Program-made: the position numbers and the translations under genes
Assembly (NCBI RefSeq): GCF_030408815.1
Contig: NZ_CP047355.1
Coordinates: forward strand, 1,240,001-1,304,000
Source: Corynebacterium freiburgense
GTDB lineage: Bacteria; Actinomycetota; Actinomycetes; Mycobacteriales; Mycobacteriaceae
Length of the DNA: 64,000 bases
Reading direction: 5' to 3'
Part shown: piece after piece, positions 1 to 64,000 of the stretch
Position numbering within the stretch: position 1 is the stretch's first letter
Layout: each line of letters opens with the position of its first letter
The notes under the pieces: model-generated
Told to the model about the DNA's origin: nothing
Seen by the model: only the letters and a program-made list of their open reading frames with translations
The model's database searches: none

Positions 1-5
1 TTCAC

Positions 6-413
6 CTACTGCTGGTGCATGTTTCCTTCGCTAATTCCAGCAAGAACCCCACACGCCTCAACTTCCCGGTCATCGTTGCAACTCGCTCTCAGTGAAACGA
101 GTTGTTTCTCAAGCGCTTGCAGAGCGGTTATCTGCGACCGCACATGAGAGATGTGATCATCGAGCAAGGTGTTGACGGCGGTACAAGGCTGATGAGGGTC
201 GTCCTGATAGCTCTGTAGTTCGTGAATCTCAGCCAGTGACAGGCCCAGGATTCTGCAGCGACGGATGAAGGCCAGCCCCTCACCATGCTTCTCGGTATAG
301 ACACGGTAACCGTTGTCCTGCCGATCAGGCGGCGGCAACAAGCCCTGCTGTTCATAGAAGCGGATCGTCTGTGTTTCGACCCCTACCAACTGCGCCAACT
401 GACCAATGCGCAT
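6..413 (-). CDS. MerR-family heavy-metal regulator, CadR/PbrR type
   Basis: A 135-residue regulator with the MerR N-terminal winged helix (IGQLAQLVGVETQTIRFYE) and a C-terminal dimerisation helix. From the start at 413 its metal-binding cysteines are C77, C112 and C121, the spacing of CadR/PbrR proteins that sense Cd(II), Pb(II) or Zn(II). The start at 413 is chosen because a strong ribosome binding site, GGGGAGGAGG, lies just before this ATG; an upstream in-frame TTG at 428 would have no such site. The gene is divergent from the efflux gene and should control it from the shared spacer. The cognate metal is inferred from the family only. Confidence 0.88.
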   Translation of the reverse strand: MRIGQLAQLVGVETQTIRFYEQQGLLPPPDRQDNGYRVYTEKHGEGLAFIRRCRILGLSLAEIHELQSYQDDPHQPCTAVNTLLDDHISHVRSQITALQALEKQLVSLRASCNDDREVEACGVLAGISEGNMHQQ

Positions 414-444
414 CAGCCTCCTCCCCAACGGATTCTTTACTCTA

Positions 445-475
445 TTGACCTTATAGTAGCTTTATAGTTTAAAAT
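445..475 (+). promoter_or_regulatory. MerR-type promoter with 19-bp spacer
   Basis: The -35 box TTGACC (445-450) and -10 box TAAAAT (470-475) are separated by 19 bp. This over-long spacing is typical of promoters activated by MerR proteins through DNA distortion. The spacer carries TATAG repeats (TTATAGTAGC, TTTATAG) where CadR/PbrR would bind. It faces the efflux gene. Confidence 0.75.
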
Positions 476-508
476 GGTACCACAACATTGTTCAAGTGGA
501 GTCGTATC

Positions 509-1405
509 ATGAGCAAATCCTGTGGTGGCGCCTGTGGCGGTGATGCAACGTCCGCAGCGGATACCGATATACAGGCCTCCTCCGAGGCGCCAGGGAGATG
601 GGTCAGTGTTTATGCCGTGCCGAAGATGGACTGTCCATCAGAAGAACGAATGATTCGCCTAGCCCTGAACGGCTTTGAGGAGATTCGGGCGCTGTCCTTC
701 GACTTGTCGAACCGCCGGCTGAAGGTCGTGCATGACGGCGAGGTCGAGCCCGTCACCTCGAAACTGAAGACCTTGGGGCTAGGCGCCTCGCTTCAGGAAA
801 CCGTCGCTGCAAATCCGGAGACCATCAAGGCCGCCGAGTTTTCGGCAGCTTCTGCTAAGCAAGAATCCGGGACCCTGCGCTGGTTGCTCGGCATCAATGC
901 ACTTCTGTTCGTGGTGGAAATGACTGCCGGTCTGATCGCCCGGTCCACCGGCCTGATTGGAGAATCCCTGGACAATTTTGCCGATGCGGCGGTGTACGGG
1001 CTTGCCCTTTATGCGGTTGGACATAGCGTGAAAATGCAGGTACGTGCCGCGCATCTTGCTGGTGTACTGCAACTGATCTTGGCTGTGGGCGTGCTCGTAG
1101 AGGTGGTGAGACGCTTTGTATTCGGTAGTGAGCCTGAATCGCTGGTGATGATGGCTATCGCATTCGTCGCATTGATTGCCAATACCAGTTGTCTGCTGCT
1201 CATATCCAAACATCGGGAAGGTGGGGCGCACATGAAGGCAAGCTGGATATTCTCGGCCAACGACGTGGTGATCAACCTGGGGGTCATCACCGCCGGCGCC
1301 CTGGTCGCGTGGACCGGTTCCAATTATCCGGATCTGATTATCGGCACCATCGCGGGGGGCATTGTACTTAACGGTGCCAGACGCATTTTGGCGTTGAAGG
1401 GTTAA
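509..1405 (+). CDS. cation diffusion facilitator with N-terminal metal-binding domain
   Basis: A 298-residue inner-membrane divalent-cation exporter of the CzcD/CDF type. The N-terminus is glycine- and cysteine-rich (C5, C9), followed by an HMA-like segment with C42 in KMDCPSEE. The transmembrane part begins near residue 124. A DxxxD pair (D155, D159) stands where CDF proteins have the HxxxD metal site in TM2, and an N-D pair (N251, D252) lies in TM5. The ATG at 509 is preferred to the TTG at 488, which lacks a ribosome binding site. It lies 3 bp before lspA, so the two are probably co-transcribed from the MerR-controlled promoter. Substrate (Cd, Zn, Pb or Co) is inferred. Confidence 0.85.
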   Translation: MSKSCGGACGGDATSAADTDIQASSEAPGRWVSVYAVPKMDCPSEERMIRLALNGFEEIRALSFDLSNRRLKVVHDGEVEPVTSKLKTLGLGASLQETVAANPETIKAAEFSAASAKQESGTLRWLLGINALLFVVEMTAGLIARSTGLIGESLDNFADAAVYGLALYAVGHSVKMQVRAAHLAGVLQLILAVGVLVEVVRRFVFGSEPESLVMMAIAFVALIANTSCLLLISKHREGGAHMKASWIFSANDVVINLGVITAGALVAWTGSNYPDLIIGTIAGGIVLNGARRILALKG

Positions 1406-1408
1406 ATA

Positions 1409-1921
1409 ATGCTCATTATTGGCAAAAAGCTCTCGCCGTATGCCCTATTGTCCATATCGGGCCTGCTGGCAGCGTCTGATCAGGCTGTAAAGTGGCTGGT
1501 GCAGCAATCAATGGCCTATGGCGAGTATGTTTCGGTGACCCCGTTCTTTAACTGGGTGCACCTATGGAACACCGGTGCCGCATTCAGTCTTTTTGCGAAT
1601 GGTGGAGGCTGGCAGCGCTACTTTTTTATCGGAATCACGGTAGTGGTCTCGATTTTTCTGATCAAGCTGATCCTTGAAAATCGTCATAAAGGAGAAGCCA
1701 TCGCTTACAGTCTTATCCTCGGTGGCGCCATGGGTAACCTGATTGACCGGGTCTTTCGCGGCTATGTTGTGGATTCCTTTGATTTCTATTGGCGAGACTG
1801 GCATTGGCCGGCCTTCAACCTGGCTGATATTGCAATTGTCCTCGGTGCCTTACTTTTCGTTTCCAGCAGCTTGTTGGGTAAAAAAGCAAACACCAATGCC
1901 GAGTCGGATGGATCTGACTGA
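1409..1921 (+). CDS. lspA: signal peptidase II (prolipoprotein signal peptidase), element-borne
   Basis: A 170-residue, four-helix membrane aspartic protease that removes signal peptides from diacylglyceryl-modified prolipoproteins. Family motifs are present: N54 in WNTGAAFS, the segment GNLIDRVFRGYVVDSFDFY with catalytic D122, and FNLAD with catalytic D140. It is carried as a passenger between the efflux gene and the transposase, as in ISPpu12. The protein looks proteobacterial rather than actinobacterial. A host lspA is expected elsewhere in the genome, so this copy is probably redundant or may have a specialised role on the element; its use by the present host is unknown. Confidence 0.92.
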   Translation: MLIIGKKLSPYALLSISGLLAASDQAVKWLVQQSMAYGEYVSVTPFFNWVHLWNTGAAFSLFANGGGWQRYFFIGITVVVSIFLIKLILENRHKGEAIAYSLILGGAMGNLIDRVFRGYVVDSFDFYWRDWHWPAFNLADIAIVLGALLFVSSSLLGKKANTNAESDGSD

Positions 1922-1942
1922 CACCTACGCCTATACAACACC

Positions 1943-3232
1943 ATGACCGAACTTCCCGACAACATCCTTCACCTGCCGCAATACCAAGTACTGGGCTGCA
2001 AATCAACCGACGACGAAATGCACTTCCAGGTGGACGTGCCCGATCCCATCGCCTGCGAGGAATGCGGCGTGCAGGGTGAGTTCGTACGGTTCGGCAAGCG
2101 TGACGTTCCCTATCGTGATCTGCCCATCCACGGCAAACGGGTCACTCTCTGGGTGGTCCGCCGCCGATACACCTGCCGGGCCTGCAAGACAACATTCAGG
2201 CCCCAGCTACCGGAGATGGTGGACGGATTCCGTATGACACTGCGGCTGCATGAGTACGTGGAGAAGGAATCCTTCAACCACCCCTACACCTTTGTGGCGG
2301 CACAGACCGGCCTGGACGAGAAGACGGTGCGCGACATCTTCAACGCCCGCGCCGAGTTCCTGGGGCGCTGGCACCGCTTCGAGACGCCCCGCATCCTGGG
2401 CATTGACGAGCTATACCTGAACAAGCGCTACCGCTGCATTCTGACCAACATTGAGGAGCGAACCCTGCTCGACCTGCTGGCCACCCGCCGCCAGGACGTG
2501 GTGACCAACTACCTGATGAAGCTGAAAGACCGGCAGAAGGTCGAGATCGTCAGCATGGACATGTGGAACCCCTACCGGGCAGCGGTCAAGGCTGTGCTGC
2601 CCCAGGCCCGTATCGTGGTCGATAAGTTCCATGTGGTGCGCATGGCCAACGATGCCCTAGAGAGAGTGCGCAAGGGCCTCAGAAAGGAGCTGAAACCGTC
2701 CCAGAGCCGGACTCTCAAGGGAGACCGGAAAATCCTGCTGAAACGCGCTCACGAAGTCTCAGACCGGGAGCGCCTCATCATGGAGACCTGGACAGGCGCG
2801 TTCCCGCAACTGCTGGCCGCCTACGAGCACAAGGAGCGCTTCTACGGCATCTGGGACGCCACCACACGGCTCCAGGCAGAAGCCGCCCTGGACGAGTGGA
2901 TAGCCACCATCCCGAAGGGCCAAAAGGAAGTCTGGAGCGATCTGGTCAGGGCAGTGGGAAACTGGCGCGAAGAGACCATGACCTACTTCGAGACGGACAT
3001 GCCCGTCACCAACGCTTACACGGAGTCCATCAACCGACTGGCCAAGGACAAGAACCGTGAAGGGCGCGGTTACTCCTTCGAGGTGATGCGGGCACGAATG
3101 CTCTACACCACGAAGCACAAGAAGAAGGCACCGACTGCGAAGGTCTCTCCTTTCTACAAGAAAACCATCGGTTACGGACTGCCGGACTTCGCAGAGGAAC
3201 TCAACTACGGAGTCGATCTATCAACCATCTGA
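1943..3232 (+). CDS. tnpA: ISL3-family transposase TnpA
   Basis: A 429-residue DDE transposase. It has an N-terminal four-cysteine zinc finger (C38, C41, C78, C81), a helix-turn-helix segment near residues 100-135, and the RNase-H-like catalytic core. Probable catalytic residues are D155 in ILGIDELYLN, D206 in SMDMWNPYR (with VVDKFH following) and E361 in NAYTESINR. Length and motifs match full-length ISL3 transposases, and no stop or frameshift interrupts it, so the element may still be mobile. The gene ends 58 bp before the proposed right end of the element. Confidence 0.93.
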   Translation: MTELPDNILHLPQYQVLGCKSTDDEMHFQVDVPDPIACEECGVQGEFVRFGKRDVPYRDLPIHGKRVTLWVVRRRYTCRACKTTFRPQLPEMVDGFRMTLRLHEYVEKESFNHPYTFVAAQTGLDEKTVRDIFNARAEFLGRWHRFETPRILGIDELYLNKRYRCILTNIEERTLLDLLATRRQDVVTNYLMKLKDRQKVEIVSMDMWNPYRAAVKAVLPQARIVVDKFHVVRMANDALERVRKGLRKELKPSQSRTLKGDRKILLKRAHEVSDRERLIMETWTGAFPQLLAAYEHKERFYGIWDATTRLQAEAALDEWIATIPKGQKEVWSDLVRAVGNWREETMTYFETDMPVTNAYTESINRLAKDKNREGRGYSFEVMRARMLYTTKHKKKAPTAKVSPFYKKTIGYGLPDFAEELNYGVDLSTI

Positions 3233-3264
3233 GGGTGGTATCAGATTGATGGGGTGAAGGTGAC

Positions 3265-3290
3265 CCATCAACCATTAAATCCGTATACCC
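3265..3290. repeat. probable right terminal inverted repeat of the ISPpu12-like element
   Basis: Read inward from the end, the sequence is GGGTATACGGATTTAATGG, then TTGATGG. It separates G+C-rich element DNA from A+T-rich host DNA (AACTTTTTTAGC). The partner repeat is outside the window, so the inverted repeat cannot be confirmed here. ISL3 elements usually make 8-bp target duplications, which also needs the missing end. Confidence 0.6.
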
Positions 3291-4267
3291 AACTTTTTTA
3301 GCTGCTCACGTTCACTTGGAAGTCCAAGATCACTGAGCCGATAGCGAAGCGTATCCACCAAACCACCACTCCAAACACTGTTGTTTTCAGCCAAAGCTTT
3401 GAGCATTACGCGCTGGGTACTGGTAAATTTGGTCTGGCCTTTAAATGTGAACATGAAAAGTTCTAACCATTCATAGCATCGGAAATTTCCATGCCGCATT
3501 ACAGCAACAGCTGCGGGCAGAATTTCGTCGATACTTTTAGCTCTACGCAAAAGCTCCCGGATCAAAGGTTGCAATACTTCTGCAGGATAATGTGGGTCCC
3601 ATGTAGTGATATGTGCAAGCGAATGATTTAGCTCACGAGTCCCCTTGCGATTATGAGTATGAATCGCTGCGAATGCTCGAACGATGGGATCGGGGTCATC
3701 AAGGTGCCTTGACACACTATGGCCCAGTTTCCCAAGCGCATCGATGAGTGGCCAGCGGATAATGCTTCCTAGCCATGAATCGAGTTCGAGTATGAGACGA
3801 TTACGAACTAATCGACGGTACTTTCGGGTATGTGGTGTGCTCACCCAGGCGACAAGCACATTTGTAAGCTCAATGTAATCAGTGGGGGAACTAAATTCCA
3901 GATTGAGAAGCTTGGGAATTACCTCTTCCGTAATCGTAGATTCGCGGGCAAAGTTCTCACCTGCAAATTTTAACCATTTGAGGAGATCGCTGCGAAGTGT
4001 CTCATAGAACACACTTTGAGGATCAAGTTCATCAAGTGCGGCAATAACGAACAATACCGCCGGATCTGCAGCTGGATAGTAGGAACCTTGATGTGTTGTA
4101 GCAACAATCAGATGATCAACAGCATGTGCGATGCTCCGTTCATCATCGCCAAGCAGTGCCCGTAAGTGCTTTGGAGTATCTTCCGCACTTCCGTATGCAT
4201 GGTACAACCTTGACCAGTTAGTGTATTCTAGGATTTCTTCGGTTGGTGAAAGATCGACAATCTTCAC
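3275..4267 (-). CDS. HEAT-repeat-like protein, 3' end provided by the insertion element
   Basis: An alpha-helical protein of about 330 residues without signal peptide or membrane segment. Leu/Ala-rich helical repeats (for example DERSIAHAVDHLIVATTHQG followed by a PAADPAVLFVIAAL segment) resemble actinobacterial HEAT-repeat-domain proteins; some such proteins are proposed immunity factors for polymorphic toxins, but nothing here proves that role. Start GTG at 4267 follows the strong site GAGGAGG. The last five residues (GIRI and the residue before) and the stop codon read into the terminal repeat of the insertion element, so the native C-terminus has probably been cut off and replaced by a chance stop. 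Function is unknown. Confidence 0.7.
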   Translation of the reverse strand: MKIVDLSPTEEILEYTNWSRLYHAYGSAEDTPKHLRALLGDDERSIAHAVDHLIVATTHQGSYYPAADPAVLFVIAALDELDPQSVFYETLRSDLLKWLKFAGENFARESTITEEVIPKLLNLEFSSPTDYIELTNVLVAWVSTPHTRKYRRLVRNRLILELDSWLGSIIRWPLIDALGKLGHSVSRHLDDPDPIVRAFAAIHTHNRKGTRELNHSLAHITTWDPHYPAEVLQPLIRELLRRAKSIDEILPAAVAVMRHGNFRCYEWLELFMFTFKGQTKFTSTQRVMLKALAENNSVWSGGLVDTLRYRLSDLGLPSEREQLKKLGIRI

Positions 4268-4277
4268 GTTTCCTCCT

Positions 4278-4816
4278 CAAAAAGGTACTACGAAATGATG
4301 AGGCCGATACGTGAAGTGTAGCCCGCAATATTGCTTGTTTGAAGAGGTTTTCCTTAGTAACCTCCTTTAAAAACACTGCTTATTGAGTGATTGAATCACA
4401 GGCTTTACCAAAATGTTACATACGACAGATCTGCTACTTTTTCTGTGAAAACGTTCCCTTTTTAAGTGTTGATCCGAAAAAAATTTCGTGTTTGTGTGTA
4501 GGGGATCTGCGTAAAGATTTAGCCATATTAGACAGGTGGAAGAGCGTTCGAGTCTTTCTGCTGCTCTGGTTCATGAAGGCGGGCTCGTGTGTCAGGATCA
4601 CAAAACGGTAGATTGCGAAAACATTTTCTATAAAAGCGGGGTTAAGTTGTTTATAACATTTTGTTACCTTGGTGTTATTAAATCCCTTATGGTGCGGTGC
4701 AGTGCTGCCTGCTTCGCTGCGCTGTGCTGTGTGGGGTTTGGGGGTGTACGGTTCAAACGGTTTTTATGGGACCTGTGGGGTTTGCGGCTTGGTTTTTGGC
4801 TGGTGGTTTGGTTTTT
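4278..4816. other. gene-free A+T-rich spacer
   Basis: No convincing coding frame. The stretch becomes rich in T and G toward its right end, where it runs into the dispersed repeat. Short frames here have no ribosome binding sites and no recognisable residues. Confidence 0.5.
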
Positions 4817-5379
4817 GGCTGGTGGTTTGGTTGTGTGCTTGTGGTGAGCTGGGATTTGGTTGGGAGGTGCTTGGTCTGGTTGGCTGCTGGCCAGGAGGTG
4901 TTCAGTCTTTTTGGCCACCGGCCGGTCTTTTCTGGCGCTGGTTGGGCGTGTTGTCACAGATTCCATTTTCGGCCGATTTTATGGAATCTGCGACACGATA
5001 GGTAGGGAACCTGTCACGAATTCCATTTTTTTCGCTGTTTTTATGGAATCTGCGACAAACCCCAGGTCAACGATTGTGCGCAATGTTGGTTGCTGTCACA
5101 AATTCCATTTTTTCAGGCGATTTTATGGAATCTATGACAGTAAGGATGAAAGTATATCTAGTTTAATAGGGTCAACCTATCAAACACCCAGGAAACTAGC
5201 TCAATCCTCTGAAAAAGCGTCCGATGCACTGGAAAACCAACTCAAGAACCCCAAAAACCAACGACCAGCCAACCCACCCCCAAAAACCAGCGACGACCAG
5301 CCAACCCACCCCCAAAACCCAGCACCGCACTTCTAGCATTATGGAACAAAAGATCAGCCTAAATTTCGGGGGCAAATTC
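4817..5379 (+). repeat. dispersed hairpin repeat, copy 1 (three hairpins)
   Basis: Layout: a T/G-rich left flank starting GGCTGGTGGTTTGGTTGTGT; three imperfect hairpins at 4952-4995, 5012-5057 and 5094-5139, each with arms of the type TGTCACAGATTCCAT and ATGGAATCTGCGACA; linkers CGATAGGTAGGGAACC (16 bp) and a 36-bp linker containing CCCAGGTCAACG; a small hairpin AATAGG-GTCAA-CCTATC at 5165-5181; an A/C-rich right flank in which CGACCAGCCAACCCACCCCC occurs twice; and a tail beginning ATGGAACAAAAGATCAGCCT at 5341. The flanks are partly complementary to one another (GCTGGTTGG against CCAACCAGC-like words). The same ordered parts recur at 12533 and 53401. No protein is likely: frames through it only translate the repeat. 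Confidence 0.85.
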
Positions 5380-5621
5380 ATGTTTGTTCTTGGTAATGTG
5401 TGCCTGTGGATACTACGCACGGTTCAATCTTGGTTCCAAGGTGGTCACAGTGAGGTAATTCCTGGTGATCCGTTCGAGCAGGCTCGGGAGTTGCTGTATT
5501 TATGCGATGGTGTTTGGCCAGCAATGTTTCTGCAGCTAATTCGTACACACTGACAAGAAAGTGCTGATACTTACACTAAATCCATGCATGTGGGGCGAAT
5601 CACCATGTATGGTTTGCGAAT
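5380..5621. other. spacer with one doubtful short reading frame
   Basis: Between the repeat tail and the next gene. A 57-codon frame (ATG 5380 to stop 5551-5553, beginning MFVLGNVCLW) has no ribosome binding site and no known relatives that I recognise. TATGGT at 5608-5613, 8 nt before the ATG at 5622, may be the -10 box of the downstream gene. Confidence 0.35.
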
Positions 5622-7481
5622 ATGAGTATTGAACTGGATGAGGTCCGAGATTTTTTGGCTAGTAGCGCCCCGTATGCCCAGCTTCCTGAAGACGTACTTG
5701 ACCGTCTTCCAGGGACGATGACAATGAAGTATTTTCGCCGTGGTGAAACGGTTATTGGGCATGGGGAATCCAATGAATTTAGCTATCTCATACGTTCTGG
5801 CGCGGTTGATGTGCTTGATTCTGAGGGTGTTTTGCTTGATCGTCGTGATGCTGGGCGTTCTTTCGGATACTCCACACTTATGGGTGATGAAACATGCAAA
5901 TACACAATGGTTGCAGTGGAGGATACGCTTGCGTTGCTAATTCCCCGAGCTCCATTTGTGGAAATCACGAAACAGCACCCAGAGTTCGCACGGTTTTTCT
6001 CTGGGCAATCGGCGCGAATGAGCGCTACTGCGCATAGCCTGCGCCAACAATCATCATCTGAGGTACTTCGTACCAAACTGCGGGAGTTTATGATTACTAA
6101 CCCGGCAACAATCTCTCCAGAGGCAACCATCCAGCAATCGGCATCATTTATGCAGGAAAAGAATGTATCTTCGCTGCTTGTTACGAGTGCCGATAACCAG
6201 CTTCAGGGCATAGTTACGGACCGGGATATGCGTGGTCGTGTAGTTGCAGGGGCCATGGATGTGACACTCCCCGTAACGGCGATTATGACTGTGAATCCGC
6301 GTGCCGTTGGAAGTGACACACTTGCATTCGAGGCGATGCTCATTATGGCAGAAATGGGTATTCATCATTTACCAGTGGTGGATGATGAAAAACTTGTTGG
6401 AATCATTGCTTCCGCCGATATTATGCGCTTACTGCGTCATGATCCGATTTACCTCACTGCAGACCTTGCCCGCCGAACCACCTCTGAAGAACTCAAACAG
6501 GTATATGAATCTGCGCATGAAGTAGCTATTCGCTTTATTGAGCGTGGAGCGTCGCCAGAAGAAGTAACTAATCTACTTACAGTTGCGGCGGATGCATTGG
6601 CGCGACGCCTTCTTACTCTTGCTGAGGAAGAACTTGGTCCACCACCAGTTCCATATGCATTTGTGGTTTTGGGGTCGCAGGGGCGGCGGGGAATGGGCTT
6701 GGCATCCGATCAAGATAACGCACTCATTCTTTCCGATGATTACAACGAGGCTGAGCATGGCGCCTATTTCGCGGAGCTTTCTGAGCGTGTATGCAAGGGA
6801 CTTGATGCAGCCGGCCAGGTTTTGTGCCCGGGCGATATGATGGCCAGTAATCCAGAGTGGCGCATGACTGTTTCAGGTTGGAATAATGCCTTCCACACTT
6901 GGATTACCGCTCCAGAACCAGACGCCCTCCTACACGCACAGGTCTTTTTTGATATGCGCGGTATTTATGGAGAAACCCAATTTGCAGACCAAGTTGTTCG
7001 CACGGCAGTTCAGACAGCAAGGAATGCTGGGCGCCTGCACGCGCATCTGGCAACGTTAGCCGCGCGCCGCGAACCACCACTTGGCTTTTTCCGCGGCCTA
7101 GTTGTCGATCGTAGTGGTGAATATGCAAATACCTTGGACGTTAAAAAAGGTGGGACCGCGGCGATTGTACAAATGGCGCGTTTGTTCGCCTTAGCGTCTG
7201 GGGTTCAGGCTGTGGGCACGAGGGAACGGCTTACGCAAGCTGCTGGTCACGGGGCTGTGTCCTCCAGAGGTGCTGAGGATCTTCGTGATGCATTTGATTT
7301 CCTTAATACGATTGCACTGCAGCAACAGGCAAACCAGGTGCGTAAAGGTGAGCAGCCAAACTACCATATTGATCCAAAAGAACTCGGCAAACTGGATCGC
7401 GAACACCTTCGGGATGCATTCCAAATTATTAAAGGTATGCAGAGTGCGCTAGCTACTAAATATCCGGTGAGGAATATCTAA
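5622..7481 (+). CDS. cNMP-binding/CBS/DUF294 nucleotidyltransferase-like signalling protein
   Basis: A 619-residue soluble protein with three parts. Residues about 20-135 form a cyclic-nucleotide-binding-like fold (FRRGETVIGHGESNEFSYLI). Residues about 150-275 form a CBS pair that typically senses adenine nucleotides. The C-terminal half is a DUF294 nucleotidyltransferase region: G351-S352 in GSQGRRGMGL and D363/D365 in SDQDNAL match the GS-x-DxD signature of GlnD-type enzymes. Related proteins are thought to regulate transport or nitrogen metabolism, but the substrate is not known. The gene overlaps the next by one base (TAATG), so it is translationally coupled to a DEDD exonuclease, a pairing common in actinobacteria and proteobacteria. 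Confidence 0.88.
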   Translation: MSIELDEVRDFLASSAPYAQLPEDVLDRLPGTMTMKYFRRGETVIGHGESNEFSYLIRSGAVDVLDSEGVLLDRRDAGRSFGYSTLMGDETCKYTMVAVEDTLALLIPRAPFVEITKQHPEFARFFSGQSARMSATAHSLRQQSSSEVLRTKLREFMITNPATISPEATIQQSASFMQEKNVSSLLVTSADNQLQGIVTDRDMRGRVVAGAMDVTLPVTAIMTVNPRAVGSDTLAFEAMLIMAEMGIHHLPVVDDEKLVGIIASADIMRLLRHDPIYLTADLARRTTSEELKQVYESAHEVAIRFIERGASPEEVTNLLTVAADALARRLLTLAEEELGPPPVPYAFVVLGSQGRRGMGLASDQDNALILSDDYNEAEHGAYFAELSERVCKGLDAAGQVLCPGDMMASNPEWRMTVSGWNNAFHTWITAPEPDALLHAQVFFDMRGIYGETQFADQVVRTAVQTARNAGRLHAHLATLAARREPPLGFFRGLVVDRSGEYANTLDVKKGGTAAIVQMARLFALASGVQAVGTRERLTQAAGHGAVSSRGAEDLRDAFDFLNTIALQQQANQVRKGEQPNYHIDPKELGKLDREHLRDAFQIIKGMQSALATKYPVRNI

Positions 7482-8134
7482 TGTTTGGTTTTTCTGCTCG
7501 GGATCGCGCAAGTCGAAAGGCACAGGGTGCGTTGGGGGATTTTTATAAGGTCCGTCCGCCCGCACCGGTTACGAGTATTAAAGAGTTGCCGTTGCTTGCG
7601 GTTGATGTTGAAACAACAGGGCTGAAGCCTCAGGAACACGATTTATTATCTATTGGATGGGTGCCTATCGATCACGGTGAAATTCAGCTTGGTGGCGCTG
7701 GACACCGTGTGCTTCGTGGAAGTGAGGTTGGTGATTCCGCGGTTATACACCGCCTTACCGATGATGATATTGAGCAGGGAATCGATGCCAAGGAAGCAGT
7801 GGCTGATCTTTTGCGTGCCTTAGAGGGCCGAGTGATGTTGGTGCATTGGGCGGCAATGGAGACAGGTTTTCTATCGGCAGCCTGCCGTAAACATTTTGGT
7901 GCGGATCTTATTGTTCCAGTTGTAGATACATTTGCAATTGAACGTCGGCATATGGAGCGCATGGGTACATATCCACGTGGAGAGGATCTTCGGTTGCCAC
8001 GTATCCGGCAGCGCTATGGATTGCCAAATTATCGCAGTCATAATGCGCTTATCGACGCCCTCGCCTGCGCGGAATTGTATCTCGCTTTGGCCGCCTCATT
8101 TAGGGGGAATACCTTAAAATCTTTGCAGGTGTAA
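7481..8134 (+). CDS. DEDD-family 3'-5' exonuclease (DnaQ-like)
   Basis: A 217-residue exonuclease domain protein. ExoI motif DVETTG supplies D42 and E44; the C-terminal ExoIII region SHNALIDALACAELYL supplies the H and D of the DEDDh class. It resembles the proofreading epsilon fold but is not fused to a polymerase, and it lacks the GIY-YIG extension of some actinobacterial homologues. Its start overlaps the stop of the cNMP/CBS protein, so both are made from one transcript. Substrate (DNA or RNA) is unknown. Confidence 0.88.
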   Translation: MFGFSARDRASRKAQGALGDFYKVRPPAPVTSIKELPLLAVDVETTGLKPQEHDLLSIGWVPIDHGEIQLGGAGHRVLRGSEVGDSAVIHRLTDDDIEQGIDAKEAVADLLRALEGRVMLVHWAAMETGFLSAACRKHFGADLIVPVVDTFAIERRHMERMGTYPRGEDLRLPRIRQRYGLPNYRSHNALIDALACAELYLALAASFRGNTLKSLQV

Positions 8135-8172
8135 TGCAATGCAGTCCGAATCTTGTGTGTAGGATGTGTCAC

Positions 8173-8970
8173 ATGCGTTTTGGACGAATTGCTCACCCTG
8201 AGGGAATGTGTTTTTGCGTCATCGAAGGGGATGACGCAACGGCGAAATGCCGTGAGATTACCGGTACTCCATTTACGGAACCTGAGTACACAGGACGTGA
8301 GTGGTCGCTTGGTGAGGTTCGTCTACTTGCGCCAATGCTTCCAAGCAAGATTGTGGCAATCGGACGTAACTATGCTGATCACGTTGCGGAAGTATTTCAA
8401 AAAAGTGCCGAATCTTTGCCTCCAACGCTGTTTTTAAAGCCCCCAACGGCAGTTATTGGTCCTGGTGCTGCAATTAAAATCCCTGAGTTTGCCACCAATG
8501 TGGAATTTGAAGGTGAACTTGCTTTGGTGATTGGTAAGCCATGTAAAAATGTCAAAGCGGCCGATTGGAAAACCGTGGTGCGTGGCTTCACCATTATTAA
8601 TGATGTTTCCTCTCGTGATTTACAGTTTTCTGATGGTCAATGGGCGCGGGCAAAAGGCATTGATACATTCGCTCCATTAGGTCCTTGGATCGAAACTGAT
8701 TTGGACAGCATCGATACCAAGAACCTTCCAATTAAGGCTCATCTCACGCACAATGGTGTCACTGAAACCAAGCAGGATTCCAATTCCAATCAAATGATTA
8801 TGGATATTGGGGAGATTATTGAGTTTATTACTGCCTCCATGACTTTATTGCCTGGCGATATTGTGTCCACTGGTTCACCTGCTGGTACTGAAGCGATGCA
8901 CCCAGGTGATTTTATTGAAGTAGAAATCCCTGGCATTGGTCGCTTGGGTAACCCCGTGGAAAAGGCATAG
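8173..8970 (+). CDS. fumarylacetoacetate hydrolase (FAH) family protein
   Basis: A 265-residue member of the FAH superfamily, which hydrolyses or decarboxylates acylpyruvates and related beta-diketo acids using a divalent metal. Metal-ligand motifs are visible: VEFEGELALVIG supplies the paired glutamates and NDVSSRDLQ the aspartate; KGIDTFAPLGPW and the C-terminal GDIVSTGSPAG are family signatures. The ATG at 8173 (MRFGRIAHPEG) is chosen because homologues begin there; an upstream in-frame ATG at 8134 would add an unlikely cysteine-rich tail. In many corynebacteria an FAH gene sits just before gltX; here accessory genes and a repeat copy separate them. Confidence 0.9.
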   Translation: MRFGRIAHPEGMCFCVIEGDDATAKCREITGTPFTEPEYTGREWSLGEVRLLAPMLPSKIVAIGRNYADHVAEVFQKSAESLPPTLFLKPPTAVIGPGAAIKIPEFATNVEFEGELALVIGKPCKNVKAADWKTVVRGFTIINDVSSRDLQFSDGQWARAKGIDTFAPLGPWIETDLDSIDTKNLPIKAHLTHNGVTETKQDSNSNQMIMDIGEIIEFITASMTLLPGDIVSTGSPAGTEAMHPGDFIEVEIPGIGRLGNPVEKA

Positions 8971-9003
8971 TTCATATCTTCTCGTGCTTCTTGTACTACG
9001 GGG

Positions 9004-9043
9004 CCCATGTAGTGGGAGTATTGTGTGCACCCCCACTATGGGG
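9004..9043 (+). terminator. hairpin after the FAH gene
   Basis: CCCATGTAGTGGG (9004-9016) pairs imperfectly with CCCACTATGGG (9032 on). There is no T-tract, so it may be a processing or stability structure rather than a strict intrinsic terminator. It closes the three-gene run that starts at 5622. Confidence 0.45.
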
Positions 9044-9176
9044 ACATGGGGAATTGAAGCTAGAAAACTAAGAACCTCCCGCATACTAGCTACCCGTAGT
9101 GTGCAATCTATTTTTCCTGGTAGGGATAGCTTTTGAACACTGTGTTCGCACGCACTTCGTTCTTTACTATAGGGGT

Positions 9177-10103
9177 ATGAAAGCGCCTTGTCTGCCTAAA
9201 TTGCGTGAGTCTGATGGCCGTCCTGTGGATTCGGTGGAACGATCTCCAGAAGCACTGGCCACAATGCGCACATGGCGTTGGCAGATTACTCATCCTGCGG
9301 TGATTTGGCTTCCTGCCTTGGTGCTAATTTATGTGTGCATGGGGCTAGCCACAGGGGTTTTAGGGCTGGTGGCGTATTTTGTATCTGAAGATGTTCCCAT
9401 CATGCTGCTTTTAGTTGCGGGTGTTCGGATCGCAGCAATTGTTGGTTATGGGCTTATTGTCTGGTTGGAGCGCCGGAATCCTTGCGAATTGCGCCGACCT
9501 TTGTCGATGTCAGCACTGGGCTTAGGGATTGGTGCTTCGCTTATGTCGCTGATTATTGGCTTGGTGTATTTGTTCGGTGGCATTGAGTTTCATGGGGCCC
9601 GTAGTGAATTACCTTGGGCAATGCTTTTTGTGGTCACTATTGCGCCCGCGGTTGCCGACGAGATTCTTAATAGGGGAGTGCTATTTCGATATTTGGAACA
9701 GATTTTTGGTACCTGGGCAGCACTCGTGGTTTCCGCAATAATGTTCGGTGTAGCGCATTTGGCTAATCCGAAAGTAGGTCTTTGGGGATTCCTTACAATT
9801 ACGATTGAAGCAGGTTTCCTCTTTGGCTTGATCTATATCCTGTTTCGATCATTATGGCTCGTCATTGGCGTGCATATTGCCTGGAATTTTGTACGAGGTC
9901 CGGTATTTGGCAGCGGCACACCAAGCAGCTTTGGGCAGGAAAGCTGGCTGATGTCTTCACCGAGTGGACCTACGATACTCAGCGGTGGCGAACTCGGTGT
10001 AGAAGCTAGTGTGATTGCGTCAGTACTCAGCTTGCTGGCAATCGCTTGGTGCATCCGCATTGCCGTAAGGCGGAAGGCCATTGCGGCACCATTTTGGGGA
10101 TAG
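9177..10103 (+). CDS. CPBP-family intramembrane metalloprotease
   Basis: A 308-residue protein with about eight hydrophobic segments. CPBP (Abi/CAAX-protease) motifs: ADEILNRG, a D-E variant of the EExxxR site, near residue 160; FGVAHLAN with the second-site histidine; and HIAWNF near the C-terminus with the third. Family roles include prenyl-protein or signal-peptide processing and bacteriocin self-immunity. The start at 9177 (MKAPCLPKL) follows AGGGGT; the upstream ATG at 9099 is in a region without coding character. Two further CPBP genes occur in the window (16083, 20359). Substrate unknown. Confidence 0.85.
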   Translation: MKAPCLPKLRESDGRPVDSVERSPEALATMRTWRWQITHPAVIWLPALVLIYVCMGLATGVLGLVAYFVSEDVPIMLLLVAGVRIAAIVGYGLIVWLERRNPCELRRPLSMSALGLGIGASLMSLIIGLVYLFGGIEFHGARSELPWAMLFVVTIAPAVADEILNRGVLFRYLEQIFGTWAALVVSAIMFGVAHLANPKVGLWGFLTITIEAGFLFGLIYILFRSLWLVIGVHIAWNFVRGPVFGSGTPSSFGQESWLMSSPSGPTILSGGELGVEASVIASVLSLLAIAWCIRIAVRRKAIAAPFWG

Positions 10104-10106
10104 TGG

Positions 10107-10886
10107 CTACTGCCATTCCGCATTCTGCGTATCGACGCCGTGTTCAGCTGCGTTTGCTTCAATAATGCTGCGGAGCCACGCGGCTAGGCCTTGGTGCACG
10201 GAATCGTAGTGTTGTTGAAACCTTGGATCTTCGGTATAACCACGCGCTATAAGCACATGCTTTGCATGTGTGATGTCAAACCATTTTGCAATGCTGGAAA
10301 AATGCTCTTCAGCTAAGGCGTTAGCTTCTGGCGTGCCAGGAGCTACACCGTTTTTCATAGCTGCGGCGAGCCGTGCCTCTAATGCTTTGGTTTCGTCACG
10401 AACCTGAATCCAATCCTCAGCACCCATCGTTGCTTGGACGGCTTGAGATTGTTGCCACTCAGGAGTGTTGCCCCAACGTTCTTCGGCTTCTGCCTCATAT
10501 TCGGGACTCCACAAATCACCAAAAATGGTGCGCTTTTCTTTATCTGTTAGTTTGGGCTTCATAGTTTCCTCCAAAAGAATATCCAGGGCTTGGATCATAC
10601 GTTCCAAGCGATGTTGTTGTTTTTGCAGTACAACGCGTTGGCGCTGTAGTTGCGTAATGGACTCGGTATCGGGGGCGTCGATAATCTCTTTGATTTCACC
10701 CAGTGGGAATCCAACGGCGCGATACGCGATGACTTTTTGGATTCTTTCGATATCTGCGTCGATATAGAGGCGGTAATCGTTCCAGTCCCGGAAGCTTGGA
10801 CTTGCAAGGCCCAAAGCATCCCAATGGCGCAAGGTGCGTACCGTGACACCAAAGAGCTTTGCAACTTCGCCGATATTTCGTTCCAT
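10107..10886 (-). CDS. MerR-family regulator with TipAS-like effector domain
   Basis: A 259-residue regulator. Residues 1-70 are the MerR winged helix (NIGEVAKLFGVTVRTLRHWD), followed by a long dimerisation coiled coil (residues about 75-110) and a C-terminal all-helical TipAS-like domain (FGDLWSPEYEAEAEERWG onward) that in Streptomyces TipAL binds thiopeptide antibiotics. Only 3 bp separate its stop from that of the convergent CPBP gene. Its start codon is 6 nt from a -10 box, with a MerR dyad in the promoter spacer, so it is probably autoregulated and leaderless like tipA. The real ligand is unknown; a role in multidrug response is the family inference. Confidence 0.9.
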   Translation of the reverse strand: MERNIGEVAKLFGVTVRTLRHWDALGLASPSFRDWNDYRLYIDADIERIQKVIAYRAVGFPLGEIKEIIDAPDTESITQLQRQRVVLQKQQHRLERMIQALDILLEETMKPKLTDKEKRTIFGDLWSPEYEAEAEERWGNTPEWQQSQAVQATMGAEDWIQVRDETKALEARLAAAMKNGVAPGTPEANALAEEHFSSIAKWFDITHAKHVLIARGYTEDPRFQQHYDSVHQGLAAWLRSIIEANAAEHGVDTQNAEWQ

Positions 10887-10892
10887 GAGGCA

Positions 10893-10923
10893 ACAATAAA
10901 ACCTTGACGCAGCGTAAAGGCAA
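10893..10923 (-). promoter_or_regulatory. autoregulated MerR/TipA-type promoter and operator
   Basis: On the minus strand: -35 TTGCCT (10923-10918), 19-bp spacer, -10 TATTGT (10898-10893). The spacer region holds a near-perfect dyad, CCTTTACGC-T-GCGTCAAGG (10920-10902), one mismatch in nine. This is the layout of TipAL-type promoters. The -10 box ends 6 nt before the start codon. Confidence 0.75.
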
Positions 10924-10931
10924 GATCAGGT

Positions 10932-10967
10932 TTGTACTAGACATTGGAACTGTACTTATGGTACAGT
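10932..10967 (+). promoter_or_regulatory. promoter with palindromic operator, probably PadR site
   Basis: TTGTAC (10932-10937) and TATGGT (10957-10962) can serve as -35 and -10. A perfect inverted repeat ACTGTAC-TTATG-GTACAGT spans 10949-10967 and covers the -10 box. The operon encodes a PadR-type regulator, so negative autoregulation is likely. TSS would fall close to the GTG at 10974. Confidence 0.65.
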
Positions 10968-10973
10968 ACAAGT

Positions 10974-11423
10974 GTGAGAACAACACTTGAAATCCCGGAA
11001 ACTGTTAATGCAAAAGCTATCTTGTGGCCCTATATGGTGGGACTTGTTGGAGCTGTTGTAATGCTTCATATCTGGATTGCTTTTCGTGGTGGCATGATCG
11101 GTGTCGTTGAACAGCTTCTTCTGGCGCTGATTGCTATTGGAATGGTCGTTTGGCTGTTAAGGAAACGTCATGAAATTGTAAAGTTGCGTTTTGGCCCATT
11201 GCTTGTCAATGCTTTGAGTTTTGTAGTTATTTCCACATCGTTTCAACTTCATGCTTTAATCCAAACCTTTCGTATTGGGCTTAATGAAGGCGGTCTGGAA
11301 ATTGCCAAATTCCTTCTAGGAACACCGTGGTTCGGCTTAACACTATGCATGAGTGCTTTGTGGGGCCTTGGTGTACTCATCCACTTTGCTGGGGCGATCA
11401 TGGCTCGCGGATGGGAAGATTAG
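10974..11423 (+). CDS. four-helix membrane protein of unknown function
   Basis: A 149-residue protein with four predicted membrane helices (segments beginning LWPYMVGLVGAVVML, LLLALIAIGMVVWLL, LLVNALSFVVIS and GLTLCMSALWGLGVL). It resembles small DUF2975-like membrane proteins that sit next to a DNA-binding partner, but I cannot assign a family with confidence. The GTG at 10974 (VRTTLEIPETV) is chosen because the longer frame from 10944 would start inside the promoter. It overlaps the PadR gene by one base (TAGTG), so the pair is translationally coupled. Confidence 0.7.
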   Translation: MRTTLEIPETVNAKAILWPYMVGLVGAVVMLHIWIAFRGGMIGVVEQLLLALIAIGMVVWLLRKRHEIVKLRFGPLLVNALSFVVISTSFQLHALIQTFRIGLNEGGLEIAKFLLGTPWFGLTLCMSALWGLGVLIHFAGAIMARGWED

Positions 11424-11770
11424 TGGCAACGAAGCGACCCAACGAAACTGAAGAATGGATCGTGGGCAAAATCGACCAGTGGGTGGAAACCTATAAAAAG
11501 TCAATGCTAACGCCCGCGATCCTAAGCATCGTCTCCAGCCAAGAGCGCATAACAATTTCTGATATCGCAATGGCACTGGAAAATCGAACATCATGGCGAG
11601 TAACTGAGCGAGGTCTATATCGAACAATTCAACGATTAGAACACAGTGGTTTTCTTGTTGCCCAGGAAGTGCCTGGTGTGAAAACCGGAAAGAAAAAGAA
11701 GGAAATATCACTAACTCCGGCAGGAGTAGCGTTTTTGCGGGGTGTTTCAGAAAACATTATCAGCTTGTAG
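11423..11770 (+). CDS. PadR-like winged-helix transcriptional regulator
   Basis: About 115 residues, with a PadR/HxlR-like winged helix: TPAILSIVSSQERITISDIAMAL, the recognition segment ERGLYRTIQRLEHSGFL, then a basic wing (TGKKKKEISLTPAG). It lacks the C-terminal dimerisation helix bundle of long PadR proteins, so it is the short type. The start is taken as GTG 11423, which overlaps the previous stop and follows GGGAAG; an ATG at 11411 is possible but has no ribosome binding site. It probably represses its own operon through the dyad at 10949. Gene-pair logic suggests it acts with the upstream membrane protein in sensing envelope stress or small molecules; this is inference. Confidence 0.75.
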   Translation: MATKRPNETEEWIVGKIDQWVETYKKSMLTPAILSIVSSQERITISDIAMALENRTSWRVTERGLYRTIQRLEHSGFLVAQEVPGVKTGKKKKEISLTPAGVAFLRGVSENIISL

Positions 11771-11879
11771 TCTCCTCCTAATTTTGGATAATTCGGCGTA
11801 AATGCTTGCCAAGTGTAGGGGGGAACAGTAACCTCAAATCATATTTGCTGCAAACTAAAGACTTCGAAGGATTTGCGTG

Positions 11880-12428
11880 ATGTTAATTGGGGTTAAATCG
11901 CAGGGAGGCGATAATAGGTCGCCTTGGGTAATTACCGGGGAAGAGAATGGTCGAATGTATATTCTTTTGGGGGGAAATGGTGAGCCGGAGGTGTATAAAG
12001 ATCGCCAAGAAGCGGAAGCCCGCGCTCTCTTTATTAGCAGTGGAAAAATGGATCCAGATCCAGAGCCGGAACCAGAACCGGAACCAGAACCAGTACGCAA
12101 AGGATGTTTTCTCACCACAGCCTGCGAGGTTGCGCTAGGGGATGCATTTAAAGACGATGGGATTGAACTGGAAACGCTCCGATTCCACCGGGACCGTTTG
12201 GCGAAAGAAAACCCGTATTTGCAGCAAAAAGTTTTAGAATATTATGCAAAAGCTCCGCAGATCGTTGCGTGCATAAATCATGAATCTGATTCAAGGCAGC
12301 GATACCAAGAGATCTATGATTCACTTATTGTTCCCACAAGTTTCTTTCTTGAAAACGGCCAAGATGAAAAAGCAATAGAACACTACTACCAGGGTTTTCA
12401 GCGGCTTTGTCTGCGGTACGGATTATAG
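11880..12428 (+). CDS. CFI-box-CTERM domain protein with Pro-Glu repeat linker
   Basis: A 182-residue protein. The N-terminal 55 residues form a small unrecognised domain. A linker of alternating acidic residue and proline (DPDPEPEPEPEP, encoded by a degenerate hexameric DNA repeat at 12052-12092) follows. The C-terminal part matches the CFI-box-CTERM motif: CFLTTACEV, then LETLRFHRDRLAKENP, then VLEYYAKAPQIV. In other bacteria this C-terminal module is attached to diverse effector-like or surface proteins and its role is unsettled. No signal peptide is visible. A good site, GAAGGA, precedes both the GTG at 11877 and the ATG at 11880. Confidence 0.75.
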   Translation: MLIGVKSQGGDNRSPWVITGEENGRMYILLGGNGEPEVYKDRQEAEARALFISSGKMDPDPEPEPEPEPEPVRKGCFLTTACEVALGDAFKDDGIELETLRFHRDRLAKENPYLQQKVLEYYAKAPQIVACINHESDSRQRYQEIYDSLIVPTSFFLENGQDEKAIEHYYQGFQRLCLRYGL

Positions 12429-12532
12429 CGATAGAAAGTTTAACCGCAGATTCTTTTATGTGTCGTGGTTAAAAAGGGAGTTACTTCCAATTTTCTGGGC
12501 TCGTTTTATCGGGCTCATCGACTGACTTTTGT

Positions 12533-13030
12533 GGCCGGTAGTTTGGTTGCGTACGTCTGGTGAACTGGGATTTGGTTGGAGCTGGTCGGTCTTTTGGGCG
12601 CTGGTTGGTCTTTTTGGGCTGCTGGTTGGGGGTTGTTTGGGGGTTTCATGGGCGGGTTGTCACAGATTCCATTTTTTCGGCTGTTTTTATGGAATTTGTG
12701 ACACGATAGGTAGGGATCCTGTCACAGATTCCACCAGAACAGGCCTGTTTTATGGAATCTGTGACAAATCCCAGGTCAACGGTTGTGTACAACATTAGCT
12801 GTTGTCACAAATCCCACTGGAACGGGCTTGTTTTATGGAATCTGTGACATTCGGCATGTAAACATCGCTTGTTTGATAGGGCGGGCCTATCAAACGCCTA
12901 GGAAAGTAGCCCACACCCCAGGAAAGCGGAGACGGCTAGACCTTCCACGCGGGAAAGGCGGCCTGCGGATCCTGAAACCAGCGCAAAATCTCGGAAAACC
13001 AGCCATCCCACCCGGAAAACCAGCCCATGC
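12533..13030 (+). repeat. dispersed hairpin repeat, copy 2 (three hairpins)
   Basis: Same ordered parts as the copy at 4817. The left flank starts GGCCGGTAGTTTGGTTGCGT. Hairpins lie at 12658-12703, 12720-12766 and 12803-12849; the linkers are CGATAGGTAGGGATCC and a 36-bp linker starting AATCCCAGGTCAACGG. The small hairpin TTTGATAGG-GCGGG-CCTATCAAA is at 12872-12894. The right flank repeats GGAAAACCAGCC. Loops of hairpins 2 and 3 differ (AACAGGCCTGTT against AACGGGCTTGTT) yet keep pairing. The right boundary is uncertain; a diverged tail may reach about 13120. The 13030-13130 remainder shows no gene. Confidence 0.83.
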
Positions 13031-13130
13031 TCCCAACAATTGGCGACAACACTCACTTGCAACCAGCTCCGCAACACTTCACCCCACAAATGGTAAGGAA
13101 TGAGAGCCGCTCTAACTTTTGGAAAGGATT

Positions 13131-14294
13131 TTAAAGGCCCAACGCACGCAACATGGTTCGCATTTTGGCGTCTGTTTCCCGTAATTCAGATTCCGGATTT
13201 GAATTACTCACAATGCCTCCGCCTGCCCAGGCGCGGGCAAACTTTCCATCTGTTTCAGCACATCGTATGGCTACCATAAACTCTCCATCGCCAGATGCAT
13301 CGCACCAACCGACAGCGCCCGAATAGAATCCCCGATCAATTTCTACTTGCAAAATAAGGTCCTGAGCGATGGGGGTTGGGGTCCCGCAGATTGCGGGGGT
13401 GGGGTGTAGCCGCAACGCAACATCGAGCGCTGTGGTGCGAGGATCTTTCAAAGTGCCAGCGATGGGCGTGGCTAAATGCCACATTTCCGCAGTGGAGGTT
13501 ATTTCTGGTTCTTTAGGAATGGAGAGCTCTGAGCATAAGGGCTGTAGTGCAGCTGCAATATGCTCCACTACAAAGCGATGTTCATTCAGGTCTTTTATGC
13601 TTTCTTTGAGTCGTTTTGCAACTAGGCGATCATCTTCGTGAATTCCGCTTCGGGGTGCGGAACCTGCCAGTGGGTATGTGGTTATTTGGTCGCCGATTCT
13701 GCGGACGAGCATTTCTGGAGATGAGCCAACGAGTTTTTTTCCGTCAAATCCTTCGCCTGCCGGTGAAAGGTCCACGATAAAACCGTTTCGATCCGGAGAG
13801 TAGTCAATAAGCCTCGCGGCAATGAGCAGGGGATCTACTTGGTCCTGGAAAGAAACATTCATTGTTCGGGCTAGAACCACTTTTTCTAAAGGGGTTCGCC
13901 GGATAGTTTCCACAGCAGCTCGGACACGTTCCAAGTGTTCGTTGCGCGGCGGAATATCGCTTATAATTTCGGCTTCGATTGGTTGCTGGAGCCGATAATG
14001 TGCGGGGGGTTCCAACGGTCCTTTTGTTCGAATGATTCCGGCAGGCACGTGTAAGGCGCAGGGATCAGTGAGGTCGAAGGGGAGTGCGCCAACGATCATT
14101 GAGTGTGTTCCACGTTTGAGTGCTTCTGATGCATCCCAAGGGTCGGTAAAAGTTGCCACGCTACCTTGAGTGCGAACCGAGCCATGTGCACGCGAAAGTA
14201 AAAAATCGGGCGCTGTTAATGGACGTGAACACATGAGTGACCATCCTACGCCATGAATTTGCAAGCTCCACCCTGAGGCGAATGAAAAATCCAC
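13131..14294 (-). CDS. isochorismate synthase (MenF/EntC/DhbC type)
   Basis: A 387-residue chorismate-binding enzyme that converts chorismate to isochorismate, feeding menaquinone or catechol-siderophore synthesis. Family motifs: the segment RRTPLEKVVLART, the loop SSPEMLVRR, ITTYPLAGSAPRSG, the substrate-binding run HLATPIAGTL with LHPTPAICGTP, and the C-terminal YSGAVGWCDASGDGEFMVAIR. In corynebacteria a menF/dhbC-type gene sits divergent to gltX, as here. No other men or siderophore genes are close, so the pathway cannot be decided from context, although menaquinone is more likely. Start GTG 14294 is used; ATG 14234 with GGATGG before it is an alternative. Confidence 0.9.
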   Translation of the reverse strand: MDFSFASGWSLQIHGVGWSLMCSRPLTAPDFLLSRAHGSVRTQGSVATFTDPWDASEALKRGTHSMIVGALPFDLTDPCALHVPAGIIRTKGPLEPPAHYRLQQPIEAEIISDIPPRNEHLERVRAAVETIRRTPLEKVVLARTMNVSFQDQVDPLLIAARLIDYSPDRNGFIVDLSPAGEGFDGKKLVGSSPEMLVRRIGDQITTYPLAGSAPRSGIHEDDRLVAKRLKESIKDLNEHRFVVEHIAAALQPLCSELSIPKEPEITSTAEMWHLATPIAGTLKDPRTTALDVALRLHPTPAICGTPTPIAQDLILQVEIDRGFYSGAVGWCDASGDGEFMVAIRCAETDGKFARAWAGGGIVSNSNPESELRETDAKMRTMLRALGL

Positions 14295-14302
14295 CCGCGC
14301 GG

Positions 14303-14309
14303 TAAACTA
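14303..14309. promoter_or_regulatory. overlapping divergent -10 boxes of gltX and isochorismate synthase
   Basis: TAAACT (14303-14308) can act as -10 for gltX and, on the opposite strand, TAGTTT (14309-14304) for the isochorismate synthase. Start codons are 8 and 9 nt away, so both transcripts would be almost leaderless. Only 22 bp separate the two start codons. Confidence 0.5.
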
Positions 14310-14316
14310 ATTGACC

Positions 14317-15789
14317 ATGTCTGATGTTCGCGTTCGATTTTGTCCTTCTCCAACAGGCACCCCCCATGTCGGTTTGGTACGTACCGCATTATTTAACTGG
14401 GCTTACGCTCGGCGTACAGGTGGCAAGCTTATTTTTCGTATTGAAGATACTGATGCTGCTCGGGATTCGGAAGATTCCTATCAAGCGATCATTGATTCTC
14501 TCCAATGGTTGGGGATTGATTGGGACGAGGGCGTAGAAATCGGTGGCCCACATGCGCCGTATCGTCAAAGTCAGCGCATGGACATTTACGCTGAAGTGTT
14601 AGAAAAGTTAATTGAAGCCGGGGAAGTGTATCCAGCATATTCGACGGCGGAGGAAGTAGAGCAGCGCCATATTGCGGCTGGTCGCGACCCTAAACTCGGA
14701 TACGATAATTATGATCGCAACCTTACTGAGGAACAGGTTGCGGCGTTTGAGGCAGAAGGCCGTAAGCCGGTGTGGCGTCTTCGAATGCCAGAACAAGATT
14801 GGTCGTGGAACGATCTTGTTCGTGGCGAAATTTCTTTTAAGTCAGAAACGCAACCAGACTTTGTTGTAGCTCGCTCAAATGGTGCGCCTTTGTACACGCT
14901 TGTGAATCCTGTTGATGATGCATTAATGGGTATTACACACGTACTTCGTGGAGAGGACTTACTACCATCAACTCCGCGTCAGCTTGCACTTTATGAGGCA
15001 CTCAAGCGTATTGGGGTTGCAACGCACACACCACAGTTCGCACATTTGCCGTTTGTTATGGGCGAAGGCAATAAGAAACTTTCTAAGCGTGACCCACAAT
15101 CGAATTTGTTCCATCACCGTGATGCCGGAATTATTCCCGAAGGAATGCTGAACTACCTGGCATTATTGGGCTGGTCCTTGGCCAAAGATAAAGATATTTT
15201 CGACGTCGCGGAGCTCATTGCAAACTTTGATATTGCGGAAGTACTCAGCAATCCCGCACGCTTTGATCAAAAGAAACTCGAAGCAATTAACGCTGATCAT
15301 ATTCGGCTACTGGAACTCAGCGATTTTACGCAGCGGCTTCGTGCCTACCTTGAGCATTACCATGACTTCCCGAAAGATTACCCCGAAGATAAGTTTGAAA
15401 TTGTTGCTGATCTTGTGCAAACGAGAATTAAGAAGCTTGAGGATGCTTGGGATCTAGTACGTTTCCTTATTGTTCCCGATACCGAACTGGTACTGGACGA
15501 AAAATCTGCCCGGAAGAATCTTAAGGAAGACGCAATCCAATCTCTGGATGTCGGCATTGCAGCGCTTGAAGATGTCTCTGAATGGACAACCCCGAAAATT
15601 GAGGCTGCTCTCCATAAAGCGCTGATTGAAGATCTTGAACTAAAACCGCGAAAAGCCTTCGGTGCGCTGCGAGTTGGTATCTCCGGGCAAGCGGTTTCTC
15701 CGCCACTGTTTGAGTCAATGGAATTGCTCGGTAAAGCATCTACACTCGCTCGACTTCGTGCGGCGCGGCAAGCTACACCATTTGTCTAG
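14317..15789 (+). CDS. gltX: glutamyl-tRNA synthetase
   Basis: A 490-residue class I aminoacyl-tRNA synthetase that charges tRNA-Glu. The N-terminal [10 protein letters not shown] holds the HIGH signature as HVGL, and the KMSKS loop appears as KKLSKRDP, with a Rossmann catalytic core and a helical anticodon-binding C-terminus. The ATG at 14317 ([12 protein letters not shown]) is used; a TTG six bases earlier only adds two residues. The gene is followed directly by the tRNA-Gln and tRNA-Glu genes. Corynebacteria make Gln-tRNA through a Glu-tRNA-Gln intermediate, so this synthetase is probably non-discriminating and serves both tRNAs next door. Confidence 0.97.
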
Positions 15790-15848
15790 TATGGGTTATC
15801 GTGCAATTTGTCCTGGGGATTTGTCACTTGGATGAATGCAAGGTTATA

Positions 15849-15877
15849 GTATTCCCTGTTGCGCAGCGGGGAATACT
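15849..15877 (+). terminator. hairpin downstream of gltX
   Basis: AGTATTCCC (15849-15857) pairs perfectly with GGGAATACT (15869-15877). No T-tract follows, so readthrough into tRNA-Gln, or processing, is possible. Confidence 0.5.
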
Positions 15878-15896
15878 ACCACCGCAAAAACAACAA

Positions 15897-15968
15897 TGGC
15901 CTATGGTGTAATTGGCAACACTACGGTTTCTGGTACCGTCATTCTTGGTTCGAGTCCAGGTAGGCCAG
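15897..15968 (+). tRNA. tRNA-Gln (CTG anticodon)
   Basis: 72 nt. The acceptor stem TGGCCTA pairs perfectly with TAGGCCA. The anticodon arm is ACGGT-TTCTGGT-ACCGT with anticodon CTG; the T-arm has GGTTCGAGTCC. CCA is not encoded. Confidence 0.95.
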
Positions 15969-15992
15969 CAGCGAAGAAATTCGCAGCCGCAA

Positions 15993-16068
15993 GCCCCGTT
16001 CGTCTAGCGGCCTAGGACGCCGGCCTCTCACGCCGGTAACACGGGTTCAAATCCCGTACGGGGTACCA
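15993..16068 (+). tRNA. tRNA-Glu (CTC anticodon), copy 1
   Basis: The acceptor GCCCCGT pairs with ACGGGGT; the anticodon arm is CCGGC-CTCTCAC-GCCGG with anticodon CTC. CCA is encoded at 16066-16068, unlike the copy at 20189. The mature body matches that second CTC copy throughout as far as I can align it by eye. Confidence 0.95.
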
Positions 16069-16082
16069 CAAGATCTCAAGCC

Positions 16083-16922
16083 TCATGAACTTTGAAGCTT
16101 GGGGTTTCTTTGTTTCCACAGTGCCACACCGATGGCAACAATGACGCCGAGATGAATCACACCGATCAGTGGTGAGACCAAAAGCTCTCTGCCCGGTCTG
16201 ATTGGTAAACCGCCAAGTGAAACGGGAATCTGACTCAAGTTAGCAATGCTGTGGGCGATTACACCAGGCAAAATACTCCCGCTACGGATCCTAAGTTCGC
16301 TAAAAAGCGGAGCCCAGCACACCATTATGAGAATGCCGGTGAGGGCATAGATGAGTGGAGGGACGTCCCATACCGCTCGGATAAGTGATTCGTCAAGCAA
16401 GTACACGTAATACGGTAAATGCCACAGCGCCCAGATTGTCCCAGATATAAGCCACACTTTGATATCAGAAGATTGATGTGCAACGAGAGCGGGTACCAAG
16501 AAACCCCGCCATGCGCCCTCCTCGGCCACATTTTTCACAATCGTTGGGACTATCGCGGCAATTATTGGGCCTACATACGTACCGAGTTGTAGCAGACTCA
16601 GCCAACCAAAACCATATCCAGCTCCCAGGGTGATAAAGAGTGCAATGGGAAATGCTGCTATTGCGATTCCATATTCTCGCAACTTGCCAAAACCCCAAGA
16701 CTTGACATACGTAGACCGGAAAGATCTATCGGTGATGGCTAGCAGAGCGCCAGCTAGTAGGGGTGTTGAGATCCAGATAAGTGCTGCCGGCGATTCCATT
16801 GAGTCAGGGGTACCGAGAACACGGTTGACCAGGAGCCCAATCCAGCCAGATGCGCAAGTAATGATTGCAAAAATCCAAAGGCGTGCACGCGCGGTAGCTG
16901 TAGGAAGAGTAAAGGTGTCCAT
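16083..16922 (-). CDS. CPBP-family intramembrane metalloprotease
   Basis: A 279-residue multi-spanning membrane protein with all three CPBP motifs: VAEEGAWRGFLVP (EExxxR), ALWHLPYYV (second histidine) and GVIAHSIAN (third). The ATG at 16922 is chosen because TACACT at 16934-16929 is a -10 box 6 nt upstream, predicting a leaderless mRNA; a TTG 36 bases earlier lies in the promoter. It belongs to the cassette between tRNA-Glu genes and ends 14 bp after the tRNA-Glu on the opposite strand. The neighbouring PadR gene, same strand and 61 bp upstream, is a plausible regulator. Substrate unknown. Confidence 0.85.
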   Translation of the reverse strand: MDTFTLPTATARARLWIFAIITCASGWIGLLVNRVLGTPDSMESPAALIWISTPLLAGALLAITDRSFRSTYVKSWGFGKLREYGIAIAAFPIALFITLGAGYGFGWLSLLQLGTYVGPIIAAIVPTIVKNVAEEGAWRGFLVPALVAHQSSDIKVWLISGTIWALWHLPYYVYLLDESLIRAVWDVPPLIYALTGILIMVCWAPLFSELRIRSGSILPGVIAHSIANLSQIPVSLGGLPIRPGRELLVSPLIGVIHLGVIVAIGVALWKQRNPKLQSS

Positions 16923-16983
16923 ATCGATAGTGTAAATATCCAATATAGGACTATGCAAGTATTGGTTGTGGTGGGTTCCACTC

Positions 16984-17505
16984 TTATTTCATGTTCGCAA
17001 TCGACTCCCGAATTTGCTCAATCATTTTTAGTCCTAATGCTATTTCGTCGATTCCGTAACGAAGTGTGGCGTGCTTGAGCGTGGTATCAAGATCTTCGAC
17101 CTCAAACTCGATCGCCCTCAAAGCTGCTAATTCGGCACGAAGGTGATTTTCTGCTTCGCCGAGGAGCATATTTACTTTTTCGTGCCCAAGGGGAGCTGCA
17201 AAGAAAATTCGTGCTAGCAGCGGGTCTTTAGATAAACGCGGTTCTAATGGACTGGCAAGCCACGCTTCAAGTTCGGCTTTGCCAGCTTCGGTGAGACTGT
17301 GGATCCTCCGATTTGGGCGGCCATTCTGGATAATCGTTTGCGTTGATATAGCTCCATCGGCTTCCATGCGATCGAGTGTGCGATAGATTTGCGATTGATC
17401 TGCATGCCAAAAATGAACCACTGAACTGGCAAAAGCTCGGCTCAAGTCATAACCACTTTGTGGGGATCGGGCTAAAAGACCGAGAATAGCGTGTCGAAGT
17501 TTCAT
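16984..17505 (-). CDS. PadR-family transcriptional regulator, long form
   Basis: 173 residues. The N-terminal winged helix begins LRHAILGLLARSPQSGYDLSRAF; the recognition segment is DQSQIYRTLDRMEADGAI, and the wing continues to SLTEAGKAELEAWL. A C-terminal helical dimerisation domain (Vir_act_alpha_C type, residues about 95-170) is present. The ATG at 17505 is 6 nt from TACGGT (17517-17512), so the transcript is probably leaderless. It lies directly upstream of, and in the same direction as, the CPBP protease gene, suggesting a two-gene regulated unit inside the tRNA-flanked cassette. Confidence 0.88.
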   Translation of the reverse strand: MKLRHAILGLLARSPQSGYDLSRAFASSVVHFWHADQSQIYRTLDRMEADGAISTQTIIQNGRPNRRIHSLTEAGKAELEAWLASPLEPRLSKDPLLARIFFAAPLGHEKVNMLLGEAENHLRAELAALRAIEFEVEDLDTTLKHATLRYGIDEIALGLKMIEQIRESIANMK

Positions 17506-18180
17506 ACTTCTACCGTAGAGCAGCCCGGCCCTGCAGCGGTCTAGGAATTTGGTCGGGTTGATTTAAGAGTTGATCAACATATTTTTCTTGTATTGCTCGG
17601 CTTATTCGCTCGGTGAGATGCATCTGAGTGATTCATTATGTATACGGTCATGAAAAGACTCCGTATAGCTGTTCTGTCACGGTTGACCTGGTGGGATAAA
17701 TGCTTGAATTGTGTCATCCTCACCAGTCCAGTTCTTCAGTGTTAGGGTGACCAATTCGGGACCATTGCATAGTCACAGTGCTTTGGGTTGGCGACCGTGC
17801 TCTGGGGTAGCGGCATCAAGTTATTTGATTACATCGGCCGTTGTGATGGGTGTGTTCGTCAATAATATTGCAGATCTTGATGGTTTTGCTGTGCCAGCAT
17901 GCAGTTGACTGTATCTATTTGCCGTAGTGCGCTTAGCCTTAGCATCTCAATAGTGCGACCTCTTTAAGCTGGGAATTCTGCAGGCTTCCCATTCTCTCCA
18001 CCCAATGGCGAGGGATCAATGGTGAACCCTTAAGGCAGGTGGACTAATAAACCTGAAACACTCCAAAACAATGCGGGATGCAATCACATTTGTAATGTTA
18101 ACGGGGCTACGAAATTCTTAAAACGGTTGTAGTTATAAAACGGTGACAGTTCCAGTAAGCTTCTCGGCAGGAGGTTTGCC
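17506..18180. other. intergenic region, possible decayed gene
   Basis: About 675 bp with no intact gene. A perfect 10-bp palindrome GTTGATCAAC lies at 17569-17578, upstream of the PadR gene. On the minus strand around 17683-17763 a frame reads VTLTLKNWTGEDDTIQAFIP, protein-like in composition, but stops interrupt it, so it may be a remnant of a lost gene. The ribosome binding site of the next gene (GGAGG, about 18170-18174) closes the region. Confidence 0.4.
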
Positions 18181-19605
18181 ATGATAAGAAATATTGGCAA
18201 GCATTCGGGACGGATTCCGAATGTGGCGAAGATTCTTGGTTGGACTTTTTTCGCCTCGGCTGCCTTCGCGCTCGTTGTGGTGTTCCTTGTTATTCAGCTG
18301 TATCAGCTTTATTGGCAAGAATCGCGGGTACCTTTTGAGTATCACTATTCTGGCACCAACATGAAACCGAGCTCAACTCGCAAGTTTTTAGACGACAGTT
18401 ACGAACAGGGTGTCGAAAAGCTTATGATTCCTGCTTCTGATGCGAAACTATTGGGTGCCGACCCTGATAGAACGTATGTGGCGGTACAGGCGAACCGCTC
18501 GGAGGGGATGCGCGGTGATGCGTCACCAACACTTGAGGTTTACAATACAAAAACATTTGAGAAAACTTTCGAAGTAGAAGTTTTCAATTGCGCATCTATT
18601 ACAGATCAAGGTGTTGTTTATTGTTCTTCGGAAGAAGACTCGATTATCCGTGGGTATGATTTGCGGAAGGGGGAGATTGTTGCGTCATTCCCAATTGCTG
18701 GATCACGAGCCGCAATATCTTGGCTAGGCAGTATGAATGGGCAAGATGTCTTCCGAGTAGAACGTTATAGCGAGACTCAGCAATCCTTTCATTCGCTCGT
18801 TGGTGTGAAAGATCAGCACGTAGAGTGGGCTACTGATTTGCCAGATCAAATGAAATGCACGTTAGTGGCGGATAACACCAATGCGATGTGCCTGGTTGAA
18901 CTCAAAGCGGAGGAATTAGCAAGTGATCCACAATGGAGTGGTACGAACACCGTATTGGTAAGCGATATACGAATAATTAGCACAAAAGATGGAACAACAT
19001 CCTTGACGCGGCGCACGGGCGGATCGGTGACACCACTTACAGACGGATGGGTTGAGTACTATTTTCTAACACAAGAAGACTATAAAAATTCTAATCAGTA
19101 TGCAGTGTATGATTTGTCGGGCGACGTGATTGAAACTCTCGACGAACTCTCCTTCAATCCGATCGAACCAATGCTTGGATCTGAAGGGGGAAATACGATT
19201 GGCTCTATTACCTACCCACGTGCGGCTCACACAGCTATTAAGCCACCTATGAGTGTTGTTGTTAACGCTAACGGTGAAGTTGTGTATGAGCTGGCTTTTC
19301 AAAACAAAGGCGGGCAAAAGTTTGTGCGTCCTGGAGAGCTGGAACCTGTATTTGATACATATAAATTCGGTGCAGTGACCACGGTTTCTAAAACAGGCAA
19401 GCTGGTACTGTTCTCAACCACGCACCGGGAAAGCCCAGGATATTTCAAGTTGGAGTTGCTCAACACTGAGTTTGGAACATCTATGGGCACCGGTGATTTG
19501 TTTGTGAGTGATTACAACATAGAATCCGGAATCTTTGCAGCCAAAGTGGAAGAAACTGACCAAGGTGGTGTTGAAAGTCTCGTAGTTTTCCTACCCAAAA
19601 AGTAG
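18181..19605 (+). CDS. membrane-anchored, beta-propeller-like protein of unknown function
   Basis: A 474-residue protein with one N-terminal membrane helix (residues about 20-43, FFASAAFALVVVFLVIQLYQ), basic residues before it, and a large outside part. That part is beta-rich with repeated blade-like stretches (for example TYVAVQANRSEG, VYCSSEEDSIIRGYDL and WVEYYFLTQEDY) resembling WD40 or PQQ-like propellers. A good ribosome binding site, AGGAGG, sets the start. I do not recognise a family. It sits alone between an eroded spacer and a tRNA-Glu gene, within the probable accessory cassette. Confidence 0.7.
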   Translation: MIRNIGKHSGRIPNVAKILGWTFFASAAFALVVVFLVIQLYQLYWQESRVPFEYHYSGTNMKPSSTRKFLDDSYEQGVEKLMIPASDAKLLGADPDRTYVAVQANRSEGMRGDASPTLEVYNTKTFEKTFEVEVFNCASITDQGVVYCSSEEDSIIRGYDLRKGEIVASFPIAGSRAAISWLGSMNGQDVFRVERYSETQQSFHSLVGVKDQHVEWATDLPDQMKCTLVADNTNAMCLVELKAEELASDPQWSGTNTVLVSDIRIISTKDGTTSLTRRTGGSVTPLTDGWVEYYFLTQEDYKNSNQYAVYDLSGDVIETLDELSFNPIEPMLGSEGGNTIGSITYPRAAHTAIKPPMSVVVNANGEVVYELAFQNKGGQKFVRPGELEPVFDTYKFGAVTTVSKTGKLVLFSTTHRESPGYFKLELLNTEFGTSMGTGDLFVSDYNIESGIFAAKVEETDQGGVESLVVFLPKK

Positions 19606-19981
19606 AACTTCCACAATTTAAGTCAACGTACACAACTTCAGAACAAGTGAGTGGGGTACCTCAGGTTACAAAACCGTTGTTCTAAGTAAGAGGTAGTAGA
19701 TGGTGTCTTCCGTTACAACTGATCACTGGGTATCGTCAGCCATGTCCTAATTGATAAACAAAGTAAAGTTTCCGAAATGGGTTTTATCACTTCCTATCTT
19801 GAAAACAGCAGCTTGTTATTTACTTCTTTCGACTGACGCTGGATCAGCTATGGTCTGGACGGCATCCCGAAGATCTCCCTATAATTTCCAACTGGAGATG
19901 ACTGTTAATATGTGAGATAATGCTTTTTGAGTTATCTTGCACTATCTAAAATCATCCGAAGTGCAGGTTTCAAGTGGCCTT
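19606..19981. other. gene-free spacer before tRNA-Glu
   Basis: 376 bp of A+T-rich sequence. I see no coding frame, no clear operator and no strong hairpin. Confidence 0.4.
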
Positions 19982-20054
19982 GCCCCGTTCGTCTAGAGGC
20001 CTAGGACGCTGGCCTTTCACGCCGGTAACACGGGTTCGAATCCCGTACGGGGTA
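19982..20054 (+). tRNA. tRNA-Glu (TTC anticodon)
   Basis: 73 nt. Acceptor GCCCCGT with ACGGGGT; the anticodon arm CTGGC-CTTTCAC-GCCGG gives anticodon TTC, with one T-G wobble in the stem. The body is nearly identical to the two CTC genes. CCA is not encoded. Confidence 0.95.
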
Positions 20055-20066
20055 CTCTGATAATTA

Positions 20067-20099
20067 GAAACCCACTCCTAGCGATAAGGAGTGGGTTTC
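20067..20099 (+). terminator. intrinsic terminator after tRNA-Glu (TTC)
   Basis: A perfect 13-bp stem GAAACCCACTCCT / AGGAGTGGGTTTC with a 7-nt loop, 12 nt after the tRNA end, followed by TCTGT. Confidence 0.85.
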
Positions 20100-20188
20100 T
20101 CTGTATATCAATTCCTATAAAATCGGTCTTTGAACTGCGGATTTTTAGCTGGGCCAACATTCGTGTAAGTTAACTACAGCAACCGCAG

Positions 20189-20261
20189 GCCCCGTTCGTC
20201 TAGCGGCCTAGGACGCCGGCCTCTCACGCCGGTAACACGGGTTCAAATCCCGTACGGGGTA
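20189..20261 (+). tRNA. tRNA-Glu (CTC anticodon), copy 2
   Basis: 73 nt, same body as the gene at 15993 with anticodon CTC. CCA is not encoded here. The bases just before it (CAACCGCAG) resemble those before copy 1 (CAGCCGCAA), so the duplication includes some upstream sequence. Confidence 0.95.
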
Positions 20262-20302
20262 CAAGTTATCGCCGCGCAATCGATAGTGCGGAGGTTACAA
20301 CG

Positions 20303-20341
20303 AAAAGGTATCTGGTGTTATCCCGGGTACCTTTTTTGTTT
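20303..20341 (+). terminator. intrinsic terminator after tRNA-Glu copy 2
   Basis: AAAAGGTA (20303-20310) pairs with TACCTTTT (20328-20335), followed by TTGTTT. It may also act on the convergent CPBP gene. Confidence 0.75.
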
Positions 20342-20358
20342 CGATCTGGCCCACAAAG

Positions 20359-21087
20359 TTAAATGAAAATTATTGTGAGAGCGGGTAATGCCATAATCGC
20401 ATTGACTAAAAAGTGGGAAATAATCATCGGCATAAGGCGTTGTTGTTTTTTCACGATAATGCCGGCTCCGAATCCCCAAAGGAAAAACGCGATTGCATAG
20501 ATTCCCGCAGCAAGCATGGTTGGCGCAAAAAGTAGATGATTGATTGCGAATAGTGCTGCTTGTATCGTAAGGACGATGAACGTTGGTTGTGCGGTATTTT
20601 CTAGGATTAACCCGCGGTAAATGACCTCTTCAGCTGGTGCATTAAATAGGGGGAATACTAGGGCAGCCGTAAAAGCCAAGATGATCATGACTGGTTTTGG
20701 CAGAATAGTAGGATGGCTCGGCACGAATGCGGTTTCCAAATACGGAAATCCCGTTGGCCCATAAAGGGCGAGCGGAATAAGCATAATACACAGAAAGAAC
20801 GGGATATATAGTACAAAAAACCAAAGGACTGCCCATGCACAATCTTTGCTAATACGGTTTCGCTGAAACCCTATAAAGTGTGCCCAACTTTTCCCTGTAG
20901 TTCGTACGTACCTTCGCACAAGCAGTAGGCAAATAATATTTACAACACTAAAGTATGCGCAGGCAAGTAAAGAATCTGGCGGGAATGATGTTGGTGTTTT
21001 TGAAGCATAGAGTACGGCTACTGTACACCCTAAACCGCAGAGAAGAAGCCCAAGTCGAATATATGCTATGCGCAGTAGCGTTCCCAT
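20359..21087 (-). CDS. CPBP-family intramembrane metalloprotease
   Basis: A 242-residue multi-spanning protein with CPBP motifs PAEEVIYRGLIL (EExxxR), AINHLLF (second histidine) and ISHFLVNA (third). The ATG at 21087 (MGTLLRIAY) is preferred because the longer frame from 21171 would run into the ltbR 3' end. It lies downstream of ltbR on the same strand and may be read through from it. It is the third CPBP gene in 12 kb; the three are not close copies of each other by eye. Confidence 0.82.
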   Translation of the reverse strand: MGTLLRIAYIRLGLLLCGLGCTVAVLYASKTPTSFPPDSLLACAYFSVVNIICLLLVRRYVRTTGKSWAHFIGFQRNRISKDCAWAVLWFFVLYIPFFLCIMLIPLALYGPTGFPYLETAFVPSHPTILPKPVMIILAFTAALVFPLFNAPAEEVIYRGLILENTAQPTFIVLTIQAALFAINHLLFAPTMLAAGIYAIAFFLWGFGAGIIVKKQQRLMPMIISHFLVNAIMALPALTIIFI

Positions 21088-21119
21088 AGAGATATGGTAG
21101 AACTTCGTTTGATGCTGGG

Positions 21120-21839
21120 CTAGAGCTGTGCGCTGAGCTTTTCGGCGGCGTCGATAAGCGCGGTTGCCCAACGTTGGCCGGGGTGTTGCCCGAATCGCTC
21201 GGCGGGACCGGATATTGAAAGAGCGGCGATAATTTGTCCGCTACGGTCGAATACTGGTGTGGATACGCTGGCGAGTCCAACCTCTCGTTCGCTAATTGAT
21301 TCAGCGTAGCTTAATACCCGAACTTGTTCGAGGTCATAGTTGGTAAACGCGGCATTTGGCATAATTGCATCGCGTAATTGTGGAGGTGCGTATGCCATAA
21401 AAACACGGGCAGCCGAGCCGGCTGTAAGAGTGATGCGAGAACCGACTGGAACCGTGTTTTGCAATCCGGAAGGAGGCTCTAAGCTCGCAATGCAGGTACG
21501 TGTGGTTCCGGTCAGTCGATATAATTGGACCGATTCACCTGTAAGTTCCATAATGTTCGCCATGAGTGGGGTGGCGGCGTCGACAAGTTTGTCTGAAGTG
21601 CCAGCCCCGAGCGCGGTAAGTGCACTGCCAATATTCCATCGGCCGTCAGAAGTTCGGGTAAGGAGCCGATGGGTTTCCAGTGCGGTTGCAAGGCGGTGTG
21701 TTGTGGCTCGTGGTAGGCCTGTCGCTTCGCATAATTCGGAGAGGGAACGTGGTTGTTCGGCGATTGCAGTAAGGATGTGTACTGCGCGATCAAGTACTTT
21801 AATGCCGCTGCTTGGTTCCGAGGCATGAATCTGTCCCAT
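21120..21839 (-). CDS. ltbR: IclR-family regulator LtbR
   Basis: 239 residues: an N-terminal winged helix (VLDRAVHILTAIAEQPRSLSEL, then GLPRATTHRLATALE) and a C-terminal IclR effector domain. The position divergent to leuC identifies it as the homologue of C. glutamicum LtbR, which represses leuCD and trp genes. The start ATG is 6 nt from TAATAT (21851-21846), so its mRNA is likely leaderless. It should act from the 194-bp spacer shared with leuC. Confidence 0.93.
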   Translation of the reverse strand: MGQIHASEPSSGIKVLDRAVHILTAIAEQPRSLSELCEATGLPRATTHRLATALETHRLLTRTSDGRWNIGSALTALGAGTSDKLVDAATPLMANIMELTGESVQLYRLTGTTRTCIASLEPPSGLQNTVPVGSRITLTAGSAARVFMAYAPPQLRDAIMPNAAFTNYDLEQVRVLSYAESISEREVGLASVSTPVFDRSGQIIAALSISGPAERFGQHPGQRWATALIDAAEKLSAQL

Positions 21840-22033
21840 GAGTTGATATTAACATCTCAAAGTGTGGGAAATCCAGTGTGTGGGGGATTTGTCGGGTAGT
21901 GCCTCCGTGTCTGTGCGGTGGTTGCGTTTCCTTTTCTTCGCATCACTCGCTATACTATCCCATAAAATGAAACATTGATCCCAAATAGTGAGAATTTCAC
22001 ACGGGGTCCGGACATAATAACGAGGTGACATCC
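21840..22033. promoter_or_regulatory. ltbR-leuC divergent control region
   Basis: A -10 box TATACT (21951-21956) faces leuC and leaves a leader of about 70 nt; TAATAT (21851-21846) faces ltbR. AGGTG at 22023-22027 serves leuC. LtbR should bind here by family precedent, but I see no perfect palindrome that marks its site. Confidence 0.6.
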
Positions 22034-23485
22034 ATGACCAGCCCCATGGACAAAACCGCTGCACCATTGACAATGGCGGAAAAAGTATGGAACAACCATA
22101 TTGTGGTTCAAGGAGAGAACGGGGAACCGGACCTCATTTATATTGACCTTCATCTCCTGCATGAAGTGACTTCTCCACAAGCATTTGATGGTTTGCGCAT
22201 GGCTGGACGTAAACTTCGCAGGCCAGATTTAACCATTGCTACTGAAGACCATAATGTACCAACCGAAGGCATAGCTTCCGGCGCTATTACGGAAATCAAA
22301 GACCTTATTTCACGCACCCAAGTTGAAACATTACGCAAAAATTGCGCAGAGTTCGGCGTGCGAATTCACCCAATGGGCGATGCGGAGCAAGGCATTGTCC
22401 ACGTAGTTGGGCCGCAATTAGGTCTGACCCAGCCGGGACTCACAGTTGTTTGCGGTGACTCCCATACGGCTACACATGGGGCATTTGGGGCGATTGCGTT
22501 TGGCATTGGTACTTCGGAAGTCGAACATGTTATGGCTACACAAACGCTGCCGCTAAAACCCTTTAAAACGATGGCGATTAATGTTTCTGGTGAGCTTGCT
22601 GATGGTGTAACCGCTAAAGACCTTATTCTGGCAATCATTGCGAAAATCGGCACCGGCGGTGGTCAGGGGCACATTATTGAATATCGCGGTGAGGCAATTG
22701 AAAAACTTTCAATGGAAGCCCGCATGACTATTTGCAATATGTCTATTGAGGCAGGCGCTCGCGCAGGCATGATTGCGCCAGACGAAATTACCTTTGAATA
22801 TCTTAAGGGTCGTGATCACGCGCCACAAGGCGAGGATTGGGACGCTGCAGTTGCATATTGGAAGAGTTTACGTACTGATGATGGAGCTGTATTTGATACC
22901 GTTGTGGAAATCGACGGCGCGGCACTCACACCATTTGTGACCTGGGGTACAAATCCTGGACAAGGTTTGCCACTTGCCGCCAGCGTGCCGCATCCTGAAG
23001 ACTTTGCTGGCGATGCGGATCGCGCAGCGGCCGAAAAGGCACTTGCGTATATGGACCTCACACCAGGAACTCCGTTGCGTGAAATCGCCATTGATACAGT
23101 TTTTGTGGGTTCCTGTACAAATGGCCGTATTGAAGACATGCGTGCGGTTGCAGCTGTACTAGAGGGGCGGAAAATCGCCGATACTGTACGCATGTTGGTT
23201 GTTCCGGGTTCCGCACGTGTGCGCGAACAAGCCGAGGCAGAAGGGCTCCACACCATTTTTGAATCCGCTGGGGCAGAATGGCGTCGCCCCGGATGCTCAA
23301 TGTGTTTGGGCATGAACCCTGACCAGCTTTCCCCCGGCGAGCGAAGCGCCTCAACATCGAATCGTAATTTCGAAGGTCGGCAGGGCAAAGGCGGCCGGAC
23401 ACACCTTGTTTCACCACAGGTTGCCGCTGCCACAGCCATCGCCGGTCACCTAGCCTCACCAGCAGACTTAACGCCAATCGCATAA
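22034..23485 (+). CDS. leuC: 3-isopropylmalate dehydratase large subunit
   Basis: 483 residues. With LeuD it isomerises 2-isopropylmalate to 3-isopropylmalate in leucine biosynthesis, using a [4Fe-4S] cluster. Aconitase-family motifs: [19 protein letters not shown], the first cluster cysteine in VGSCTNGR, and the CxxC pair in [10 protein letters not shown]. The ATG at 22034 (MTSPMDKT) is chosen because coryneform LeuC proteins begin MTSP and AGGTG precedes it; a GTG at 22025 is less likely. leuD follows after 15 bp in the same operon. Confidence 0.97.
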
Positions 23486-23500
23486 TACTAGGAGTTTCTT

Positions 23501-24088
23501 ATGGAAAAGTTTACAAACCATACCGGCATTGGCGTTCCACTCAAACGATCAAACGTGGATACGGATCAGATCATTCCCGCTGTGTATCTGAAGCGGGTAA
23601 CCCGAACAGGATTCGAAGATGGTCTGTTTTCCGGTTGGCGAAACGACCCTGAGTTCGTATTAAACCAAGATGCGTTCCGTAATGGTTCGGTATTGGTGGC
23701 GGGCCCGGATTTTGGTACCGGTTCCTCCCGCGAGCATGCCGTATGGGCGCTTATGGATTATGGTTTTAAGGCTGTATTTTCTCCGCGTTTTGCCGATATT
23801 TTTCGCGGTAATGCGGGCAAAGCCGGGCTGCTTGCCGCGCAAGTCGAAGAAGCTGATGTAGAGCTGCTTTGGAAACTTATGGAAGCCGAACCGGGTCTTG
23901 AACTTGAGGTCGATTTAGAGAATCGAATCCTCCGCGCCGGCGATCATACATTCGCTTTTGATGTAGATGATTACACTCGCTGGCGGCTTATGGAAGGCCT
24001 CGACGATATTAGCCTGACTCTCCGCAATGAGGAAGCGATTGCAGGCTTTGAAGCACGGCGTGCAAGCTTTATGCCAAAGACCAAATAA
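23501..24088 (+). CDS. leuD: 3-isopropylmalate dehydratase small subunit
   Basis: 195 residues, the swivel-domain partner of LeuC. Motifs: [15 protein letters not shown] near residue 19 and [17 protein letters not shown], the substrate-binding serine loop. AGGAG (in TAGGAGTTTCTT) sets the start. The operon ends in a long terminator. Confidence 0.97.
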
Positions 24089-24096
24089 TAAAACTC

Positions 24097-24166
24097 ATTA
24101 TCGACGCCCACGGAACTGCTGTTATGTGCGAAACATAATGCTTGCCGGGGCGTCGATAATTTATTT
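24097..24166 (+). terminator. branched terminator after leuCD
   Basis: A perfect 13-bp stem ATTATCGACGCCC (24097-24109) / GGGCGTCGATAAT (24148-24160) followed by TTATTT. The 38-nt loop contains a second hairpin TTATGT-GCGAA-ACATAA. It can serve the convergent gene at 24176 as well. Confidence 0.85.
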
Positions 24167-24175
24167 GATCGAAAG

Positions 24176-24904
24176 CTATGTCCAATCAAAAGTTAACAAA
24201 GCAATCCGCGTGACGGGGTCAAAGAATAACAAAATAAAATCAGCTGAACGGTCGCCATAAGCAAACCCACTAACGCCTCCGATATATATAAATCGACGGC
24301 CGTCCTCGGTAAGCGGGTAGACAAAGCAGTTTTCGTCAGAAGTTTCGAATTCTAGGGGGAATCCGTCATCGCTTGCCCAGTTTCCAAACTCCGCATCGGT
24401 TTCAAGGTCAGTAAAGAACTCTTCTGGATCAGCAAGCAATTCTTCCTTAGTCAGATATTTATTATCTACAGCGAGTAGCCGTCCATGCTGCGCAAATGCT
24501 GCTTTGTGCCGAGCAAAACTATCCTGCCGATATTCGTAATGGCGTTTGAGTTCAGGATCTTGAGCGATATTTGGATCATCGCTTGCCGCTAAGAAATACT
24601 TCCAATCAGCAAGAAATTCATAACGATTGTGATCATCTAGGCGAAAACCAATCCAGTTTGGGCGGCAATAATAATTGTGGTATTCCTCGGTTCCGTCTCC
24701 AACATATCCCTCACATGGTTCGACAGGTGATACAACGTGTACCCAACCTTGTAAATCTGTATCAATAAACGAAAGGTCTACAGAAACCAAAGGTTGAAGG
24801 TATGTGCTTGCGAGTTCTACATTGCCAGCAAATACATCTTTTGGATCAGGAAACGGTTTCAAGAAAGATTGGGGCAGGGTGAGGTCAGGAGAAATCCTAG
24901 ACAT
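24176..24904 (-). CDS. hypothetical soluble protein
   Basis: A 242-residue acidic, aromatic-rich cytoplasmic protein that I do not recognise. Notable segments are NYYCRPNWIGFRL, YEYRQDSFARHKAAFAQHG and a C-terminal run DFILLFFDPVTRIALLTFDWT. The pattern of scattered Trp/Tyr and a terminal beta-hairpin resembles SUKH/DUF1963-type immunity-like families, but the match is only impressionistic. Start ATG 24904 follows AGGAG. It converges on leuD. Confidence 0.7.
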   Translation of the reverse strand: MSRISPDLTLPQSFLKPFPDPKDVFAGNVELASTYLQPLVSVDLSFIDTDLQGWVHVVSPVEPCEGYVGDGTEEYHNYYCRPNWIGFRLDDHNRYEFLADWKYFLAASDDPNIAQDPELKRHYEYRQDSFARHKAAFAQHGRLLAVDNKYLTKEELLADPEEFFTDLETDAEFGNWASDDGFPLEFETSDENCFVYPLTEDGRRFIYIGGVSGFAYGDRSADFILLFFDPVTRIALLTFDWT

Positions 24905-24999
24905 ATGTGAGCTCCTTGAAGGATCGACGAAACCGGATGCAGGCAGCAGCGTAACCAAAGGCAATAACAAAGCGCTATCACCTTAGAAAAGACGTTTGA

Positions 25000-25947
25000 T
25001 TAGCGGGTTGGTTTTGGCTTTCGCACTGGCTTTGGGCTCTCCAGATAATCTGCACCGTGTAATGCGCCTTGATGGAAACCCAGTACCCAGGTGCTTGCTC
25101 TTTTTGCTGGAACTTTTTCCAGGGGCAGGGTACCTTGCGTGGACATCCAAGCAATAGAATCTTGAATGGTACGTTTATCGGATACCACAATGGTTACACC
25201 AGGTTGTTCAATGATCTCGGTGATTTTCTGTTGAGCGGTTTTCATAGACCTTATCCAGCCGGACTCGCCAAAGTATTCGTCAACTTCACAAGAGATGCCC
25301 AAATATTCAGCAATAGGGGTGGCAGTATCAATACTGCATTGATCTGTTGCCGCAATAATCCGGTTTGGGCGGTAAGTAGCGAGCAGTGGCATAAGCAATT
25401 CAACCTGCTCGGCGGTTTTGGCGGCGCGCACAACTAAGAGGCGAGACTGTGTGGGGTAAGCAAAACGCTTTGCTGCTTTTTCTACAACGCTGCGGTCGTC
25501 AGTATAGCTGAGCTGCTCCAGTGCTTGTTTAATTGGCAGCCAGCGGATCTCATCGACTTCATTGTTTGTAGAGAATTCCCCATCAAGGACTTGTGCAGTC
25601 CAATAAAACACCACTTTGGTGTGGTTTCCAACTGGGTAGCTTATGTTTCCTAAAAGCTTCCCTAGTTGCACAGAAAATCCAGTTTCTTCTTCGATTTCCC
25701 GAGCTGCGGTGACGGGGAGTGCCTCGCCGGGGTCGACCTTACCTTTGGGTAGGGACCAGTCGTTGTAATGTGGGCGATGGATAGTTGCGATTTCAGGATT
25801 TGGCAGCGTTCCGCGCCAGAGCACCGCCCCAGCGGCAAGGATAGGGCGTTCGAATGCTTTGCCGGGGTTTCGGTAGAGAATTTGGTGGCGGCCAAGAATG
25901 GCTTGATTCGAATCTCGGCTGGTGTCGAACTGTTGCATATTCCTCAT
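25000..25947 (-). CDS. MutT1-like Nudix hydrolase with degenerate phosphatase domain
   Basis: 315 residues in two parts. Residues about 30-165 are a Nudix domain whose box [20 protein letters not shown], followed by TGF, keeps all catalytic residues; mycobacterial MutT1 removes 8-oxo-dGTP/8-oxo-GTP and Ap(n)A. The C-terminal half corresponds to the histidine-phosphatase domain of MutT1, but the expected RHG catalytic motif reads RAAK in [12 protein letters not shown], so the catalytic histidine is missing. Position next to gpsA and ddl matches mycobacterial mutT1. Divergent from gpsA. Confidence 0.87.
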
Positions 25948-25990
25948 TCTGGCATGTTCCGATACTGTTAGGGGTTGGAAAGGAGTTCAC

Positions 25991-26983
25991 ATGGTAAATG
26001 TCAGCGTTATGGGGGCAGGTTCTTGGGGAACTACATTGGCAAAAGTGTTCGCGGATGCGGGAAACCCCGTTCGATTATGGGCGCGACGAGAAGAAGCGGC
26101 GCGATCCATGCAGATTACTAGAGAAAACGCTGATTACTTACCTGGGCTTACGCTGCCGCCAAATATTACCGTCACCTCAGATGCTGAAAAAGCACTTGGA
26201 GATGCAGAAATTATTGTTCTAGCAGTGCCATCCCAAACGCTTCGTGCAAATTTGGCCATGTGGAATATTCCGGAATCCGCGACGCTTTTAAGCCTTGCTA
26301 AAGGTATAGAAAAAGGTACGCATATGCGGATGAGCGAAGTAATTGCAGAGGTGACTGGAGCCAATCAAAACCGTATTGCAGTACTTTCTGGCCCAAATCT
26401 TGCTCGTGAAATAGCGTTGGAGCAACCTGCAGCAACAGTAATTGCTTGTAGCGATGAACACCGCGCAGAGGATATTCAACAAGCCGTCGCTGCGCCATAT
26501 TTTCGCCCGTACACAAATTCGGATGTCATTGGCTGTGAAATTGGTGGCGCTTGTAAAAATGTGATTGCCCTAGCTTGCGGAATTGCAACCGGAAAAGGGC
26601 TTGGGGAAAACACTCTTGCAAGCATTATTACTCGCGGGTTAGCCGAGATTAGTCGCTTGGGTGTAGCCCTGGGGGCAGACGAACGCACGTTTGCTGGTTT
26701 GGCTGGCTTGGGGGATTTGGTGGCAACGTGTTCTTCGCCGTTATCGCGGAATAGAAGTTTTGGGGAACGGTTGGGTCGGGGTGATTCTTTAGAACAAGCA
26801 AAGCATGCTACGCATGGCCAGGTAGCAGAGGGGGTAATTTCGTCCCAGTCGGTATTTGATTTAGCGCGGGAATATGGCGTGGAAATGCCAATAACCTATG
26901 CGGTCTATGGGGTGTGCCATCAAGGGCTAGATGTTGATGAGATGATTGCCGCTTTGATGGGACGTTCTAAGAAAGCCGAGTAG
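25991..26983 (+). CDS. gpsA: NAD(P)-dependent glycerol-3-phosphate dehydrogenase
   Basis: 330 residues. It reduces dihydroxyacetone phosphate to sn-glycerol-3-phosphate for phospholipid synthesis. N-terminal Rossmann motif [19 protein letters not shown]; signatures [10 protein letters not shown] and [22 protein letters not shown] hold the catalytic lysine; [19 protein letters not shown] is the C-terminal signature. The ATG at 25991 follows AAAGGAG. ddl begins 6 bp after the stop, so they form an operon, as in mycobacteria. Confidence 0.97.
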
Positions 26984-26989
26984 AATTCT

Positions 26990-28066
26990 GTGCTTGTGAC
27001 TACCGACCGTATTCGTGTTGCCGTTATTTACGGTGGCCGCAGCTCTGAACATACTGTTTCCTGCGTTTCTGCTGGCGCTGTTATGGGCCACATTGATCCG
27101 CAAAAATATGAAGTAATCCCCGTTGGCATTACCCTTGATGGGGTGTGGACAGTTGGAGAATCGAATGTAGAGAAGCTCCAAATTGCTAACCGAGTTATGC
27201 CAAAAGTCGAGTTGAAGGAGGAATTGCATCTTTCTGTAACTCCAGAACGTCAAGGTGAATTACGCTATGTAAAAGACGGAAGCCTATATGCAAAAGTTGA
27301 TGTAGTTTTTCCTGTATTGCATGGGCGATTTGGGGAAGACGGCACGATTCAAGGCATGTTTGAACTTTCCGGTGTGCCATATGTAGGCGCAGGGGTGTTG
27401 GCTTCCGCATGTGGAGTGGATAAAGAATTCGCTAAAAAACTCATGGCCGCTGAAGGTCTACCAGTAGGTAGGGAAGTGGTATTGCGGGGGCGGACTGACC
27501 TTACTGATAGCGAAAAAGCCATGCTGGGTTTGCCAGTATTTGTAAAACCAGCGCGTGGTGGATCATCTATCGGAATTTCGCGGGTGACCTCGTGGGATGA
27601 TCTACCAGCTGCTATTTCGCTGGCGACAAAACACGATGAAAAAGTAATTATTGAAGCTGAAATCGTCGGTGTTGAAGTCGAATGCGGTGTGCTGCAATAT
27701 CCCGATGGTCGGGTTGTGGCTTCAGTGCCAGCGCAATTAGTGGGAACAGATTCTGGGGATGAAGGTTTTTATGGCTTTGACACAAAGTACCTGGATGATG
27801 TGGTTAGTGCGCAGATTCCAGCGCCATTAGACCAAGCAACAACAGAATTGATTCAATCATTGGCTATTGAAACATTCCATGCTTTGTCTTGTGATGGCTT
27901 AGCTCGGGTTGATTTCTTTGTGACCAGTGATGGGCCCGTGCTTAATGAAATTAATACGCTGCCCGGCTTTACTCCGATCTCTATGTATCCGAAGGTGTTT
28001 GCGGCAAGTGGAGTTCCTTATGAGGAACTCCTAAGCATTCTTATTGAGCGCGCGCTTGCTCGTTAA
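26990..28066 (+). CDS. ddl: D-alanine--D-alanine ligase
   Basis: 358 residues. ATP-grasp enzyme that joins two D-alanines for peptidoglycan precursor synthesis. Motifs: VIYGGRSSEHTVSC at the N-terminus, GRFGEDGTIQGMFEL, the ATP-grasp lid KPARGGSSIGIS, and the metal-binding C-terminus FVTSDGPVLNEINTLPGFTP. GTG 26990 or GTG 26996 are both possible starts. The 3' end overlaps the convergent DUF3515 gene by 26 bp. Confidence 0.96.
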   Translation: MLVTTDRIRVAVIYGGRSSEHTVSCVSAGAVMGHIDPQKYEVIPVGITLDGVWTVGESNVEKLQIANRVMPKVELKEELHLSVTPERQGELRYVKDGSLYAKVDVVFPVLHGRFGEDGTIQGMFELSGVPYVGAGVLASACGVDKEFAKKLMAAEGLPVGREVVLRGRTDLTDSEKAMLGLPVFVKPARGGSSIGISRVTSWDDLPAAISLATKHDEKVIIEAEIVGVEVECGVLQYPDGRVVASVPAQLVGTDSGDEGFYGFDTKYLDDVVSAQIPAPLDQATTELIQSLAIETFHALSCDGLARVDFFVTSDGPVLNEINTLPGFTPISMYPKVFAASGVPYEELLSILIERALAR

Positions 28067-28970
28067 TATTTCGTTCAATTGCAGTGCCGAGGTCAACGAG
28101 TACCGTATTTCCTGCGGTCTTGGGCATTGATACGGCAATGTTTGTGGTACGTCCGAGTGCGTACCATGTGCTTGCTGTGGTGCCATGTGCAAGTGTGGTG
28201 TCTTCAAACCAAGGAATATTATTTACTTGTTGGAGTTGAACACCTGGTTGATATCCGGGCGGGTCTTGTACTCCGCATCGCAGCACTACGGGCTCTAAGC
28301 CATCAGCCGTCCAAGCGGCCATATATTCTTCTAGAGGAACATTCGCACGAGTATATTCGCCGAGTGTTTTTGGTAAGGCATTCATAAATTGACTGCAGGA
28401 CTCGCCGTCTTGTCGTTCCAGTTCAACCAGCGGTGCAGGATTTGGATCTACTTTTGTGCGGCTTAGTGCAGCCATGGCAGATTCTAGGTCTTGAACTGGG
28501 TTTTCAGCCCCTTTAAGGGATTGCTTATCAGCAGTGACTGCCACAATCGGAAAACGATCGACGGCATACCATGTTTCTAAGGTAGATCCTGGAGTTGCAT
28601 CAGCAATACGTAGCCATGAGGTACCGGCGGCTTCGGTGGTCGTAGAAAGCACCGTGTATTGAAGTGGCAGCCCAATCCCGCAGCGCAGTGTTACTCGTTC
28701 CTGGGAATTCGATGACCATGCTGCGGCTCCTTCTGGGGCTGGGTCGGCAAGTTCGGCCCTCGGGTGACCAAGCAACGTTGCAGGTAAGGCGTCTAGCAGT
28801 GGGGCGCATTGATCGGCGTCGGGGGCGTCAATAGTGCTCATATGTACTGGTTGTTGCGCGGCGCGCTGATACACCATTTTGGCGCCGAATAGCACCCCCA
28901 AGACGAGCAATACTGCAAGAATAAGGGCAATAATTATTGGTCCACGATGGTAGGGTTGTTCGGCGCTCAT
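28041..28970 (-). CDS. DUF3515 membrane-anchored protein with duplicated domain
   Basis: 309 residues: an N-terminal membrane helix (residues about 11-30), then two outside copies of a DUF3515-like unit. Copy A runs from DQCAPLLDALPATLLGHPRA through VTLRCGIGLP to LETWYAVDRFPIVAV; copy B runs from ESCSQFMNALPKTLGEYTRA through VVLRCGVQDP to ASTWYALGRTTNIAV. Each unit keeps two cysteines. Mycobacterial Rv2980 occupies the same locus with, as far as I recall, a single unit. Divergent from thiL; function unknown, possibly in the cell envelope. Confidence 0.85.
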   Translation of the reverse strand: MSAEQPYHRGPIIIALILAVLLVLGVLFGAKMVYQRAAQQPVHMSTIDAPDADQCAPLLDALPATLLGHPRAELADPAPEGAAAWSSNSQERVTLRCGIGLPLQYTVLSTTTEAAGTSWLRIADATPGSTLETWYAVDRFPIVAVTADKQSLKGAENPVQDLESAMAALSRTKVDPNPAPLVELERQDGESCSQFMNALPKTLGEYTRANVPLEEYMAAWTADGLEPVVLRCGVQDPPGYQPGVQLQQVNNIPWFEDTTLAHGTTASTWYALGRTTNIAVSMPKTAGNTVLVDLGTAIERNINEQARAQ

Positions 28971-28995
28971 GTATCACTAGTTTACGTGGAGAATC

Positions 28996-29940
28996 ATGTC
29001 CAAGTTGACCCTCGGCGAAATCGGCGAACGTGCCGCGATTGCTTCCATTATTGCAGCCGCCCCATCCAGCATTAATGGTGACGACGCCGCCGTGCTCGCG
29101 GCGCCCGCACCTAATAGCCGCACTGTGGCCACTACCGATGTACTTGTCGAGGGACGGCACTTTCGATTGGATTGGTCATCGCCAGAAAATATTGGCGAAA
29201 AAGCAATCGTACAGAACTTTGCCGATATTGAAGCAATGGGCGCACGGCCAATTGCAGCACTTTTGGGTCTTGCCGCGCCAGCAGATACCTCAGTAGAAAT
29301 CGCCGCTGGAATCGCACACGGAATTCAAAAACGGGCGAGTCTTTATAACGCTGAGTTGATTGGTGGTGATCTTACGGAAAGTGACTGCCTGGTGGTTAGC
29401 GTAACAGCGCTTGGAATACTTGGGGGGTCTCAACCTCCATTAACACTTGATGCTGCACGCCCTGGTCAGCATTTGGTAGCCGCTGGACGTATCGGGTATT
29501 CCGCTGCTGGTCTGGCGCTTTTGCAGGCATGTGGTACTGATTACCCCCAGGGGTTAGCGGAACTTGTACAAGCGCATAGGGTTCCAGAATTAAACCCAGG
29601 TAGGGGCGTGATAGCGCGTGCTGCTGGGGCCACAAGTATGACCGATAATTCAGATGGTCTTATTGTTGATCTCTCGCATTTAGCTGCCAATTCGCGGGTA
29701 ATGATCAATCTTTTTTCGAAGGAGATTGCGCCGGATACTCTCTTGATGGAAGCGGGCAAGTTTTTGGGTGAGGATCCTTGGAAATGGGTGTTGTGTGGGG
29801 GTGAAGACCATACCTTGCTCGCTACCACAGCAAAAGAAGCACCTTCTGGTTTTCGTACAATCGGCTCCGTATACCGTGGACGTGGTGTTACCGTTGACGG
29901 CGCAGCACCAAAATATCAATCAGGTTGGGTGAGTTTTTAG
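28996..29940 (+). CDS. thiL: thiamine-monophosphate kinase
   Basis: 314 residues. It phosphorylates thiamine monophosphate to the diphosphate cofactor with ATP. AIR-synthase-like fold with the signatures [42 protein letters not shown] and [21 protein letters not shown] precedes the ATG. The stop overlaps the ung start (TAGTG), so the two are coupled. Confidence 0.96.
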
Positions 29941-30566
29941 TGGATCAAAAGTGGGAAGAAGTTTTATTTCCGGTTCGCGCAAATATTGACACATTGGTAG
30001 CTAAGGAACCGAACTGTCTTCCAGCGCAGGAAAACATTCTTCGGGTGTTTGATGAACCATTTGATGACATCAAGGTTCTTATTGTTGGGCAAGATCCTTA
30101 CCCAACACCTGGGCATGCGATGGGGTTGGCGTTTTCTACCGCACCGGGAGTCCGCCCATTACCAAAAAGCCTTTTGAATATTTTTGAAGAGTATTCCAAT
30201 GATCTGCAACTACCAAAGCCAGAAGATGGTGATTTATCTGCTTGGGCGCGACAAGGTGTTGCATTATTTAACCGAGTACTTACCGTAAGTCCTGGGAAAG
30301 CTGGCTCCCATCGAAATATTGGTTGGGAAGCGGTTACGGAATTTGCAATTCGTAAACTTGCTGAACGTGATGCACCGCTGGTAGCAATTTTGTGGGGTAA
30401 GGATGCACAAGCAACCCAGAAATTCCTTGGGGAAACCCCGTGTATTTGCTCACCGCACCCTTCGCCGTTATCTGCATATCGCGGGTTCTTTGGATCACGT
30501 CCGTTTAGTCGTGCGAATGAGCTACTTCAAGGGCTTGGGGCCACACCAGTGAACTGGCAACTGTAA
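29940..30566 (+). CDS. ung: uracil-DNA glycosylase
   Basis: 208 residues, family 1 UDG that removes uracil from DNA. Water-activating motif [17 protein letters not shown] and leucine-intercalation motif [21 protein letters not shown] at 29940 overlaps the thiL stop; a TTG 15 bases upstream is less likely. Confidence 0.97.
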
Positions 30567-30577
30567 CATCGTTTTGT

Positions 30578-31981
30578 ATGGCACACTTAACCAGTCTTGA
30601 TGGGAATGCGCTGCTGCGCTGGGCAGAGCGCGCTACTCGGGAACTGGGTTTTCGCCGGGCTGAAATTAATGCTCTCAATGTGTTCCCAGTCCCGGATTCG
30701 GATACTGGTTCTAATATGGCGCATACGATGGAAGCCGCCATAGCTCAAGCACATGGAATGACTGGCTCGGCGCGGGAAGTCGCGCATGCACTTGCTGCTG
30801 GTGCGGTTCGGGGGGCGCGGGGAAATTCCGGGGTGGTGTTAAGCCAAGTATTGCGAGGAATCGCACAAACAGCTGGCGATGAAATTACCGGGGTAGAAGT
30901 TCAAAACGCCCTGCGGACTGCAGTTGATCTTGTGGATCGAGCGATTAGTGCTCCAGTGGAAGGCACTGTGATTACTGTATTACGTGCAGCGGCACAGGCT
31001 GCCTCTGCCGCTGATCTTTGGGAAGTTTCCCAACAGGCGGTGGTTGCAGCACGGCGTGCTTTAGAGGAAACTCCAAGTCAGCTGGAGGTATTACGGGAAG
31101 CTGGCGTTGTTGATGCTGGGGGACAAGGGTTAGTTGTTTTGTTGGAAGCATTGCTTTCGGAAGTTGAGCAAAGCCCGGGAATTGCTCCAACGATTGAGCC
31201 TGAGGCGTCGAAAAGCGCCTATTTGGAAGTAATGTTCCATTTCACGTGCTCCACCCCGGCACAATTCGAACTTGCCATAGATAATGTCCGCGAATTTGGC
31301 GATAGCCTTATGGTGGCCAGGGAGCATGAAACTGCAGCAACAGTACATATACATACTCGTCAAGCTGGCAAGTTAATCGAGTATATTTTCGCAGTTGGCG
31401 CAGTGCGATCATTGCACCTTGAGGTACTACCAGAAGCCCGAAATTTGGAATCTGAACGGATCGTTATTGCGGTTGTCCCTGAGGGACCTCTCACAGAGTT
31501 GTATGAACAAGCTGGTGCAAAGGTGATTCATCCCCATAAGGGGCTGCTCTATGACCTTATTGGGGTGGCTCACACGGCCGATGAGCTTATCCTTTTGCCT
31601 AATGGATTAATGTCGCGGAAAGCACTGGTTGCTGCAGAACGTGCTGCGCACGCCGCCCAGCGCACATTAATGATTGTCCCCAGTCCAGGATTAGTTCAGG
31701 GTATAGCTGCGATTGCAGTACATGATCCGGACCAAGCTATTGCCGTGGATGCGTATGCAATGTCAGAAGCGGCAAGTGAAGTGCGTACTGCAGCACTCGA
31801 CAGTGCGGATGAACTTGTACCAGCTCTTCAAGAGATGTTAAGTGCTGGTGGGGAACTGGTGACAATTTTATCATCACTGCCTGTGCAGCTAGAAGCACTC
31901 GCACACCAGTATCCAACCGTAGACTGTGTGGTCTATCCAGCCAGCGGAATGGGACATGCAATAGAAATTGGGGTGGAATAA
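30578..31981 (+). CDS. DhaL-domain (DAK2/FakA-like) protein
   Basis: 467 residues. The N-terminal DhaL nucleotide-binding domain has the metal motif NVFPVPDSDTGSNMAHTM and GARGNSGVVLSQ; the C-terminal part (from about residue 220) is FakA-like. In Firmicutes FakA phosphorylates fatty acids carried by FakB (DegV) proteins. The placement between ung and recG is the usual actinobacterial one. Whether it is a fatty-acid kinase here depends on a FakB partner elsewhere. Confidence 0.9.
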   Translation: MAHLTSLDGNALLRWAERATRELGFRRAEINALNVFPVPDSDTGSNMAHTMEAAIAQAHGMTGSAREVAHALAAGAVRGARGNSGVVLSQVLRGIAQTAGDEITGVEVQNALRTAVDLVDRAISAPVEGTVITVLRAAAQAASAADLWEVSQQAVVAARRALEETPSQLEVLREAGVVDAGGQGLVVLLEALLSEVEQSPGIAPTIEPEASKSAYLEVMFHFTCSTPAQFELAIDNVREFGDSLMVAREHETAATVHIHTRQAGKLIEYIFAVGAVRSLHLEVLPEARNLESERIVIAVVPEGPLTELYEQAGAKVIHPHKGLLYDLIGVAHTADELILLPNGLMSRKALVAAERAAHAAQRTLMIVPSPGLVQGIAAIAVHDPDQAIAVDAYAMSEAASEVRTAALDSADELVPALQEMLSAGGELVTILSSLPVQLEALAHQYPTVDCVVYPASGMGHAIEIGVE

Positions 31982-34087
31982 GTGCTTGGGTGGACAGGTA
32001 CACATCCATTACAAGCGGTGTTACCTGGGGGAATAGCGCAGCGAATTAGGGATGAATTGGGGATTACAACCTGTGAAGAATTATTGCAGTACTATCCTCG
32101 CACCTGGTCAAAAAACATTTCTATTATGGGGTTTCAAGGCGTTCGCGAGGGCGATCATATCTCCATTATTGGAGATGTTATTGAAAAAAAGCATATTCCA
32201 TTGGAGGGGAAACGCTCACTTACAGAAATTAAAGTAGCTGATGGTCCCATTACTATTACCGCGACGTTTTTTAATACTGGTATTCCAAGTACGCAAATGC
32301 AAAAAGGTAACCGGGTATTTATGTCCGGAAAACTCGGTTACTACAAAAATATGCCGCGGCTTGGCCAACCAGCATACTTCACTTTACGAGCCAGCGGTAA
32401 GCGTATTACCGGTTTTGGCGGTATGAGTGAGTTTAATGCGTATTCAAATCCAGAAGAAATAGTGAATACTTTGTGTTCGCTTCATTGGATCCCAATCTAT
32501 CCGGCGAAACGAACAATTACATCGTGGCAGATTTTCGCAGCAATGCATATTGTGCTTCAAACAACACCAATACCTGAACCTCTTGACTATATTCCGCCAG
32601 GACTTATGGGGATGGCAGAAGCCACTCTTGGCATACATGAACCAGATTCACGCGGTCCAAATATCTTTGCACAGCGTTTGAAATATAATGAGGCCCTAAC
32701 TCTGGCCATTGTTATGGCTCTCCGGCGTGCGGATACGCAACAGCGCAAGGCACAACCATGCCCACCAATATGGGGTTTTCAACGAGAACTTTTTGAAGTG
32801 TTGCCCTATGACCTTACCGAAGGCCAGCACAAAGTAGTCGCCGAAATTTCTGAAGATCTTAGTTCCACCACACCAATGAATCGCCTTTTGCAGGGCGAGG
32901 TTGGGTCCGGGAAAACAGTAGTTTCGCTTGCGGCAATGCTGCAGGTAGTTGATGCTGGACGGCAATGTGTGCTTCTTGCTCCCACGGAAGTGTTAGCCAC
33001 CCAACATGCCCGCACATTAAATAATTTATTACTTGATATTCCGGTGAATATTATTACGCTGACCGGGGCAATGCCGGTACCTGCAAAACGGCAAGCATTG
33101 CTGGATATTGTTTCCGGGGATGCCAATATTATTGTGGGAACCCACGCGCTTATTCAGGAAGGGGTGGAGTTTTTTGATTTAGGATTAGTGGTTATTGATG
33201 AGCAGCACCGATTTGGCGTGGAACAACGCGATACGCTGCGAAATCGGGGAAAAGACGGCACCACGCCACATGTGCTTGTTATGACCGCTACCCCTATTCC
33301 GCGAACCGTGGCAATGACTGTTTTTGGTGACTTAAGTGTTTCTACATTGCGGGAATTGCCAGGCGGAAGAAGGAAAATAAAAACCTTCGTTGTGCCGGAG
33401 GAAAAGAAAGTTTGGGTGCAGCGAATGTGGAATCGTATCCGCGAGGAGCTTAGTCTGGGGCATCAGGGGTATATTGTGTGTCCGAGAATAGAGGGGGAAG
33501 GTGGTGTTTTAGAAACCTATCAGCATCTCAGCGATAATGTTCTTACCGCACATACATTAGCGATTCTTCACGGTCGAATGGCGCCGGAAGCTAAAGAAAG
33601 GGTAATGCGTGATTTTGCCCGCGGATATATTGATGTGCTTGTTGCCACAACAGTAATTGAAGTGGGTGTTGATGTATCCAATGCGACCGTAATGTTAGTG
33701 CGCGAAGCGGAGCATTTTGGGGTTTCACAGCTCCATCAATTACGCGGACGTATTGGGCGGGGAAGTATTAAATCAACGTGTTTTTTCCATACCAAACAAA
33801 AACTTACATCACCGTCGTTTCAGCGACTTCAGGCGATTGCTCAGGTAGATGATGGTTTTCGGGTTGCTGAAATTGATCTACAGTATCGGCATGAGGGAGA
33901 TGTTCTAGGTACTGCGCAATCGGGGGTACAGCGCAGAGTGAAACTGCTAAGCCTTGTAGAAGATTATGAAATCATACGGCTAGCATCGGCGGATGCGCAT
34001 CAATTAGTATCACGGAATCGCGCACTTGCCGAGAAACTTATTAGTGACCTGGATATAGATGAACAAGTATTCCTGGAAAAGTCTTAG
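31982..34087 (+). CDS. recG: ATP-dependent DNA helicase RecG
   Basis: 701 residues. Branch-migrating helicase that reverses stalled forks and processes Holliday junctions. N-terminal wedge/OB domain (residues about 50-160), Walker A GEVGSGKTV, Walker B VVIDEQHRFGV, helicase motif III MTATPIPRT, and C-terminal motifs VIEVGVDVSNATVM and QLRGRIGRG. GTG 31982 follows the previous stop without a gap. C-terminal TRG region present. Confidence 0.97.
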   Translation: MLGWTGTHPLQAVLPGGIAQRIRDELGITTCEELLQYYPRTWSKNISIMGFQGVREGDHISIIGDVIEKKHIPLEGKRSLTEIKVADGPITITATFFNTGIPSTQMQKGNRVFMSGKLGYYKNMPRLGQPAYFTLRASGKRITGFGGMSEFNAYSNPEEIVNTLCSLHWIPIYPAKRTITSWQIFAAMHIVLQTTPIPEPLDYIPPGLMGMAEATLGIHEPDSRGPNIFAQRLKYNEALTLAIVMALRRADTQQRKAQPCPPIWGFQRELFEVLPYDLTEGQHKVVAEISEDLSSTTPMNRLLQGEVGSGKTVVSLAAMLQVVDAGRQCVLLAPTEVLATQHARTLNNLLLDIPVNIITLTGAMPVPAKRQALLDIVSGDANIIVGTHALIQEGVEFFDLGLVVIDEQHRFGVEQRDTLRNRGKDGTTPHVLVMTATPIPRTVAMTVFGDLSVSTLRELPGGRRKIKTFVVPEEKKVWVQRMWNRIREELSLGHQGYIVCPRIEGEGGVLETYQHLSDNVLTAHTLAILHGRMAPEAKERVMRDFARGYIDVLVATTVIEVGVDVSNATVMLVREAEHFGVSQLHQLRGRIGRGSIKSTCFFHTKQKLTSPSFQRLQAIAQVDDGFRVAEIDLQYRHEGDVLGTAQSGVQRRVKLLSLVEDYEIIRLASADAHQLVSRNRALAEKLISDLDIDEQVFLEKS

Positions 34088-34120
34088 CGGTCCAAGTGTA
34101 GGTCTTTGGTGCGTTAAGCT

Positions 34121-34339
34121 ATGTGCATGATTATTTGCGCTCCGTTCGCCGGTATTGTCCGCTTCGTTGTTGAAGTAGGCGATACTGTTGCAGCTGGTGA
34201 CACGCTGGCTATTGTTGAAACCGTCAAGCTTGAGGCACCTGTGATTGCCCCGGGCCCCGGTGTTGTCACTTCCCGCTTGTTAGACGATTTTGCTGATGTT
34301 TATGGTGGTGACCGCATTCTCGAATTAGGGAAAGCATAA
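34121..34339 (+). CDS. small biotin/lipoyl-attachment (BCCP-like) protein
   Basis: 72 residues forming one biotinyl/lipoyl domain. The attachment hairpin reads ETVKLEAP, a variant of the usual EAMKM, with the candidate lysine in the centre and GD turns on both sides. Stand-alone proteins of this kind between recG and rsmD are usual in corynebacteria and are annotated as biotin carboxyl carrier subunits. Start at 34121 or at ATG 34127. Immediately followed by rsmD (TAA then ATG). Confidence 0.85.
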   Translation: MCMIICAPFAGIVRFVVEVGDTVAAGDTLAIVETVKLEAPVIAPGPGVVTSRLLDDFADVYGGDRILELGKA

Positions 34340-34903
34340 ATGACTCGCATTATTTCTGGCGAAGCCCGCGGTCGGAAAATCAAGGTACCACCTGAGGGCA
34401 CTCGCCCAACTTCCGATCGCGCGCGCGAAGGTTTGTTTTCTTCACTGCAAGTGCGGTTTGGGTTTCAGGGCGCCAAGGTATTGGATTTGTTTTCCGGTTC
34501 AGGCGCGCTTGGGTTAGAGGCTGCATCGCGCGGCGCAGAGGCGGTTGTATTGGTGGAAAATGACCGTAAAGCCGTTGAGGTTATCCGTCATAATGTGGGC
34601 GTCGTAAAACATCCAAACGTCAGTATTGTAGAGCAGAAAGCTTCCACCTACCTTGCGTCCGCACCACGTAATTACTTCACAATGGTGTTGGCTGACCCAC
34701 CGTACGAACTTGCGGATTCAGCGGTCCGCGAAATGCTTGAGGCGCTCATTCCAACGCTTGTCGACGGCGCGGCCGTTGTTGTTGAGCGGCACGTTGAGTC
34801 ACCAGAAACCGACTGGCCAGAGTGTTTTACCCCCACAACGCAAAAACTTAAAAAACGTACCTACGGAATCGCTCGAATGGATATGGCGGTATATCATGCC
34901 TAG
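34340..34903 (+). CDS. rsmD: 16S rRNA (guanine(966)-N2)-methyltransferase
   Basis: 187 residues. SAM-dependent methyltransferase acting on 16S rRNA G966 (E. coli numbering). N-terminal RIISGEARGRKI, SAM-binding LDLFSGSGALGLEAASRGA, and catalytic ADPPYE. Its end overlaps coaD by 8 bp, so both belong to one coupled operon. Confidence 0.95.
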   Translation: MTRIISGEARGRKIKVPPEGTRPTSDRAREGLFSSLQVRFGFQGAKVLDLFSGSGALGLEAASRGAEAVVLVENDRKAVEVIRHNVGVVKHPNVSIVEQKASTYLASAPRNYFTMVLADPPYELADSAVREMLEALIPTLVDGAAVVVERHVESPETDWPECFTPTTQKLKKRTYGIARMDMAVYHA

Positions 34904-35384
34904 TCATGCCGTATGTCCTGGATCATTTGATCCAGTAACACTTGGACACATCGATATTATTTCTCGAGCCGCTGAGCAATTCGACGAACTCACCGTCCTA
35001 GTGACACATAACCCAAATAAAGCCGGGCTCTTTAGTGTCGCCGAACGCGTTGCACTCATTACTGAATCAACCGCGCATATACCCGGAGTCCGCGTCGACT
35101 CTTGGAGTGGCCTGCTAGTCGATTACACCACAACTCACAATATTCGTGCCCTTGTAAAAGGACTCCGAAGCGGCATCGACTATGAATACGAACTCCCAAT
35201 GGCGCAAATGAACCGGCGGCTCACCGGTGTAGACACTTTTTTCCTACTTACCGATCCGAAATTTGGTTATATTTCCTCGACATTGTGCAAAGAAGTCGCT
35301 CGTTATGGCGGGGATGTAACTGGCTTACTTCCTGATTGTGTACTCGCCGCACTCAATGAAAAGTTTCGCAATACCACTATGTGA
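34896..35384 (+). CDS. coaD: phosphopantetheine adenylyltransferase
   Basis: 162 residues. Fourth step of coenzyme A synthesis: ATP plus 4'-phosphopantetheine to dephospho-CoA. Nucleotidyltransferase motif GSFDPVTLGHIDII; LVKGLRSGIDYEYELPMAQM and the C-terminal ISSTLCKE are family signatures. The ATG at 34896 (MPSHAVCPGSFD) matches homologues and overlaps rsmD. The downstream permease overlaps its stop by 4 bp. coaE, the last CoA step, is at 60101. Confidence 0.97.
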   Translation: MPSHAVCPGSFDPVTLGHIDIISRAAEQFDELTVLVTHNPNKAGLFSVAERVALITESTAHIPGVRVDSWSGLLVDYTTTHNIRALVKGLRSGIDYEYELPMAQMNRRLTGVDTFFLLTDPKFGYISSTLCKEVARYGGDVTGLLPDCVLAALNEKFRNTTM

Positions 35385-36133
35385 ATAAGTACATGACCGA
35401 ACTGTTAATTGTCTTCTGTACTGTCCTCGCAGGTTCACTACTCCAACGAGTGTCCGGAATGGGCATGGGGCTTGTTTCCGTGCCAATCCTGAGCCTGCTT
35501 ATCGGTCCAGTCGAAGGCGTGCTCGTAGTCAATATACTCGCCTGTATAAACGCTATTATGATTACCGCTACCGTCCGCGAATATGTCGATTGGAAAAAAT
35601 TTTCGCTTATTTCCTCGGTGCTTATTGTGGGTGCAATACCAGCGGCATATCTGGTAAAAAATTTCTCAGCAGCGCTATTGCAGATCAGTGTTGGAGCTCT
35701 CCTGTTAGCCGCATTGGCCATCGTAGTATTTGGCCAAAAGTTCATTCCACCAATGCAAAACAATGGAACCGCAATTATTTCCGGAATCCTCGGCGGATTT
35801 ATGAACACGCTTGCCGGAATTGCGGGACCAGCGGTCACTATTTACGCTGTTGCCTCCCGATGGGACCAACGTGCCTTCGCTGCCACTTTGCAACCAATCT
35901 TTGTAGTTGCGGCGGCCATATCCTTCCTTGTGAAAATCACTATGGGTGCTGGATCGCTAGCAACCACGCAAACCCTTATTTGGCCAGTCAGTATGATTGG
36001 CATGCTTATAGGTATTTGGTTAGGCATTCGATTCGCCGAAAAAATTCCACGCCAAAAAGCCCGAACACTTTCACTCTTAGTAGCAACCGCCGGTGGAGTA
36101 TCGGCACTTCTCCGCGGGATTCTCACACTTTAA
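35381..36133 (+). CDS. TauE/SafE-family permease
   Basis: 250 residues with about eight membrane helices. Glycine-rich repeats typical of the family are at the starts of both halves (LLQRVSGMGMGLVSVPIL and GILGGFMNTLAGIAGPAV). Members export sulfite or organosulfonates; the substrate here is not defined. GTGA overlap with coaD implies translational coupling; ATG 35393 is an alternative start. Confidence 0.88.
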   Translation: MNKYMTELLIVFCTVLAGSLLQRVSGMGMGLVSVPILSLLIGPVEGVLVVNILACINAIMITATVREYVDWKKFSLISSVLIVGAIPAAYLVKNFSAALLQISVGALLLAALAIVVFGQKFIPPMQNNGTAIISGILGGFMNTLAGIAGPAVTIYAVASRWDQRAFAATLQPIFVVAAAISFLVKITMGAGSLATTQTLIWPVSMIGMLIGIWLGIRFAEKIPRQKARTLSLLVATAGGVSALLRGILTL

Positions 36134-36159
36134 TTCTTTGAATACTACATTGCTGTCCG

Positions 36160-36672
36160 CTAGATGATGACCGATACACCATAAGCAATAGCCGCCGGAA
36201 TTATCGGAAGCGCCAGATTAGTGATTAAGACCTTCCATTGTAATAAAATTCTAAAATGAAAACCATAATCTGACCACCCGGCACAATGCTCAGTACCTGA
36301 AACCACTGCCCAGGGTAGTCTCAGTGCGCAAATAACAAGCCAATCCACAATCACCAGGTCATACACAATAAAAACAACGCCAGCTAATAATGCTGCACAA
36401 TATGCTGCACCAAAGCCGCCAGAGCCATTGGAAATAAATTGCCAAGTTGAAAGCGTCATGCCAGCCAGCAGGCTGAGAAGAAATAACCCGCCCCAAAAAA
36501 TCCCTGCTCGCTTTTCTCGGCTTGAAGCCGGGGGCATGCACGCTCTGATATCCGAAGGATAATCGGCCCGGAACGCTTCCTTGCCAAAGCAAATTGCTAA
36601 AAGCAACAGCATCATTGGCACCAGCATGATCCAAGAGGATGTAGTAGCAGTGTGCCACAGAATAGCACCCAT
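36160..36672 (-). CDS. four-helix membrane protein under a probable iron box
   Basis: 170 residues with about four hydrophobic helices (near residues 12-30, 58-76, 88-118 and 148-168) and a conserved-looking stretch EHCAGWSDYGFHFRILLQW. I do not recognise a family. The ATG at 36672 is 6 nt from TAGGAT (36684-36679), predicting a leaderless mRNA, and a DtxR-like box covers both. Iron-repressed expression is therefore inferred, with a possible role in metal or haem metabolism; this is not shown by the protein sequence. Confidence 0.7.
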   Translation of the reverse strand: MGAILWHTATTSSWIMLVPMMLLLLAICFGKEAFRADYPSDIRACMPPASSREKRAGIFWGGLFLLSLLAGMTLSTWQFISNGSGGFGAAYCAALLAGVVFIVYDLVIVDWLVICALRLPWAVVSGTEHCAGWSDYGFHFRILLQWKVLITNLALPIIPAAIAYGVSVII

Positions 36673-36690
36673 AAGGTAATCCTAACTTAC
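36672..36690. promoter_or_regulatory. candidate DtxR/IdeR iron box
   Basis: TAAGGTAATCCTAACTTAC matches 16 of 19 positions of the DtxR consensus TWAGGTWAGSCTWACCTWA. It covers the -10 box TAGGAT of the minus-strand gene and touches its start codon, the classical position for repression. Confidence 0.65.
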
Positions 36691-36793
36691 TGTGGGGCTT
36701 GGGTAAATGGAGCCCTTCGAGATGCAAGGGGGGTGGCGCTTGTGTGGCGTTAAATCTGCCTGAACGTAATATTTAATCCAGTGGTGCTAAATA

Positions 36794-36809
36794 TCAGCCC
36801 TAGGGATGA
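36794..36809. promoter_or_regulatory. dyad shared by two-component system and ABC operon, site 1
   Basis: TCAGCCCTAGGGATGA is a dyad (TCA-N-CCCTAGGG-N-TGA) 35 bp before the histidine kinase start. The same dyad lies upstream of the ABC transporter at 38602. It is probably the binding site of the response regulator encoded here. Confidence 0.7.
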
Positions 36810-36844
36810 GGCTTCTTTTCATTTCCTCACGTTAGGGTATATAC

Positions 36845-37948
36845 GTGCGAATAGTTGCGAAATATTTCGGGTCGTTTGTGCGTTTCGTTGTATTTGTTGC
36901 ATTGGCGTTTGTCTGTTGGACCGACGTGATTCTTGGTAGCCCGATAGCGAAAACGGAGCCAGCGGGTCCGTTGGGGATTTTGCTCGCCTGCATGATTACA
37001 ATCGGGCTTTTCGTGTTTCCTTGGGGGAAAGATCGGGCACTTTTTATTGCGTGCTGTGCGTTGACCTGCTGTATTTTTGTATCTGATATTGGGAAAACAC
37101 TGGTGGTTGTGCCACCAGTGCTGTACGCCGTTTACTTGGCGGCGGCTTTTTCAAAGCGTAGAAATATCTGGCTTGTCTGGGCATTAATTAGCGTGACATT
37201 TGCTGGTTTTTCTGGACATAGTTTTGTTCGAGTAACGAATCTGTATGAAGGATTTATTTTTATTTTCACTTGCTGGCTAGCAATTGGTTTTATGTGGCTT
37301 TTGGGTTTGCATAAGCGAACCCGTGATGAGGATATTCTTGCCATAAAGGAACGTGCTGAGCTTGCAGCAGTTTTAGAGCGAACGCATATTGCGAGAGAAC
37401 TACACGATATTGTTGGTCATAATTTAACTTCGGTGATTGCCCTGGCCGATGGTGCAAGATTTGCTGCTAGAAAAAATCCAGAAATTGCGGTGGAAACTTT
37501 GGAGACTATTTCAGAATCGTCTCGCGAGGCTTTACGGCAAGTTCGTGGTTTAGTTACCTTATTGCGTGACGACGCCCGGCCCCGTCTCGCCCCCTCAACT
37601 GCGGGCATTCCAGCGCTTATTGATGATGCTCGTGCGAGTGGCTTTCAGCTGCACGTTACTGGTGAAATTCCAAAAGACGTTTCCCCGGCAGCTGGTTTTG
37701 TCATATTTAGAGCAGTACAAGAATTGCTTACAAATATGCTGCGGCACTCCGCTCATCCGAGTGGATCTCTGATATTCGAGTCGAATTCACAGGCTGTAAA
37801 GATTCTGGCAGAAAACGATACTGCAAAGGAAGCGACCGAGGGTGCTGGACTTCGCGGGTTGCAGGAGCGTGTCCGCGCCGTCGATGGTTCAATTCGTATT
37901 TCTCAAAGTCAAGGAAGATTTATTGTGCAGGTGGTGATTCCGCGATGA
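36845..37948 (+). CDS. sensor histidine kinase (NarL/LiaS-like, HisKA_3)
   Basis: 367 residues. About five to six N-terminal membrane helices (residues 10-155) without a large outside domain, so it probably senses within the membrane or through a partner. HisKA_3 dimerisation with phospho-acceptor H187 in IARELHDIVGHNL; ATPase domain with N-box QELLTNMLRHS and G-box GAGLRGLQERV. GTG 36845 is 6 nt from TAGGGT (36833-36838), so it is probably leaderless. ATGA overlap with the regulator. The adjoining transporter suggests sensing of a cell-wall-active peptide. Confidence 0.93.
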   Translation: MRIVAKYFGSFVRFVVFVALAFVCWTDVILGSPIAKTEPAGPLGILLACMITIGLFVFPWGKDRALFIACCALTCCIFVSDIGKTLVVVPPVLYAVYLAAAFSKRRNIWLVWALISVTFAGFSGHSFVRVTNLYEGFIFIFTCWLAIGFMWLLGLHKRTRDEDILAIKERAELAAVLERTHIARELHDIVGHNLTSVIALADGARFAARKNPEIAVETLETISESSREALRQVRGLVTLLRDDARPRLAPSTAGIPALIDDARASGFQLHVTGEIPKDVSPAAGFVIFRAVQELLTNMLRHSAHPSGSLIFESNSQAVKILAENDTAKEATEGAGLRGLQERVRAVDGSIRISQSQGRFIVQVVIPR

Positions 37949-38595
37949 TTCGCGTGGGGCTTGTTGATGATCAACCTTTAGTGCGTTCTGGTTTCGCTAT
38001 GCTGGTGAATTCTCAAGATGATCTTGAAGTGCTTTGGCAAGCTGGTGACGGTTCAGAAGTTGCAGGGCAACCACCAGTTGATGTCGTGCTAATGGACGTG
38101 CAAATGCCCAATATGGACGGAATTACCGCTGCGGCCGAACTGCTTCGACGTGATCAGCATGTAAAGGTTATTATGCTGACGACCTTTGATGACCGGGAAT
38201 ATGTTACTGAGGCACTGGCGGCGGGAGCCAGCGGGTTTTTGCTCAAGGATGCCGAGCCAGAGGAGTTGCTCAAAGCAATAAGAGTTGTTGCAGCTGGCGA
38301 CGCCGTGTTGGCGCCGCGTGTTACCGCAAAGTTGCTCACCGATTTTGTTCCAAGGCCAAAACAAGCGTCATTTGAATCAGCATTATTAACGCCTCGGGAA
38401 GTTGAAGTATTGCGACTTATTGCCCTTGGGTATAGCAATACCGAAATAGCCGAATTACATGTAGTCAGTCTGGCGACTGTAAAGACCCATGTTCGGCATA
38501 TTCTTATGAAACTTGAAGCGCGAGATCGTGTGCACGCTGTGCTATTCGCATACCGAACTGGTCTTGTGAGCCGTGAGGATTTGCTCTCTCAGTAG
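37945..38595 (+). CDS. response regulator, NarL/LuxR family
   Basis: 216 residues. Receiver domain with acceptor D51 in VVLMDVQMPNMDG, D8/D9 in GLVDDQ, and K in FLLKDAEP; C-terminal LuxR helix-turn-helix LTPREVEVLRLIALGYSNTEI with VSLATVKTHVRHILMKL. It should control its own operon and the ABC transporter through the shared dyad. Confidence 0.95.
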   Translation: MIRVGLVDDQPLVRSGFAMLVNSQDDLEVLWQAGDGSEVAGQPPVDVVLMDVQMPNMDGITAAAELLRRDQHVKVIMLTTFDDREYVTEALAAGASGFLLKDAEPEELLKAIRVVAAGDAVLAPRVTAKLLTDFVPRPKQASFESALLTPREVEVLRLIALGYSNTEIAELHVVSLATVKTHVRHILMKLEARDRVHAVLFAYRTGLVSREDLLSQ

Positions 38596-38601
38596 TAGCT
38601 C

Positions 38602-38656
38602 TCAGCCCTAGGGTTGATGCCTAAAAATCAGCTTGTAGATTGACGAATAATCGTCA
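38602..38656. promoter_or_regulatory. ABC-operon control region: shared dyad and second palindrome
   Basis: TCAGCCCTAGGGTTGA at 38602-38617 is the second copy of the dyad at 36794. A further perfect inverted repeat TGACGA-ATAA-TCGTCA lies at 38641-38656, 22 bp before the transporter start. The likely regulator is the LuxR-type response regulator. Confidence 0.7.
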
Positions 38657-38678
38657 TTGAACAGCAATGATATAAACC

Positions 38679-39584
38679 ATGACACAACTCGCTATAGAAA
38701 CTCGTGGTTTAACCAAACGGTTTAATAAGACGCCAGCCGTGGACGCCGTTGACCTTAAAATCCCTGAAGGCAAAATCTTTGGTTTTATCGGCCCGAATGG
38801 TTCCGGAAAATCCACCACTATGAAAATGCTATTGGGTTTATCCCGACCTGATGCTGGCGAAGCTTTTGTTCTTGGAGAAAAGATTACTGAAAGGCCGAGC
38901 AAGCGTCTAATTCACTCGGTTGGTTCAATGATTGAGACCCCTTCCGGATATGGACACTTGACAGGGGCCGAAAATATGAAAATAATGCAGCGGGCTCTGG
39001 GCCTTCCAAGTGAGAACATTCATCGTGCATTGGAGACAGTTCATTTAACTAAACACCAAAATAAATTGGTAAAACAATATTCGCTCGGTATGAAGCAGCG
39101 TCTTGGAATTGCTATGGCGCTCGCCCGAAATCCGAAACTACTTATTCTGGATGAACCAACAAATGGTCTTGATCCAGCCGGCATCGATGAAATCCGAAGC
39201 CTACTGCTGAAACTTGCACACCAGGGTGTCACTATTTTTGTTTCGAGCCATTTACTCGATGAACTAGACAAAATGGTTGACCTTCTCGGCATTATTATGC
39301 GAGGGAAGCTCATTTTTCAAGGTACTCGGCAAGAACTCATGGGGCGCAGTATTCCTGATTTACTCCTGCGCGTTTCAGCACCGGAAACTGTGCTCGCTAT
39401 GGTTCCGGAAGCTCAACAGCTACCCAACGGAACAATTCGAGTTCCAAATGTGGCTGAATCTGCGGCACCTGTCTTAAATGCTCGTCTCGTATCCCGAAAC
39501 ATTGATGTTTTTGAATTTGCACGAGCCCATCAAACCCTCGAAGACGTATTCCTGGACCTTACTGAAGAGGGAGGCTTGAAATGA
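38679..39584 (+). CDS. ABC transporter ATPase, lantibiotic-immunity (BcrA/MutF) type
   Basis: 301 residues. Walker A GPNGSGKST, signature YSLGMKQRLG, Walker B LLILDEPTNGLDP, H-switch SSHLLDEL, and a C-terminal extension typical of BcrA/NukF-like proteins. With the two permeases that follow it forms a peptide-antibiotic detoxification pump. Its stop overlaps the first permease (ATGA). Confidence 0.93.
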   Translation: MTQLAIETRGLTKRFNKTPAVDAVDLKIPEGKIFGFIGPNGSGKSTTMKMLLGLSRPDAGEAFVLGEKITERPSKRLIHSVGSMIETPSGYGHLTGAENMKIMQRALGLPSENIHRALETVHLTKHQNKLVKQYSLGMKQRLGIAMALARNPKLLILDEPTNGLDPAGIDEIRSLLLKLAHQGVTIFVSSHLLDELDKMVDLLGIIMRGKLIFQGTRQELMGRSIPDLLLRVSAPETVLAMVPEAQQLPNGTIRVPNVAESAAPVLNARLVSRNIDVFEFARAHQTLEDVFLDLTEEGGLK

Positions 39585-40318
39585 CGCTTACAAATGTTCA
39601 ACTCGAATGGCTCAAAATGCGTCGAATGTGGCTGTTCCTTTCGGGTCTTTTCCCGGCTTCAGCTGGTGTAATTCTGGTAGTTCCATCTCTTTTTAGAGAA
39701 GGCAATGGAAATTGGCCGGGTTTTATATTGCAAATTTCATTTGCTTTAGCGCTGACACTACCGATCATGATTTCTGTTTTGGCGAGCCGTCAAACTGATA
39801 TCGAACATACTTCAAGCGGATGGATTTTTGCGGCAACCTCAGGAATCAGTCCAGGATCATTGTGTCGAGCAAAGTTTCTTGCTTTGGCACCAATTGTTGC
39901 AGGGATAACTTTCATGACCGTTGGTGGACTATTTCTGCTTGGTTTCATAAGTGAACTTGGTGCAGTCACCGGATTGCAGCATTGGGCTGGGTATGTCATT
40001 GCGCTTATTGCCGTAAATCTTTGGTTTTGCGCATTCCATATTGTGCTGGCGGCCTGGACTGATAACCAAATTCTAGGCATGGGAATTGGTGTGCTCGGGG
40101 CGTTTATTTCTGGTTTTAGTTTATTTCTCCCGCAGAACTCCATCGCCGTAAAGTTCATTCCATGGAGCTACTACGCACAAATTATCCCAGCAACATTTAC
40201 AGAAACAGCTGAAGCGGTCTATATTCCTGTTCCCTGGATACCAATTTGCATATTTATCGTGGTTGGGATTATCGCATTCGCTGGGATTACACGACTTATG
40301 GATGTAAAGGAATGGTAA
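39581..40318 (+). CDS. ABC permease, lantibiotic-immunity type (MutE/EpiE-like)
   Basis: 245 residues, six membrane helices. The N-terminal LTNVQLEWLKMRRMWLF and the polar loop SRQTDIEHTSSGWIFAATSGIS are typical of EpiE/MutE-like permeases. One-base overlap with the second permease (TAATG). It probably expels membrane-inserted peptides. Confidence 0.88.
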   Translation: MTLTNVQLEWLKMRRMWLFLSGLFPASAGVILVVPSLFREGNGNWPGFILQISFALALTLPIMISVLASRQTDIEHTSSGWIFAATSGISPGSLCRAKFLALAPIVAGITFMTVGGLFLLGFISELGAVTGLQHWAGYVIALIAVNLWFCAFHIVLAAWTDNQILGMGIGVLGAFISGFSLFLPQNSIAVKFIPWSYYAQIIPATFTETAEAVYIPVPWIPICIFIVVGIIAFAGITRLMDVKEW

Positions 40319-41070
40319 TGTTTTACGCTGAATTGTTAAAACTTAAGCGGGCGCAGCTCTGGGTTGTTACGTGCATTCTACCCCTGCTTTCAGTGGTTAT
40401 TGGTACTGGAAATACCACAGCAAATAGTGCGTTAATCTCTCAAACCTGGGAAGGCTTGGAAAGTCAAATAACCATATTTTATGGTTTATTCTTTTGCTCA
40501 GTTGGGGTGGCGGTATTGGTTGCTGCAGGTTGGAGGATGGAGCACCAAGGCAATAACTGGAGCCAAGTCCATACAATGACCTCGAACTATTTTAACTTTA
40601 TGGTCGCAAAAATTCTGGTTCTTTGCCTGCCAATTTTTGCTATGAATTTCGTGCTACTACTAGGCACGGCAATCGCAGGAAAACTAATGCTCCATCTTGC
40701 TGGTTTTCCGTCAATGGGGTTTATTCTTGCGATGGTACTTGCAACCGTTGCGGCGGCCCCTCTGGTGGCTTTGCAATCTATTTTCTCGATGTGGTTACGG
40801 TCGTTCGCCGCGCCTGTGGGAATTGCATTATTTGGAACGATCTTCGCATATTCGGCCATGCAAAAATCTTTGCTAATTACTTTGGTGGTGCCATATTCAC
40901 TCTTGTCTCATTCGGTTCTGATGGGGTCTCTTGCGGTCTCGGATAGTACGCCAGTGAATGCACAAAACATCGCCCAGACGTTTGGAGTTGCGATAGTTGT
41001 TACGATCCTGCTGGCATTGATTGGATCGTTTGCACTGCGCTGGCGTAAGACGCTAAAGCAGGCTGGATAA
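40318..41070 (+). CDS. ABC permease, lantibiotic-immunity type (MutG/EpiG-like)
   Basis: 250 residues, six membrane helices. [16 protein letters not shown] at the N-terminus and the [16 protein letters not shown] loop match EpiG/MutG-like partners. The start is ATG 40318, overlapping the previous stop, with AAGGAA before it. The 3' end overlaps the convergent amino-acid ATPase gene by 18 bp. Confidence 0.88.
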
Positions 41071-41817
41071 AAAGGCTTGGGTACGTTCATGTTGTGGGTT
41101 ATCAATCACCTGGGCGGGCGTACCCGCTTCGACGACTGCACCACCATCCATAAACACCACTTGGTCGCTTACTTCACGAGCGAAGCCCATCTCGTGGGTA
41201 ACAACCAACATAGTCATACCACCTTTGGCCAAGCCCTTCATAACATTGAGGACTTCACCAACCAGCTCGGGGTCGAGGGCGGATGTTGGTTCATCAAACA
41301 ACATAAGTTTGGGATCCATTGCAACTGCTCGTGCAATGGCAACACGCTGCTGCTGGCCTCCTGAAAGTTGCAGTGGATAGGCGTCAGCTTTATGCGCAAG
41401 GCCAACGGTTTCCAATAGTTCCATTGCTCGTTGTTGTGTCTGAGCTACCGGTTGTTTTTTTACGTGAACCGGGGCTTCAATAATATTTTCTAAAACTGTA
41501 CGATGTGGAAATAAGTTGAACTGCTGGAAAACCATGCCAATGTCGGCACGTTGGCGCGCGGCATCGCGTTCGGAAATTTCATAGAGCGTGCCATTGCGTT
41601 CTTTATATCCAATAAGTTCGCCATCAACATAAAGGCGTCCGGCGGAGATTTTTTCCAAGTGGTTTACACACCGCAAAAACGTGGATTTTCCAGATCCTGA
41701 TGGGCCAATAAGACACGTGACAGTTCCTTTTGGTACCTCAAGGTCAATGCCTTTAAGAACTTCGAGTTGGCCAAAGCTTTTGCAAACTTGTTGGGCTTCG
41801 ATCATTAGTGTTGACAT
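41053..41817 (-). CDS. polar amino-acid ABC transporter ATPase
   Basis: 254 residues. Walker [10 protein letters not shown], signature [14 protein letters not shown], Walker [14 protein letters not shown], and [21 protein letters not shown], all characteristic of GlnQ/GluA-type ATPases. Third gene of a three-gene importer operon (binding lipoprotein, permease, ATPase). Confidence 0.95.
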
Positions 41818-41821
41818 GGTG

Positions 41822-42736
41822 TTAGGAATCCTCAGAAATGGTCACATTGGCTGGGGGTTTGGCTTCTGCGTCGGCGAGTGCCGCCAATTGTCGGGCAGTG
41901 AGGTGCCGGGAAGCGCCGCGGGAGAAGTACTTTTCCAAATAGAACTGGCCAACCATCAAAATGGAAGTAATGACCAAATACCAAGTTGCAGCGACCAATA
42001 GCATTGGCACGGGTTCGAACAAACTATTGGCGATATCCATGGAACGTCCGTAGAGCTCTAAAGAATACGGCACGGCCACCACCAAGGATGTGGTTTTCAA
42101 CATAGAGATCAGTTCATTGCCAGTTGGTGGAATAATAATGCGCATTGCTTGAGGCAATACCGTGCGGCGCATCGTTTGCCACCAGCTCATGCCTAAGGCT
42201 TTCGACGCCTCGGTCTGCCCTTCAGGGATTGCTTGGATTCCAGCACGCACGATTTCGGCCATATAGGCGGATTCATTAAGACCTAAACCAAGAACGGCGA
42301 GGAAAAACGCATTCTTGAGAATTCCCTGGAGATCTATTTCGGTGAATCCGACATTAATGCTCTGATAGATTGAACCAGCCAAACCCCAAAATACTAGTTG
42401 CACATACACTGGCGTGCCGCGGAATACCCAAAGATATGCCCAGCTCACCGCACGCATTACTGGATTAGGAGACATCCGGAGTACAGCAAGGATAGCGCCA
42501 AGGGTGACACCAATCAGCATTGCTAGAACGGTGAGTGCAAGCGTGTGGAGCGCTGCATTTGCTACTCGAGTATCGAACAAATAGGCGCGATACGTTGACC
42601 AGCCGTATGCTTCATTATTGCTGGCCGAAATAATAAACCAAATGGCCAAAAGCAAGAGAATAGTGGCAGTAATCCAACGTCCCGGATGGGGCAGGGACTT
42701 CGCCTCGATCGGCTTTGGTATGTTTGGCGAGGTCAT
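41822..42736 (-). CDS. polar amino-acid ABC transporter permease
   Basis: 304 residues, with HisM/GlnP-type helices and the EAA loop [34 protein letters not shown] is a family signature. The gene overlaps the binding-protein gene by 4 bp. A single permease gene suggests a homodimeric channel. Confidence 0.95.
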
Positions 42737-43659
42737 GAATTTTCCTTTCCTACGATGGATTCGCCGTTAATCATGGCGGATTCAACGAGGCCATCTTCCA
42801 AACCCCATTGCTTCATAATTCGTGCGTATTCACCAGTTTCGATTAAATGTTGCAAAGCGGCTGCGAGCGCTGGCCCCAGCCCAGAGTTCTTTTTTACGGG
42901 CCAGCCGTAGTACGCGGCGTCGAAAATCTCTCCAATAAGTTCGATGCGACCGTCGGAGCGTTCGACAGCCCATGCGGTAACGGGGGAGTCCGCTGAAAAC
43001 GCATCAGCGCGGCCCAAAATAGCTGCCGTGGCAGCCGCGTCAGAAGCGTCGTAGGCAAGTTTTTCTATGGGCTCTTTGCCGGCGGCGACACATTCTTCGC
43101 TACGGCCAGCAACATCGTCTGTATCTGAAACTGTGGTGCGCTGAACGGCAACTGTCAACCCGCACGCATTGTTTGGATCAACAGAATTACCAGGTTGCGA
43201 CGCCCACTGAATGCCAGCGTTCAAATAATCAACGAAGTCGTAGTTTTTGCGCCGTTCTTCATTGTCGGTAAAACCACTCGCACCAAAATCAACGGTGCCA
43301 GCGGAAACCGCGGGAAGAATCAAACTAAAATCTTGATCCTTTACCTCAAGCTCCAGGCCCATTACCGAGGCAACAGCCCGCGCCAAATCAATATCAAAAC
43401 CAATGATGTTGCCTTGCGAGTCCTTAAACTCGGCAGGAGCAAACGGCGGATTTGTGCCAATCACGATCTTGCCCCGATCGGCAATCTCCTTTGGCACCAT
43501 CGCTTGAATCTCCGGAACAGCGGCAGGCCGAATATCCTGCCAACCATCAGGTAAACCACCTTCAACATTGGTCACACAACCACTTACAAGCGTGGTGATC
43601 GCAACCATGACAGCAACCAGCCATGGAGCTCGATAACGTGAACGCAAAGTCATGCGCAT
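42733..43659 (-). CDS. amino-acid ABC transporter substrate-binding lipoprotein
   Basis: 308 residues. Lipoprotein signal with lipobox LVSGC. Periplasmic-binding-protein type 2 fold: GKIVIGTNPPFAPAEFKD, GFDIDLARAVASVMGLELEVKDQDF and DFGASGFTDNEERRKNYDFVDY. Likely binds a polar amino acid; which one cannot be read from the sequence. First gene of the importer operon. Confidence 0.93.
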   Translation of the reverse strand: MRMTLRSRYRAPWLVAVMVAITTLVSGCVTNVEGGLPDGWQDIRPAAVPEIQAMVPKEIADRGKIVIGTNPPFAPAEFKDSQGNIIGFDIDLARAVASVMGLELEVKDQDFSLILPAVSAGTVDFGASGFTDNEERRKNYDFVDYLNAGIQWASQPGNSVDPNNACGLTVAVQRTTVSDTDDVAGRSEECVAAGKEPIEKLAYDASDAAATAAILGRADAFSADSPVTAWAVERSDGRIELIGEIFDAAYYGWPVKKNSGLGPALAAALQHLIETGEYARIMKQWGLEDGLVESAMINGESIVGKENS

Positions 43660-43732
43660 AAATGTAACATATGCATGCTTTGCAATCCAGAAACGGAAGG
43701 GAAAATAAATCTATCCAGGGACTATTAGAGAA

Positions 43733-44656
43733 TTATGCAGGTTTCGGTGCATATTTTTCAGCAATGATTGTTGCGGCAACAATAACGGCACCAAGCGCTA
43801 TAAAACCAAAAATCTTCACCATATTATCGCCAGGAGCCAAAAGCTCAGAGCTGGCAGATTGCCAAGGCCAAAGCGCCCGCAATGAACCAAGCATTAACCC
43901 AGCCATAGTAAACAATGTAATTGTCCGGTGGTTCACCATTAGATAATCAAGTAACTTAATAAACAGCACCAAACCTGTAGCTGCGCCAAGACCAAACACT
44001 AGAATCACAGAAATATCGCGATCTTTAATTGCGCCGATCACTGGACCGTACAATCCAACAGCCAATAAGAAAAAGGAACCGGATACTCCGGGGAGCACCA
44101 ATGCACAAATGGCGACAGCGGCAGCGCAAAAGATAATCAACATTGACGGGTCATTACGCTCCGCAGACGTAAAACCAGTACCCCAAAACGTTAACGCCGC
44201 AGCACCAATAAACATTGGCACCGCAATAACTAGCTTCTTCCGTAAATCAACCTTATCTACCATGCTGATTGGAACCACGATAGAAACCGCAACCATACCA
44301 AGAAACAAACCGCGGGAAACCTCGGGATGATTTTCAACAAAATCATGCATAACCCCCGCCATACCCAACACAGTGGCAGCCATGCCTATACCAACTGGAA
44401 TCAAAAGCCACCAGTCAATAGCCTTTAACTTCCCATTGACGGAAGCGCGATCAATAACAATCGACTTAGCAACATCAAGCAGCTGATTACCAGCATGTAA
44501 GGCACGCTCATAAATACCAACAACCAGGGAAATGGTGCCACCGGAAACGCCAGGAACTAATTCAGCTAATGCAATCAGCCCACCGCGAATAATATTCACC
44601 AGCACTTCGATGGGGTTACCCGTAGAACGGGTCACAACAGGGGAGTGTTCGCTCAC
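43733..44656 (-). CDS. DUF368 (PopT-type) polyprenyl-phosphate translocase
   Basis: 307 residues, about eight to nine membrane helices. The paired signatures ELVPGVSGGTISLVVGIY and LVLPGVSGSFFLLAVGLYG define DUF368. PopT proteins recycle undecaprenyl phosphate to the inner leaflet for peptidoglycan and arabinogalactan synthesis. In this window it sits among envelope-related genes (peptide pump, lipoproteins). Length is usual. Confidence 0.9.
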   Translation of the reverse strand: MSEHSPVVTRSTGNPIEVLVNIIRGGLIALAELVPGVSGGTISLVVGIYERALHAGNQLLDVAKSIVIDRASVNGKLKAIDWWLLIPVGIGMAATVLGMAGVMHDFVENHPEVSRGLFLGMVAVSIVVPISMVDKVDLRKKLVIAVPMFIGAAALTFWGTGFTSAERNDPSMLIIFCAAAVAICALVLPGVSGSFFLLAVGLYGPVIGAIKDRDISVILVFGLGAATGLVLFIKLLDYLMVNHRTITLFTMAGLMLGSLRALWPWQSASSELLAPGDNMVKIFGFIALGAVIVAATIIAEKYAPKPA

Positions 44657-44814
44657 GAAGAATCCTTTAAATGTTGAGTAAGTAAGAAACGAAAATTCAC
44701 TTTACGCGGAAACCCCACCATACATCGAGGCTGCGGCCAAGCACGTGAGCAGAAACACGAATATCCCAAGAGGTGGTGTAACCCCCGAACCAGAATCTCC
44801 CCAAAAAAGTCAGA

Positions 44815-45015
44815 CTATTTCCTAGTGAAATGGTGAGAACGTGTCCGCGCCAAAATTATTAAACCATAGGTAATAACCCCGAAAGGTATTGCATACGCCA
44901 ATGTAAAGCCGCCACTCAACACACCAAGTTGAATGAGCAATAACCCCAAAACCAATAACACAACGATCCGAACGTCCAATTGGTCCTTTGAACAATCCTC
45001 AGGATGTTTCAGCAT
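44815..45015 (-). CDS. small two-helix membrane protein
   Basis: 66 residues (MLKHPEDCSKDQ) with two hydrophobic segments (VRIVVLLVLGLLLIQLGVL and LAYAIPFGVITYGLIIL). Start ATG 45015 follows GAGGAGGG, a strong site; a longer upstream frame is not supported. No family recognised. Confidence 0.65.
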   Translation of the reverse strand: MLKHPEDCSKDQLDVRIVVLLVLGLLLIQLGVLSGGFTLAYAIPFGVITYGLIILARTRSHHFTRK

Positions 45016-45478
45016 TATTCCCTCCTCACGCAATGAAAAACTCTCAATAGTAAAGACGTATCGTTTTAGGCGGACATTCCGCAGATTAGGTGCGGGGCTC
45101 TCTCGGCGTGGCCTAAACCTTGACGAAGAACCCATAGGTGCGAAGTTGTCCAAGGCGTGAGTCCATGGACCACAACTAACCCAAGATCGCGAAGAATATG
45201 AACTTTAAGATCTATAACCTTATTGAAAACCTCAGCAAGTACGTGGGTCAAGGAAAAGAACAAAGTGATGCGCATTGGCAATAAAACTGAAATAAAAAGT
45301 TTGAAGATTGGAAATCTGAAATAGGGCAGGTCGACTGGGGGATTCCGTAAAGAACAATGGTTTTTGAGTGTAAGTGATATTCGGCTTGGTAGTTTTCTGG
45401 GCTCGGGTAGGCAAATATAAATTGTGCACTGGGAATTCGGGATGTGAACAGCGGAAATGCAATTACCGGTTGCGCTCC

Positions 45479-45588
45479 ATGTAAAATCTGCCTTAGTAGC
45501 TGGGGCTGAAGCTACATCAGTACTGATTTTTCGGTGGAAGTGCTACAAAATTGAGGGGTTTTCAAAACGGTAAAAGGCAGATTTACAT
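45479..45588. repeat. 110-bp inverted-repeat unit
   Basis: ATGTAAAATCTGCCTT (45479-45494) is the inverse of AAGGCAGATTTACAT (45574-45588) apart from one extra A. Inside lies a hairpin GTAGC-TGGGGCTGAA-GCTAC. The layout is MITE-like or that of a folded RNA. Confidence 0.5.
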
Positions 45589-45634
45589 TGAGGGTGATCT
45601 AGTTTATCTCTGAACTGGGAAAAAATAACTACGT

Positions 45635-45683
45635 GTTGCATGCAACGTCAGATTTGCCTTTTGCGTTCCAGTGAACGTTCACT
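45635..45683. repeat. two adjacent perfect palindromes
   Basis: GTTGCATGCAAC (45635-45646) and AGTGAACGTTCACT (45670-45683), centres 36 bp apart, both perfect. No gene start is close, so a protein-binding role is only a guess. Confidence 0.5.
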
Positions 45684-45748
45684 ATGCCTAGTTCTTAATG
45701 CAACAAAACGATGAAAACCGTTCTAATCCAGTCAATCATGCTGAGCGA

Positions 45749-45786
45749 TACCTCCATATATGTGGATGGTAGGGGCTTTTTGTTTT
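45749..45786 (+). terminator. possible terminator of an unannotated transcript
   Basis: TACCTCCA (45749-45756) pairs with TGGATGGTA with one bulge; TTTTTGTTTT follows five bases later. No plus-strand gene lies upstream for 4 kb, so if real it ends an unknown RNA. The gap between stem and T-run weakens it. Confidence 0.35.
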
Positions 45787-45921
45787 ATAGTGCGACGTCA
45801 ATGGTGAAACCTGCTGCTCGGACTCTTTGGCGGCGGCCTCGGGCATTTGACGACAATTTCACGACAACTGAGGCCAAAAACCGCTGAAATTCACCGAATG
45901 CCGAGCTTGCTGCCAAAAAGA

Positions 45922-45966
45922 AAAACCCCTCCTGAACTGGCAGAAACCAAGGCAGGAAGGGTTTTG
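45922..45966 (-). terminator. intrinsic terminator after tRNA-Leu
   Basis: On the minus strand AAAACCCTTCCTG pairs with CAGGAGGGGTTTT, followed by TCTTTTT. It begins 7 nt after the tRNA end. Confidence 0.8.
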
Positions 45967-45972
45967 ATTTTG

Positions 45973-46046
45973 TGCCCCAGGTGAGACTCGAACTCACACT
46001 GGACGGGTTTTGAATCCGTTGCCTCTGCCAATTGGGCTACTGGGGC
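45973..46046 (-). tRNA. tRNA with CAA anticodon (tRNA-Leu)
   Basis: 74 nt. The acceptor GCCCCAG pairs with CTGGGGC; the anticodon loop TTCAAAA gives anticodon CAA; T-arm GTGAG-TTCGAGT-CTCAC. The variable region is only 5 nt (CCAGT), whereas tRNA-Leu usually has a long variable arm. CCA is not encoded (CAA follows the discriminator A). It is divergent from polA. Confidence 0.88.
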
Positions 46047-46148
46047 GTGCGTTGATGATGTTAGCGCATTGTGTTGGGATTGGTGAAATCGAGGTGTAGT
46101 TGTTGTGGGGGTCCCCGGTTGTTGTGCGTGTGGTTTAGAATCGGGCGG

Positions 46149-48812
46149 GTGACTGAATCTCGCTCTCGCCTTATGCTTATTGATGGACATTCGATGGCGT
46201 TTCGTGCTTTTTACGCGCTGCCAGCGGAGAATTTTGCTACTTCTGGGGGCCAGCATACGAATGCTGTGTACGGTTTTTTGTCGATGCTAACGACCCTGCT
46301 CAAGGATGAGAAGCCGTCTCATATTGCGGTGGCGTTTGATGTGGGCAGGAAGACATTCCGTACCGATCTGTTTCCGGAGTATAAGGCGCAGCGGGAGGCG
46401 GCTCCTGAGGAGTTTCGTGGTCAGGTGGGTTTGATTAAGGATGTTTTGGCCACGATGGGAATTACTACTTTAGAGGTAGAGAATTTCGAGGCTGATGACA
46501 TTATTGCTACGTTGGCTACAGCCGCTTCCGCTGAAGATTTTGAGACATTTATTGTGACCGGCGATAGGGATTCGTTTCAGCTGGTAAATGATTCCACTAC
46601 GGTGTTGTATCCAATGCGTGGTGTGAGTGTCTTGCATCGTTTTACTCCGCAGGCTGTGCAAGAAAAGTATGGATTGACACCAGTGCAGTACCCTGATTTT
46701 GCCGCATTGCGTGGTGACCCTTCAGATAATTTGCCGAATATTCCCAAAGTTGGGGAAAAGACTGCCACAAAGTGGATTACTGAGTACGGCTCGCTCGAAA
46801 ATCTTATTGAGCATGCCGATGAGATTAAAGGGATGGCGGGAAATAACTTCCGTGAGCGGCTTGATCAGGTTCGGATGAATCGCAAGTTAACGGAAATGGT
46901 CAAGGATTTAGCCTTGCCTTATGTTCCAGCTGAACTTGGCTTCCGTTCCGCGAATATTTCTGAAATTGCAGAGAAGTTCGATGAACTCGAATTTGGTACG
47001 AACCTACGCGAGCGGGTTTTGAGCGTTCTTGAAACCGGTGAATCACCATTGGAGGCGCCTTCTCAGGCACCAGATATCGTTATTGCTCTCGATCCAATTG
47101 ACGCTTGGTTGGAAAAGCGCAAAGGTCAACCGTTGGCTTTGGCTGTTCGGGGTCGGGGTGTGCCTGGTGAAGGCGATGCTTTTGCCCTAGCGATAGTTGA
47201 TGAGCAATATCAAGGGGTAAGTGTTGATTTAGCGGAGATTTCTCCAGCACAAGAGCGTGTTCTTGCGGAATGGTTGGAAAGTGATTCTCCAAAGTATCTC
47301 CATGGATCAAAGGCCGCATTCCATATGTTGGCGGGCCGTGGTTTTTCATTGGTGGGGGTTGTGCATGATACTGCAATTGCGGCGTATTTATTGCGTCCAG
47401 GTCAGCGAACCTATGAATTAAAAGATGTGCTTCAACGGCATTTGCAACGTCAGCTTGATGAGCAAGATTCTGGTCAGTTGTCGCTTTTAGACGCCCCTGA
47501 TAATGCGCGGGATTTGATCGATAGCGCGGTTGCAATATTGGATTTGGCGGAGGCATTGACTGCGGAGCTGCAGGCTATTAATGGTTTCGAGCTCTATCAT
47601 GATCTGGAAGTTCCATTGGCAATGGTACTGGCCCGTATGGAGGCTACAGGCATTGCGGTGGATGTCCAACGCCTGGAAGAGCAGCGGGAGCAATTTATTG
47701 ATATGGTCGCCGCAGAAGAGTCTGCGGCACGAGAACTAGCAGACGATCCTTCGCTGAATCTTTCGAGCCCAAAGCAATTGCAAGTTGTATTGTTCGAAAC
47801 ATTGGGAATGCCAAAAACAAAGAAAACAAAAACTGGGTATTCTACTGCTGCCAAGGAAATTGAAGCGTTAGCAGTGAATTATCCGCACCCGTTTTTGGAT
47901 CATTTATTGGCGCACCGTGAGTATCAAAAAATGAAAACCACATTGGATGGTTTGATTAAAGCAGTACAACCAGATGGTCGCATCCACACAACTTTTAATC
48001 AAACGGTTGCTTCCACGGGGCGTCTTTCATCGACTGATCCGAATCTTCAAAATATTCCGGTACGCACGCCTGCCGGACGTAAAATTCGTTCGGCGTTTGT
48101 GGTCGGTGACGGATTTGAATCTTTGCTTACGGCAGACTACTCACAGATTGAAATGCGCGTTATGGCTCACCTGTCTGCGGATGAGGGTTTGGTCGAGGCA
48201 TATCGAAAAGGGGAGGACCTGCATAATTATGTGGGTTCAAAGGTTTTTGATGTAGGCATTGATCAGGTAACCCCTGAATTGCGTCGTCGTGTGAAAGCCA
48301 TGTCCTACGGCCTTGTGTATGGATTGTCTGCGTTTGGTTTGGGGCAACAGCTTGGCATTCCCGCAGGCGAAGCAAAGGGGATTATGGAAAATTACTTTGC
48401 TCGGTTTGGCGGTGTAAAGAAGTACCTTGATGAGGTCGTTGATCAAGCACGCCATGACGGCTATACATCCACGTTATTTGGGCGGCGTCGATACCTTCCT
48501 GAGCTCACGTCAGATAACCGTGTTGCGCGTGAGAACGCGGAGCGTGCAGCCCTTAACGCCCCTATTCAAGGAACCGCGGCTGACATTATTAAGGTAGCCA
48601 TGCTGCGTGTCGACGCCGCGTTCGCCAGGGCTGATTTGCGGTCCCGTGTGCTTTTACAGGTGCATGACGAACTCGTCGTTGAAGTAGCGCCTGGGGAATT
48701 GGAAAAGGTCCAAGCCATTCTCGAACGAGAGATGGATAAAGCGATTACGCTTTCGGTGCCTTTGGAAATATCCACTGGCTATGGTCAAAACTGGGACGAA
48801 GCTGCACACTAA
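46149..48812 (+). CDS. polA: DNA polymerase I
   Basis: 887 residues. N-terminal 5'-3' exonuclease (LMLIDGHSMAFRAFYALP, VTGDRDSFQLV, GDPSDNLPNIPKVGEKTA), a middle 3'-5' exonuclease fold that lacks the acidic DxE residues as in other actinobacteria, and the family A polymerase (TADYSQIEMRVMAHLS motif A, RRRVKAMSYGLVYGLS motif B, QVHDELVVEV motif C). GTG 46149 is 7 nt from TAGAAT (46136-46141), suggesting a leaderless mRNA. Fills gaps in repair and Okazaki-fragment processing. Confidence 0.97.
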   Translation: MTESRSRLMLIDGHSMAFRAFYALPAENFATSGGQHTNAVYGFLSMLTTLLKDEKPSHIAVAFDVGRKTFRTDLFPEYKAQREAAPEEFRGQVGLIKDVLATMGITTLEVENFEADDIIATLATAASAEDFETFIVTGDRDSFQLVNDSTTVLYPMRGVSVLHRFTPQAVQEKYGLTPVQYPDFAALRGDPSDNLPNIPKVGEKTATKWITEYGSLENLIEHADEIKGMAGNNFRERLDQVRMNRKLTEMVKDLALPYVPAELGFRSANISEIAEKFDELEFGTNLRERVLSVLETGESPLEAPSQAPDIVIALDPIDAWLEKRKGQPLALAVRGRGVPGEGDAFALAIVDEQYQGVSVDLAEISPAQERVLAEWLESDSPKYLHGSKAAFHMLAGRGFSLVGVVHDTAIAAYLLRPGQRTYELKDVLQRHLQRQLDEQDSGQLSLLDAPDNARDLIDSAVAILDLAEALTAELQAINGFELYHDLEVPLAMVLARMEATGIAVDVQRLEEQREQFIDMVAAEESAARELADDPSLNLSSPKQLQVVLFETLGMPKTKKTKTGYSTAAKEIEALAVNYPHPFLDHLLAHREYQKMKTTLDGLIKAVQPDGRIHTTFNQTVASTGRLSSTDPNLQNIPVRTPAGRKIRSAFVVGDGFESLLTADYSQIEMRVMAHLSADEGLVEAYRKGEDLHNYVGSKVFDVGIDQVTPELRRRVKAMSYGLVYGLSAFGLGQQLGIPAGEAKGIMENYFARFGGVKKYLDEVVDQARHDGYTSTLFGRRRYLPELTSDNRVARENAERAALNAPIQGTAADIIKVAMLRVDAAFARADLRSRVLLQVHDELVVEVAPGELEKVQAILEREMDKAITLSVPLEISTGYGQNWDEAAH

Positions 48813-48819
48813 AAGCACT

Positions 48820-48854
48820 CTGGACGCCGTGGGTAGCTATCTTGCGGCATCCAG
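48820..48854 (+). terminator. hairpin after polA
   Basis: CTGGACGCCG (48820-48829) pairs with CGGCATCCAG (48845-48854) with one mismatch. No T-tract. It starts 7 nt after the polA stop. Confidence 0.55.
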
Positions 48855-49262
48855 TTAATTCAAGCTTCTAAAGCTTGACTGTTATTTAATAGCAGTTCAA
48901 AATTACATTCTAAATTGCGGCAATAGTGTCGAATTGGGTGGCGGGCGGATTGGAAAAAAATCTAATGCATGTTTAAGTCTGTTACGTGCAAAAACGTCTC
49001 AACATCGTTACGATCAGGTAACGATTTTTAATTCTGTGTAGTATTTCTGCAGGGGATTTAACTCCTAATACTAGTGAGGTTGCAGAAAACGCGCTTTTAG
49101 AAATTTAGTGTAGTAACAAATGGTTTGTTTTACACGATATCCTAATTGAAAGTTGCAATTCCTCTCGAGCGGTTTTTAGAAATAACTTCATTATATTTCG
49201 GCGGCCTTGTTCTTTTGGGCAAGACTGCATGGGCCAGAATAATTAGAAGGAGTTGATCTGAA
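48855..49262. other. spacer with a second terminator-like hairpin
   Basis: No gene seen. ATCGTTAC-GATCAG-GTAACGAT (49004-49025) followed by TTTTAATT looks like an intrinsic terminator 190 bp past polA. AAGGAG near 49247 is the ribosome binding site of the next gene. Confidence 0.5.
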
Positions 49263-49973
49263 ATGGTACAGAAAGGACGAATCCTCACGAAAGTAGCTGC
49301 ATCTGCGTTCGCCATTATGCTTGCTGCTTGTGAATTTCCGGCGATCGGCCAAACTACAACCACCACCAACAGTCCCCCTACAAGTGTCTCGGTAACCGAA
49401 ACTAGGGAATCGGACGCTGGATCAACAGCCACTTCGACAACTAGCACTGCTGAAAAAAGCCGAAATGAGCAAACAGTGCCGAAAGTTACTTCGGAGTCGG
49501 CACCAGTGGCAAAAAATCGTGATGGGTGTGCCTCGCTAACAGGACAGCAAGCCTTGGAAAAGTATGTTGACCAAGTGGGTTTGCCGTTCCCCGCTCAACC
49601 GGCTGGCCCTGAAAACCGTTGGAGTATGAGCAGCCCAACTGATACTTACGATCCATGCAAGGAGCTATCTTGGATTGTGCTTCGAATTGATCGTGCTACA
49701 GGCTCTTCCCCTGTTCAAATAATGTTCTTTAATAAAGGGGAGTATGTTGGACAAGCCACTGAGGAACCATTGGAATCCTGGCCAGCAGTTACACGGATTA
49801 AACGCGATCTAGTGCAGGTTGTTTTTAATGTTCGTCTCCCGGACCAACCCACAGCTGGACGTACAAATGCTGTGGCGTCAGTTTACGGCTGGAATGACGA
49901 ACAAAACCGATTCGAGCATTATGGGCCTCTCCCATGGAATGTAAGAACTGATGCCTATGAGTATTTTCCCTGA
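49263..49973 (+). CDS. LppP/LprE-family lipoprotein (first of tandem pair)
   Basis: 236 residues. Signal peptide with lipobox LAAC at residues about 20-23, a low-complexity Thr/Ser linker (residues about 30-80), and a C-terminal LppP/LprE domain: YDPCKELSWIVLRIDRATGS, then SPVQIMFFNKGEYVGQAT. Two cysteines in the domain may form a disulfide. Function of the mycobacterial family is unclear. AAGGAG precedes the ATG. Its paralogue follows after 88 bp. Confidence 0.88.
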   Translation: MVQKGRILTKVAASAFAIMLAACEFPAIGQTTTTTNSPPTSVSVTETRESDAGSTATSTTSTAEKSRNEQTVPKVTSESAPVAKNRDGCASLTGQQALEKYVDQVGLPFPAQPAGPENRWSMSSPTDTYDPCKELSWIVLRIDRATGSSPVQIMFFNKGEYVGQATEEPLESWPAVTRIKRDLVQVVFNVRLPDQPTAGRTNAVASVYGWNDEQNRFEHYGPLPWNVRTDAYEYFP

Positions 49974-49980
49974 TAACTAG

Positions 49981-50010
49981 CCTGCCCGGCCAAAGTGTTT
50001 CCCGGGCAGG
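49981..50010 (+). terminator. perfect hairpin between tandem lipoprotein genes
   Basis: CCTGCCCGG (49981-49989) / CCGGGCAGG (50002-50010), 9 bp, no T-tract. It could attenuate or stabilise the upstream message within a two-gene operon. Confidence 0.6.
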
Positions 50011-50061
50011 GTGACAAAACAACTGTTACTTGAAAACAAATACGAACAGGAGTTGAGTCCA

Positions 50062-50760
50062 ATGACATCACGGAACATATCTATTACAAAAATAGCGGCG
50101 ACTGCCTTTGCACTAACGTTAATGCTCACTGGTTGTGACGAGCCAGTAACAGGGCAAAATGCTGTCAACACTTCAGCAAGTAAAGTGGTCCAGACCTCTA
50201 ATTCGGTGCCGAAGAACACCGATAGTAGCGCAGTTGAAAATACGGTCGCTGGAACCGAAACGCCCCTTCCAACTGCGGAGGAACAACAATCTGCTACACC
50301 AATAGCAGATGCGACCGACCAGGAATGTGCGGACATGACCGGACAGCAAGCACTTGAGTCCTATATTCACCTTGTGCCAAAACCATTTCCGCTGAATACG
50401 GATCCGACTGAAAATAATTGGAGCATGAATAGCCCCACAGATACTTTCGATCCATGCGCGGAGATGTCGTGGATCGTATTGCGAATTGACCGTGGTACGG
50501 GATCCTCTCCACACCAGGTCATGCTGTTCAATAAAGGAATGTATATTGGGCGTGCCACGGATCAATCATTCGGTTTCGCACCTGTTGAGGTGAAACGCGA
50601 ATCAGGCGATATCTTCATTACATTCCGTTATACAAAAGAAGGTGAATCTAATGCAGAATCTTCTGGACGTGCTATTGCTCGGTATAGCTGGGTGAAAGAG
50701 CAACGAAGGTTAGATCGTTTCGGTGAATTGCCTCCTGGTGTGAATTGGGCACCTCAGTAA
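50062..50760 (+). CDS. LppP/LprE-family lipoprotein (second of tandem pair)
   Basis: 232 residues, lipobox LTGC, Thr/Ser-rich linker and the same domain: FDPCAEMSWIVLRIDRGTGS, then SPHQVMLFNKGMYIGRAT. Clearly a paralogue of the preceding gene, with the linker diverged most. The ATG at 50062 (MTSRNISITKI) follows AGGAG; an upstream ATG at 50011 would place extra residues before the signal peptide. Confidence 0.88.
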   Translation: MTSRNISITKIAATAFALTLMLTGCDEPVTGQNAVNTSASKVVQTSNSVPKNTDSSAVENTVAGTETPLPTAEEQQSATPIADATDQECADMTGQQALESYIHLVPKPFPLNTDPTENNWSMNSPTDTFDPCAEMSWIVLRIDRGTGSSPHQVMLFNKGMYIGRATDQSFGFAPVEVKRESGDIFITFRYTKEGESNAESSGRAIARYSWVKEQRRLDRFGELPPGVNWAPQ

Positions 50761-50780
50761 ACACCAAGAGACATGAGTTT

Positions 50781-51749
50781 CTAGGGGGCAAGTTCGGAAA
50801 CAAAGATCGCGGTGCCTGGAAAGAGTTTTCCGCGAAGTGGTGACCATTGCCCCCATCCTTCGGTGAGGTCTTCGGGCCATTCCGGTTCGATAATATCCTT
50901 GAGAATGAAACCGGCTTGAACAAGTTCGCGGACCCGGTCACCAATTGTTCGGTGGTGTTCGATATAGGTGATTTTATTTGTTTCGGAGTCGTGTTCTATA
51001 TAGGGATTCCTATTAAAATAGCTGGTGAATACGGTGAGTCCACCTTCTCCGGGGTTATCGGGAAAAATCCAACGCATTGGGTGAGTTACGGCAAAAATAA
51101 ATCGACCACCAGGTTTTAATATGCGGGCTACTTCTCGCATAAGGGCAGCGGAATCGGAAACAAAAGGAATAGCTCCAAACGCAGAAAATGCCACATCGAA
51201 AGAATTATCAAGATACGGCATATCTACAGCATCAGCTTGAACCAGGGGAATTCGTGGTTTACGCCCATGCATAAGCATATTTTTGGAAATATCGAACGCG
51301 GTAATAAACCCCACACCATCTTCAAATAACCAGCGGGAGCATGGTGCAGAGCCGCAACCTATTTCGATAACTTTGGCGGTCTGGACGTCGCCAAGCAAGC
51401 GAATATCACTTTCATGAAGCATTTCCGGACACCAATAGAAACTTGATAGATACTTTGTGTGCTCGGAGTGATAATTAGTTGCGTCGAGATCCCACCAATA
51501 CCGGCTTGCTTTGGAAGATTCTTGATCATTTGGAACAGGGCCGGTGAAGTTTCTCATAATCATCGATTCTATTTGCTTTAGCTGGGGAAACGCTGTAGCT
51601 TTGTAAGAGCGTGTCTGTGCATGCTGCTGCATTTCATTTACATAGGAGGGTGAGGTGCGGCCGCGTGTGGGATCAAAACCCTGTGCAATGTTGTGTTGAG
51701 CAGTAGTTTTGAGAGACTCGCTTCCTGTCCGTTTTCTATTCCTATCCAT
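50781..51749 (-). CDS. class I SAM-dependent methyltransferase
   Basis: Up to 322 residues. Rossmann motif I VIEIGCGSAPCSRWL, motif II region FDISKNM, DAVDMPYLDNSFDVAFSAFGAIPFV (motif IV) and LKPGGRFIFAVTHP. Related genes sit between polA and rpsA in other corynebacteria. Start uncertain: the ATG at 51749 leaves only 16 bp to rpsA and would lie within the rpsA promoter, so a downstream start such as ATG 51632 is possible. Substrate unknown. Confidence 0.85.
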   Translation of the reverse strand: MDRNRKRTGSESLKTTAQHNIAQGFDPTRGRTSPSYVNEMQQHAQTRSYKATAFPQLKQIESMIMRNFTGPVPNDQESSKASRYWWDLDATNYHSEHTKYLSSFYWCPEMLHESDIRLLGDVQTAKVIEIGCGSAPCSRWLFEDGVGFITAFDISKNMLMHGRKPRIPLVQADAVDMPYLDNSFDVAFSAFGAIPFVSDSAALMREVARILKPGGRFIFAVTHPMRWIFPDNPGEGGLTVFTSYFNRNPYIEHDSETNKITYIEHHRTIGDRVRELVQAGFILKDIIEPEWPEDLTEGWGQWSPLRGKLFPGTAIFVSELAP

Positions 51750-51765
51750 ATTCGGAGCACTCTAT

Positions 51766-53223
51766 ATGCCCACCAACAATACACCTCAGGTTGCCATCAA
51801 CGACATCGGCACCGCTGAGGATTTCCTCGCCGCAGTCGACGCAACCATCAAATACTTCAACGATGGCGATATCGTGGAAGGTACTGTCGTCAAGGTTGAC
51901 CGCGACGAGGTACTGCTCGACATCGGCTATAAAACTGAGGGTGTTATTCCCTCCCGCGAGCTTTCCATCAAGCACGATGTCGATCCGGGCGAGGTAGTCC
52001 AGGTCGGCGACGAAATCGACGCACTGGTGCTGACCAAGGAGGATAAGGAAGGTCGCCTTATCCTGTCCAAGAAGCGCGCACAATACGAGCGTGCTTGGGG
52101 TGCCATTGAGGAGCTCAAAGAGAAGGACGAGCCAGTCACCGGTACCGTTATTGAAGTTGTCAAGGGTGGACTCATCCTCGATATCGGTCTTCGTGGCTTC
52201 TTGCCTGCTTCTCTTGTTGAAATGCGTCGCGTACGTGACCTTGACCCATACATTGGCCAAGAGATCGAAGCAAAGATCATTGAACTGGACAAGAACCGCA
52301 ATAATGTAGTTCTTTCGCGCCGCGCATGGCTCGAACAAACCCAGTCCGAGGTCCGCTCCGAATTCCTGCACCAATTGCAAAAAGGTCAGGTTCGCAAGGG
52401 CGTTGTTTCCTCCATTGTCAACTTTGGTGCATTCGTTGACCTTGGCGGCGTAGACGGCCTCGTGCACGTTTCTGAGCTTTCCTGGAAGCACATCGATCAC
52501 CCATCTGAGGTTGTCACCGTTGGTGATGAAGTAACCGTTGAGGTCCTCGATGTTGATCTCGACCGTGAGCGCGTATCACTGTCGCTTAAGGCAACCATGG
52601 AAGATCCATGGCGCGTATTTGCCCGCACTCATGCCGTGGGTCAAATCGTACCGGGCCGTGTTACCAAGCTCGTCCCATTCGGTGCTTTTGTTCGCGTGGA
52701 GGAAGGCATCGAAGGCCTCGTCCATATCTCCGAGCTGGCGGAACGCCACGTTGAGGTACCGGACCAAGTTGTTGGTGTAGGTGAAGAAGCAATGGTCAAG
52801 GTTATTGATATTGATCTTGAGCGTCGTCGCATCTCCCTCTCCCTCAAGCAAGCTGACGAAGACTACACCGAAGAATTCGACCCATCCAAGTACGGCATGG
52901 CCGATTCTTACGATGAACAAGGCAACTACATCTTCCCTGAAGGCTTTGACCCAGAGACCAACGAATGGCTCGAAGGCTTTGACGCACAACGTCAAGAATG
53001 GGAAGCTCGTTATGCTGAGTCCGAGCGCCGCTTCCAACTGCACACCGTACAGATCGAGCGTCACCGTGCAGCCGCCGATGAAGCCGCTGAAACGGCTGCA
53101 TCTAACTACAGCTCTGAAGATGCAGAAACCCCAGCAGCCGCTCCAGAAGCTGCTGAAACCTCCGGTTCGCTGGCTTCTGACGAGCAGCTCGCAGCACTTC
53201 GCGAAAAACTCGCTGGTAACTAA
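51766..53223 (+). CDS. rpsA: 30S ribosomal protein S1
   Basis: 485 residues. Four S1 (OB-fold) repeats, near residues 35-105, 120-185, 210-280 and 295-365 (for example GDIVEGTVVKVDRDEVLLDIG and GQIVPGRVTKLVPFGAFV), and an acidic Ala-rich tail. Binds mRNA at the ribosome. The ATG at 51766 (MPTNNTPQVAIND) matches homologues. A strong terminator follows. Confidence 0.97.
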   Translation: MPTNNTPQVAINDIGTAEDFLAAVDATIKYFNDGDIVEGTVVKVDRDEVLLDIGYKTEGVIPSRELSIKHDVDPGEVVQVGDEIDALVLTKEDKEGRLILSKKRAQYERAWGAIEELKEKDEPVTGTVIEVVKGGLILDIGLRGFLPASLVEMRRVRDLDPYIGQEIEAKIIELDKNRNNVVLSRRAWLEQTQSEVRSEFLHQLQKGQVRKGVVSSIVNFGAFVDLGGVDGLVHVSELSWKHIDHPSEVVTVGDEVTVEVLDVDLDRERVSLSLKATMEDPWRVFARTHAVGQIVPGRVTKLVPFGAFVRVEEGIEGLVHISELAERHVEVPDQVVGVGEEAMVKVIDIDLERRRISLSLKQADEDYTEEFDPSKYGMADSYDEQGNYIFPEGFDPETNEWLEGFDAQRQEWEARYAESERRFQLHTVQIERHRAAADEAAETAASNYSSEDAETPAAAPEAAETSGSLASDEQLAALREKLAGN

Positions 53224-53238
53224 GCTGTAATCCGCTAC

Positions 53239-53282
53239 AAACGCCCAGGCGAATTCCTAGAAATAGGAACGCTGGGCGTTTT
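53239..53282 (+). terminator. intrinsic terminator after rpsA
   Basis: AAACGCCCAG (53239-53248) / CTGGGCGTTT (53272-53281) with an inner hairpin TTCCTAGAAATAGGAA, then TTGCG. Confidence 0.88.
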
Positions 53283-53400
53283 GCGTATTTAGAGGTGGAG
53301 AAGCTGCTTTGTGGTTTGGTCAGGCCGCTTTGTGGTTTGGCGAAGCTGAACTTGCTTTTAGTTGTTCGAATGTACTGTACGGGGGCTTTGGAGCAGTTGT

Positions 53401-53838
53401 GGCTGGTAGTTTGGTTGTGTGCTTCTGTTGACCTGGGATTTGGTTAGGGCTGGGTGGGCTCTGGTCGGTCTTTTCAGACGCTGGTTGGGCGTGTTGTCAC
53501 AGATTCCATTTTTTCGGCGGATTTTATGGAATCTGCGACACTCGGCATATAAACATCACTAGTTCGATAGGGTGTGCCTATTAAACACCCGGGAAAGCGG
53601 CTTGAAGGCTCGGGAAACCAGCCGACCCACTCCAAAAACTCTGGGAAACCAGCCGGCCCACCCGTCAAACCCGGACACCTTCTGCCCACGTGCTTAAAAA
53701 TGACTCCACTAACCTGGAGCATGGGTCCTACCGCTGGGAAAATAGACAACGATCAGCTACATCAGGTGCATGCAAATCGACCTGATCACCAAACACTATG
53801 GAAAAAAGACCAGCCTGACTTTCGGGGCAGGCTCAACC
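53401..53838 (+). repeat. dispersed hairpin repeat, copy 3 (single hairpin)
   Basis: Same parts as the copies at 4817 and 12533, but with one hairpin (53495-53540) instead of three. Left flank GGCTGGTAGTTTGGTTGTGT; after the hairpin the linker CTCGGCATATAAACATCAC matches the segment after hairpin 3 of copy 2 (TTCGGCATGTAAACATCGC). Small hairpin near 53564-53586 (GATAGG-GTGTG-CCTATT). Right flank repeats GGGAAACCAGCCG. The tail ATGGAAAAAAGACCAGCCTG at 53798 matches the tail of copy 1. Recombination between hairpins 1 and 3 would give this form. It lies between the rpsA terminator and a DUF4253 gene. Confidence 0.85.
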
Positions 53839-53846
53839 AGGGAATA

Positions 53847-54617
53847 CTAGTCCCACCAAAAACCCCACAGTGACTCATATAGGGTTTGTTTGTATTCCTC
53901 AATATCAAGGATTCCTTGATGAATATTATCTGGGCAGAAGAGTTCATGTTCCTGTGCCAGGAGGTCTACATCACTGTTTGGTGTGGGTGGTTTTGCGACC
54001 TGAAGGGTAAGAAAATCAAAGTCGAGCGACATGAGCACGGCCCCATATCGATCTTCCCAACTGCGCAATACGGTACTAATGTCCGCGCCGGAGTAGTCAT
54101 AATTAATGGCACCGGTCCAACCTACGGCTGCCGGAGCATCGGCCGGTCGCGTTACCGGTACAATTACTAAAGCTGCAAATGTTTGACCCAGCTCCAGTGG
54201 GTTCAGCATGTGTACATTACCGTTGGAAGTACCAGTGGCCAATGCAGCAAACTTGGAGTTTTCGCGTTGGAAGAATCGGAGTGGACCACTGCGGGCTTGT
54301 TGTTTTCCATCAAGTTCACCGCTTTGCCAGGGGCGTTTGATATCTCCATTGAGGCCATTGGTTGCCACTGGCCACAAACCGTGCTGTGGAAAACTTAGGA
54401 CTAACTGTTGCCATAGTTGCTCAAGATTATTGCCCTTTGGCACCAAGGCGGCAACTAGCTCACCAGTTTCTTCGGCGTACACCTCGTTATACAAAATGCC
54501 CCATTGCCTAAGTTGAGAAAGGGATCCAGGTTTTGGTGCGCGAATATCAATTGGGATGGTTTCGAATTTTTGTGCAGTATTCAGGAGCCATGTTTGAGAA
54601 GTAATTTTAGAGTACAA
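53847..54617 (-). CDS. DUF4253-domain protein (paralogue A)
   Basis: 256 residues, soluble. The C-terminal DUF4253 domain (residues about 150-256) is well formed: VPVTRPADAPAAVGWTGAIN, DISTVLRSWEDRYGAVLMSL, and EHELFCPDNIHQG ending in FWWD. Only a TTG (54617) is available as the outermost start, so the true start may be further in. Family function is unknown; DUF4253 proteins often lie in accessory regions, and some are suspected immunity proteins, which is not shown here. Confidence 0.8.
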   Translation of the reverse strand: MYSKITSQTWLLNTAQKFETIPIDIRAPKPGSLSQLRQWGILYNEVYAEETGELVAALVPKGNNLEQLWQQLVLSFPQHGLWPVATNGLNGDIKRPWQSGELDGKQQARSGPLRFFQRENSKFAALATGTSNGNVHMLNPLELGQTFAALVIVPVTRPADAPAAVGWTGAINYDYSGADISTVLRSWEDRYGAVLMSLDFDFLTLQVAKPPTPNSDVDLLAQEHELFCPDNIHQGILDIEEYKQTLYESLWGFWWD

Positions 54618-54670
54618 GGAATAGTTCTTTCGCAGTGGACTAACTTACGACTGATCTTCTATTTTGAATT

Positions 54671-55483
54671 TCAGTCCCACCAAAAGTACCAGCTATTACT
54701 GCCGCGGATTGTGGCTTTGCGCAGTAAGTTGCGATATTCGCAGAGAGTGTCGCTGCCTTGGTGGACCACATCGGGGCAGAACAAAAAATGCTCAATAGCT
54801 AGTGGATTAATAGCCTCCTCTGCTGGTGGTCGTGTGGCTTGAGCAACTAAAGTATCGGTACCCAGATGTGTAATGATTGCCCCAAAGCGTTCTTCCCAGC
54901 TTCGGAGCACGCATGAGATATCTGCGGGCCCGATATTGAAATTAGTACCCCCTAACCAGCCGAGCCTTGCTGGGATGTCTGCTGGTCGGGGAGTGGGTAC
55001 TATAAGCAATGCTTCGTCTGGGAAAATTTCCGGAGTGCTAAGCCACGCTTTCGACGTGGAATTTCCTTGTGCGAGTGTTTGGAACCCTTGGAAATCTGGA
55101 GCATACCACTGTGTATCTTCATCGTTGCTCTGGCGGAGAAAAAACTCTGCTGTAGTATTTACGATGGATTGCTTCGAACTGGTGTAAACAGAAAGAAATG
55201 AGTTATTTCTCACCACATCAGTTTGTGGAGTTATCACTGGCCATAGGCCAGTGCAGGGGAAGGCTTGAACGAGTTCTACCCAAATCGCTTGGAGGTTGCC
55301 CTGTGTGATCAGTCCCGCGATTGGGTGTTGGTGGTGTTCATGGTGCAACAGGGTGTACTGATGCCCCCATTCGACAAGAGTGTGTGGATTGCCACTCGCA
55401 TGTGCCTGGATGTCGGCGCATATCTGGACTTTGGATGTTTGTTGTTTATGCGGCGTTGTTGCTTCTATTAAGGGTTGATTCAC
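54671..55483 (-). CDS. DUF4253-domain protein (paralogue B)
   Basis: 270 residues. Same architecture as its downstream neighbour: VPTPRPADIPARLGWLGGTN, DISCVLRSWEERFGAIITHL, EHFLFCPDVVHQGSD and a terminal YFWWD. GTG 55483 with AGGA nine bases before. The two genes are tandem paralogues that have diverged strongly in their N-terminal halves. Confidence 0.83.
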   Translation of the reverse strand: MNQPLIEATTPHKQQTSKVQICADIQAHASGNPHTLVEWGHQYTLLHHEHHQHPIAGLITQGNLQAIWVELVQAFPCTGLWPVITPQTDVVRNNSFLSVYTSSKQSIVNTTAEFFLRQSNDEDTQWYAPDFQGFQTLAQGNSTSKAWLSTPEIFPDEALLIVPTPRPADIPARLGWLGGTNFNIGPADISCVLRSWEERFGAIITHLGTDTLVAQATRPPAEEAINPLAIEHFLFCPDVVHQGSDTLCEYRNLLRKATIRGSNSWYFWWD

Positions 55484-56065
55484 GGATCAAATCCTAAACT
55501 CAACGCCTAACATCGCGCGTTCTTAGAAAGTTTGTTCTTCTTCTTATTGGGTTGGATTGCTCTTAATTTTGTTAGCTTTTCGACAATATTTCCAAGTCTG
55601 AAACGGAAGAATTTTTGTCCCAAATGCGGTGGTGGGCATTAATTTGTCCGAGCGTACGTTCCAAAATGTATGATATTTAAATTGTGCAACATGTGGTTTT
55701 CTATGTGGATGTGGGTTCCCAATGGTGATCACCAGCTATGACCATTAGTGTTGTTGTAAATTTTGTTAAGCGGTCTGACATGCAGGTGTTTCTTTTGGGG
55801 GCAGGATCATTTGCACTGGTGAGTGAAGAATCTCTCCTCCGGGTCTGCCCGATTGGTCTTGGAGAAACGTGGGAACGGGCATATGATGTTGTCATAAGTC
55901 GAATGATGCGGGCACATTTGGGCATTGCTCCAGTGTTCGGCAATAACCTCGGTTTGCCGTGAACAGTGGCGGACGGAGGATCATATCCAGTGCAACCTTC
56001 CGAAGGTGGCGTCCGCATGAAATGCGCTGATGTTTTTGGGGGGTTCTCAAAAGAAAGGTGTGTTC
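55484..56065. promoter_or_regulatory. ptsG upstream region
   Basis: 580 bp without a supported gene. A perfect 12-bp palindrome TGGTGATCACCA is at 55723-55734 and a nested hairpin at 55969-56016. In C. glutamicum ptsG is controlled by SugR, GlxR and GntR-type regulators from such a region; I see no clear GlxR site (TGTGA-N6-TCACA). Confidence 0.5.
55969..56016 (+). promoter_or_regulatory. nested leader hairpin before ptsG
   Basis: Outer stem GCGGACG (55969-55975) / CGTCCGC (56010-56016); inner palindrome ACCTTC-C-GAAGGT (55995-56007). It ends 49 nt before the ptsG start. It may be an RNA control element, or a binding site. Confidence 0.5.
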
Positions 56066-58099
56066 GTGGCATCTAAAACAATGACCACGTCGCAGTTCAT
56101 CCTTGACAAGGTGGGCGGCGCAGCGAACATTACGAGTTTGACTCACTGTGCAACACGGTTGCGCTTCCAGTTGGCTGACCAAGATCTTGTTGATCAAAAA
56201 GCTCTTGATGGCCACCCTGATGTCTTAGGTGTAGTGCCACAAGGTAATACTGGTCTGCAGGTGGTCATGGGTGGCGGAGTTGCAGAATTCTACCAGGGAA
56301 TTATGCAGCAACCAGGTATGGGTGAAGGTGATCGCCCAGCCGCGGATAATGGCAAGAAAGATTATGGCGGAGTTCGCGGAAAGTATAGCTGGATCGATTA
56401 CTGCTTCGAGTTTCTTTCAGATACCTTCCGTCCAGTGCTTTGGGCGCTGCTTGGCGCTTCGCTGATTATTACTATTCTGGTTTTGTTGGATACGGCAGGC
56501 GTACAGGAATTCCGCGCTGAGCAACAACCACCTACATTCCAATTTATGCATGCAATGTGGCGGTCAGTGTTCTACTTCCTGCCAGTCATGGTGGGTGCAA
56601 CTGCGGCCCGCAAGCTTGGTGCGAATGAATGGGTTGGTGCTGCAATTCCAGCAGCATTGTTAACACCAGAGTTCCTTGCAATGAAGGAGCTGCCGGACAC
56701 TGTAAAGACCACCAATGAAATTGGTACCGAGATTTTTACTGTGGATGTTTTCGGCATTCCAATGGTGCTCAGTGATTATGGTGGACAGGTATTCCCACCG
56801 ATTTTGGCCGCTATTGCATTGTATTGGCTTGAAAAGCTGCTGAAGAAGGTCATTCCTACCTCAGTTCATATGGTCTTCGTTCCATTCTTCTCCTTGCTGA
56901 TCCTGATTCCCGCGACTGCGTTCCTTCTTGGGCCATTCGGCATTGGTGTTGGTAATGGTATTTCTGATTTCTTGAGCGCAGTGAATGGTGTTTCCCCGCT
57001 AATTCTTGCGATAGTTGTTCCATTGCTATACCCATTCTTGGTCCCGCTGGGTCTGCACTGGCCGCTTAACGCCATCATGATTCAAAACATTGCAACCCTT
57101 GGATATGATTTTATTCAGGGCCCGATGGGTGCGTGGAACTTTGCATGTTTCGGTGTTGTTACCGGTGTATTCTTCCTTGCAATTAAAGAACGCAACCGGC
57201 AAATGCGCCAGGTGTCCTTCGGTGGCATGATGGCAGGTTTGCTGGGTGGTATCTCCGAGCCTTCGCTGTACGGTGTATTGCTACGTTTCCGCAAGTCCTA
57301 TATGCGTTTGCTGCCTGGCTGTTTTGCTGGCGGTGTAGTTATGGGTCTGTTTGACGTAAAGGCTCATGCTTTCGTTTTCACCTCGCTGTTCACCATCCCT
57401 GCAATGGATCCGGTGGGTGGATACGCTATTGGTATTGCTGTTGCATTCTTTACTTCCTTCTTCTTGGTCATTTTCTTCGATTACCGCACGAAGGAAGAGA
57501 AGGCTAAGGTGATGGCCGAAATTCGTGAAGCTGAGCAAGCTGAAGCGGAACCAGCTGTGATTTCCAATGCTGTTCCGGCGACCGATGGTGGTGCAGCTAC
57601 TGCTGTGAAAACTGCCCCGGCAAAGACCTCCATCGAGGCTGGTACTTTTGTGAATCTTGCGTCTCCGCTTGAGGGCCGTGCTGTTGCGTTGACTGAAGTT
57701 CCTGATCCTGTATTTGCTGGTGAACGTTTAGGCAAGGGTGTTGCTATTGAGCCAACTGGCAATACAGTGGTTGCACCAGCCGATGCGAAAGTGATGTTGG
57801 TTCAAAAATCTGGCCATGCAGTTGCGCTGCGGCTGGAGTCTGGTGTTGAGCTGCTTATCCATGTCGGTTTGGATACTGTACAGCTAGGTGGCCGAGGCTT
57901 CGAGGTACATGTTGAGCGCAAGCAAGAAGTAAAGGCTGGCGATAAGCTCATTACCTTCGATCCTGAGGTTATTAAAGAAGCTGGTTATCCGTTGATCACG
58001 CCAGTTGTGGTAACTAACCATGCGAAGTTTGAGTCTGTTGAGGGCTTCCCAGCAGATCATGTTGATCTCAGCACTGACATCATCAAGGTTATTGCATAA
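56066..58099 (+). CDS. ptsG: PTS glucose-specific permease EIIBCA
   Basis: 677 residues. Phosphoenolpyruvate-dependent uptake and phosphorylation of glucose. N-terminal EIIB with the phosphocysteine in ITSLTHCATRLRF (about residue 29), an EIIC of about ten helices (WALLGASLIITILVLLD to DYRTKEEKAK), an Ala/Pro-rich linker, and C-terminal EIIA with the catalytic histidine in LLIHVGLDTVQLGG. Order B-C-A and sequence closely follow C. glutamicum PtsG. GTG 56066 (MASKTMTTSQF) follows AAAGGTG. Confidence 0.97.
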   Translation: MASKTMTTSQFILDKVGGAANITSLTHCATRLRFQLADQDLVDQKALDGHPDVLGVVPQGNTGLQVVMGGGVAEFYQGIMQQPGMGEGDRPAADNGKKDYGGVRGKYSWIDYCFEFLSDTFRPVLWALLGASLIITILVLLDTAGVQEFRAEQQPPTFQFMHAMWRSVFYFLPVMVGATAARKLGANEWVGAAIPAALLTPEFLAMKELPDTVKTTNEIGTEIFTVDVFGIPMVLSDYGGQVFPPILAAIALYWLEKLLKKVIPTSVHMVFVPFFSLLILIPATAFLLGPFGIGVGNGISDFLSAVNGVSPLILAIVVPLLYPFLVPLGLHWPLNAIMIQNIATLGYDFIQGPMGAWNFACFGVVTGVFFLAIKERNRQMRQVSFGGMMAGLLGGISEPSLYGVLLRFRKSYMRLLPGCFAGGVVMGLFDVKAHAFVFTSLFTIPAMDPVGGYAIGIAVAFFTSFFLVIFFDYRTKEEKAKVMAEIREAEQAEAEPAVISNAVPATDGGAATAVKTAPAKTSIEAGTFVNLASPLEGRAVALTEVPDPVFAGERLGKGVAIEPTGNTVVAPADAKVMLVQKSGHAVALRLESGVELLIHVGLDTVQLGGRGFEVHVERKQEVKAGDKLITFDPEVIKEAGYPLITPVVVTNHAKFESVEGFPADHVDLSTDIIKVIA

Positions 58100-58113
58100 T
58101 CTGTAGCCAAAAG

Positions 58114-58152
58114 AATTCCCGGCGCCATGGTATTGGGTGCCGGGATTTTTCT
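58114..58152 (+). terminator. intrinsic terminator after ptsG
   Basis: ATTCCCGGC / GCCGGGAT stem with TTTTTCTT following. Its T-tract runs into the TetR promoter -35 box. Confidence 0.88.
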
Positions 58153-58183
58153 TGACCTGAAAAATGTTAGTCACTAACATTTT
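58152..58183 (+). promoter_or_regulatory. TetR promoter fully covered by a perfect palindromic operator
   Basis: -35 TTGACC (58152-58157), 17-bp spacer, -10 TAACAT (58175-58180). A perfect 11-bp inverted repeat AAAATGTTAGT-C-ACTAACATTTT (58161-58183) covers spacer and -10. The start codon at 58188 is 7 nt past the -10, so the mRNA is leaderless. Tight autorepression by the encoded TetR protein is expected. Confidence 0.88.
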
Positions 58184-58187
58184 GGTT

Positions 58188-58727
58188 ATGGGTGTATGGT
58201 CGCAGACTCATCAAAGACTCCAGGAAACTGCGCTGGAGCTATTCCAACTCCGCGGTTACGACGCCGTGACCACTGCGGAAATTGCCAAAGCTGCGGGTGT
58301 GGCCGGGGTGACGTTATTTCGGCATTTTCCCACAAAAGAAAAACTTGTTCTTGGGGATCCGTTTGATCCAGTTATTGCAGAGTTGGTAATGCAGCAACCG
58401 CAAGATTGTTCGCCTTTTGACGCATGCATTCGTGGTGTGCGGCAGGCTATACGGGGCGTCGATACGCCATTATTAGAGCGTCGTCTGCGTATTTTGGTTG
58501 ATTCGGGGATTTCCGCAAGTGCCATAAGCCGAAACAATGAACCAACAATTGACGTAATCGCGGGAGCGTTACGGCAGCGTGGGGCATCTCCAATGCAGTC
58601 TAGAGTGGTGGCTGCAGGTTTTATTGCTGGGCTTAGTGAAGGGTTGTTTACGTGGGCGCAGGCGCCGAACACTGACTTTCAGGAAGCGTTTTTAGAAATC
58701 CTCGCAGCATTGGAAGACGCATGCTAA
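58188..58727 (+). CDS. TetR-family transcriptional regulator
   Basis: 179 residues. N-terminal TetR helix-turn-helix (ALELFQLRGYDAVTTAEIAK, then AAGVAGVTLFRHFPTKEKLV) and a C-terminal ligand-binding helical domain. The ATG at 58188 (MGVWSQTHQRL) is set by the promoter; an earlier ATG at 58164 lies inside the operator. Its end overlaps the ABC ATPase gene by 7 bp, so it governs that transporter operon. Confidence 0.93.
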   Translation: MGVWSQTHQRLQETALELFQLRGYDAVTTAEIAKAAGVAGVTLFRHFPTKEKLVLGDPFDPVIAELVMQQPQDCSPFDACIRGVRQAIRGVDTPLLERRLRILVDSGISASAISRNNEPTIDVIAGALRQRGASPMQSRVVAAGFIAGLSEGLFTWAQAPNTDFQEAFLEILAALEDAC

Positions 58728-59398
58728 CTCTAGAAAATGTGTCTTATGAGCCTACTGGGTTGCGTAATATTTCGTTTTCGGTGGCTGCTGGCAAGGTTGT
58801 TGTTTTAGTTGGTCCTAATGGGGCGGGAAAAACAACATTACTTAAACTAATTTTGGGGGTGTGTCAACCAAGTCTCGGGACAGTGACATATGAGAAACCA
58901 TATCTAACAGGTAATATCGGATTTCTTATTGGGCATGCTGCGGGATATCCAGAACTTACTGTCGAAGAAAACCTACACATTGCAGCATTACTCGCAGGAA
59001 AATACTCGGCTGAACACACCAGACAGGCGATGGACCATTGGGGGCTTGCAGCTCATTCGGCTAAACCTTGGAAGCAACTCTCTACTGGGTTACAACAACG
59101 CGTTGCATTGGCGCGAGTATTTCAATATAACCCTCGGCTGATATTGCTTGACGAGCCAACAAATGCATTGGATCCGGCGGGGATACTCACCGTCCGGCGA
59201 GCTGTGATTGAAAGAGCGAAATACGGTGCAGGCATTATAGTGTGCAGCCACTATCTTGATGAAGTTGCCAGGATCGCAGACCAGATACATGTATTGCATT
59301 ATGGGCGGCTCATTGGGCAGTTAGATCCGGCAGCGCCGGACCTGGAGCGCCAGTTTTTCCAAAGGATTTATAACGATGATTGCAGCGCTGAACATTGA
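58721..59398 (+). CDS. ABC transporter ATPase (TetR-regulated)
   Basis: 225 residues. Walker A GPNGAGKTT, signature LSTGLQQRVALARV, Walker B LILLDEPTNALDP and H-loop CSHYLDEVARIAD. An ABC-2-type export ATPase; drug or peptide efflux is inferred from the TetR control. Overlaps the permease gene by 23 bp. Confidence 0.92.
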   Translation: MLTLENVSYEPTGLRNISFSVAAGKVVVLVGPNGAGKTTLLKLILGVCQPSLGTVTYEKPYLTGNIGFLIGHAAGYPELTVEENLHIAALLAGKYSAEHTRQAMDHWGLAAHSAKPWKQLSTGLQQRVALARVFQYNPRLILLDEPTNALDPAGILTVRRAVIERAKYGAGIIVCSHYLDEVARIADQIHVLHYGRLIGQLDPAAPDLERQFFQRIYNDDCSAEH

Positions 59399-60047
59399 GC
59401 TTCTGAAATTCTACCGCTCTAGTGTAGTTCGATATGGGACCGGAATATACTTTATTGGCTTTTTAGCGCTGTTTGCAATGGTATCTTACGGTTTGCTTTC
59501 CGGAAATAAACAACTATTAGCTAAAGCTGGTATTCACGGCCCGATTGATTGGCCAGCGCTTCTGGTAGTTGCGGGACAACTCGCAACCGGTGGTGGTCTT
59601 TTGACCTGTGGGGTGATCACTACATGGATTTTTGCCCGAGAATTTATGGACCGGACAGTACTTATAATGATTGCTGGTACCGTACCGCGAGGTGATATTG
59701 CTTTGGCGAAATTCATTATTGTTTTCGTCTGGTCAGTGGGGGTACATGCTCTTTTAGCTGCAACGTTGGCTGGTATCGGTGTGGTGCTTGGATTCGGATT
59801 AGATCCACTGCTTATAAAGATAATGGGCTTTGGGGTTTTGGCAATGTGGTTAACTGCACCAGTTGCATGGGTGGCCACGAAAACACGCTCGTACTTTGCG
59901 GGTATTGCTGCGACGATATTTATCGTAGTAGTGGTACAGATGCTTGGGATGTTGCAAATACACTCATTGTTTTTTGCAGGGGCACCATTCGCTATTGCAC
60001 TTGGCATATTTCTCACATGGCGCGGTTGGGTACGGCTGCGGTTATAG
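59376..60047 (+). CDS. ABC-2-type transporter permease
   Basis: 223 residues with six membrane helices. EFMDRTVLIMIAGTVPRGDIALAKF is the intracellular loop typical of ABC-2 permeases. One permease gene implies a homodimer with the preceding ATPase. Substrate unknown. Confidence 0.87.
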   Translation: MIAALNIELLKFYRSSVVRYGTGIYFIGFLALFAMVSYGLLSGNKQLLAKAGIHGPIDWPALLVVAGQLATGGGLLTCGVITTWIFAREFMDRTVLIMIAGTVPRGDIALAKFIIVFVWSVGVHALLAATLAGIGVVLGFGLDPLLIKIMGFGVLAMWLTAPVAWVATKTRSYFAGIAATIFIVVVVQMLGMLQIHSLFFAGAPFAIALGIFLTWRGWVRLRL

Positions 60048-60100
60048 AATCACGTTTGCAGTAGCGACCAAGCGCGGGTTTTCCTTGTAGGTTGGAGAAT

Positions 60101-60703
60101 ATGGCGATACGAAAAATCGGACTCACAGGCGGAATAGGTAGTGGAAAATCAACGGTAGCTAAACTTTTGGAAAAGCAAGGATTCTGCATTATTGATGCGG
60201 ATCAAATTGCCCGCGATATTGTCGAACCGGGCCAACCTGCACTTGCGGAGCTCGTCAAAGCTTTTGGTAGCGGAATCCTTTTGGAAGACGGTTCGTTACA
60301 CCGTGGTGAGCTGGCTCGATTGGCTTTTAGTTCAGAAGAATCGACTGCTCTGCTAAATGCTATTACGCACCCGAAAATCACAGCTGAAACACAACGCCGT
60401 TTTGCCGATGCAGAGGCGCAAGGTTTTGCCGAAATAGTATATGACATGCCCTTATTGGTAGACAACGGGTTACATAAGGATATGGATTTTGTGGTGGTAG
60501 TGGATGCTGAACCTGAAGTGCGTATTGATCGTTTAGTGAGGTATCGTGGCCTGGATGAGGATGACGCACGGCGTCGATTAGGTGCTCAACTTACTGATGC
60601 TGAACGCAATGCTGTGGCCGATATGGTGATCGATAATAATGGCGAAATTGAGGCTTTAGTGCCGCAAGTCGATGAGCTTGTGCGGCGGATTCGCCTACCA
60701 TAG
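60101..60703 (+). CDS. coaE: dephospho-CoA kinase
   Basis: 200 residues. Last step of coenzyme A synthesis. P-loop [22 protein letters not shown] and the CoA-binding [12 protein letters not shown] 60101 preferred to the in-frame TTG at 60092; GGTTGGAG precedes it. uvrB starts 5 bp after the stop, the usual actinobacterial order. Confidence 0.96.
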
Positions 60704-60708
60704 GGGTC

Positions 60709-62796
60709 ATGGCTTTCGCTGCTGAACAACCTGTAGTTTCTGTTTCTGAGTTTCGTCCCGTCGGAGATATTGAAAGGACCGACGGAAAATTCGAAGTTGT
60801 GTCTGATTACCAGCCCGCGGGCGATCAACCAACAGCAATTAAAGAATTAGCGGAACGAATCAATCGGGGGGAGCGGGACATCGTACTCCTCGGCGCTACG
60901 GGTACCGGTAAATCCGCTACGGCTGCCTGGCTTATTGAGCAGGTACAGCGCCCAACATTGGTAATGGCGCCCAATAAAACCCTGGCAGCACAGCTTGCCA
61001 ATGAGCTAAAGCAACTCCTACCCAATAATGCGGTTGAGTATTTTGTTAGCTACTACGACTACTACCAACCCGAGGCTTATATTGCGCAAACGGATACCTA
61101 TATTGAAAAAGATTCCTCTATAAATGAGGATGTTGAGCGCCTTCGTCACTCCGCTACTTCAAATTTGCTTTCGCGTCGAGATGTGGTTGTGGTGAGTTCT
61201 GTTTCCTGTATTTACGGTCTGGGCACCCCGCAATCCTATTTAGACCGTTCGGTAGTGCTCCATACCGGGCAAGAGGTGGAACGCGATCGGTTTTTACGAT
61301 TACTTGTGGATATCCAATATGGGCGTAACGACGTCGCGTTCACTCGCGGTACCTTCCGGGTAAAGGGTGACACTGTGGATATTATCCCCGCCTACGAAGA
61401 ACTTGCTGTGCGAGTTGAATTTTTCGGTGATGAGATCGACGCTTTGTACTACATTCATCCACTTACAGGTGAAGTGATCCGCCAAAGTGAAGAGGTTCGA
61501 ATCTTTCCCGCCACACATTATGTTGCGGGGCCAGAGCGCATGGAAAAAGCCGTCGCGGCCATAAAAGACGAACTCGCAGAACGCCTTGAAGATTTAGAAA
61601 ATCGGGGCAAACTCCTTGAAGCCCAGCGGTTGAGAATGCGCACAGAATACGATCTTGAAATGATCGAACAAGTAGGATTCTGCTCTGGCATTGAAAACTA
61701 CTCAAGGCATATCGACGGCCGCGCTGCAGGCTCGGCGCCAGCTACGCTTATTGATTATTTTCCGGAAGATTTTCTAACGATTATTGATGAGTCGCATGTA
61801 ACCGTCCCGCAAATTGGCGGTATGTATGAAGGCGATGCTTCCAGAAAGCGAAACCTTGTAGATTTTGGATTCCGACTACCCTCAGCGCTGGATAACCGAC
61901 CATTGACGTGGCAAGAGTTTGATGACCGAAAAGGCCAGTGCGTGTATATGTCTGCGACTCCCGGTGACTATGAAATTGCAGCATCGGGTGGAGAATTTGT
62001 AGAGCAGGTAATTCGTCCAACAGGGCTTGTAGACCCGAAAGTGGTGGTAAAGCCCACTAAAGGGCAAATTGATGATCTTATTTCGGAGATTCGAATTCGA
62101 ACTGACAAAAACGAGCGCATTTTGGTTACCACATTGACCAAAAAGATGGCGGAAGATCTTACGGACTATTTACTTGAACATGGTGTAAAAGTTCGTTACC
62201 TTCACTCTGATATTGATACCTTGCAACGTGTAGAGTTACTTCGCCAACTGCGTCTTGGGGAATACGACGTATTAGTGGGTATTAATCTCCTACGCGAAGG
62301 CCTGGACTTACCCGAAGTATCACTTGTAGCAATTTTGGACGCCGATAAAGAAGGATTCCTTCGCTCGACCCGGTCACTTATTCAGACTATTGGTCGCGCT
62401 GCCCGGAATGTTGCTGGCGAAGTTCATATGTATGCGGATAAAATCACCGATTCCATGCAACAAGCAATCGATGAAACAGAACGCCGCAGGGCACGGCAGA
62501 TTGCATATAACGAAGAACACGGCATCGATCCACAGCCGCTCCGCAAGAAAATCGCAGATATTCTCGATCAAGTGTATGAAGATGCGCCAACTGCAGCAAA
62601 TGGTGATATTGCTGTGGTTGAACGTCCGGATGTTAGCGATATGCCACAGGATCAAGTACAAAAACTCATTGACGAACTCACCGCTCAAATGGGTGCTGCA
62701 GCACGCGAATTAAAGTTTGAACTCGCGGGACGCCTTCGAGATGAAATAGCAGATCTGAAAAAAGAACTGCGGGGTATGAAGGAAGCCGGTATTTAA
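60709..62796 (+). CDS. uvrB: excinuclease ABC subunit B
   Basis: 695 residues. Damage-verifying helicase of nucleotide excision repair. Walker [14 protein letters not shown], beta-hairpin [11 protein letters not shown], Walker B IIDESH, helicase motifs [20 protein letters not shown] and QTIGRAARN, and the C-terminal UvrC-binding UVR motif ([20 protein letters not shown], continuing to LRDEIADLK). Confidence 0.98.
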
Positions 62797-62872
62797 CCCT
62801 CAATACAGATTGAAAATCCATATCGGGTGCTAGGATGTTAACGGCTTACAAGACCCATTGGGAAGGTTCATA

Positions 62873-63313
62873 ATGAGCGAATATAACAAAATTGTTGTCG
62901 GTACCGACGGCTCCAAGTCTTCGATGCTTGCTGTAAAGCGCGCTGCTGCAATCGCAGCTGCGTTCGACGCAACACTGATTATCGGTTGTGCGTACTACGA
63001 AAATAAAGAGGCTGCTTCCAAGACACTGCGTCAAGATTCCGTAACAGTGCTCGGCGATGACCCCGCTCTGAAAAACCTTGAATCCGCTAAAGAAGCGGCA
63101 CAAGCGGTTGGGGCAACCAATATCGAAACCTATATCAAGTCAGGAACCCCGGTTGAAGCTCTTATGAGCATTGTTAATGAGCACCAAGCTGATCTGCTCG
63201 TAGTTGGTAACCGTGGCATTAACTCGTTGACTGGTCGTCTGCTTGGTTCAGTTCCAGCTGATGTTGCGCGTCAATCACAGTGCGACGTAATGATTGTGCA
63301 TACTGTGAACTAA
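62873..63313 (+). CDS. universal stress protein, UspA family
   Basis: 146 residues. One Usp domain with the ATP-binding signature G-2X-G-9X-G-S (GNRGINSLTGRLLGSVP). N-terminal KIVVGTDGSKSS. GGAAGG precedes the ATG at 62873. Between uvrB and a HelD-like gene, as in other corynebacteria. Confidence 0.95.
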   Translation: MSEYNKIVVGTDGSKSSMLAVKRAAAIAAAFDATLIIGCAYYENKEAASKTLRQDSVTVLGDDPALKNLESAKEAAQAVGATNIETYIKSGTPVEALMSIVNEHQADLLVVGNRGINSLTGRLLGSVPADVARQSQCDVMIVHTVN

Positions 63314-63334
63314 ATATCTGGAGAATTACTCATT

Positions 63335-63369
63335 ATGCCGCTGGGTAGCATTTTGCTATTCAGCGGCAT
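63335..63369. terminator. bidirectional hairpin terminator
   Basis: ATGCCGCTG (63335-63343) / CAGCGGCAT (63361-63369) with an inner GTAGC-ATTTT-GCTAT. It lies between convergent genes. Confidence 0.7.
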
Positions 63370-63377
63370 TGAAGTAA

Positions 63378-64000
63378 TTATTGGAACTCAACTATTTCGG
63401 GGTTGGGCATAGCTCCAATAATGGTGAGACTTTGCGTTGCGCGTGTCAGGGCAACATAGAGGTCTTGCCATCCTTGTGTCGATGATTCGATGATGGTTGC
63501 AGGTTCCACAAGGATTACATGGTCAAATTCCAGACCTTTAATGTTATGTATATTTTCAGCTGAGATGATCTGGATCAGCCTGTCGGGGTTTTGTTGTTGC
63601 AAAGTGTTGGCAATTGCATTGGCATCGGTTCCGGAAGGATAAAAGTTTATGGTGCCATCGGTTGTGCGTATTGATGTACTAGGGGTTTGTTCGGGTGCGA
63701 TAATTGGAAGTAGTTTGGAGGCCTCATCCATTATGGTTTGCGGTGTCCGGTAATTAATGGTGAGTTGGTGGCGGCGAAAACGCTGCTTAACAAACGGCTC
63801 GAGTGTTTCTGTCCAGGTGTCTACACCAGCTGGTGAACCGGTTTGTGCAGTGTCTCCTACGATTGTTATCCATCGTGAGGGGCAACGGCGCATAACCATA
63901 CGCCATTCCATGGGGGAGAGTTCCTGCGCTTCGTCTACTACAACATGGCCATATGCCCATGTGTAATCAGCCTGGGCGCGTTCCGCAGTCGATCGAATAT
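63378..64000 (-). CDS. UvrD/HelD-like superfamily 1 ATPase, 5' part outside window
   Basis: C-terminal 207 residues of an open frame that reaches the window edge. Walker B VVVDEAQELSPMEW, motif III ITIVGDTAQTGSP, motif IV INYRTP, and motifs V/VI HNIKGLEFDHVILVEP and YVALTRATQSLTIIG. The sequence is closest in style to actinobacterial HelD/HelR proteins, which recycle stalled RNA polymerase and can give rifamycin tolerance; a plain UvrD-like helicase is the alternative. The N-terminus needed to decide is outside. Confidence 0.85.
   Translation of the reverse strand, partial: IRSTAERAQADYTWAYGHVVVDEAQELSPMEWRMVMRRCPSRWITIVGDTAQTGSPAGVDTWTETLEPFVKQRFRRHQLTINYRTPQTIMDEASKLLPIIAPEQTPSTSIRTTDGTINFYPSGTDANAIANTLQQQNPDRLIQIISAENIHNIKGLEFDHVILVEPATIIESSTQGWQDLYVALTRATQSLTIIGAMPNPEIVEFQ

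What the first reader, a model, noticed from the sequence alone, without database searches (positions are those of the whole stretch)
4817..5379. Unrecognised multi-part structured repeat family, three copies in 64 kb
Copies at 4817-5379, 12533-13030 and 53401-53838 share the same ordered parts: T/G-rich flank, one or three hairpins of about 46 bp, fixed linkers, a small hairpin with a 5-nt loop, an A/C-rich flank and (copies 1 and 3) a tail starting ATGGAA. All three point the same way and lie between genes. I know of no named corynebacterial element with this layout. It could be a non-autonomous mobile element, a structured RNA gene, or a chromosome-organisation signal.
Basis: seen in the sequence. 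Interest (0 to 1): 0.85.

Follow-up and report, generated by a model that had tools for sequence, protein, structure and literature searches.

The report
Transposon-ended repeats carrying binding-site arrays
A Corynebacterium chromosome carries about 80 copies of a non-coding element that ends like a common jumping gene and holds an array of paired 15-base sites that look like protein-binding sites, which makes it an unusual new repeat family.

Summary
The three copies belong to a family with 79 confirmed copies in this chromosome and two older-type loci. Of 242 Corynebacterium genomes only one other has the array; a named scan found it in MAG Corynebacterium sp. S17M_Sa_7.

The "hairpins" are dyads of a near-invariant 15-bp half-site, TGTCrCArATTCCAT, around a variable spacer. 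The arms keep their sequence but show no compensatory pairing (500 of 500 shuffles pair at least as well), so a structured RNA is unlikely and paired protein-binding sites fit better. The binder is inferred.

In this species the array sits between IS3/IS150-type ends, matching those of IS3 elements at 24 of 26 and 26 of 28 positions. 38 of 79 copies keep a recognisable end. No close transposase remains. The orthologous intervals of all three window copies in the second species lack the array.

Best reading: an orphan, non-autonomous IS3-type element that dispersed an array of operator-like dyads, whose arms stay intact while the transposon ends decay. What the array does is open.

The parts
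4952..4995 (.). copy 1, dyad 1 (inverted half-sites TGTCrCArATTCCAT, 14-bp spacer)
4996..5011 (+). copy 1, linker 1 (16 bp, nearly invariant across copies)
5012..5057 (.). copy 1, dyad 2
5058..5093 (+). copy 1, linker 2 (36 bp)
5094..5139 (.). copy 1, dyad 3
5161..5185 (+). copy 1, small hairpin with 5-nt loop (GTTTAATAGG-GTCAA-CCTATCAAAC)
5353..5380 (+). copy 1, right IS3/IS150-type end; last base of the element 5380
   Evidence: E 6e-10
12658..12703 (.). copy 2, dyad 1
12720..12766 (.). copy 2, dyad 2
12803..12849 (.). copy 2, dyad 3
   Evidence: right arm; left arm has 2 changes
12871..12895 (+). copy 2, small hairpin
53347..53372 (+). copy 3, degenerate left IS3/IS150-type end (weak)
   Evidence: E 1.4, inner part of the profile only
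53495..53540 (.). copy 3, its single dyad
53562..53586 (+). copy 3, small hairpin
53808..53835 (+). copy 3, right IS3/IS150-type end; last base of the element 53835
   Evidence: E 4e-11

Best explanation
Each copy is (the remains of) a non-autonomous transposable element of about 0.5-1 kb. Its ends are those of an IS3-family, IS150-group insertion sequence; its non-coding interior carries one to three dyads (ancestrally probably four) of the half-site TGTCrCArATTCCAT. Shown: the ends, the copy number, the lack of a close transposase in this genome, and array-free orthologous intervals for all three window copies. Inferred: an IS3-type transposase, now missing from this strain, copied it in trans. 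The array is probably the older part: the second species has it without IS3-type ends, in a symmetric 82-61-82 layout. Inferred, and most likely: pairs of half-sites are bound by a sequence-specific DNA-binding protein on one face of the helix, and selection keeps them after the transposon ends have decayed.
For: Ends: 16 left and 29 right ends align; pairwise identity is 0.70/0.56 inside and 0.24/0.26 outside; the two consensus ends match 19 of 26, reached by 0 of 100,000 shuffles. The same ends bound IS3 elements on Corynebacterium and Arthrobacter plasmids and ISArsp13 of the IS3/IS150 group as printed in PMC6305408 (passages). No close transposase: rve family 2 hits, best protein match 32% over 141 aa. 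All three window copies lack the array in the orthologous intervals of G210. Arms: in 43 canonical cores per-site diversity is 0.000, 0.018 and 0.007 in the arms (13 of 15 positions), 0.081-0.103 in the spacers between them; all 79 small-hairpin-defined copies keep the last dyad. No compensatory pairing. Spacer lengths fall at 14-18 and 25-28 bp here, and at 15-17, 27 and 38 bp in S17M, about one helical turn apart.
Against: No binding protein is known and none was sought. Each dyad folds stably as RNA (z -5.4 to -6.9). Target duplications are weak: 4 of 10 copies, shuffled mean 1.5, p 0.02, with 3 or 4 bp allowed after looking. 41 of 79 copies show no recognisable end, and junctions could not be resolved to the base. 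The 11-bp steps in spacer length could come from slippage between T-tracts. If another transposase reads the dyads, arm conservation needs no host function.
Confidence: 0.58

Rival explanations
1. REPIN-like selfish dyads: the inverted pairs are recognition sites of a Y1/RAYT-type or other transposase, and the arms are conserved because only recognised dyads spread; there is no host function.
For: An inverted doublet with conserved arms, variable spacer and tandem clusters is the REPIN layout (PMC3116915, abstract and passages). The second species has arrays without IS3-type ends.
Against: The arm is not palindromic in itself, as REP sequences are. Half-sites outside the core are rare: 1 of 423 in the 79 loci. 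Fixed 62/82-bp array spacing is not expected of single mobile dyads. A RAYT gene was not looked for.
Confidence: 0.2
2. A structured RNA gene or cis-acting RNA.
For: Dyads fold stably. On the element strand A.C mismatches (270) far exceed G.T (34) in the three dyads, which would be G.U pairs in an antisense RNA. Real arm register pairs far better (90.8%) than slid registers (19-45%).
Against: Cells paired and covariation do not exceed shuffles; the small hairpin shows no excess either (494 against 491.7 of 550). The mismatch excess rests on positions 5 and 8 shared by descent and is equal (86 and 86) in S17M. No Rfam match to the element; no orientation preference toward genes.
Confidence: 0.06
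3. Bidirectional transcription terminator or insulator.
For: Intergenic inverted repeats, about a third between convergent genes (27 of 78).
Against: The window's own gaps give a similar mix (6 convergent of 21); the terminator scan of copy 1 finds 1 site against 1.9 in shuffles, and not at a dyad.
Confidence: 0.06
4. Neutral palindromic repeats kept alike by gene conversion between copies.
For: In the few intervals where both species have an array, each carries its own species' type, as concerted evolution would give.
Against: Conversion should homogenise the 16-bp spacers between the arms as well, yet they differ several-fold more.
Confidence: 0.08

Closest known systems
IS3 family, IS150 group (ISArsp13; IS3 elements on NZ_CP067011.1 and NZ_CP073099.1)
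   Same: Both ends match: left 24 of 26, right 26 of 28 (C. kefirresidentii), 23 of 26 left for the Arthrobacter element.
   Different: No transposase gene; non-coding interior with dyad array; no close IS3 transposase in the genome.
BOX elements of Streptococcus pneumoniae
   Same: Intergenic, high-copy, modular, with a variable number of central units and outer modules; transposon-like ends proposed (PMC3049150, passages).
   Different: Different layout of central units (dyads at fixed 62/82-bp spacing here); sequences were not compared directly.
REPINs (REP doublets forming hairpins)
   Same: Inverted doublet with conserved arms and variable spacer, many copies, tandem clusters (PMC3116915, abstract and passages).
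   Different: Arm is not palindromic; arrays of one to four dyads in fixed register; IS3-type outer ends in one species; RAYT not tested.

Membership tests
Non-autonomous IS3/IS150-group element (MITE-like) | terminal inverted repeats of the IS3/IS150 type | tested here: met
   19 of 26 between own ends; 24/26 and 26/28 to plasmid IS3 elements; 38 of 79 copies have at least one end, 11 both
Non-autonomous IS3/IS150-group element (MITE-like) | 3-4 bp target duplication | tested here: inconclusive
   4 of 10 copies, p 0.02 by shuffling flanks
Non-autonomous IS3/IS150-group element (MITE-like) | no transposase gene inside | tested here: met
   a simple ORF caller puts no ORF over the core in 77 of 79 loci; L027 and L075 have one; rve family found at only two places in the genome
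Non-autonomous IS3/IS150-group element (MITE-like) | autonomous partner with matching ends in the same genome | tested here: not met
   left-end pattern (up to 3 mismatches) matches 8 places, each at an already mapped element; no close transposase. A partner may have been lost or be in other strains
Non-autonomous IS3/IS150-group element (MITE-like) | absent from orthologous sites in a relative | tested here: met
   3 of 3 window copies: intervals in G210 without half-sites at up to 3 mismatches; exact junctions not resolved
BOX element | boxA/boxB/boxC sequence homology | not tested
   no direct comparison was made; resemblance is of layout only
REPIN | inverted doublet with conserved arms and variable spacer | tested here: met
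REPIN | each arm is itself a palindromic REP sequence | tested here: not met
   TGTCrCArATTCCAT has no internal palindrome (read from the sequence)
REPIN | RAYT (Y1 transposase) in the genome | not tested
Structured RNA family | compensatory base changes in the stems | tested here: not met
   all 500 shuffles reach the observed paired percentage and covariation score
Structured RNA family | match to an Rfam family | tested here: not met
   none over the elements in the window or in 7 further loci

The most novel reading that the evidence does not exclude
About 80 chromosome-wide compound binding platforms (up to six half-sites each, on one helical face) for an unknown nucleoid or regulatory protein, present in two Corynebacterium species and dispersed in one of them by a since-lost IS3 transposase: a mobile element whose cargo is a protein-binding array, kept by selection after the transposon ends decayed.
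Probability: 0.3. Interest if true: 0.8.

Novelty: new variant of a known kind. Interest (0 to 1): 0.55.

Why it matters
IS-derived non-autonomous repeats are common. Here the interior half-sites are far better conserved than the ends needed for transposition, while the spacers between them vary. That points to something that reads the half-sites at hundreds of places on one chromosome, in only two of 242 searched genomes of the genus.

Tried and rejected
One-direction reading: the + list suggested that copies all point one way; one search showed both strands. Antisense-RNA reading: the A.C excess rests on two positions shared by descent and is absent in S17M. Terminators and promoters: no signal at copy 1. 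Plasmids and phages by blastn and viral contigs by exact pattern: no match to the core; left end in viral contigs: none. Exact empty-site junctions: spacers too diverged. Position sharing: by my reading of coordinates 5 of 36 S17M loci have the array in the same interval as an own element; L094/L057 have arrays on opposite sides of one conserved segment. Only stretches around own elements, two rve loci and the window were compared there. An early note of mine called more pairs orthologous (L103/L014 among them); coordinates did not bear that out. Searches for a printed description found none: (open-licence PMC papers; listings only). Rows dropped by hand: 16 antisense duplicates among the 97 matches; 251395 (fetched, no dyad) and 537961 (not fetched) among the 81 places.

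Full report
OBSERVATION. The three copies were read directly. The half-site TGTCRCARATTCCAT with up to one mismatch occurs 13 times in the window, always inside the copies, against 0.01 expected. Rfam finds only tRNAs in the window.

GENOME-WIDE FAMILY. The small-hairpin pattern gives 97 matches in the own genome; after removing 16 antisense duplicates by hand, 81 places remain. I fetched 80; 79 hold at least one dyad, one does not; one was not fetched. Of the 79, 42 lie on + and 37 on -. Two further loci have dyads without a small-hairpin match and resemble the second species' type (L119, L120). A strict dyad pattern matches 171 times, its reversed control 0 times. Dyads per element: three in 64, two in 7, one in 8. 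The commonest spacing between dyad starts is 62 and 82 bp.

DISTRIBUTION. An exact 13-base arm pattern is absent from 40 of 40 relatives, 24 of them of the same genus. A covariance model finds the array in 2 of 242 genus genomes, own and G210 (run with stricter filters that lose weak matches). A named scan of the genome collection found the dyad only in MAG Corynebacterium sp. S17M_Sa_7, 36 stretches (the window's own genome may be left out there). G210 and that MAG share array coordinates, so I take them as one assembly (inference). No match in viral contigs by exact pattern or in plasmids and phages by blastn.

THE SECOND SPECIES. The 36 S17M loci hold 121 dyads by my scan, typically at 82, 61 and 82 bp, in some loci repeated after about 236 bp. 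The 36-bp linkers on the two sides of the centre are inverted copies of each other, so the array is symmetric as a whole (read). No IS3-type end at up to 6 mismatches in the 36 S17M loci and 3 G210 stretches, reversed control 0; the same scan finds one in 27 of 79 own loci.

SEQUENCE, NOT PAIRING. In a gap-free alignment of 32 two-dyad units (13 own and 19 S17M, chosen by me among 58 and 35 distinct units of canonical length; 9 S17M pairs whose linker direction the script could not tell were set aside), 90.8% of cells pair; shuffles average 91.8% and 500 of 500 reach the observed value; the covariation score is 0.027 against 0.040, again 500 of 500. Slid registers pair 19-45%, as expected of inverted repeats. 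Positions 5 and 8 are purines that vary without compensation. In the 43 of 79 elements whose first arm lies at the canonical place, per-site diversity is 0.000, 0.018 and 0.007 in the arms (13 of 15 positions), 0.138-0.147 at positions 5 and 8, 0.081-0.103 in the spacers, 0.003 in linker 1, 0.116 in linker 2 and 0.148 in the small hairpin. With positions 5 and 8 included the arms (about 0.02-0.035, my arithmetic) are still below the spacers. Copies were found through the small hairpin, so arms were not the basis of discovery; all 79 keep the last dyad at up to 4 changes per arm. The small hairpin itself shows no pairing excess (494 of 550 cells against 491.7, 78 of 500 shuffles as high). Against this reading, each dyad alone folds stably. 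Spacer lengths are 14-18 (209) and 25-28 (8) in own, 15-17 (118), 27 (3) and 38 (1) in S17M: steps of about one helical turn, or slippage between T-tracts.

ENDS. Profile searches place 16 left and 29 right ends precisely; identity falls from 0.70/0.56 inside to 0.24/0.26 outside and the consensus ends match 19 of 26. The left end against plasmids gives 14 records at E 0.05 to 7, weak on its own: 3 Corynebacterium, 5 Arthrobacter, 6 others. I opened four. H3 (C. tuberculostearicum) and H6 (Arthrobacter) have annotated IS3 transposases just inside the matching left end; H1 (C. kefirresidentii) has two ORFs, unannotated in PLSDB, between both ends, which I take as its transposase genes by position and layout; H2 shows the left end without an annotated transposase or a right end. 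The Arthrobacter protein is IS3 family (NF033516, 312 bits) and its element has AACT on both sides. Against the element's consensus, left ends match 24 of 26 (23 for Arthrobacter) and right ends 26 of 28 (C. kefirresidentii), 25 of 28 (C. tuberculostearicum) and 21 of 26 compared (Arthrobacter). PMC6305408 (passages) prints ends of the same kind for ISArsp13, IS3/IS150 group, with a 3-bp duplication. Own target duplications: 4 of 10, shuffled mean 1.5, p 0.02. In the own genome the rve family hits twice and an intact transposase of this type reaches at best 32% over 141 aa.

EMPTY INTERVALS. Between flanking homologous blocks the interval of copy 1 is 1110 bp here and 297 bp in G210, of copy 2 1007 and 309 bp; of copy 3 2596 and 1210 bp (E limit 1e-25, at which the right-hand neighbour gene finds no match either). 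The fetched G210 intervals hold no half-site at up to 3 mismatches. G210 is an 88%-complete MAG. In the other direction, 5 of 36 S17M loci have the array in the same interval as an own element by my reading.

CONTEXT. With a home-made ORF caller, the 78 loci with both neighbours give 27 convergent, 35 tandem and 16 divergent; the window's 21 gaps of 60 bp or more give 6, 10 and 5. In 77 of 79 no called ORF overlaps the core. Strand by chromosome half (81 places): 17 + and 21 -, 25 + and 18 -; origin and terminus were not located.

MECHANISM. Shown: IS3-type ends on 38 of 79 copies, copy number, no close partner, array-free intervals, conserved half-sites without compensatory pairing. Inferred: copying in trans by a lost or foreign IS3 transposase, capture of an older array, and a protein that binds the half-sites. 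The argument for something beyond IS3 mobility is that the ends IS3 transposition needs have decayed while the arms have not. The main alternative is a second selfish agent that reads the dyads, REPIN-like; I did not test for its transposase.

LITERATURE. BOX (PMC3049150, passages) and REPIN (PMC3116915, abstract and passages) are the closest layouts. Of the strings searched, neither arm occurs in the library and the left-end string occurs in one paper, PMC6305408.

Noticed in passing
L071:138-570 (-), chromosome 2,474,444-2,474,876: A GOLLD RNA (RF02032, 173 bits against a gathering score of 150) lies in this chromosome, within 2 kb of one element.
   Followed up: no
L033:2687-2875 (+): A cobalamin riboswitch (RF00174) lies a few hundred bases beyond the end of one element.
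   Followed up: no
L119 (own) and L108 (S17M MAG): Nearly 2 kb beside the older-type array are 98.5% identical between the species, while other shared loci are about 69-88%: recent transfer, or a stray contig in the MAG.
   Followed up: partly
right flank of many own copies, e.g. L014, L033, L063: An optional second module runs from GGCAGATyTsACA to ACAAATCTGCC: both borders in 38 of 79 copies, the first only in 12, neither in 29. Function unknown.
   Followed up: partly
window 4996-5011 and 5161-5185: Linker 1 (diversity 0.003) contains GATAGG, which recurs in the small hairpin: perhaps a second recognition motif.
   Followed up: no
S17M flanks, e.g. L112, L098, L086: The outer flanks of S17M arrays carry another palindrome-like module around AAGCTT with CGGCGTCG / CGACGCCG arms.
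   Followed up: no
L057 (own) and L094 (S17M): Arrays stand on opposite sides of one conserved segment of about 410 bp in the two species, which suggests independent insertions; I recall the segment as looking like RNase P RNA, not checked.
   Followed up: partly
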